Shown: one piece after another, positions 1 to 31,273 of the stretch | How positions within the stretch are numbered: the first letter of the stretch is position 1 | Layout: every line of letters starts with the position of its first letter | Source: a bacterium | GTDB lineage: Bacteria > JAHJDO01 | Direction of reading: 5' to 3' | Assembly: GCA_030611945.1 (NCBI GenBank) | Contig: JAUWOV010000007.1 | Span: forward strand, 1 to 31,273 | DNA: 31,273 bases | Position numbers and translations under genes: made by a program | The notes under the pieces: model-generated | What the model was told of the DNA's origin: nothing | Database searches by the model: none | The model's input: the letters and a program-made list of their open reading frames with translations, nothing else

Positions 1-396
1 CCAATCTATAATAAAACAAAAAAGTCCCCTCTTGCTATAATATTTCTTGCAGCTCCTACAAGTACAGACGATAGAATTAGACTAATTGCCGGAATGACGG
101 AAGGATTTATTTATTATGTGTCGCTTACCGGCGTAACCGGAGCCAGAGGCATGTTGTCAAAAACAATTAAACAGAATGTGTTAAGAATCAAGAAACTTAC
201 TTCCAAACCAGTTTCCGTCGGCTTCGGAATTTCTACGCCGCAGCATGCAAAAGAAGTTGCATCATACGCTGACGGAGTGATTATAGGAAGCGCAATTGTT
301 AAACTAATTGAACAAAACCTCAATAAGCCAGACCTGCTTAGTAAAGTTACCTCTTATGTTGAACAAATGGTAAATGCGGTAAAAGGTAAAAGGTAA
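1..396 (+). CDS. trpA: Tryptophan synthase alpha chain, C-terminal part (5' end outside window)
   Basis: The reading frame is open from base 1 and encodes the last 131 residues of the TIM-barrel alpha subunit, which cleaves indole-3-glycerol phosphate to indole and glyceraldehyde 3-phosphate in tryptophan synthesis. The family motif APTSTDDRI is followed by FIYYVSLTGVTGAR, and GFGISTPQHA and ADGVIIGSAIV form the phosphate-binding end of the barrel. The start codon lies upstream of the window; the internal ATG at 94 is not the start. The last codons run into a 7-bp tandem repeat (378-409), so the Lys/Arg-rich tail KGKR is encoded by repeat units. cinA follows 22 bases downstream. The identification is firm. 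Confidence 0.95.
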   Translation, partial: PIYNKTKKSPLAIIFLAAPTSTDDRIRLIAGMTEGFIYYVSLTGVTGARGMLSKTIKQNVLRIKKLTSKPVSVGFGISTPQHAKEVASYADGVIIGSAIVKLIEQNLNKPDLLSKVTSYVEQMVNAVKGKR

Positions 397-409
397 AAGG
401 TAAAAGGTA
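378..409 (+). repeat. 7-bp tandem repeat GGTAAAA, about 4.5 copies, across the trpA stop and cinA leader
   Basis: Four perfect copies of GGTAAAA (378-405) are followed by a partial GGTA. The trpA stop codon (394-396) lies in the third copy. The last AAAAGG ends 11 bases before the cinA ATG and is the only Shine-Dalgarno-like sequence there. The unit length is not a multiple of three. Confidence 0.9.
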
Positions 410-418
410 CGGATTGAT

Positions 419-1663
419 ATGTCTGCGGAAATTATTACCATTGGAACAGAGCTGCTCACAGGCAGCACCATCAACACAAATGCGTCATACCTTGCAGAAA
501 AACTTACCTCCCTGGGCATAGAGACTTGTTTCCAAACGTCTGTTGGAGATAATCATACCCATCTGGAATCAGTGCTTTCCGAAGCAATTAAACGTTCGGA
601 AATAATTGTTGTTACCGGAGGATTGGGACCAACCGTAGATGACATAACTAAACAAGCTGTCTCTAGTGTTCTAAAAACCCGCCTGATTCTGGAAACCGGC
701 ATCGTCTCCAAAATAGAACGGTTCTTTAAGGATAGAAAAAAGGAAATATCCTCTAATAATTATAATCAAGCTCTTATTATCAGAGGATCTATGATTATTA
801 ATAATGAAACAGGAACAGCGCCCGGCTTAATTATTGAAAGAGACCAAAATACTATTATCCTGCTTCCCGGTGTTCCAGGAGAATTAAAACAAATGTTTGA
901 GCATACTGTTTCTAAATATCTTGAAAAAAAATACAGTAAAAATCTTGTCATTAAATCTCGGACATTAAGAACCTTTGGTCTTGGAGAATCAGATATTGAT
1001 GAAAAAATTACCCATATCACGGAAAAATACTCAAATCCATGTATTGCGTTCCTAGCCCATACTGCAGAGGTAGATATAAAAATAACTGCAAAGGCCGGTA
1101 ATCAGGATATAGCTGATTCTCTGATAGCAGATGTAGAAACCAAGATAAGAGATTGTCTTGGAGACTGTGTGTTTGGCGCAGATGATGAAACAATGGAAAA
1201 GATTGTTGCTGCTATTCTAACACTGCGAAACAAAACAATCGCTGTTGCTGAATCATGCACTGGAGGGTTGATCTCTAATCTCCTAACAAACGTTTCCGGA
1301 AGTTCAGCATATTTCATTGAATCAATCGTTGTCTATAGTAATGAGGCAAAAATTAAATTACTGCATGTTTCTCCGCAAACAATTGAAGAATTCGGAGTAG
1401 TAAGCTCCCAGATAGCAAGCGCTATGGCAAAAGAGATAAAGGAACTTGCAGGTACTGATTACGGTCTTTCAGTAACAGGAATAGCAGGTCCAACCGGCGG
1501 AACTTCAGAGAAACCGGTAGGCTTAGTTTATATCGGACTTGCGCATCAGAATGGAGCAGATACCTTAGAACACAAGTTTTTTGGAACCAGAGAAATCATT
1601 AAACAAAAAGCTGCGCAAACTGCATTAGACACACTAAGAAGACATCTTATAAATCAGGCATAA
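419..1663 (+). CDS. cinA: CinA-like protein: MoCF-type domain plus nicotinamide-nucleotide amidase (PncC) domain
   Basis: The protein has 414 residues, the usual length for full two-domain CinA. The N-terminal half (about 1-170) is a MoCF/COG1058-type domain, with IGTELLTGSTINTN near the start, TGGLGPTVDD and LLPGVPGE. The C-terminal part (about 255-410) is the PncC amidase domain, with AESCTGGLISN, the conserved VVYSNEAK stretch and SVTGIAGPTGG. PncC deamidates nicotinamide mononucleotide in pyridine nucleotide recycling; the N-terminal domain in related proteins acts on ADP-ribose. The ATG at 419 gives the normal CinA N-terminus. cinA lies directly upstream of recA, as in many bacteria where the two are co-expressed, but here recA has its own promoter candidate. 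Confidence 0.93.
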   Translation: MSAEIITIGTELLTGSTINTNASYLAEKLTSLGIETCFQTSVGDNHTHLESVLSEAIKRSEIIVVTGGLGPTVDDITKQAVSSVLKTRLILETGIVSKIERFFKDRKKEISSNNYNQALIIRGSMIINNETGTAPGLIIERDQNTIILLPGVPGELKQMFEHTVSKYLEKKYSKNLVIKSRTLRTFGLGESDIDEKITHITEKYSNPCIAFLAHTAEVDIKITAKAGNQDIADSLIADVETKIRDCLGDCVFGADDETMEKIVAAILTLRNKTIAVAESCTGGLISNLLTNVSGSSAYFIESIVVYSNEAKIKLLHVSPQTIEEFGVVSSQIASAMAKEIKELAGTDYGLSVTGIAGPTGGTSEKPVGLVYIGLAHQNGADTLEHKFFGTREIIKQKAAQTALDTLRRHLINQA

Positions 1664-1675
1664 AAGCAGGATGAG

Positions 1676-1704
1676 TTGAAAGCTCTTTTTAATTTTCCTA
1701 AAAT
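1676..1704 (+). promoter_or_regulatory. Candidate sigma70-type promoter for recA
   Basis: TTGAAA (1676-1681) and TAAAAT (1699-1704) are separated by exactly 17 bases in the 88-base gap between cinA and recA. Predicted transcription starts near 1711, leaving a leader of about 40 bases with a strong AAGGAGG Shine-Dalgarno. I see no obvious LexA-type palindrome over it. Confidence 0.6.
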
Positions 1705-1751
1705 GTGGTAATAAAAATAGAATAAAATTTTAATTTAAGGAGGAAGTAATT

Positions 1752-2762
1752 ATGGCTGATAAAAAATCTACAGAAAAAGACAGCGCTCTTGAAATTGCAA
1801 TGGCTCAGATAGTAAAGTCATATGGGAAAGGATCTATAATGAGATTAGGAGAAGAATCCGCAGCTATTGATATTGATGTAATATCCACAGGCTCAATAGC
1901 TTTGGACACAGCGCTTGGTGTGGGAGGCATACCGCGCGGAAGAATAACGGAGATATATGGACCTGAATCATCGGGGAAAACAACGCTGGCTCTGCATATT
2001 GTTGCCAATGCACAAAAGACTGGCGGTATGGCAGCGTTCATAGACGTAGAGCACGCTCTTGATCCAAGATATTCCAGGGTTCTGGGTGTTGATTTAGACA
2101 GTCTCTTAATCTCACAGCCTGATTGCGGTGAACAGGCATTGGACATTACAGAGACCCTTGTCAGAAGCAACGCCATAGATGTCATAATCATAGACTCAGT
2201 AGCTGCCATGGTTCCACGCGCAGAGATCGAAGGAGATATGGGAGATTCACATATGGGGCTTCAGGCGCGGCTTATGTCACAGGCTCTAAGAAAACTGACT
2301 GCTGTTATAAGCAAATCTAAAACATCTGTTATATTCATTAATCAGATACGGCACAAAATAGGAGTTTTTTTTGGCAGTCCTGAAACTACTACAGGTGGAA
2401 ACGCTCTTAAATTCTACGCATCCGTAAGACTGGATATTCGCAGAATAGCGACAATTAAGAAAGGTGACGAAGCAGTAGGAAACAGAGTCAGGGTAAAAGT
2501 TGTTAAAAATAAAGTTGCTCCTCCATTCAGACAGGCGGAATTTGATGTTATGTATAATCAGGGTATTTCCAAAGAAGCTGGAATCCTTGATATGGCGATT
2601 GAGCAGAAACTGATTGAAAAAGCCGGAGCATGGTTCTCTTATAATGAGGAAAAAATATCTCAGGGACGTGAAGGCGCAATCAAATATCTGGCAGAAAAGA
2701 CTGATATTAGAGATAAACTTGAAAAGCAGATAAGAGAGAATACCGGATTAAAAACTGCCTAA
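1752..2762 (+). CDS. recA: Recombinase RecA
   Basis: RecA forms ATP-dependent filaments on single-stranded DNA, catalyses strand exchange and stimulates LexA-type autocleavage. The 336 residues carry Walker [10 protein letters not shown] (about 69-77), the Walker B region [17 protein letters not shown], the L2 DNA-binding loop [17 protein letters not shown], and the SVRLDIRR segment. The C-terminal acidic tail is short compared with E. coli RecA (353 residues). The start is fixed by the strong AAGGAGG Shine-Dalgarno upstream of the ATG. The segment [12 protein letters not shown] has His where Met or Glu is more usual. alaS starts 11 bases after the stop, with no recX gene between them. Confidence 0.98.
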
Positions 2763-2773
2763 TCAGAAAAGAT

Positions 2774-5392
2774 ATGCAAAGCAACCAGATTAGAAAATCT
2801 TTTTTAGAATTCTTTAAGAACAAAGGACATACTGTTCTTTCCAGCGCTTCATTGGTTCCTGCGCAGGATAGGACACTGCTCTTCACAAATGCAGGTATGA
2901 ACCAGTTTAAGGACGTATTTCTAGGTCAGGGCTCACGTAATTACAAACGCGTAGCAAACTCTCAGAAATGCATAAGGGTCAGCGGGAAACATAATGACTT
3001 GGAAGATGTTGGTCATGACAGTCATCATCATACCTTTTTTGAAATGCTTGGTAACTGGTCATTTGGCGATTATTTTAAGAAAGAAGCAATTAGCCTGGCA
3101 TGGGAATTGCTCACTGAAGTATGGAAACTGCCAAAGGAAAAGCTCTGGGTAACTGTATATGAGACAGATGAAGAATCCTTTCATTATTGGAAGACAGAAA
3201 CAGATATTGATATCAGCCATATTCTCCGCTTTGGTAAAAAAGAAAACTTCTGGGATATGGGAGAGACTGGACCATGTGGCCCGTGTTCAGAGATACATAT
3301 TGATCTAACAGAAAACGACTGTGATAAATCTTTAATCAACGCCAATAATCCAGATGTCTTAGAGCTGTGGAACCTGGTGTTTATACAGTATAACCGTAAG
3401 GATGATGGCTCTCTGGAGGAGTTGCCTTCAAGACACGTGGATACTGGCATGGGACTTGAGCGTATATCAAGGGTATTACAAAATGTGAAATCAAACTATG
3501 ACACAGATCTGTTTAAGCCTATTATTGAGGCTGTATGCGAAATTTCAGAAAAGCCATATAGCGATAAATATGTTACGGCAATACAGGTAATTGTTGATCA
3601 TATACGCGCTCTGGTGTTTGCAATAGCAGATGGAGTAATGCCCTCAAACGAGGGAAGAGGATATGTGCTCAGACGGCTTATAAGAAGAGCATCAAGAAGG
3701 GGGAATATACTTCAGCTTAATCAGCCATTTTTATACAGGCTGGTTGGTTCCGTTGTAAATATTATGAAGGATGCATATCCTGAGCTGGAGACGCAAAGAG
3801 AGCAGATAAGCCTTATACTTAAGAGCGAGGAAGAGCGCTTCCAGAAAACACTTCTGCAGGGGATAAACCTGTTTCAGGAGCTTGTTAAGCATGTTAAAGG
3901 GGATAAGAAAAAACTCATTAGCGGAGAGAGTGCATTCAAACTATACGATACATTCGGTTTTCCCATTGATCTTACATGTGAAATGGCCAGAGAGCAAAAG
4001 CTTGAAGTAGATATAGAGGCATTTAATAAAGAAATGGACAAACAAAGACAGCGAGGTATTGATTCAAGGCAGGATAAAATTTCAGGTAAAGAAAAGACTT
4101 CTTTTAAGCAAAGCACTCTATTTACAGGATATGATAAGTATTCTGATAATGCGCAGATATTATGTATTCTAAAGGATGGCAAAAGAACCGATAAAGCAAA
4201 ACAACAGGATGACATTGAGCTAATACTTGATAAGACATGTTTTTACGCTGAATCAGGAGGCCAGATTGGGGATACAGGCTCCGTTTCTACAGAAGATTGC
4301 GACATACAGGTAAAAGATACTTATAAAATAGCTAATACATTTATTCACAAAGCCAAAGTTTCTAAAGGTATAATCAAAGTTGGTGATGTTGTAACTACAT
4401 CTATTGATATAGCCAGACGCAAGAGAATTGCAAAGCATCACAGTTCAGCGCATCTTCTTCAATACGCGCTTCGACAAGTTCTTGGCAAGCACATCCAGCA
4501 GGCTGGATCATGGGTTGGAGAGAAAAGAATGCGATTCGATTTTAACCATTTTAAGGCTATTAGCAATGATAAGCTTAATCGTATTGAAAAAATTGTAAAC
4601 CAAAAGATTATGGAACTTGTTGAGGTAAAAACCTTTGATACCTCTATGAAGAAAGCTAAGGAGCTTGGAGCCATTGCCTTATTCAATGAGAAATATGGGG
4701 AGACTGTAAGAGTTGTTCAGATGGGCGATTTCAGTATGGAACTATGTGGAGGCACGCATGTAGAAAATACAGGAGAAATAGGATTGTTTAGAATAATCTC
4801 TGATAGTTCAATTGCTTCTGGTGTAAGAAGAATTGAGGCCTCATGTGGTGAGGCCTCACATAATATTATGAAAGAAGAGCAGGAAATTCTTTCAGAAACT
4901 TCTCATCTCTTACGTGTTCCTGTATCTGAAATACCAAGCAGAATAGAAACACTCATAAAAAACCATAAAGAGCTTGAAAAACAGATCAAAAAATTTAAAA
5001 GCAAACAAGTAATGACAAATATAGATGATTTCATTAAGAAAGCCATTACAATAGATAATGTAAAACTAGTTTGTGCGTCTCTGAAGAATATGGGGCATGA
5101 GGCATTGAGAGCCCTTGCAGATGCATTAAAGAGAAAGCTGGGTTCAGGTATAGTAGTGCTTGGATCTGTAAAGGACAATAAAGTATGCCTTGTAACAGCA
5201 GTAACTTCTGACCTTGTGTCTAAAGGCTTGCATGCCGGAAAGATCATTAAAGAAGTCGCGCAGATTACAGGCGGTAGCGGCGGCGGCAGACCGGACATGG
5301 CGCAAGCAGGAGGAAAGGATGCCTCAAAGCTTGCTCAGGCTTTAAAACAGGTTCCTGAAATAATAAAAAAATTCTTAATAGAAGGCAAGTAA
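2774..5392 (+). CDS. alaS: Alanyl-tRNA synthetase
   Basis: AlaRS charges tRNA-Ala in the cytoplasm and clears mischarged serine and glycine. The 872 residues match the full bacterial length. The class II catalytic core is at the N-terminus (FTNAGMNQFKDVFLG, the HHTFFEMLGNWSFGDYF motif, GETGPCGPCSEIH, DTGMGLERI). The editing domain carries the HHSSAHLLQYALR zinc motif (around residue 556) and the distal CGGTHVENTGEIG motif. The C-terminal DHHA1/C-Ala domain ends with the glycine-rich GGSGGGRPDMAQAGGKD. There is no strong Shine-Dalgarno; translation is probably coupled to recA, which ends 11 bases upstream. The next ORF starts 3 bases after the stop. Confidence 0.98.
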   Translation: MQSNQIRKSFLEFFKNKGHTVLSSASLVPAQDRTLLFTNAGMNQFKDVFLGQGSRNYKRVANSQKCIRVSGKHNDLEDVGHDSHHHTFFEMLGNWSFGDYFKKEAISLAWELLTEVWKLPKEKLWVTVYETDEESFHYWKTETDIDISHILRFGKKENFWDMGETGPCGPCSEIHIDLTENDCDKSLINANNPDVLELWNLVFIQYNRKDDGSLEELPSRHVDTGMGLERISRVLQNVKSNYDTDLFKPIIEAVCEISEKPYSDKYVTAIQVIVDHIRALVFAIADGVMPSNEGRGYVLRRLIRRASRRGNILQLNQPFLYRLVGSVVNIMKDAYPELETQREQISLILKSEEERFQKTLLQGINLFQELVKHVKGDKKKLISGESAFKLYDTFGFPIDLTCEMAREQKLEVDIEAFNKEMDKQRQRGIDSRQDKISGKEKTSFKQSTLFTGYDKYSDNAQILCILKDGKRTDKAKQQDDIELILDKTCFYAESGGQIGDTGSVSTEDCDIQVKDTYKIANTFIHKAKVSKGIIKVGDVVTTSIDIARRKRIAKHHSSAHLLQYALRQVLGKHIQQAGSWVGEKRMRFDFNHFKAISNDKLNRIEKIVNQKIMELVEVKTFDTSMKKAKELGAIALFNEKYGETVRVVQMGDFSMELCGGTHVENTGEIGLFRIISDSSIASGVRRIEASCGEASHNIMKEEQEILSETSHLLRVPVSEIPSRIETLIKNHKELEKQIKKFKSKQVMTNIDDFIKKAITIDNVKLVCASLKNMGHEALRALADALKRKLGSGIVVLGSVKDNKVCLVTAVTSDLVSKGLHAGKIIKEVAQITGGSGGGRPDMAQAGGKDASKLAQALKQVPEIIKKFLIEGK

Positions 5393-5395
5393 TTC

Positions 5396-6754
5396 ATGAC
5401 CAAAGAAGAGCTAAAACAAATTTTAGAAGAAGGAGAAGGTCAGTTTATTGAGTTTAAAGAAAAATTTGACAAAAAGTTATCAAAAGAAATTGTTGCTTTC
5501 GCTAATGCTTCAGGAGGAAGAATTTTCTTAGGCATAGATGATAATAATGTTGTAAAAGGAATAGACATAACAAATAAATTAAAATCACAAATAATAGATA
5601 CAGGGAAAAATTGCGATCCTAAAATTCATCTAGACTTAGAACAACTTAAGAATGTATTAATTATAAACGTTTCGGAAGGAGAAAATAAGCCATATCTATG
5701 TTCAAGTGGTTTTTATTTGAGGCTGGGAACAAATTCTCAAAAATTAACAAGAGACGAAATACTTGAATTCAGCATTAAAGAAAGTAAGATCAGATTTGAT
5801 GAGCAGGTTTGTGAGAATTTTGATTTCTCGGATTTTGATGATGAGAAATTTGAAAATTATTTAAAATTAACAAATATTTCCAACACTCTGGATAAGAAAG
5901 CCATATTAAAAAATCTTAAGGTCTTGAACAGTAACGCAATGACTAATGCAGGAGTTTTGTTTTTTGCAAAAAATCCTTATAAATATGTTGGAACTTCTAA
6001 AATAAGATGTGTTCTTTTTAAAGGAAATGAAAGACTTGATATTTTGGATAAAAAAGAGGTTGATAAAGGGATTATCGGAAATGTTGAGTATGGTGTTACT
6101 TACTTAAAAGAGCACATTCCTGTCAGGTTTAAAATCAAGGGAATAAGAAGAATAGAATATCCTCAATTTCCGGAAGAAGCGTACAGAGAAGCAATAGTTA
6201 ACGCAGTAATTCACAGAGATTATTTCCAGAATGGCGAAGTTGCGGTAGAAAAGTTTCAAGACACTATTTATATAAACAACCCAGGAGGATTAGTTCCTTT
6301 ATTGCCAAAAGAGGATTTTGGAATCTTAAGCTGGCCCAGAAATAGACTGCTGGCAGATCTGCTTTCCAGAACATATCTGATGGAAAAAGTCGGAACAGGA
6401 ATAAGGAGAATAAGAAAAGCATGCAAGGATAACAATAATTCTGTAGAGTTTATAGATAGAAGAAGCTACTTTTTCGCAATATTCAAAACTACCCAAAAAA
6501 CTACCCAAAAAACTACCCAAAAAACTACCCAAAAAACTACCCAAAAAATAATCCATAAAATTATAGAACTAATTAAAGAAAATCCGTCTATTACAAGAAA
6601 GAAACTGGGAAAAGTTATTGGAATTACAGAAGATGGGATAAAATATCATTTGGATAACATGAGGCACACGGGTTTATTGGAACGAATTGGCGCCAAAAAG
6701 GGTGGGCATTGGAAAGTTATTGAACAAAAACATTCCGAAAATATTCTGGACTAA
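5396..6754 (+). CDS. AlbA_2/Schlafen-type putative transcriptional regulator (COG2865-like) with winged helix
   Basis: The 452 residues have three recognisable parts. The N-terminal AlbA_2 (Schlafen-like, divergent AAA_4) domain is at about 8-110, with GEGQFIEFKEKF and FANASGGRIFLGIDD. A GHKL/HATPase-like half is at about 255-345, with AYREAIVNAVIHRDY, INNPGGL and KVGTGIRRI. A C-terminal winged helix is at about 386-445 (ITRKKLGKVIGITEDGIKYH). Residues 365-384 are five perfect TTQK repeats linking the last two parts; similar TTQ-type linkers occur in other members of this family. The precise target is unknown; family members are annotated as ATP-binding regulators or defence-associated factors. 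It sits 3 bases after alaS and 3 bases before ruvX, so it has been inserted into a normally adjacent pair without breaking the operon. Its sequence looks more AT-rich than its neighbours. Confidence 0.85.
   Translation: MTKEELKQILEEGEGQFIEFKEKFDKKLSKEIVAFANASGGRIFLGIDDNNVVKGIDITNKLKSQIIDTGKNCDPKIHLDLEQLKNVLIINVSEGENKPYLCSSGFYLRLGTNSQKLTRDEILEFSIKESKIRFDEQVCENFDFSDFDDEKFENYLKLTNISNTLDKKAILKNLKVLNSNAMTNAGVLFFAKNPYKYVGTSKIRCVLFKGNERLDILDKKEVDKGIIGNVEYGVTYLKEHIPVRFKIKGIRRIEYPQFPEEAYREAIVNAVIHRDYFQNGEVAVEKFQDTIYINNPGGLVPLLPKEDFGILSWPRNRLLADLLSRTYLMEKVGTGIRRIRKACKDNNNSVEFIDRRSYFFAIFKTTQKTTQKTTQKTTQKTTQKIIHKIIELIKENPSITRKKLGKVIGITEDGIKYHLDNMRHTGLLERIGAKKGGHWKVIEQKHSENILD
6488..6547 (+). repeat. 12-bp in-frame tandem repeat, five perfect copies, encoding (TTQK)5
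   Basis: The unit ACTACCCAAAAA is repeated five times without a mismatch inside the regulator gene at 5396-6754. Being a multiple of three, copy-number change by slippage lengthens or shortens the linker without breaking the frame. Confidence 0.95.
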
Positions 6755-6757
6755 ATA

Positions 6758-7180
6758 ATGAGACTACTCGGACTAGATATTGGAGATAAACGTATAGGCG
6801 TGTCTGTAAGTGATGAGCTGGGCATAACAGCGCAGGGGCGCGAAAATATTTATAGAGAATCTGACGAGCAGGCTATAAATGAGATATGCGAACTGATAAA
6901 CTGGTTGCATATAGATGAAATTGTTGTTGGCATGCCTAAAAATATGAATGGCACTCTTGGCCCGCAGGCAGAAAAGGTAATGAAATTTTCGAAAGCGCTG
7001 GGTTCTTCAGCTCGTATTCCGATTAAACACTGGGATGAGAGATTAACAACTGTTATTGCACAAAGAAGTCTTACAGCCTTAAATGTAAAAGGCAGAAAAA
7101 AGAAGAAGAAAGTTGACAGGATTGCAAGCCAGCTCATTCTCCAAGGATATCTGGACAGCAAATCCACTAAGAAAAACTGA
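6758..7180 (+). CDS. ruvX: Putative Holliday junction resolvase / pre-16S rRNA nuclease, YqgF family
   Basis: The 140-residue protein shows the YqgF RNase H-like fold signatures: LGLDIGDKRIGVSVSD at the N-terminus (first catalytic Asp), EIVVGMPKNMNG, the HWDERLTT motif and KKVDRIASQLILQGYL (last acidic residue). Family members process the 5' end of 16S rRNA and have been proposed as Holliday junction resolvases. alaS and yqgF are commonly neighbours, which supports the assignment even though the AlbA_2 gene now separates them. The ATG at 6758 follows the upstream stop by 3 bases, suggesting coupling. Confidence 0.93.
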   Translation: MRLLGLDIGDKRIGVSVSDELGITAQGRENIYRESDEQAINEICELINWLHIDEIVVGMPKNMNGTLGPQAEKVMKFSKALGSSARIPIKHWDERLTTVIAQRSLTALNVKGRKKKKKVDRIASQLILQGYLDSKSTKKN

Positions 7181-7199
7181 AAAATTTCAAAAAAAGTAA

Positions 7200-7228
7200 T
7201 TGCTACTCTATATCAAATACGCTAGAAT
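7200..7228 (+). promoter_or_regulatory. Candidate promoter for the SRP RNA
   Basis: TTGCTA (7200-7205) and TAGAAT (7223-7228) are separated by 17 bases. The predicted start near 7235 is about 16 bases before the conserved 5' helix of the SRP RNA at 7251, so the RNA may be trimmed at its 5' end, or a second TAGAAT at 7239-7244 may be the true -10 box. Confidence 0.45.
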
Positions 7229-7250
7229 AATTAGATTATAGAATGTTTTA

Positions 7251-7527
7251 ATTCTGCCGTACTAGATGGGGAGATAGCGGTGTCCTGATTTCCGAGGTAA
7301 ACTTGGGATGACCTGCAATCCGCTACAGCAGGGTTGAATTCCCTCTTGAGGTCAATGTGTCTTTTGGAAGGGTGTTGGATAAGCAGTGATGAAGGCTGGA
7401 TCCCATGCGGCAAAAGTTTGCGAACCCCGTTAGACCCGGAAGGGAGCAGCGGTAAGCAAATACTTTTGGGTGTTGTGGGGATATCTAGCTGGAGCCGGCT
7501 GTTGAATAACTAGCTAAAAGGCAGGAT
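7251..7527 (+). ncRNA. ffs: Large bacterial signal recognition particle RNA (Alu plus S domain)
   Basis: This 277-base segment contains no credible protein gene and matches the large (Bacillus scRNA-like) SRP RNA. The terminal helix is formed by ATTCTGCC (7251-7258) and GGCAGGAT (7520-7527), with one G-U pair. The 5' Alu domain shows GGGGAGATAGCGGTG and ACCTGCAATCCGCT followed by AGCAGGG. The S domain has stem GTTTGC/GCAAAT enclosing the asymmetric internal loop, and the apical CCGGAAGG tetraloop followed by GAGCAGCGGTAA, which binds Ffh. SRP targets nascent membrane proteins to the translocase. Compared with the Bacillus RNA as I remember it, there is an insertion of roughly 20 bases near 7287-7310 in the Alu domain. 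The dnaX start codon is 37 bases past the 3' end. I see no clear terminator there, so the two may be co-transcribed. Confidence 0.93.
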
Positions 7528-7564
7528 CAATGGATGGTGTGCGGCGGATTTATAAGAGGTAGTT

Positions 7565-9262
7565 ATGTCATATTTGGTACTTGCAAGAAAATGGAGACCT
7601 AAGGAGTTCTCAGGACTTATTGGGCAGGAACATGTAACTAAAACGCTGGTAAATGCTGTAACGTCAGGGCATTTAGCGCATGCTTATATATTCAGCGGAC
7701 CAAGAGGTATTGGCAAAACCTCTACAGCAAGGATACTTGCTAAAGCACTCAATTGCCCGCAGGTAAAAGACGCAGTGCCGTGTAATAAATGCAGTATATG
7801 TCTTGAAATTGCAGAAGGTAACAATATTGATGTTATTGAAATAGACGGCGCCTCTAATAGAGGAATTGATGAGATTAGAAATTTACGTGATAATGTCAGA
7901 TATACACCATCCCAGGGGAAACATAAGGTTTATATAATAGATGAAGTTCATATGCTCACAACAGAAGCGTTTAATGCATTACTCAAAACATTAGAAGAGC
8001 CATCGGAACATGTTAAATTCATATTCGCAACAACAGAGCCTCATAAGATTCCTTTAACCATTCTGTCCCGCTGTCAGCACTTCTCATTTAAAAGAATACA
8101 AACACAGGATCTGGTAAAACATTTAAGACATATGGTTAAAGCTGAGAAAATCAAAGTAACCGATGAAGCCCTGTTTTTAATAGCAAAAAACGCAGACGGC
8201 AGTATACGGGATGCCCAAAGTGTGCTGGATCAATTGGTTTCCTTCTCTCCGGATAAGGAAATTACTGCGCATACTGCAAACAGTCTTTTGGGCTTAGTCA
8301 GCCAGGATATATATTTTCAGTTTGCTGAGAATATATTGCATAATGATATTGTTAAATTATTAATACTGGTTGATAAATTAGTAAACGAAGGAAGAGACAT
8401 AGGACAGGTGGCAAATGGGCTCATTAACTATTTTAGGAACTTGTTTTTCATTAGTCTTGGAAAGCAGGGAGAAGACTTGATAGATGTGTCTCGGGATACA
8501 AAAGAGACATTAGTAAATCAGGCAAATCAGTTTCAAAAAGGCCGGTTGTGGCAGATTTTAGAGATGGTCTCTTCTCTTGAAAAAAATATAAGAACAACAA
8601 GAACCCCCAGAGCTTTTCTTGAAATTGCGATGATTAAAATAGTTAATACTATGTCTCCTGTTATGCTGGGGGAAATTGTAGAAAAATTAACGGAATTAGA
8701 AAAAAAATTGGGGACAGGAAGCGCGTACTCTATTTCCGAACCTTCTCCAGAGCCAATTTCCCGTCCGCTTCAACAGCAGAAAATAGTTCAAGAGAAACCA
8801 GCTCAAGCAGAACCGGTTTCACATCCGCATGAAGAACAAAAGCCCGAACAACAGGATTTAACAATAGATATTGTAAAACAAAAGTGGCCAAAAATAATCT
8901 CCACATTAAAAAAACAAAAAATGATATTGGGAGTCTTTTTGTCGGAAGGGGCTCCTATAAACCTGAAAATGAGTACGTTGGAAATTGGATTTGGACCAAA
9001 CGCCAGATTATTCTTGGAAAAGGTTGAAGCTGAAAGAAAATTTATTGAGGAGACATTATTAGAAGTATTGGGACATAATATAACTGCAAGATGTGTGCCT
9101 GTGGGAAAAGATAACCATACGTTCAAAAATAATGAGGGCTCTAAAAATAAGCAAGCTGAAGAACAGAATGAAAAATTACTAAACAATCCTGCAGTCAAAA
9201 CTGTTATGGAAAAGTTTGAAGCTAAAGTGGTTAAAATTACTAAAAAAAAGGAGGGAATATAA
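7565..9262 (+). CDS. dnaX: DNA polymerase III subunit gamma/tau
   Basis: DnaX is the AAA+ motor of the clamp loader that places the beta sliding clamp on DNA. The 565 residues start with the family signature LARKWRPKEFSGLIGQEHV. Walker A GPRGIGKTS spans about 45-53, the zinc-binding Cys are at 64, 73, 76 and 79, and the Walker B region is VYIIDEVHML, followed by sensor 1 FATTEPHKIP and the arginine finger LSRCQ. Domain III runs to about 365. The remainder is a Pro/Gln/Lys-rich linker and a C-terminal region resembling tau. A run of eight A (8700-8707) lies near codon 380, close to where gamma-forming frameshifts occur in other bacteria, but neither shifted frame stops at once. Start: ATG after an AGAGG Shine-Dalgarno-like sequence. 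Confidence 0.96.
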   Translation: MSYLVLARKWRPKEFSGLIGQEHVTKTLVNAVTSGHLAHAYIFSGPRGIGKTSTARILAKALNCPQVKDAVPCNKCSICLEIAEGNNIDVIEIDGASNRGIDEIRNLRDNVRYTPSQGKHKVYIIDEVHMLTTEAFNALLKTLEEPSEHVKFIFATTEPHKIPLTILSRCQHFSFKRIQTQDLVKHLRHMVKAEKIKVTDEALFLIAKNADGSIRDAQSVLDQLVSFSPDKEITAHTANSLLGLVSQDIYFQFAENILHNDIVKLLILVDKLVNEGRDIGQVANGLINYFRNLFFISLGKQGEDLIDVSRDTKETLVNQANQFQKGRLWQILEMVSSLEKNIRTTRTPRAFLEIAMIKIVNTMSPVMLGEIVEKLTELEKKLGTGSAYSISEPSPEPISRPLQQQKIVQEKPAQAEPVSHPHEEQKPEQQDLTIDIVKQKWPKIISTLKKQKMILGVFLSEGAPINLKMSTLEIGFGPNARLFLEKVEAERKFIEETLLEVLGHNITARCVPVGKDNHTFKNNEGSKNKQAEEQNEKLLNNPAVKTVMEKFEAKVVKITKKKEGI

Positions 9263-9263
9263 A

Positions 9264-9578
9264 ATGGCGGGAATAGGTAAATTTCTTAAACAAGCACAGA
9301 AAATGCAGAAGGATATGTCAAAAATACAGGCGGAAATGGCAGGCAAGACAATAGAAGCCACTGCTGGCGGAGGGATGGTCACAGTAATAGCTAATGGAAA
9401 TCAGGAAATAACCAGTATTAAAATTGAAAAGGAAGTGGTAGATCCTGACGATATAGAGATGCTTGAAAATCTTGTTGTTGCGGCTATTAATGAAGGACTG
9501 CGTAAATCCAAAGAGATGGTTTCAGGGGAAATGAGCAAATTAACAGGCAGCATGAATATACCTGGACTTACTGCATAA
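9264..9578 (+). CDS. YbaB/EbfC nucleoid-associated protein
   Basis: The product is a 104-residue DNA-binding protein forming tweezer-like dimers. It begins MAGIGKFLKQAQKMQKDM and contains the conserved EATAGGGMVTV and VVAAINEGLRKSKE segments. The start is fixed by the strong AAGGAGGG Shine-Dalgarno at the end of dnaX. The reading frame is open further upstream, from 9216, but that extension overlaps dnaX and adds a Lys-rich stretch absent from the family. dnaX-ybaB-recR is a classic conserved gene order. The gene starts one base after the dnaX stop, so translation is probably coupled. Confidence 0.95.
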   Translation: MAGIGKFLKQAQKMQKDMSKIQAEMAGKTIEATAGGGMVTVIANGNQEITSIKIEKEVVDPDDIEMLENLVVAAINEGLRKSKEMVSGEMSKLTGSMNIPGLTA

Positions 9579-9588
9579 GGGGAAAAAC

Positions 9589-10182
9589 GTGTATTACACA
9601 GAATCTCTTGACAAACTGGTTAAAGAATTAGGTAAATTTCCTGGTATTGGACCAAGAAGCGCTCAAAAATTAGCGTTTCATATAATGAAGATACCTAAAG
9701 AAGAAGCCAGGGAACTTGCGCAAGCTATTGTAGATATAAAGGAAAAAACAAGGCATTGTTCTATATGCAATAACTTTTCAGAAGGGGAATACTGTCCAAT
9801 CTGCGCAAATCCAGGCAGAGATAAAAGCATAATATGTGTTGTTGAAGAACCAAATGATATAATTGCAATAGAAAAAATAGGAATATATAAAGGAACATAT
9901 CACGTATTAATGGGCGCTATATCTCCACTTGACGGAATAGGCCCTGATGAGTTAAGAATAAAAGAACTACTGAAAAGGATATCCTCAGATGTCAAGGAAG
10001 TTATATTAGCAACAAATTCTAATACAGAAGGTGAGGCTACAGCAATGTATCTTGGTAAGATAATAAAGCCGTCAGGGATCAAAGTAACCAGAATTGCCAG
10101 AGGTATCCCTGTTGGTGGAAATATTGAGTATACAGATCAGGCAACATTAGCTAAAGCTATGGAAAAACGGGGGGAATTATAA
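9589..10182 (+). CDS. recR: Recombination mediator RecR
   Basis: RecR acts with RecO (and RecF) to load RecA onto SSB-coated gaps. The 197 residues are the normal length. A helix-hairpin-helix region (GKFPGIGPRSAQKLAFH, about 16-32) is followed by a C4 zinc finger (Cys 57, 60, 69, 72), a Toprim domain (VVEEPNDIIAIEK, TNSNTEGEATAMYL), and the C-terminal RGIPVGGNIEYTDQATL motif. The start is GTG at 9589, preceded by AAGGGG, giving the standard N-terminus. The stop overlaps the next start by one base (TAATG). Confidence 0.97.
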   Translation: MYYTESLDKLVKELGKFPGIGPRSAQKLAFHIMKIPKEEARELAQAIVDIKEKTRHCSICNNFSEGEYCPICANPGRDKSIICVVEEPNDIIAIEKIGIYKGTYHVLMGAISPLDGIGPDELRIKELLKRISSDVKEVILATNSNTEGEATAMYLGKIIKPSGIKVTRIARGIPVGGNIEYTDQATLAKAMEKRGEL

Positions 10183-10733
10183 TGACACTTAACGCTCTGG
10201 ATATCATCATAATCTTGATTCTGGGAATAGTAACTGTATGGAGTGGAATTAAAGGTTTTTTCAAAACCATTATAAATCTGACCGCTATTATCCTTGGATA
10301 TATTGTTGCCAGTCATTTCTATGTATTTTTCGTTGAAATGTTCAGAGAAAAGATGGGTGATTCAGTATTTATAAAAGGATTATGCTTTGTAGCGCTTTTT
10401 GTTCTTACTGCTGGAGCTATTCTAGTATTGGGACATTTCTGTAATAAGCTGGTAAAAAAATCTCCTTTAAGGGGGCTTGACCATGTAGGAGGAATTTTAT
10501 TTGGCTTTATTAAAGGCGCATGTATTGTAGGTGTATTGCTTATTTTTTTGATAGTTCTGCTGCCTAAGGATAGTAAATTTACAGGAGAGTCCTGTATATT
10601 CCCAAAGGCAAAGACAGTATTTTTAGCTATGAAAGCTCTCCTGCCACAATCCCTCAAACAAAAAACAAGTCAAAAATACGAGGAGTTTAAGAATTATTGG
10701 AAACAGACAAAAGAGAATCTCTCCCTTCTCTAA
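10182..10733 (+). CDS. CvpA family membrane protein
   Basis: The product is a 183-residue integral membrane protein with about four hydrophobic segments: LDIIIILILGIVTVWSGIKG at about 5-24, then a second around 27-47, a third around 65-85 and a fourth around 100-126. A charged cytoplasmic tail follows. The N-terminal segment with its Gly-rich KGFFKT turn and the later central GGILFGFIKGACIV motif are typical of CvpA, named from colicin V production and also linked to envelope homeostasis. The ATG overlaps the recR stop, so the gene is translationally coupled. Its 3' end overlaps nth by 37 bases. Confidence 0.85.
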   Translation: MTLNALDIIIILILGIVTVWSGIKGFFKTIINLTAIILGYIVASHFYVFFVEMFREKMGDSVFIKGLCFVALFVLTAGAILVLGHFCNKLVKKSPLRGLDHVGGILFGFIKGACIVGVLLIFLIVLLPKDSKFTGESCIFPKAKTVFLAMKALLPQSLKQKTSQKYEEFKNYWKQTKENLSLL

Positions 10734-11341
10734 TTTCCAGACTGATAAAAGAATATCCTAGTCCAAAGACTACTCTACATTACAGAGGTCCTGTTCAGCT
10801 TCTTGTATCAACAATACTCTCTGCGCAATGCACAGATAAGAGGGTAAACAAGGTAACAGAGAAACTGTTTAAAAAGTATAAGTTTGTAGGGGATTATGCT
10901 AATGCAGAACTTCCTGAATTAGAAAAGGATATAAGACAAACAGGCTTCTTCAGAAATAAGGCAAAGAATATAAAAAATGCATCTAAGATACTCATAGAGA
11001 AATTTGACGGACAAGTTCCAAATACCATGAAAGAGATGCTTCTTCTCCCCGGGGTTGCAAGAAAAACAGCAAACGTAGTGCTAACAAGTGCATATGGAGT
11101 AATTGAAGGCATTGTAGTTGATACTCATGTGAAAAGATTATCGCAGAGATTGGGTTTAACCAATAATAATGATCCAAAAAAAATAGAAAAAGATCTCATG
11201 GATATTGTGCCAAAAAATAAATGGGCGCAATTCTCGTTTTTACTCATATCCCATGGCAGGAAAGTATGTCAGGCAAGAAAACCCATCTGTAATAAATGCA
11301 TGCTTAATGACATATGCACATCAAAAACAAATCTTACATGA
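10697..11341 (+). CDS. nth: Endonuclease III (DNA glycosylase/AP lyase)
   Basis: Endonuclease III removes oxidised pyrimidines and nicks the abasic site. The 214 residues show LVSTILSAQCTDKRVN, the HhH-GPD region LLPGVARKTANVVL with catalytic Lys123, the catalytic Asp142 in VDTHVKR, and the [4Fe-4S] cluster ligands Cys191, 198, 201 and 207 (spacing C-X6-C-X2-C-X5-C). The hairpin usually reads LPGVGRKTA; here the second Gly is Ala121. The start is TTG at 10697, inside the cvpA 3' end, with AGGAG 11 bases upstream; this gives a normal N-terminus. Confidence 0.95.
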   Translation: METDKRESLPSLISRLIKEYPSPKTTLHYRGPVQLLVSTILSAQCTDKRVNKVTEKLFKKYKFVGDYANAELPELEKDIRQTGFFRNKAKNIKNASKILIEKFDGQVPNTMKEMLLLPGVARKTANVVLTSAYGVIEGIVVDTHVKRLSQRLGLTNNNDPKKIEKDLMDIVPKNKWAQFSFLLISHGRKVCQARKPICNKCMLNDICTSKTNLT

Positions 11342-11416
11342 AGCAAAAGGCCACCTTATTATTCAATTAGTTGTAAAAAAATAAATGGGTAAGAAAAGAA
11401 ATATTTTAGAGCTAAA

Positions 11417-12301
11417 ATGAATCGTAAACAGGAAAGTAAGATTCAATTTGAATTCCTTCCGTTAAAGGAGACAATGCCGAGCATTGTTTACGCCGGGATT
11501 GTAGAATATACTCCTGATTCAATTTACGAGAATGTGCATGCTTACTACCAGATTTGTGTTGTAACCTCAGGGGCAGGTTCTTTTTGGTTGAAAGGGAAGA
11601 AAAGATTTTCTTTTAAAAATGGGGAGATATTTGTAATTAAATCTCAAGAAAAATTTATGATTAAAGCTGATGAGAAAAGACCTCTGAGGTACGCTTTTAT
11701 AGGGATAGATTTTCATAAGGTTAAAAAAGCTTTAGAAAAAGATCAATTATTGATTCTTAAGAAGACCTTGGATGAGGCATATAAAACACCTTTACCTGAC
11801 AAATTTAATATTGCTTTGCTGATTAGTAAATTCCTTGAAGAAGTAAGACAGAAGAGAATAAATTATTTAATGTTGGCTAAAGGATATTGTTTACAATGTC
11901 TTAGTTTATGCGTTAGGAGCGTCTATGACAGGAGCAATTTTCATCAGCAAATTTTTTCAAGGAAAGAACAAGAGATAGTTGAAAAAACGATTAAATTTAT
12001 TAAGAACAACTATCGCGGGAAAATTACTTTACAAACACTTGCAGATAAAGTTTTTTTGAGTCCTTATTATTTTTCCAGGATCTTTAAAAAATCTATGGGA
12101 TATTCGCCAATTCAATATGTAAACATAACAAGGATTCAAAGGGCTAAAGAATTGCTGAAAGAAAGCGATATTACCATAAGTGAAATTTCAGAAAAATTAG
12201 GTTTTTTTGATGTTTTTTATTTCAGTTCTCTATTTAAAAGAATTGAAGGGCTTTCTCCACTTCAATATAGAAAAACTCTCAGAAATTTTGCCATCCTCTA
12301 A
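11417..12301 (+). CDS. AraC family transcriptional regulator
   Basis: The 294 residues have the standard two-part layout. An N-terminal cupin-like sensing domain is at about 15-105 (HAYYQICVVTSGAGSFWLKG, KNGEIFVIKSQ). A C-terminal pair of helix-turn-helix motifs is at about 190-290, with LQTLADKVFLSPYYFSRIFK and ISEISEKLGFFDVFYFSSLF, ending in the SPLQYRK signature. It most likely senses a small molecule, such as a sugar or other carbon source, and regulates the SDR/cyclase genes that start 110 bases downstream on the same strand. The ligand cannot be read from the sequence. No strong Shine-Dalgarno or promoter is evident in the 75-base gap after nth. Confidence 0.92.
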   Translation: MNRKQESKIQFEFLPLKETMPSIVYAGIVEYTPDSIYENVHAYYQICVVTSGAGSFWLKGKKRFSFKNGEIFVIKSQEKFMIKADEKRPLRYAFIGIDFHKVKKALEKDQLLILKKTLDEAYKTPLPDKFNIALLISKFLEEVRQKRINYLMLAKGYCLQCLSLCVRSVYDRSNFHQQIFSRKEQEIVEKTIKFIKNNYRGKITLQTLADKVFLSPYYFSRIFKKSMGYSPIQYVNITRIQRAKELLKESDITISEISEKLGFFDVFYFSSLFKRIEGLSPLQYRKTLRNFAIL

Positions 12302-12337
12302 ACAAGAGCAATATTACACAAAAAAAAGTCAATATTG

Positions 12338-12358
12338 TCCATAGACTGTGGATATAAT
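12338..12358 (+). promoter_or_regulatory. Inverted repeat abutting a perfect -10 box upstream of the SDR/cyclase genes
   Basis: TCCATAG (12338-12344) and CTGTGGA (12346-12352) form a 7-base inverted repeat with one mismatch around a single A. The next six bases, 12353-12358, are TATAAT. No good -35 box lies 16-18 bases upstream of it. A perfect -10 with no -35 and an adjacent operator-like repeat fits an activator-dependent promoter, with the AraC-type gene just upstream as the obvious candidate. Confidence 0.45.
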
Positions 12359-12411
12359 TTTGTATATACTTACTATATTCTTACGACTTAACCAAATTGA
12401 AAGATCCAAAA

Positions 12412-13422
12412 ATGGCTACTAAAAAAGCGAAGATACCTAAAGACAAAAAGATTCTTATAACAGGGGCTTCAGGAATAATAGGACACGCAGTTGCTTTGGA
12501 AGCATTAAAAGAGAACGAAGTATGGGGTGTTGCTCGTTTTACAAATCCAAAATTAAAGAAAAAGCTAGAAGATGCAGGTCTCAAATGTATTGTTAAAAAT
12601 TTTGTAGATTGGGACGTAGAATCAATAAAAAAAGCTTTAGAAGATTTGCCAGACGATTTTGATATTGTAATTGATGAGACATATCATACTGCGTTTGTTA
12701 CTCCTGCACTTTATGAAAGGTATCCAAATGTAAAATCATTCGTTGCTACTACAACAGGTCAAAATTATATTGGCTATACAGAGGAATATTTAGGAGAAAG
12801 GAAAAAATTCCGGTGGGACGAGAGTCTTCGCCAACCATTATCATACTTTGGTAAATACGGAATGGATAAAGTAGCAATAGAATATTTTGCCCACCATTAT
12901 TGTATTACTAAAAAGATACCCACGGTTATCTTACGCTATGAGTGTCCTGTTATCACTGATTTGAGTCTTCATAAAAAAGGATACGGGAGTTGGATAGGCT
13001 TAAAAGATATAATTGATGGGAATGAGATTGCTATACTCAGAAACATTATTGGCAGACCTTGGAATGTTATCCATAGTACAGATGTAGCAATTGCAACTCT
13101 TGAGGCATCCTCATTAGCAACTATATCTCCTAATATATTTAATATAGCAGGATATAGACATTACACAAACAGAGAGATGTTAGATACTATGGCAGAAGTC
13201 TTTGGGAAAAAGGTCAAATACCGAGAATTTTTATCTAAGGCGTATATACAATATGGAGGCTATTATAAAGGAAATTTTATACCTCGCACAGGATACAATT
13301 ATCCCTTTATCTATGTCTTGGATAAAATGAAAAAATATCTAAGTGAGCCTAAGATATCTTGGCGAGATATGGTGGAAGATGTGAAATGTAACGAAACTTA
13401 TAAACTACTTTGGGAAAAGTAA
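12412..13422 (+). CDS. SDR-type NAD(P)-dependent epimerase/dehydratase family protein
   Basis: This is a 336-residue extended short-chain dehydrogenase/reductase. The Rossmann glycine motif ITGASGIIG lies at about 16-24 and the catalytic Tyr-x-x-x-Lys is in FGKYGMDKVA (Tyr149, Lys153). The C-terminal part (IIGRPWNVIHSTDVAIATLE, NIFNIAGYRHYTNREML) is typical of substrate-binding domains of sugar-nucleotide epimerases and reductases. I chose ATG 12412; an in-frame TTG at 12397 would add five residues but has no better ribosome site. The substrate is unknown. It is the first gene of the set behind the AraC regulator. Confidence 0.85.
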   Translation: MATKKAKIPKDKKILITGASGIIGHAVALEALKENEVWGVARFTNPKLKKKLEDAGLKCIVKNFVDWDVESIKKALEDLPDDFDIVIDETYHTAFVTPALYERYPNVKSFVATTTGQNYIGYTEEYLGERKKFRWDESLRQPLSYFGKYGMDKVAIEYFAHHYCITKKIPTVILRYECPVITDLSLHKKGYGSWIGLKDIIDGNEIAILRNIIGRPWNVIHSTDVAIATLEASSLATISPNIFNIAGYRHYTNREMLDTMAEVFGKKVKYREFLSKAYIQYGGYYKGNFIPRTGYNYPFIYVLDKMKKYLSEPKISWRDMVEDVKCNETYKLLWEK

Positions 13423-13463
13423 TTCAAGCAAGTAAAAAATTATTTTTTAAAGGAAAATTAATT

Positions 13464-14159
13464 ATGAGCAAACGTATTATTGATTTATCAAGACCTATTT
13501 TAGATGAAAAATATGTAAAACCAGACCAGACTGCAGAAAGACCTGGTACTGATTGGCGTTATCATGGTTACATATGTATACAGCACAGATTAGATTGTCC
13601 TGTTAAAGTGGGCACACATTTTGAGATAGCGTCTCATTGTGTTCCAGACCCCAATGGTCCATCTTTAGAGCGATTTAAGACAGATGATATTTATGCTCTT
13701 GATATACCAGTTGATAAACTCTACGAGATACCCACGACTTTCCTTCGTCTTGATCGGAATGGATTAGGAGCGGCAATAGCTGTTGAAGAGCTTGAAAATG
13801 CTCTTAATGCAGCTAATGTTCCCATTAATCCTGATGATGCCTTGCTTGTACAAGCGCAAAAGAAGGCTTCCTGCTGTGAAGAATATATGTATTTTTCAAA
13901 ACCAGCGGTAGATTGGATAATCAGTAAAAAGTTACGGCTTTTGGGTTCTGATTCATGGGAAAATCATGATACAAAAATCGAGAAAGAACCACGTTCGGTA
14001 AAACTTTTCTACGAATTATTCAAAGCCAGCGTATGGTGTCTTATAAATCTGAATAATATGGATAAAATACGTAAGAATAGACTTAAATTAACGGTTTTAC
14101 CACTACCAACAAAAACAACCGTAACTACTTGTCGTGCAGTTGCTGTTGAAGAAGATTAG
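13464..14159 (+). CDS. Cyclase family metal-dependent hydrolase (KynB-like fold)
   Basis: The 231-residue protein begins with the family signature RIIDLSRPI. It carries a metal-binding motif at 50-58 (GTHFEIASH) that corresponds to the usual HxGTHxDxPxH; the Asp position is Glu54 here. A later GSDSWENHD segment matches the position of the conserved G-x-D stretch near the C-terminal half. Family members include kynurenine formamidase and isatin hydrolase, which open amide or lactam bonds using Mn or Zn. There are no tryptophan-degradation genes nearby, so kynurenine is not implied. Start: ATG 13464 with AAAGGA upstream; the frame is open further upstream, to 13410, but that overlaps the previous gene. 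Its place between two SDR enzymes suggests a ring-opening or lactone step in a short catabolic route. Confidence 0.8.
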   Translation: MSKRIIDLSRPILDEKYVKPDQTAERPGTDWRYHGYICIQHRLDCPVKVGTHFEIASHCVPDPNGPSLERFKTDDIYALDIPVDKLYEIPTTFLRLDRNGLGAAIAVEELENALNAANVPINPDDALLVQAQKKASCCEEYMYFSKPAVDWIISKKLRLLGSDSWENHDTKIEKEPRSVKLFYELFKASVWCLINLNNMDKIRKNRLKLTVLPLPTKTTVTTCRAVAVEED

Positions 14160-14222
14160 AAACATAATTTTTTATAAAGAAAGGAATTATAAAAAATATA
14201 AAAAACAAGGAGGTATCGAATA

Positions 14223-15143
14223 ATGTTGAATCAACAAGACAAACCAAAAATTCAGAAAAATCAAAACATCAACAAAGTTCTTATAGTTGGACCTAATGGA
14301 AACATTGGGAAGTATCTCATTCCGGAACTCTTGAAATTAGGTTATCAGGTAAGAGCACTGGAGTATAGAAGCAAGGTGGAAGAAAGAGAAGGATTGGAGA
14401 TATTCAAAGGAAATACCCTTGATGCTGAATCTTTAAAAAAAGCAGTAGATGGTGTTGATGCAGTTTGTCATTTGATAAGGGCAACTGGCCCAGGAGATAC
14501 TCCTTGTGAGAAATGGTTTAATTGCTGTATTAGAGGAGCAGTGAATCTTTTGGAAGCAGCAAAAGAAGTAAAATTGGTGCGTTTTATTGCCGGAAGTGCA
14601 GACAACGTCTTGGGAATTACGCTAAAACAACAGTATGGGAGCATTAATGAAAATCATCCAAAATGTGGTAGAGCTACCGATTATTACAGTCTTTTTAAGG
14701 TGATAGAAGAAGAGTTGTGCCGGCAGTATTATCTCCGTCATAAAATACCGGTTGTAATCACACGATTCGGTCTGATATGGACAGAAAATTTTTTGGAAGG
14801 TGTAATAGGTGCCCTTGATAGAAAGAACAAGAAGATCATCAAAAAACTTGATATAAATGGAAAACCCTTGATTCGTCAGGATAATCATGTAGATGATGTT
14901 GTTCAGGGAATTCTGTTGGCTCTTGAAAAGGATGAAGCAGTAGGGCAAGATTTCAATATAGGCGGACCGGCACCATACTCCACTTCAGAGTTGTGTAACA
15001 TACTATCAGAGAAATACGGATGGTCGGTTGTAGAACAAAAAAGTGATTGGTACTCCTGGACATTAGATAGTTCAAAAGCTCGCTCTGTGCTCGGATATAG
15101 ACCTCAGGTAAATGTTTTGGATTGGTTAAGAGATAAAATCTAA
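14223..15143 (+). CDS. SDR-type NAD-dependent epimerase/dehydratase
   Basis: This is a 306-residue extended SDR, distinct from the one at 12412. The glycine motif VGPNGNIGKY lies at about 22-31, DAVCHLIRA is at about 79-87, and the catalytic Tyr155-x-x-x-Lys159 is in YYSLFKVIEE. NIGGPAPYSTSEL in the C-terminal half is the common epimerase substrate-domain motif. A strong AAGGAGG Shine-Dalgarno at 14207-14213 marks the ATG. It closes the AraC-SDR-cyclase-SDR group. The N-terminal 15 residues are Gln/Asn/Lys-rich and precede the fold. The substrate is unknown. Confidence 0.87.
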   Translation: MLNQQDKPKIQKNQNINKVLIVGPNGNIGKYLIPELLKLGYQVRALEYRSKVEEREGLEIFKGNTLDAESLKKAVDGVDAVCHLIRATGPGDTPCEKWFNCCIRGAVNLLEAAKEVKLVRFIAGSADNVLGITLKQQYGSINENHPKCGRATDYYSLFKVIEEELCRQYYLRHKIPVVITRFGLIWTENFLEGVIGALDRKNKKIIKKLDINGKPLIRQDNHVDDVVQGILLALEKDEAVGQDFNIGGPAPYSTSELCNILSEKYGWSVVEQKSDWYSWTLDSSKARSVLGYRPQVNVLDWLRDKI

Positions 15144-15159
15144 TTTTTGCTGATTCTTT

Positions 15160-15188
15160 TTGACCCTTATCATATTTTAAGATATAAT
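15160..15188 (+). promoter_or_regulatory. Near-consensus sigma70-type promoter for the acyltransferase/ligase/radical SAM operon
   Basis: TTGACC (15160-15165) and a perfect TATAAT (15183-15188) are separated by exactly 17 bases. The predicted start near 15195 leaves a leader of about 45 bases before the ATG at 15240. It is one of the best-matching promoters in the window and separates this operon from the SDR/cyclase group. Confidence 0.7.
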
Positions 15189-15239
15189 TCAGTTAATTAT
15201 ATCCTTTCTGTAATAGTACTGGAGAGATATCTTATTTAG

Positions 15240-15998
15240 ATGAATGTTCTGAAACTGATATATCGGAATGTAATTTTTTATACCTTATTCATACTGTTTG
15301 CCATAGTAAGTATACCTATTCTTACATTTTACATTTGTTTTTTAGCTATATTTTCTACCCGGCGCAGGACAATGAAGCGGTTTCGTATCACAATCGGATG
15401 GTGGGCGCTTGGTATTATTAAAATTATCTTGTTGCCTGTAGCGAGAATTCAATATAAAAATAGATCCGAAATCAATATCCCCGGGCCATATATTTTCGTT
15501 TGTAATCACCGCTCATTTTCAGATGGTTTTTTACTTGCTTTACCGTGTATGCCTCAGGAGTGTATTCAGATAGTTAATGCCTGGCCGTTTAAAATACCTG
15601 TCATTGGTTTGATAGCCAAGCTTGCAGGTTATTTAAGTATCAACGAGATGTCGTTTAATGAGTTCTCTCGTAGAGCATGTGAGCTGCTCAGGCAAGGAGT
15701 TTCCATTGCTGCATTTCCTGAAGGAACACGTTCTGCAGACAAAAAAATCGGGCAGTTCCACAGCTCGATCTTTCGTGTTGCTTTGCAAGCGCAATGTCCA
15801 ATCGTGCCTATATGTATTTCCGGGAATGAGAATATCCCTCCACGCGGATCGCTTCTCTTGCATCCGGGAATAATCAGGATGCATAAATTGCCGGGTCTGC
15901 AATTGGAACAGTACAAGGATTTAAGCCCGTTTAAGCTTAAAAACAAAGTGCGTGATATAATAACTAAAGAGCTTGCTGTTATGGAGCATGGAGCATGA
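15240..15998 (+). CDS. 1-acyl-sn-glycerol-3-phosphate acyltransferase-like protein (PlsC family)
   Basis: The product is a 252-residue membrane-bound acyltransferase. A long hydrophobic N-terminal segment (about 10-38) is followed by the catalytic HX4D motif in NHRSFSDGF (His90, Asp95), the substrate motif FPEGTRS (159-165) and VPICISG (189-195). PlsC enzymes move an acyl group from acyl-ACP or acyl-CoA to a lyso-phospholipid or another hydroxyl or amine acceptor. Here it is the first gene of an operon with an adenylate-forming ligase and a radical SAM-hotdog fusion. That context suggests acyl transfer to a specialised product rather than bulk phospholipid synthesis, although this is inference. 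Its stop overlaps the next start (ATGA). Confidence 0.88.
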   Translation: MNVLKLIYRNVIFYTLFILFAIVSIPILTFYICFLAIFSTRRRTMKRFRITIGWWALGIIKIILLPVARIQYKNRSEINIPGPYIFVCNHRSFSDGFLLALPCMPQECIQIVNAWPFKIPVIGLIAKLAGYLSINEMSFNEFSRRACELLRQGVSIAAFPEGTRSADKKIGQFHSSIFRVALQAQCPIVPICISGNENIPPRGSLLLHPGIIRMHKLPGLQLEQYKDLSPFKLKNKVRDIITKELAVMEHGA

Positions 15999-17290
15999 GA
16001 GATTTATACCGCTATCGCGATATAGCATTTAGCGCGCCGAAAGAAATTAGAAAGATTCAGGAAGGGCAATTGCAGGAACACATTGCATACTGTATCAAAC
16101 ATTCTCCTTTTTACAGCAATGCGCTGAAGAATATCAAAGCTGAATGCAGCAATATAACGATTGATCAGCTATCAAAACTTCCATTTACTGAGAAGTTTGA
16201 TATTGAACAAAATAATGACGATTTTTGCGCAGTTACTTCTGATAAAATTGTTGATATTGTTTTATCTTCAGGAACAACAGGCAAACCGATCAGGATGATG
16301 TATACTGATTATGATTTAAAGCGGCTTGCTTATAATGAAGAAAGATCATTTATAGGATGCGGACTGACTTCCAATGATACAGTACTGCTAACCTGCACAA
16401 TGGATCGCTGTTTTGTTGCGGGACTGGCATATTTTCTTGGGATACGCAGTGTTGGCGCAGCAGCTATCAGAAATGGGCATAACAGCCTTGAAAGTCATTT
16501 GCAAATTATAAAGCAAATGAATCCAACAGTTCTTATCGGAGTTCCGAGTTTTCTGAGAAAATTAGGTTTGTACTTAAAAGAAAACGGAATGAGTCCTGCT
16601 AAAACTGCTGTGTCCAAACTAGTTTGTATCGGTGAACCGTTACGCGGAGAAAATCTTGAATTGTTAAAAGTAGGGGATGATCTGCAAAGCGTATGGCAGG
16701 CACACGCTTTCTCCACATACGCTTCTTCTGAGATTGTAACTACCTTTTGTGAATGCACTGCTCAGCAGGGAGGACATCTTCTTCCTGATCTGGCGGTTGT
16801 AGAGATTGTTGACGAAAACGGCGCAGTTCTTTCTCCCGGCAGTGTAGGGGAGATTGTTATAACGCCAATGGCGGTAGAAGGAATGCCGCTAATACGGTTT
16901 AAGACAGGGGATGTAAGTTTTCTGATTGATGAAAAATGTTCTTGCGGACGATTCTCTTCCAGGCTGGGACCGATTCTGGGAAGAAAAAAACAAATGATGA
17001 AGATCAAAGGAACTACCCTCTATCCGCAGGCAATATATTCTGCATTAGAAGAAATTGAGGCAATAAACGACTATTATGTAACAGTATCGGGAGAGAGCGA
17101 ACTTTCAGATATCATAAAAATCAATATATCAGTTAATGACCCCTCATGCACTGCAGATATGATACAGGATAAACTTCGGGCGCGGTTGAGAGTAAAACCT
17201 GAGGTAGTAATTATTGATTCAGAAGCCGTAAAACGGGAGGTATATACTTCAAAGTCAAGAAAACCAATTCGCTTTATAGATAGGAGATAA
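15995..17290 (+). CDS. Phenylacetate-CoA ligase-like (PaaK family) adenylate-forming enzyme
   Basis: The 431 residues show the adenylate-forming core. The P-loop-like SSGTTGKP (91-98) sits after a PaaK-type N-terminus (HIAYCIKHSPFYSNAL). These are followed by YASSEIVTTFCEC (the A5-like acidic site), FKTGDVSFL and the hinge motif KQMMKIKGTTLYP, which in classical members reads RxDDMxKIKG. The enzyme should activate a carboxylic acid as acyl-AMP and pass it to CoA or a carrier protein. The acid is unknown; PaaK relatives use aryl, aryl-acetyl and other acids. It overlaps the acyltransferase gene by 4 bases and is followed 8 bases later by the radical SAM gene, a tight operon. Confidence 0.88.
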   Translation: MRDLYRYRDIAFSAPKEIRKIQEGQLQEHIAYCIKHSPFYSNALKNIKAECSNITIDQLSKLPFTEKFDIEQNNDDFCAVTSDKIVDIVLSSGTTGKPIRMMYTDYDLKRLAYNEERSFIGCGLTSNDTVLLTCTMDRCFVAGLAYFLGIRSVGAAAIRNGHNSLESHLQIIKQMNPTVLIGVPSFLRKLGLYLKENGMSPAKTAVSKLVCIGEPLRGENLELLKVGDDLQSVWQAHAFSTYASSEIVTTFCECTAQQGGHLLPDLAVVEIVDENGAVLSPGSVGEIVITPMAVEGMPLIRFKTGDVSFLIDEKCSCGRFSSRLGPILGRKKQMMKIKGTTLYPQAIYSALEEIEAINDYYVTVSGESELSDIIKINISVNDPSCTADMIQDKLRARLRVKPEVVIIDSEAVKREVYTSKSRKPIRFIDRR

Positions 17291-17298
17291 GCAAAACA

Positions 17299-18768
17299 GT
17301 GAGTTGTCATACCCGAATACCAAATTTTGAATTTGCCAGCGAAGAGATTGAGGATGCAATATGCAATGGCAGACTTCTTTCCATAGAAATTGAACTCAGT
17401 CTACGTTGTAATTTTCACTGTCCGTATTGTTATATACCAAAGAATTCTTCTCTTGAAAATGAGTTAACCGTAGAAGAAATTCATGATGTCGTTCTACAAG
17501 CGCAGGAGCTTGGAGCAAAAAAAATCATTCTTCTCGGCGGAGAGCCGATGATCTATCCGCATATTATGGAAATAATCAAGTTTATCAGGGCGCAGCATCT
17601 TGGTGTGGAAATGTTTACCAATGGTACTAATATCACTGCCGATACAGCAAAGCAGTTATTTGACTATGGAGTAAATGTAGTTCTAAAAATGAACACGCTT
17701 AATGAGCAGGCTCAGGATATGCTTGCCGGAAAAAAAGGGGCATTTAATATCATTCAGGAAGCATTTCTTAATCTAAAACAGGCAAGACAGCCTTCCGGAG
17801 AAACATTTCTGGCAGTCAGCACCGTTATATGTTCTCAAAATATTGATGAACTGGTTGATATGTGGCAAAGACTGCGTGAACAGAACATTATTCCTTATTT
17901 TGAGATGATCACTCCGCAGGGGAATATTAGACAGAACGAATGGTTAAATGTTGAATCTCAAAAGGTGTATGATATTTTCTGCAAGATTGCTGAAATTGAC
18001 CGTACTCGCTATGGATACTTCTGGGAGCCTCAACCTCCTCTGGTAGGGAATAGATGTCTGCGTCACCAGTTTTCATGTCTTGTTACTTCTCTAGGACAGG
18101 TTATGCCGTGTGTTGGAGTAACGATACCGGTTGGAAGCATACGGAAGCAAAAGCTTCGGGATATTATAAAAGACAGTGAGGTTATTCAGGATCTTAGAAA
18201 TTATCATGAAACAATAAAGTCTCCTTGCCGTGAATGCGAAAAATCAAATGAATGTTATGGATGCCGCGGAGCAGCATATCAGTTAACAGGTGATTATCTG
18301 GCTTCTGATCCTCTGTGCTGGAAGAATGTTGATAAACATGGTGAAATTACTCGTTTGCCAATTGCGGTTGAAGAACTAATTCCACAGAAATCGCCAATGC
18401 GAATCATTGATACACTTGCGAAAGTTGGTGAGCGTTCAGCAGATGTAACCGTAACATTATCGCAGGATATGCCGTTTATTGACGAAACTGGTTTTCTTGA
18501 CGAGGCTGCGTATCTTGAAATGATCGCGCAGGCAATAGCAGCGCTTAACGGATTTAAACACATGGGCGCATCCAAACCGGCACCGGGAGGATTTCTGCTT
18601 GGAGCGAAAAAGCTTGAGATATTAGGAAGGGCGCAGGTTGGAAACACGTTAAAAATATCAGTTCATAAATATGCAAAGTATGGCGGTTTTGGCATTATTA
18701 AAGGAACAGTATCGCGAGACAGCGATCTTCTTGCCAGAGGGGAAATAAAAATCTGGCATGAGATATGA
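17299..18768 (+). CDS. Radical SAM/SPASM protein fused to a C-terminal ApeP-like hotdog dehydratase domain
   Basis: The 489 residues have two distinct halves. Residues about 28-345 are a radical SAM enzyme: the CxxxCxxC cluster ligands are Cys37, 41 and 44 (CNFHCPYC), the SAM motif GGEP is at 80-83, and the SPASM-type auxiliary cluster Cys are probably among 253, 260, 271, 310, 313, 319, 322 and 340. Residues about 355-489 form a hotdog domain resembling ApeP/FabZ-type 3-hydroxyacyl-ACP dehydratases: PQKSPMRIIDTL (family: PHxxPMxLLD), LEMIAQAIAALNG with conserved Glu407, PGGFLLGAKKLE, and the C-terminal ISVHKYAKYGG and LLARGEIKIW strands. The usual PHR His is Gln363. The fusion implies that a radical step and a carrier-bound acyl chain meet in one protein. 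Start: GTG 17299 with GGAG about 12 bases upstream. Confidence 0.85.
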   Translation: MSCHTRIPNFEFASEEIEDAICNGRLLSIEIELSLRCNFHCPYCYIPKNSSLENELTVEEIHDVVLQAQELGAKKIILLGGEPMIYPHIMEIIKFIRAQHLGVEMFTNGTNITADTAKQLFDYGVNVVLKMNTLNEQAQDMLAGKKGAFNIIQEAFLNLKQARQPSGETFLAVSTVICSQNIDELVDMWQRLREQNIIPYFEMITPQGNIRQNEWLNVESQKVYDIFCKIAEIDRTRYGYFWEPQPPLVGNRCLRHQFSCLVTSLGQVMPCVGVTIPVGSIRKQKLRDIIKDSEVIQDLRNYHETIKSPCRECEKSNECYGCRGAAYQLTGDYLASDPLCWKNVDKHGEITRLPIAVEELIPQKSPMRIIDTLAKVGERSADVTVTLSQDMPFIDETGFLDEAAYLEMIAQAIAALNGFKHMGASKPAPGGFLLGAKKLEILGRAQVGNTLKISVHKYAKYGGFGIIKGTVSRDSDLLARGEIKIWHEI

Positions 18769-18787
18769 ACACCGTGTCATTTTTCAC

Positions 18788-18816
18788 TTGAAGAATAGAT
18801 AAGAATAGTTTAGAAT
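18788..18816 (+). promoter_or_regulatory. Promoter of the toxin-antitoxin operon, embedded in direct repeats
   Basis: TTGAAG (18788-18793) and TAGAAT (18811-18816) are separated by 17 bases. The -35 box ends on the first GAATA repeat and the -10 box lies over the third, so a protein bound to the repeats would occlude RNA polymerase. Confidence 0.6.
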
Positions 18817-18837
18817 ACGGTTGAATACAAAAGAATA
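18793..18837 (+). repeat. Five GAATA direct repeats at exact 10-bp spacing (operator iterons)
   Basis: GAATA starts at 18793, 18803, 18813, 18823 and 18833, each followed by a variable base and a four-base spacer (GAATAG twice, GAATAC twice, GAATAA). The spacing of about one helical turn places all sites on one DNA face. The array lies directly upstream of a ribbon-helix-helix antitoxin gene, a family that binds short direct repeats cooperatively. Confidence 0.85.
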
Positions 18838-18851
18838 AGGAGAGGCGAAAG

Positions 18852-19094
18852 ATGTCTAAGGTGGTAACATTGCGGTTATTAGAAGAAGAATACGAAAAAA
18901 TATCAGCTGCGGCTGTGGTTGAGCATCGTCCAATTTCTAATTTTATTACAGCCATGGTATTAAGAGATATAGAGGAGTCCTATTATCTGGATCCTATTGA
19001 GATGGCGCAGATAAATTCAGATAAAAGATTATTAGGAAAGCTCAAAGCCGGGCATGCTGATGTCAAAAAGAGAGCAGGCAGGTTCGTTGAGTAA
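18852..19094 (+). CDS. Ribbon-helix-helix antitoxin
   Basis: The product is an 80-residue protein. The N-terminal KVVTLRLLEEEYEKISAAA followed by RPISNFITAMVLRDIEE is the beta strand-helix-helix pattern of RHH (CopG/MetJ-like) DNA-binding dimers. The charged C-terminal part should wrap and neutralise the toxin. It is followed by, and overlaps, a RelE-type toxin gene. The start ATG 18852 has AGGAGAGG upstream. The GAATA repeat array that precedes it is the likely autoregulatory operator. The toxin family pairing is inferred from context and fold pattern. Confidence 0.82.
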   Translation: MSKVVTLRLLEEEYEKISAAAVVEHRPISNFITAMVLRDIEESYYLDPIEMAQINSDKRLLGKLKAGHADVKKRAGRFVE

Positions 19095-19365
19095 GTTCAA
19101 CATCCTTGAAACAAATCAATTCTTGAAGGATCTCGCCAAAGATTTTAGCGGTCAACAGGAACGAATAAAAAGAAAACTCACCACCTATGTTTATCCGCAA
19201 TTAAAACAAAACCCATATTTTGGCAAAAACATAAAGAAACTCATTAACTATCGTCCTGAAACATGGCGGTATAGAATAGGAAATTGGCGATTTTTTTACG
19301 AAATTGATGAGAAGGAAAAGACAGTTTTCATGCTGGCTGCAGACAGCCGCCAGAATGCGTATTGA
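19054..19365 (+). CDS. RelE/ParE-family toxin
   Basis: The product is a small basic protein of the RelE/ParE fold. The helical part is FLKDLAKDFSGQQERIKRKL, and the core strands are WRYRIGNWRFFYEID and KTVFMLAADSRQNAY, with the usual pattern of basic residues on the strands. RelE members cleave mRNA on the ribosome and ParE members poison gyrase; the sequence alone does not decide. The frame opens at ATG 19054 (103 residues, 41-base overlap with the antitoxin), but the conserved fold begins at SKFNILETNQ. TTG 19087 (8-base overlap) or ATG 19060 may therefore be the true start. Confidence 0.8.
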   Translation: MLMSKREQAGSLSKFNILETNQFLKDLAKDFSGQQERIKRKLTTYVYPQLKQNPYFGKNIKKLINYRPETWRYRIGNWRFFYEIDEKEKTVFMLAADSRQNAY

Positions 19366-19401
19366 GGATATGTTTTATTATGTTACAAATAGTTCAATGT
19401 G

Positions 19402-19420
19402 TTTTGCGTAATATGCAAAA
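19402..19420. repeat. Inverted repeat TTTTGC/GCAAAA upstream of the fusion transposase gene
   Basis: TTTTGC (19402-19407) and GCAAAA (19415-19420) are perfect arms around a 7-base AT-rich centre, in the 107-base gap between the toxin gene and the fusion gene. It could be an operator, a weak hairpin or part of an element end. I found no matching sequence after 22283, so a transposon terminus is not supported. Confidence 0.4.
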
Positions 19421-19472
19421 AAGCGTTTGGCTGTAATGTTGAAATAAATAATACCAAAAAAGAGAGAACATT

Positions 19473-22283
19473 ATGGTGAATAACGCTATCAATTTTGAAG
19501 TTGTAGTAGCGTATTCTCATTGTCCTCGAAAAGCATTCCTTCTTCTATTCAGTGCCGACAAGAAAGAACCTCACGAGTACGTGCGCATTCTTGAAAATCA
19601 GGCGAACATTAGTCGGACCAAATATCTAAACGTCCTCAAGCAAGATAATATCGGGGTGAGCCACTATGACCCCGACAATATCGAGAACAGTAGTAATTTT
19701 CTAGTCGAAGCAACGCTCAAGACTCATAGTTTAGAAGCTTACTGCGATGTGCTAACGAAAGTGGGAAGTAGTTCATCTTTCGGCAAACACAGTTATGAAC
19801 CAACGATTGTCATTGGAACGCACACCATTACGAAAGAGCAGAAAATCAAGTTAGCGTTTATTGGTCATGTCCTCGGGCAAGTGCAGAACAAACTTCCTGT
19901 AGCTGGAACCATCATTGGGGCAGAAAAGCAAACTCATAAAGTAAAACTGGATAGTATTTACAGGAAACTTAGACCGATCATCCAAACTTTGAAAGAATGG
20001 ATAACAACATCACTCTCAGAACCACCTCCGGTCATTTTAAACAGGTACTGCCCATACTGCCAATTTTGGAATGAATGCAGAGAGAAAGCAGAGAAAGATG
20101 ACGACCTTAGCCTGCTTGATCGGATGACTCCAAAGCTTATTCAGCGATACCACAAGAAGGGCATTTTCACAGTTAACCAGCTCTCCTATTTATTTAAGCC
20201 AAGAAGAAACCGAAAGCGAACGAAAAAGACACATGTGCATTTTAACCCAGAGTTGCAAGCTTTGGCGATAAGGACAGGGAAAATATACATTCAAGAACTC
20301 CCAGAATTGCCCCGACCTCGAGTCGAACTGTTTTGGGACGTCGAGGGCATACCAGACCAAAACTTCTACTATCTGATGGGACTACTGGTGTGTAAGAGCG
20401 GGAACAATACCTATCATTCCTTCTGGGCAAACACCGTCCAAGACGAAAAGCGAATCTGGGGTGAGCTTCTTGAAAAGGCAAGTAGCTATCCTGATGCTCC
20501 CATCTATCATTACGGCAGTTATGAGCTAAGAGCTCTTGATAGACTGGCAAAAAGATACCAGACAAATAGGGATGTCTTCAAAGAGCGTTTGGTCAACATC
20601 AATTCGTTCATCTATAGCAAGGTGTATTTTCCACTAAAATCAAACAAACTGAAGGAGTTGGGCAAGTTTGTAGGTGCATTCTGGACATCTCCTGATGCAT
20701 CCGGGCTACAAAGTCTTGTTTGGCGACATCGCTGGGAAGAAACCCAAAATGGCAATTACAAGCAGACGTTGGTTACGTACAATGAAGAGGACTGCCGAGC
20801 TCTACAGTTATTGACTGAACAGCTTTCGAAGATAAGAGATGCGGCTGATTCACAGATGAATATTGATTTTGCTGATCGGCCAAAACAGAACACAACAGAA
20901 AGAGGCAGCGAAATTCACGGGGAATTTGAGCAGATACTGAGAACTGCACACGCTGATTACAGCAGTAACAGGATAAGCATTCAGTCAAAAAGAAGCAAGG
21001 AAAGTGCTGAAAACAAGAAGTGTGGTGCACCGAAAGGTCACCAAGCGTATAATAGAATAGTCCCTTCAAGGGCAGGGAAAGTTATTCGAGTACCAATGCG
21101 GAGAAAATGTCCGAAGCATAAAGGTGAGCCTCTCCAGAGATTGGATGAAATGGCTGAAAAAACCGTTATTGATCTTCAGTTTACAAAGAGCGGATGCAGA
21201 AAAACAGTTACAAAGTATGTAGGCACAAAAGGATACTGTCAAAGGTGTTGCGTGTATTATGCTTCACATGGTATACAAAAACTCGGTCGTCAATTGTTTG
21301 GGCATGCCTTTCAAGCATGGGCAATCTATCAAAGAATAATCCTTCGTTTACCGTATCGTATAATTACTCAAGTGATGGAGGATTTATTTGGTGAGAGAAC
21401 AAGTGAAGGTACCATCATAAATTTCATGAGGCACTTTGCTGAATACTATGCTTCTACCGAGAAGGTTCTGGTTCAACGCATTCTCAAAAGTCCTTTTATT
21501 CACGTTGACGAGACAAAAATTAACATACAAGGTACGGATCATTACGTATGGGTATTTACAGACGGAAAGCATGTAGTTTTCAAGATGACTGAAACGCGAG
21601 AGGCTGCTATTGCACATGATTTTGTAGTAAACTATGAGGGAGTGCTGATATCTGATTTCTATCCTGGCTACGACTCCGTAAAGTGCAAACAACAAAAATG
21701 CTTGGTCCATTTAATCCGAGATATCAACGATGATCTCTGGAATGTACCATTCAACACGGAATTCGAGTCATTTATTTTTGAGGTGAAGAACCTGCTCGTA
21801 CCCATTTTTGAAGCAGTCGAGAAGTACGGATTAAAAAAGAGAAATCTCAATAAGTTTAAGAAGTCTGTAGAACAGTTCTACGAGAAGAATATTGTTGACA
21901 GAGACTATAAATCCGAACTAACAATTAAATATCAGAAACGCTTTCAACGCTATAAAGAAAGCCTATTCACGTTTCTCGAACAGGACTCTATACCGTGGAA
22001 CAATAACATGGCAGAAAGAGCTCTCAGGCATCTCGCCGTACAAAGGAAGATATCAGGAATATTCTTCGAACATCCAGTTCCTCAATACCTACAGATGCTC
22101 GGTATTGCACAAACCTGCAGATTCCAAGACAAATCGTTTCTCAAATTCCTCATATCCAAAGAAAAAGACATCGACAAGTTTAGGGCAACCAAGCGTTTAA
22201 ACATCTCAAGGCCCACTGGCTCACCAAGAAATAAGGTAGACAATGATGACATTCCTACCCCAGAGCAAAGCTCAGAATGTTAG
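19473..22283 (+). CDS. Fusion: RecB/Cas4-like (TM0106-type) domain + RNase H-like domain + IS66-family DDE transposase
   Basis: The 936 residues are one unbroken frame. Part 1 (about 1-205) resembles TM0106/Cas4-like RecB nucleases: four Cys that could hold an Fe-S cluster (17, 193, 196, 202), Asp92 and YEP at 108-110. The usual E/D-x-K of the active site is not evident (IVIGTH there). Part 2 (about 283-450) is an RNase H-like exonuclease domain of the same family: DVEG (Asp289, Glu291), HYGSYE and YNEED (Asp440). The middle acidic position, usually VDL, reads VNI (Asn375). Part 3 (about 510-895) is a full IS66 transposase: CGAPKGHQ, a Cys-rich zinc region (546-593), and DDE residues Asp679 (HVDET), Asp728 (ISDFYPGY) and Glu848 (NNMAERALR). 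No IS66 TnpA or TnpB is nearby. Codon use (more CTC, CGA, CCG) looks unlike the core genes. Confidence 0.88.
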   Translation: MVNNAINFEVVVAYSHCPRKAFLLLFSADKKEPHEYVRILENQANISRTKYLNVLKQDNIGVSHYDPDNIENSSNFLVEATLKTHSLEAYCDVLTKVGSSSSFGKHSYEPTIVIGTHTITKEQKIKLAFIGHVLGQVQNKLPVAGTIIGAEKQTHKVKLDSIYRKLRPIIQTLKEWITTSLSEPPPVILNRYCPYCQFWNECREKAEKDDDLSLLDRMTPKLIQRYHKKGIFTVNQLSYLFKPRRNRKRTKKTHVHFNPELQALAIRTGKIYIQELPELPRPRVELFWDVEGIPDQNFYYLMGLLVCKSGNNTYHSFWANTVQDEKRIWGELLEKASSYPDAPIYHYGSYELRALDRLAKRYQTNRDVFKERLVNINSFIYSKVYFPLKSNKLKELGKFVGAFWTSPDASGLQSLVWRHRWEETQNGNYKQTLVTYNEEDCRALQLLTEQLSKIRDAADSQMNIDFADRPKQNTTERGSEIHGEFEQILRTAHADYSSNRISIQSKRSKESAENKKCGAPKGHQAYNRIVPSRAGKVIRVPMRRKCPKHKGEPLQRLDEMAEKTVIDLQFTKSGCRKTVTKYVGTKGYCQRCCVYYASHGIQKLGRQLFGHAFQAWAIYQRIILRLPYRIITQVMEDLFGERTSEGTIINFMRHFAEYYASTEKVLVQRILKSPFIHVDETKINIQGTDHYVWVFTDGKHVVFKMTETREAAIAHDFVVNYEGVLISDFYPGYDSVKCKQQKCLVHLIRDINDDLWNVPFNTEFESFIFEVKNLLVPIFEAVEKYGLKKRNLNKFKKSVEQFYEKNIVDRDYKSELTIKYQKRFQRYKESLFTFLEQDSIPWNNNMAERALRHLAVQRKISGIFFEHPVPQYLQMLGIAQTCRFQDKSFLKFLISKEKDIDKFRATKRLNISRPTGSPRNKVDNDDIPTPEQSSEC

Positions 22284-23477
22284 GTATTACTTTCCAGAAG
22301 ATTACCGAAAGTATTGAGAAGATTAGTACTGGAAGCAATATTAGGAATACATACCAGAGGCTCAGTAAAGTTAACAGAGATTGGAAGATCCTTGAAAGAA
22401 CCAATTCCATTAGGTAAGACCCAAAATAGAATATGCAGGCAGTTGGGGAAGGATAATATCAAAGAAGTGGTAGGAGATAATATTCTGGAAGAAGGAAGCA
22501 GTAGAATAAGAAAGAACAGTCTATTAATACTGGATATATCAGACATAACTAAGAAATATGCAGAAAAGATGGAACATTTAGCAAGGGTGAGAGATGGGAG
22601 TTCTGGGGAAATCACAAATGGCTACTGGACAATGAATATAGTAGGAGCAGAACTTGATAAGGGGAAAATAACACCGTTGCATACACATCTCTATTCGCAG
22701 AAAAGTCCTGAATTCGTAAGTGAAAATGTAGAGATAATAAATGCAGTAGATAGAGTAATTAAACATACAAGAGAAAGAGGTGTTTGGACAATTGATCGTG
22801 GCGGAGACAGGGAAAGAGGAGTAATAGCTCCTTTAATGAGAAGAGGACAGAGATTTATTATCAGGATGGTAGGCAGCAGGGATTTGATATACAAAGGAAG
22901 AAAAGTAAATGCGTTTGAATTAGCAACGTCTTGCAGGATGCTTTTTGCAGAAAGGCTAATCCGAGAGGATAAAAAAAGAGAAAAAAGTTACCATATAGAA
23001 TTTGGATTCCGCAGAGTAAAATTACCTGGATTTAAGAAAGAGAATCTAAATATGGTAGTAGTAAATGGATTTGGGAAAAAGCCGATGATGCTCTTAACGA
23101 GCATAGAGGTTACCAAAAGCAGAAAATCATTACTTTCAATAGTACTTTCATACATAAGGCGATGGCAGATAGAGGAAACGATACGATTTTGCAAACAGAG
23201 TTGCAATTTGGAAGATGTGCGATTATTAACTTATAGACGGCTACAAAACATGATGGTGTTGGTATGGGGAGCGATGTATTTTTCGACAGTATGGCTTGGA
23301 GACAGGATAAAGCTATCAATATTAGCTCATTATGCACTTAAATCAGCAAAGAGGCTGTTTGGGATACCTGATTTTAGATACTATGCTATTGCAGATGGTA
23401 TTAAAGAGATACTTGCGGGATACTCTAAGCGTATAAGACTTCCTGCTAGAGCAGATCCACAGATGTCGCTTTTTTGA
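22284..23477 (+). CDS. IS4-family transposase (DDE, YREK signature), 5' end unclear
   Basis: The frame is open from 22284, directly after the TAG of the preceding gene and in the same frame. A TTG at 22314 gives 387 residues. The N-terminal ILGIHTRGSVKLTEIGRSL matches the start of IS4-type transposases. The catalytic elements are LLILDISDITK (first Asp), TIDRGGDRERG (second Asp), and YIRRWQIEETIRFCK, a perfect Y-x2-R-x3-E-x6-K signature with the catalytic Glu. Family N-termini usually extend 20-40 residues further upstream, so the true start may be lost, frameshifted or provided by readthrough. An ATG at 22277 opens a different frame that ends at 22417. I could not define terminal inverted repeats. 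Confidence 0.87.
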   Translation, partial: VLLSRRLPKVLRRLVLEAILGIHTRGSVKLTEIGRSLKEPIPLGKTQNRICRQLGKDNIKEVVGDNILEEGSSRIRKNSLLILDISDITKKYAEKMEHLARVRDGSSGEITNGYWTMNIVGAELDKGKITPLHTHLYSQKSPEFVSENVEIINAVDRVIKHTRERGVWTIDRGGDRERGVIAPLMRRGQRFIIRMVGSRDLIYKGRKVNAFELATSCRMLFAERLIREDKKREKSYHIEFGFRRVKLPGFKKENLNMVVVNGFGKKPMMLLTSIEVTKSRKSLLSIVLSYIRRWQIEETIRFCKQSCNLEDVRLLTYRRLQNMMVLVWGAMYFSTVWLGDRIKLSILAHYALKSAKRLFGIPDFRYYAIADGIKEILAGYSKRIRLPARADPQMSLF

Positions 23478-23563
23478 GCTCTGAAAAAATTGGGGATACT
23501 TCTGTAAAGAATCTGCTTGCCAATACAAGAAACTTTATGATAACATCAAAAACTAAAGTTGTA

Positions 23564-23627
23564 AAAACGCACATCTTTTGATCTCAACCAATGGTGCGTC
23601 TTATTTAGGGCGTTTTGGTGGGAAACG
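23564..23627 (+). promoter_or_regulatory. Possible alternative-hairpin leader upstream of rpsB
   Basis: AAAACGCAC (23564-23572) can pair with GTGCGT (23594-23599; six pairs), or its AAAACGC part with GCGTTTT (23610-23616; seven pairs). The second partner can instead fold locally, as CGTTT (23611-23615) with AAACG (23623-23627). These structures exclude one another. The segment lies 40-100 bases before the rpsB start, where ribosomal protein S2 leaders act in other bacteria. The sequence does not obviously match a leader class I know. Confidence 0.35.
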
Positions 23628-23666
23628 ACAAAGATGGAGGATAAAACCAAAAAAAAGGAGAGAGTC

Positions 23667-24479
23667 ATGTCAACTATTCCAATCAAAGACCTCTTAGAGG
23701 CAGGGACACATTTCGGACACCAAACGCATAGATGGAATCCAAAAATGAAAGAATTTATTTTTGGACAGAAAAGAGGCATACATATCATAAATCTTGAGAA
23801 GACTGTTCAAAAGGCGGAGAAAGCATATGAATTCTTGGCGAATTTAGCTGCGCAGGGAAAATCTGTTTTATTTGTCGGCACAAAGAGGCAGGCTCAAATA
23901 GCTATTGCCGAGCAGGCAGCAAGATGCGGAATGTATTATGTAAATCAGCGTTGGTTAGGGGGTACGCTTACAAACTTTCAGACTGTTTGCAAGAGTATAA
24001 AACGATTACTTGAAATTGAGCAAATGGAGGAGAAAGGGGAATTTGAGACACGAATTAAGAAAGAAGTTATCAGATTAAATAAAGAAAAGGATAAGCTTAA
24101 TAAATATCTCAGGGGAATTAAGACAATGACCGGATTTCCAGGCGCGTTATTCATAGTGGACACACAAAAAGAAAAAATCGCTGTTCTGGAAGCAAATAAA
24201 TTAGGAATTCCTGTAGTTGCAATCGTTGATACGAATTGCGATCCTGATAGAATAGCCTATTCTATTCCTGGTAATGATGATGCTGTTAGGTCAATCGCAG
24301 TATTAACCGCAAAAATGGCTGATGCGATTATTGAAGGGAAGAAGAAAATTCCTAAAGAGAAGGAAGAGAAAATTAAAAAAGAAAAAGAGAAACCGGTTAA
24401 AAAAGCAAAGGACGCCGGAGAAAAAAAGGCAACTAAGACAAGTAATAAAACAACTGCTAAAAAAAAGGATAATAAATAA
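23667..24479 (+). CDS. rpsB: Ribosomal protein S2
   Basis: S2 is a component of the 30S subunit. The 270 residues begin [20 protein letters not shown] and contain [27 protein letters not shown] and [20 protein letters not shown]. The C-terminal 48 residues form a Lys/Glu/Ala-rich low-complexity tail, longer than in E. coli S2 (241 residues). Start: ATG 23667 with AAGGAG 6 bases upstream; the frame is open from 23634, but that would add an atypical Lys-rich leader containing the ribosome site. It is the first gene of the classic rpsB-tsf-pyrH-frr order. Confidence 0.97.
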
Positions 24480-24494
24480 AGGAGTTTTTCTATA

Positions 24495-25082
24495 ATGGGA
24501 ATAAATGCGGATTTGGTTAAGAAGTTAAGGGAGGCAACAGGCATAGGCATTATGGATTGTAAGACGGCTTTGATAGAAGCAGACGGGGATTTGGAAAAGG
24601 CTACGAATGTTCTGCGTAAAAAGGGGTTGGCAAGCGCAAAGAAGAGAACCGGACGCCAGGCTCTGGAAGGCATTATTGCCTCTTATGTCCATCATGGAGA
24701 TAAAATAGGTGTATTGGTAGAGATTAATTGCGAGACTGATTTTGTTGCCAGAACAGATGAATTTAAGGACTTAGCCAGGAATATAGCAATGCATATTGCT
24801 GCAACAAATCCTTCTTATATTTCTAAGGAAGATGTGCCTCGTGATGTGATTGAAAAAGAAAGGGAGATATATAGCGAGCAAAGTAAAGGCAAGCCTGAAC
24901 ATGCTATTGAAAAAATAGTTAATGGCAAACTAGATAAGTTTTTTGCGCAATTCTGTCTGTTACAGCAGACATTTATTAAAGACAGTAAAATGTCTGTTAG
25001 CGAATATGTAGTGTCTAAAGTAGCAAAGCTGGGAGAAAACATCAAGATTCGTGGATTCACCCGATATCAGCTTGGAGGGTAA
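24495..25082 (+). CDS. tsf: Translation elongation factor Ts
   Basis: EF-Ts is the nucleotide exchange factor for EF-Tu. The 195 residues correspond to the short form (as in Thermus). The N-terminal UBA-like domain carries [20 protein letters not shown], and the core has the EF-Tu-binding [19 protein letters not shown]. The C-terminal coiled-coil insertion of E. coli EF-Ts is reduced. AAAGGAG lies just upstream of the ATG. It follows rpsB by 15 bases. Confidence 0.96.
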
Positions 25083-25090
25083 CCTGTTTT

Positions 25091-25813
25091 ATGAAAAAGC
25101 CTGTATATAAACGGATCTTACTCAAGTTAAGTGGAGAAGCGCTTAAAGGCAAAAGAGAATTTGGTATAGACTTTGAAGAAACAGCTCTTATTGCAGAACA
25201 AATTAATGAGATACAGGCACTTGGTGTAGAAATTGCCGTTGTGATAGGTGGTGGGAATATATTTAGGGGGGTGCCTGCAAGCAAAAACGGGATAGATAGA
25301 GTTACTGCTGATTATATGGGAATGCTTGCTACTATGATTAATGCATTGGCGCTTCAGGGAGCGCTGGAGAATATAGGAGTAATTACCAGAGTACAAACTG
25401 CAATAGAAATGCAAAAACTGGCAGAGCCGTATATAAGAAGGAAAGCTGTCAGACACTTAGAGAAGGGAAGAGTTGTGATCTTTGCAGGAGGAACAGGCAA
25501 CCCATATTTCAGCACTGATACTGCAGCTGCCCTGCGCGCAGTGGAACTGGAAGCTGAAATAGTACTTAAGGCAACAAAAGTAGACGGAGTATATAGTTCA
25601 GATCCCCTAACGAATAAAAAAGCAAAACGATTTAGTTCAATTGACTATCTTGAAGTAATAACAAAGAGGCTTAAAGTTATGGATAGTACTGCCATTTCTC
25701 TTTGTATGGATAATAATCTGCCGATTGTTGTCTTTAATATGGCTCAAAAAGGGAATATTAAAAAGGTTGTAATGGGAGAGAATATTGGAACTTTTGTGAA
25801 GGAGGCAAGGTAA
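25091..25813 (+). CDS. pyrH: Uridylate (UMP) kinase
   Basis: PyrH phosphorylates UMP to UDP and belongs to the amino acid kinase fold. The 240 residues show [13 protein letters not shown] at the N-terminus, [11 protein letters not shown], the uridylate-site region [22 protein letters not shown] (read in two parts around the Asn-Pro), and [12 protein letters not shown]. The gene lies 8 bases after tsf and one base before frr in the usual order. Confidence 0.97.
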
Positions 25814-25814
25814 A

Positions 25815-26372
25815 ATGCTAAAGCAAATTATTTCGCAGACTGAAGCCAAAATGAAAAAATCCATTGAGGCAGTAAAGGGGGAACTGGCTACGATCCGAAC
25901 CGGAAGAGCATCCGCTTCTTTAGTGGAACATATTATGGTTGACTGTTATGGTTCGCCAGCACCGCTTAATCAGGTAGCAGGAATTTCTGTTCCGGAGGCT
26001 CAGCTTATTATTGTTCAGCCATGGGATAAGAACATAATATTTGATGTAGACAAGGCAATAGTAAAGGCTAATATTGGACTGACACCCATAAATGACGGCA
26101 AAGTGCTGCGCATACCTGTCCCATCTCCCACTGAGGAGCGAAGAAAAGAGCTCATAAAGATTGTAAAAAAGATAGGTGAAGAGGGAAAGATATCTATAAG
26201 AGGAATACGGCGGGATACTATTGCGGAAATTAAAAACCTGCAAAAGAATGGACAGGTATCTGAAGACGATGCTTTTAGAGATGAAGAACATGTTCAAAAA
26301 ATCACAGATCAGCACATTGCCCAGGTTGACGAAGCCTTAGACAGCAAGGAAAAGGCATTGATGGAAGTTTGA
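25815..26372 (+). CDS. frr: Ribosome recycling factor
   Basis: RRF splits post-termination ribosomes together with EF-G. The 185 residues are the canonical length. They include LATIRTGRASASLVEHI, YGSPAPLNQVAGISVPEA and the C-terminal helix ending KITDQHIAQVDEALDSKEK. The ATG follows the pyrH stop after a single base, with GGAGG at the end of pyrH as the ribosome site, so expression is coupled. Confidence 0.97.
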   Translation: MLKQIISQTEAKMKKSIEAVKGELATIRTGRASASLVEHIMVDCYGSPAPLNQVAGISVPEAQLIIVQPWDKNIIFDVDKAIVKANIGLTPINDGKVLRIPVPSPTEERRKELIKIVKKIGEEGKISIRGIRRDTIAEIKNLQKNGQVSEDDAFRDEEHVQKITDQHIAQVDEALDSKEKALMEV

Positions 26373-26419
26373 AAAAGCCGACCGCAATAAAAACAATAAA
26401 AACAAAGGAGAACTAGGAT

Positions 26420-26593
26420 ATGGCTTATAAAATCTCAGATGAATGTGTTGGTTGCGGCACGTGTGTTGATGAGTGTGAAGCAGAAGCAATTAAAGAACAG
26501 GATGACAAATACAGCATTATTGCCGAAAAATGCACAGAGTGCGGGAAATGCGCGGAAGTATGCCCTGTAGAAGCAATAGCGAAGGATGACTAA
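26420..26593 (+). CDS. Small 2[4Fe-4S] ferredoxin
   Basis: This short gene encodes 57 residues beginning MAYKISDECVGCGTC. Cysteines are at 9, 12, 15 and 19 and at 38, 41, 44 and 48, two C-x2-C-x2-C-x3-C motifs for two cubane clusters, as in clostridial-type ferredoxins. The second motif ends in the usual Cys-Pro; after the first, Glu replaces Pro. AAAGGAG lies 9 bases before the ATG. It sits in the 213-base space between frr and uppS and overlaps uppS by 8 bases. It is probably a low-potential electron carrier, which hints at anaerobic or Fe-S-dependent metabolism (including the radical SAM enzyme here, although that link is inference). Confidence 0.93.
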   Translation: MAYKISDECVGCGTCVDECEAEAIKEQDDKYSIIAEKCTECGKCAEVCPVEAIAKDD

Positions 26594-27326
26594 AAAAGAA
26601 GAGCTGTTGTCAAAATTAGACCATAAGAAGCTTCCACAACATATTGCTATTATAATGGATGGGAATGGCAGATGGGCAAAGAAGCGCGGATTGCCAAGGT
26701 CTGCAGGACACCTGGCAGGGGTAAAAACTGTTAGGCGCATTGTACGAACTTCCTCAAATATTGGTATAAAATTTCTGACCGTGTATGCATTTTCCACTGA
26801 AAACTGGAAACGTCCTAAAAATGAAGTTAGTATAATCATGTCTTTATTCAAGATATATCTCAAAAAAGAAATATCAACATTTAACAAGAATGATGTAAGG
26901 CTTAATGTAATTGGGAATATAGGAGATTTGTCGGATGGTCTTCGAAAAATTATAGATAACGCGCTGGAAAAGACATCTGCAAATAGAGGCTTAAGGTTCA
27001 CTTTAGCTATCAATTATGGCAGCAGGGAAGAGATTATAAATGCAGTAAAAAACATTGTAAACGATGTTGAAAGAGGTATTATAAGCAGAGATATAAATGA
27101 GAATGTAATCAGCAGATATTTATATACATCTGATTTGCCGGACCCTGATCTTTTAATCAGAACAAGCGGAGAGATGAGGATTAGCAATTTTTTGCTCTGG
27201 CAATTATCATACGCTGAAATCTGGGTTACGGATACGTATTGGCCGGATTTTGAGCAAACAGAGTATATGAAAGCGATTTTGGATTATCAAAATAGACAAA
27301 GGCGGTTTGGGAAACATAACGGATAA
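26586..27326 (+). CDS. uppS: Undecaprenyl diphosphate synthase (cis-prenyltransferase)
   Basis: UppS makes the C55 lipid carrier precursor for cell wall synthesis by adding isopentenyl units to farnesyl diphosphate. The 246 residues carry HIAIIMDGNGRWAKKRG (catalytic Asp), LTVYAFSTENWKRP and the C-terminal PDLLIRTSGEMRISNFLLWQ, followed by AEIWVTDTYWPDF. The start ATG 26586 lies inside the ferredoxin gene end and there is no independent strong ribosome site, so translation is probably coupled. Confidence 0.97.
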   Translation: MTKKEELLSKLDHKKLPQHIAIIMDGNGRWAKKRGLPRSAGHLAGVKTVRRIVRTSSNIGIKFLTVYAFSTENWKRPKNEVSIIMSLFKIYLKKEISTFNKNDVRLNVIGNIGDLSDGLRKIIDNALEKTSANRGLRFTLAINYGSREEIINAVKNIVNDVERGIISRDINENVISRYLYTSDLPDPDLLIRTSGEMRISNFLLWQLSYAEIWVTDTYWPDFEQTEYMKAILDYQNRQRRFGKHNG

Positions 27327-27336
27327 GGCAGTAGCT

Positions 27337-28128
27337 ATGTTACGCAGTAGAATAGCAGTCGCTGTATTTTGCATCCCTGTTTTTCTTCTTTTGGCATACA
27401 ACGGAGGAATAGCGTTTGCATTGTTTACTGCGGCTGTGTCTGTATTTGCATTTTTAGAATTTGCCAATCTGGTTAAACACATAAAGAAGGATATTCCTAA
27501 ACTTATTGGAGCTTTAGGTTGCGCATGTATAGTGTTTTCGTTTTATGGAGAAGAACAAGTATCAGCCGGCATAATCTTATTTGTTGTGTTTATCCTGGTA
27601 CTGGCATTCCAGCTTCTCAGGAATGACATATCAGGTTCAATAATTACTACAGGAATAACGAGTTTTGGAGTGATATATACAGGATGGTTCTTAGCGCATC
27701 TTGTTGCTCTTAGAAATTTGCCGTCAGGAAGAGCATATATTTTTACTTTGTTGGCTATTACATGGCTTACAGATTCAGGAGCTTATGCGGTCGGCACATT
27801 ATTCGGCAAACATAAATTGCCAATAAAGGCAAGTCCGAACAAGTCTTATGAAGGATTAATAGGAGCTTGTATGGGAAGTTTTATGGGAGTTATTATTGCG
27901 AAATTAATATTTATGAAAACACTTACTGTGACTCATATGATTGCGCTTGCAATAGTAATGTTCCTGGTTGGCCAGCTTGGGGATCTATCCGAATCATTGC
28001 TGAAGCGTGACGCAAAAGTAAAGGATACTGACAGCAGTATTCCGGGGCATGGTGGAGTTCTGGACAGGTTTGACAGCCTGTTATTTACAGCGCCGGCAAT
28101 GTTCTACTATACTAAACTTTTTTTATAA
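27337..28128 (+). CDS. cdsA: Phosphatidate cytidylyltransferase (CDP-diglyceride synthase)
   Basis: CdsA makes CDP-diacylglycerol from phosphatidic acid and CTP in the membrane. The 263-residue form has several hydrophobic segments and the diagnostic C-terminal signature LLKRDAKVKDTDSSIPGHGG followed by VLDRFDS. I chose ATG 27337, which has AAGGCAG upstream and begins MLRSRIAVAVFCIP. The frame is also open upstream to TTG 27307, which would overlap uppS. The usual dxr and rseP genes do not follow; dnaB comes next, 18 bases later. Confidence 0.94.
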   Translation: MLRSRIAVAVFCIPVFLLLAYNGGIAFALFTAAVSVFAFLEFANLVKHIKKDIPKLIGALGCACIVFSFYGEEQVSAGIILFVVFILVLAFQLLRNDISGSIITTGITSFGVIYTGWFLAHLVALRNLPSGRAYIFTLLAITWLTDSGAYAVGTLFGKHKLPIKASPNKSYEGLIGACMGSFMGVIIAKLIFMKTLTVTHMIALAIVMFLVGQLGDLSESLLKRDAKVKDTDSSIPGHGGVLDRFDSLLFTAPAMFYYTKLFL

Positions 28129-28146
28129 ATGGAATTATATTGAAGA

Positions 28147-29496
28147 ATGAAAAAGATATCTGTAAATAAACTGCCTCCGCAGAACATAGACGCAGAGATA
28201 TCTGTGCTGGGAGCTATGCTGATTGAAAAAGAAGCTATTGGAAAGACACTTGAGATATTAAATAGCAAGGATTTTTATAAAGATGCTCATAAGAAGATAT
28301 TCTCCGCAATAGTATCTTTGTATGATAAAGACGAAGCTGTAGATTTAGTTACAGTAACAGAACATCTGACAAAGGGAAAAGCGTTAAAGGATATCGGAGG
28401 ACCAAGTTTTATATCCGGGCTGGCCAGCAGTGTAGCAACAGCTGCTAATGTTGAGCATCATGCGCGAATTGTAAAGCAGAAAGCAACACTCAGAAATTTA
28501 ATTAATGTATCTACTAAAATTATTGCAAAGAGCTATGAAGGGGATGAAGACGTTGATATAATATTAGATAACGCAGAAAAACTTATTTTTGATATAAGCC
28601 AGCAGAAGATGAAGGGGGAATTTGTTGCAGTAAAGTCTATATTAAAGGACACGTTCCAAACTATAGAGAATATAATTGATAAAAAGATTCATGTAACGGG
28701 TGTTCGTACTGGGTTTGATGTGCTTGATGACAGAACAGCAGGGCTGCAGAATTCAGACCTCATTATTGTTGCTGGCAGACCGAGTATGGGAAAAACAAGT
28801 TTTGCTCTCTCTCTTGCTCATCATATTGGAGTTGAAGAAAAAACACCTGTTGGTATATTGAGCTTAGAAATGTCTAAAGAGCAGCTTGTACAGCGCATGT
28901 TATGCTCAGAAGCCAGAGTTGATATGCATAAAATGAGAACAGGTTATCTTGGAGAACAGGACTGGCCAAAACTTACTATTGCTGCCGGTAGATTATCCGA
29001 AGCGCCAATTTATATTGACGATAGTTCTAACCTTTCAGGGCTGGAAGTGCGCGCAAAAGCACGGCGGCTTAAGGCACGTAAGAATATAGGAATTCTCATA
29101 ATAGACTATTTGCAATTGATGAGCGGCAAATCAAGGATGGAGAACAGACAGCAGGAGATATCTGAAATTTCCAGGTCATTAAAAGGATTAGCAAAGGAAT
29201 TAAATATTCCTGTTGTTGCGCTCTCACAGTTAAGACGTCTGGGAGAAGGAAGACACAGACCCCAGCTATCCGATCTCAGAGAATCGGGCGCTATAGAGCA
29301 GGACGCAGATGTAGTTTTGCTTTTGGTGAGAGAAGAATTGTATGAAGAGACTGAAGAGAATAAGGGAAGAGCGGAAATAAATATAGGCAAACAGAGAAAT
29401 GGACCAACTGGCTCCTTTGAATTGGCGTTTATTAAGGAATACGCTAAGTTTGAAAATCTTTCTATGAGAGAAGATGAGGAAGAAAAAACTATATAG
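28147..29496 (+). CDS. dnaB: Replicative DNA helicase DnaB
   Basis: DnaB is the hexameric 5'-3' helicase at the replication fork. The 449 residues start with the N-terminal domain signature PPQNIDAEISVLGAMLI. The RecA-like domain carries Walker A AGRPSMGKTSFAL, the LSLEMSKEQLVQRML segment, the Walker B region ILIIDYLQLM, and the LSQLRRLGEGRHRPQLSDLR and ESGAIEQDADVVLLL motifs. There is no intein. The location between cdsA and eno is unusual compared with the common rplI-dnaB order. Confidence 0.97.
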   Translation: MKKISVNKLPPQNIDAEISVLGAMLIEKEAIGKTLEILNSKDFYKDAHKKIFSAIVSLYDKDEAVDLVTVTEHLTKGKALKDIGGPSFISGLASSVATAANVEHHARIVKQKATLRNLINVSTKIIAKSYEGDEDVDIILDNAEKLIFDISQQKMKGEFVAVKSILKDTFQTIENIIDKKIHVTGVRTGFDVLDDRTAGLQNSDLIIVAGRPSMGKTSFALSLAHHIGVEEKTPVGILSLEMSKEQLVQRMLCSEARVDMHKMRTGYLGEQDWPKLTIAAGRLSEAPIYIDDSSNLSGLEVRAKARRLKARKNIGILIIDYLQLMSGKSRMENRQQEISEISRSLKGLAKELNIPVVALSQLRRLGEGRHRPQLSDLRESGAIEQDADVVLLLVREELYEETEENKGRAEINIGKQRNGPTGSFELAFIKEYAKFENLSMREDEEEKTI

Positions 29497-30797
<1,301 letters not shown>

Positions 30798-30798
<1 letters not shown>

Positions 30799-31109
30799 TG
30801 CGTAATAAAAAACAAAACGCTTCAAAAAACAACCTAAAGAAAATATTATTAGTTGTAATAGTTATCCTGTTTGTATTCTTGGCTATATATGCTTTTACTC
30901 CTTGTATAATAGAGCAGAGAAAACTGAATAAACAAATTGCAAATCTTGAGAATGAGATCAGAAAAGTCCGAGAATCCAATGAGAAACTTACTAAAGAGAT
31001 ACACGCTCTAAAGAACGACCCGTTGTACATAGAAAAGCTTGCCCGTAAGGAATTAGGATTGATAAGGTCTGGTGAGGTAATATATAAGCTTAAGCCAGAC
31101 AAGGAATAA
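30798..31109 (+). CDS. ftsB: FtsB/DivIC-type septum formation initiator
   Basis: This 103-residue bitopic protein has a short basic cytoplasmic N-terminus, one transmembrane helix (about 15-36, ILLVVIVILFVFLAIYAF), a coiled coil (about 40-75, KLNKQIANLENEIRKV) and the DivIC-family C-terminal motif DPLYIEKLARKELGLI. It should bridge the late divisome with FtsL and FtsQ/DivIB. eno-ftsB adjacency is widespread. It is coupled to eno by a TAATG overlap. No terminator-like hairpin follows. Confidence 0.9.
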
Positions 31110-31186
31110 TTACTTTATTCCCATCTGTATCGCACCCAAAAACCTAGATAGAAGCCTAAAAAAAGGTAGAAAGAAGCAGGCTCTGC

Positions 31187-31195
31187 TGGTATAAT
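31187..31195 (+). promoter_or_regulatory. Extended -10 promoter before the gene leaving the window
   Basis: TGGTATAAT is an extended -10 (TGn plus a perfect TATAAT, 31190-31195). No strong -35 is present (TAGAAA 17 bases upstream). AGCAG/CTGCT (31175-31187) forms a small inverted repeat just upstream, and TCACCC/GGGTGA (31211-31225) another in the leader. Confidence 0.5.
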
Positions 31196-31240
31196 AGCAA
31201 AAACAGAGCATCACCCAATGGGTGAAAAACGGAGATAAAG

Positions 31241-31273
31241 ATGCTATTAACAAAAAAGATGTCACAAGTCAGA
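31241..31273 (+). CDS. Start of an unidentified gene running off the window
   Basis: ATG at 31241 opens a frame of eleven codons to the window end (MLLTKKMSQVR), with GGAG seven bases upstream and a promoter candidate at 31187-31195. It is too short to name. Confidence 0.5.
   Translation, partial: MLLTKKMSQVR

Follow-up and report, generated by a model that had tools for sequence, protein, structure and literature searches.

The locus described here raises the question of whether a nuclease module and an IS66 transposase that share one reading frame represent a lasting mobile-element architecture or an accident of a single genome. The gene lies in a stretch of 31,273 nucleotides, the whole of which we call the window. 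An earlier note on this DNA had read the gene as a single-frame fusion of Cas4/RecB-like and RNase H-like nuclease domains to an IS66 transposase, a new architecture in which transposition might be nuclease guided or nuclease regulated. The gene and its parts are as follows.

19473 to 22283, forward strand: fusion open reading frame of 936 amino acids, with an ATG start, a TAG stop, and no internal stop
19473 to 20102, forward strand: Cas4-like domain (residues 1 to 210), whose four cysteines are almost invariant and whose PD-(D/E)XK site is degenerate; assigned from the fold match and residue counts
20319 to 20873, forward strand: DEDD 3'-5' exonuclease domain of the RNase_H_2 type (residues 283 to 467), with D289, E291, E351, and D440 conserved; assigned from Pfam and the fold match
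20967 to 21059, forward strand: disordered linker (residues 499 to 529), with pLDDT under 50 in the structure model
21036 to 22154, forward strand: IS66 transposase (residues 522 to 894), with DDE residues D679, D728, and E848 and zinc-type cysteines C546, C589, and C592; assigned from profiles and Foldseek

Both halves are recognized by NCBIfam profiles, and both matches exceed the curated cutoffs. TIGR03491 matches residues 9 to 449 (E = 2.7e-77; 260.7 bits against a cutoff of 97.45), and transpos_IS66 (NF033517) matches residues 522 to 894 (E = 9.3e-56; 189.5 bits against a cutoff of 180). The corresponding Pfam matches are RNase_H_2 at residues 286 to 451 and DDE_Tnp_IS66 (PF03050) at residues 608 to 864 (124.4 bits against a cutoff of 23.1). 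With the frame intact across all 936 codons, the single-frame fusion of a TM0106-type protein to an IS66 transposase stands.

A structure model of the fusion protein had a mean pLDDT of 83.7 but a pTM of 0.54, and therefore its single domains can be trusted while their relative arrangement cannot; the earlier note had looked to such a model for interdomain contacts, and these stay uncertain. The best fold match for the N terminus (residues 1 to 210) was Cas4 in the Cas4/Cas1/Cas2 complex (7mi4; Z = 17.5, rmsd 3.2, 188 residues aligned). Residues 283 to 471 matched the exonuclease of a family B polymerase (5mdn; Z = 15.2, rmsd 4.5, 175 residues aligned), and family B DNA polymerase exonuclease domains generally matched with Z of 14 to 15. 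The top matches in a viral fold library were giant-virus proteins with RNase H-like domains. For the transposase, Foldseek returned the ISCth4 transposase as its best match (6xgx; E = 1.5e-7).

The fusion gene is single copy in its source genome, an assembly of 1.66 Mb in 119 contigs in which no second copy was found. Such a setting would suit a one-off gene fusion or an assembly artifact, an explanation that is refuted by dozens of independent assemblies, complete plasmid sequences among them, in which relatives share the junction; we reject it and regard its probability as negligible. The earlier note had itself proposed a search of other genomes as the way to check the fusion. Counting the window copy, we collected 44 full-length or near-full-length fusions, whose hosts include cyanobacteria, Bacteroidota, delta- and betaproteobacteria, a planctomycete, an ANME-1 bin, and Methanoperedens. 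A plasmid protein of Calothrix PCC 7716 is 57 to 58% identical to the window protein across 96% of its length, and an Acaryochloris plasmid protein is 33 to 34% identical. A one-genome-per-species scan revealed some twenty further fusions, with Paraburkholderia and Polaromonas as the betaproteobacterial carriers. Carriage is sporadic: of the 388 cyanobacterial genomes sampled, 11 have a member, and of the 295 from Bacteroidia only 3 do.

The family is probably present in both Bacteria and Archaea. The copy in ANME-1 bin GoMg2 (L024) has 87% protein identity and the Methanoperedens copy (L025) 75%. The neighbors of L025 include an aconitase X gene, which presumably suits an archaeon; the contig of L024 is short (5.4 kb) and could have been misplaced by binning. 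No further archaeal copies were found among 58 genomes of the ANME-1 class and 149 of the Methanoperedens class. Phage records held no full-length member, and none was found in IMG/VR.

In a tree of the N-terminal halves, the 44 fusions and three transposase-less proteins form one clade (support 100/100), with the 25 solo TM0106 proteins of the comparison set outside it. The fusion label requires three changes on this tree, which we interpret as a single gain followed by two losses. The transposase halves (48 rows) also form one clade (100/100), which is separated from canonical IS66 by a branch of 1.78 changes per site; the placement of the canonical rows is unsure, since they are few and their branches long. 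The phylogenies point to what was probably a single fusion event, followed by two losses of the transposase.

Conservation of functional residues was counted across the 44 fusions, with the window protein included. The four cysteines to which the earlier note had drawn attention are almost invariant in the family, C17 being present in 43 of the 44 proteins and C193, C196, and C202 in every one. This conserved pattern is of the Fe-S type and makes the four residues candidates for holding a Cas4-like cluster. The PD-(D/E)XK site of the same domain is degenerate, with D92 retained in 25 of 44 fusions and E109 in 27 of 44, while the ExK lysine at position 111 is absent among the 44, and Mucilaginibacter-type members are without the core of the Cas4-like active site. 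Of the features expected of Cas4, the four-cysteine pattern and the fold are therefore present and the exonuclease site is degenerate. Solo cyanobacterial TM0106 proteins in the comparison likewise deviate from the canonical motif, and an intact PD-(D/E)XK site may thus not define the TM0106 family.

The DEDD site of the exonuclease domain is complete. D289, E291, and D440 occur in all 44 fusions, as does Y436, the tyrosine of the YxxxD motif, and position 351 always holds an acid (E in 40, D in 4). Because conservation extends to the DEDD tetrad but not to the active site of the Cas4/RecB type, the working nuclease is likely the PolB/DnaQ-type 3'-5' exonuclease and not the Cas4-like domain, so that the description of the module as a nuclease would apply to its RNase H-like part and needs qualifying for the Cas4/RecB-like site. 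A published classification places this exonuclease family among presumed 3'-5' exonucleases (PMC3985635). The IS66 residues D679, D728, and E848 are intact, as the earlier note had said, and almost invariant in the family; they are invariant in all fusions in which these positions are present, and the same is true of C546, C589, and C592.

Between the window gene and L024, dN/dS was 0.28 for the Cas4-like domain, 0.19 for the exonuclease, 0.35 for the linker, and 0.16 for the IS66 domain, and it was below 1 in every other scorable pair. These ratios indicate that both halves are selected as protein, with purifying selection acting on all parts of the fusion.

The same residues bear on whether the nuclease module works as a nuclease at all. 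The N-terminal half might be a catalytically idle DNA-binding or assembly domain that positions the transposase, with neither nuclease site in use; end binding through the Fe-S domain alone is conceivable, and the degenerate Cas4-like site, whose core is missing in Mucilaginibacter-type members, would fit such a role. A purely structural role, however, needs none of the four DEDD acids, all of which are kept in 44 of 44 fusions, and we consider this reading unlikely.

The borders of the element were traced by DNA homology, which defines the following features in the window.

19417 to 22285, forward strand: element remnant with an intact left end, the fusion gene, and a missing right end; defined by homology to L024
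19425 to 19435, forward strand: left terminal-repeat core, GTTTGGCTGTA, matching the 11-bp core of L024
22286 to 23512, forward strand: IS4-like element (open reading frame 22314 to 23477; Pfam DDE_Tnp_1) found where the fusion element would be expected to have its right end

The window is homologous to L024 from 19418 to 22240 (90%) and to L025 from 19477 to 22283 (79%), and the DNA beyond the left edge of homology is unrelated. In L024 the 11-bp core GTTTGGCNGTA is present at both element ends (GTTTGGCGGTA at 2142 to 2152, with an inverted copy at 5164 to 5174), together with an 8-bp target duplication, AAAATATT, at 2126 to 2133 and 5181 to 5188, which has no other copies in the 5.4-kb locus. 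Homology to the window starts at L024 position 2135, two bases past the left duplication, and thus agrees independently on the left end. The right end of L024, ahead of which lies an extra stretch of ~180 bp, was found partly by targeted looking. When the mononucleotides of both L024 flanks were shuffled 100,000 times, an 11-bp match arose 307 times, and only one shuffle combined such a match with an 8-bp direct repeat close by. L025 has the core at its right end, with one mismatch.

Across the family, the ends are less distinct. Over 40 loci, no general terminal repeats stood clearly above chance: the mean self inverted-repeat score was 8.15 and that of mismatched pairs 7.41, and shared base composition could account for the excess. 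Duplications of 8 bp were seen in 7 of 49 cases, with 6.3 expected, and no long conserved terminal repeats were detected in the family. The alignment of element ends that the earlier note had suggested thus gave ends and a duplication for L024 but no recognizable ends for most members. We therefore claim no general end structure, and the case for movement by the standard IS66 route depends on one well-defined element and the patchy distribution.

The absence of recognizable ends at most loci would suit a domesticated or cargo-like defense or repair gene, in which invading DNA is the target of the exonuclease and the transposase half serves to recruit or integrate it, without moving an element of its own. 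Weak Cas4 profile matches fit this explanation, as do the Mucilaginibacter copies L044 and L045, which share one locus with 5 kb of conserved DNA. It is at odds with the lack of conserved neighbors, the sporadic distribution, the several broken copies, and the one copy (L024) with clean ends, and we give it little credence.

The explanation toward which we lean is that the fusion is the sole gene of a distinct IS66-related insertion sequence subfamily with a fixed N-terminal TM0106-type module, acting as proposed below. We prefer it because the fusions form one clade in both halves, are spread over distant phyla, are under selection throughout, conserve the exonuclease and DDE sites, and have no TnpA or TnpB neighbors, and because L024 has terminal repeats and an 8-bp target duplication. 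In this mechanism, the Cas4-like Fe-S domain, its own active site lost, would probably serve as a clamp that binds DNA ends or single strands. Cutting and joining of the element ends would fall to the DDE domain, and the exonuclease and clamp tethered to it would act on 3' ends or branched transposition intermediates. The exonuclease might trim flaps, remove flanking donor DNA, or help in gap repair, tasks that would otherwise be done by accessory proteins or host nucleases. We infer that the exonuclease probably acts on DNA ends during transposition, and transposition may be nuclease regulated.

No conserved neighbor genes accompany the fusion, except in copies at the same locus. A 179-aa open reading frame upstream in Calothrix was rejected as a partner, as it occurs only in copies at the same plasmid locus. 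A search with the PF05717 profile, which covers TnpB, found no TnpB gene in 11 of 15 carrier genomes, the window's included. IS66 members of the ISBst12 type have neither TnpA nor TnpB, and so their absence does not disqualify the fusion from IS66. Among near relatives, DNA homology reaches no more than about 55 bp upstream of the gene and a short way past its end, which leaves little space for a guide RNA gene; no Rfam match was associated with the element, and the analysis found neither a guide RNA nor conserved noncoding DNA in it. The idea of a nuclease-guided transposase was not borne out.

With IS66 TnpC, including the single-gene ISBst12-type members, the fusions have in common the DDE domain, its motifs, the profile match above cutoff, and, in L024, the 8-bp duplication. 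Unlike TnpC, they carry an N-terminal nuclease module of 460 residues, form a clade of their own on a long branch, and have no TnpA or TnpB neighbors. The module itself has the domain order of the TM0106/COG2251/TIGR03491 RecB-like proteins, a Cas4-like Fe-S domain followed by an RNase_H_2 exonuclease. Known TM0106-type proteins occur solo or with AAA domains, without a transposase (PMC3985635), and several from proteobacteria are about 1,100 aa long. The fusion clade and the solo cyanobacterial TM0106 proteins also differ at conserved sites, one of them position 375, which is N in all 44 fusions and D in all 52 solo proteins.

CRISPR adaptation (with its Cas4-Cas1 fusions and DnaQ-type trimming) and casposons offer analogous sets of a Cas4-like domain, a 3'-5' exonuclease, and a DNA integrase. 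In the fusion, by contrast, the integrase is an unrelated DDE enzyme and the Cas4-like active site is lost, and its loci, unlike those of CRISPR adaptation, have no conserved cas neighbors. The likeness, drawn by analogy, is one of logic only. That the protein is a DDE counterpart of CRISPR adaptation, in which a Cas4-like clamp, PolB/DnaQ-type trimming that sets the 3' end, and IS66 joining would give one polypeptide the ability to capture processed DNA, whether its own or foreign, and to insert it, strikes us as quite improbable.

In our reading, the fusion proteins make up a new subfamily of IS66 that carries its own exonuclease. The claim of a new architecture agrees with the literature searched, in which we found no account of a TM0106-IS66 fusion, most subscription journals and ISfinder lying outside its coverage; the main text of a Cas4 phylogenomics paper (PMC5704561) mentions neither IS66 nor transposase. 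Here a DDE transposase has been stably joined to a Cas4-like domain and an exonuclease of the proofreading type, in what was apparently a single, ancient event, and the combination reached distant phyla, probably crossing between bacteria and archaea. This makes it a testable question whether some insertion sequences bring their own DNA-end processing, as in CRISPR adaptation and in casposons, which have an unrelated integrase. Because records say either "TM0106 nuclease" or "IS66 transposase," annotation needs correcting; the Calothrix protein is named "transposase IS66, putative" and the Acaryochloris protein "TM0106 family RecB-like putative nuclease."

In the window, loss of the right end has probably left the fusion copy unable to move on its own. 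The IS4-like element in its place ends in an imperfect inverted repeat (22286 to 22319 and 23480 to 23512), and no second copy of it was found in the genome. The DNA 3' of 23512 is the rpsB leader, common to three congeneric genomes; synteny starts abruptly there, and the DNA left of about 23500 is unmatched in the stretches upstream of rpsB in these three genomes. Upstream of the fusion element, at 18852 to 19365, genes for a 103-aa ParE/RelE-like toxin and an 80-aa DUF6290/TacA-like protein are probably a toxin-antitoxin pair.

Several relatives depart from the standard architecture. One (L171, 1465 to 4197) is an apparent chimera, its N-terminal and transposase halves coming from different subclades and meeting somewhere between residues ~300 and ~440; this suggests exchange between modules. 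Three cyanobacterial copies (L035, 867 to 2351; L139, 3199 to 4674; L147, 4421 to 5839) are without everything before codons about 421 to 435. They break just ahead of exonuclease motif III, at points within about 43 bp of each other, and keep an intact transposase frame of 472 to 494 aa; the first comes after an apparently truncated hemN. In-frame stops in otherwise full-length copies from Xenococcus (L028, position 5921) and Acaryochloris (L023, position 8517) suggest decay. In Terriglobia, the two halves are separate genes on separate contigs (L183 and L184), each carrying on its 3' side an identical 208-bp stretch (8163 to 8370 and 7362 to 7569, respectively).

A 30-bp inverted repeat at the fusion locus of a deltaproteobacterial MAG (L140) was rejected as the ends of the element, as it belongs to a dispersed repeat of the host genome. 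This repeat, with ends like GGACTNTTCGGACCTACGTCC, was seen in 11 places (the L140 flanks and L153 to L163). Some of its inverted pairs lie about 117 to 140 bp apart, and it flanks the fusion gene on both sides.
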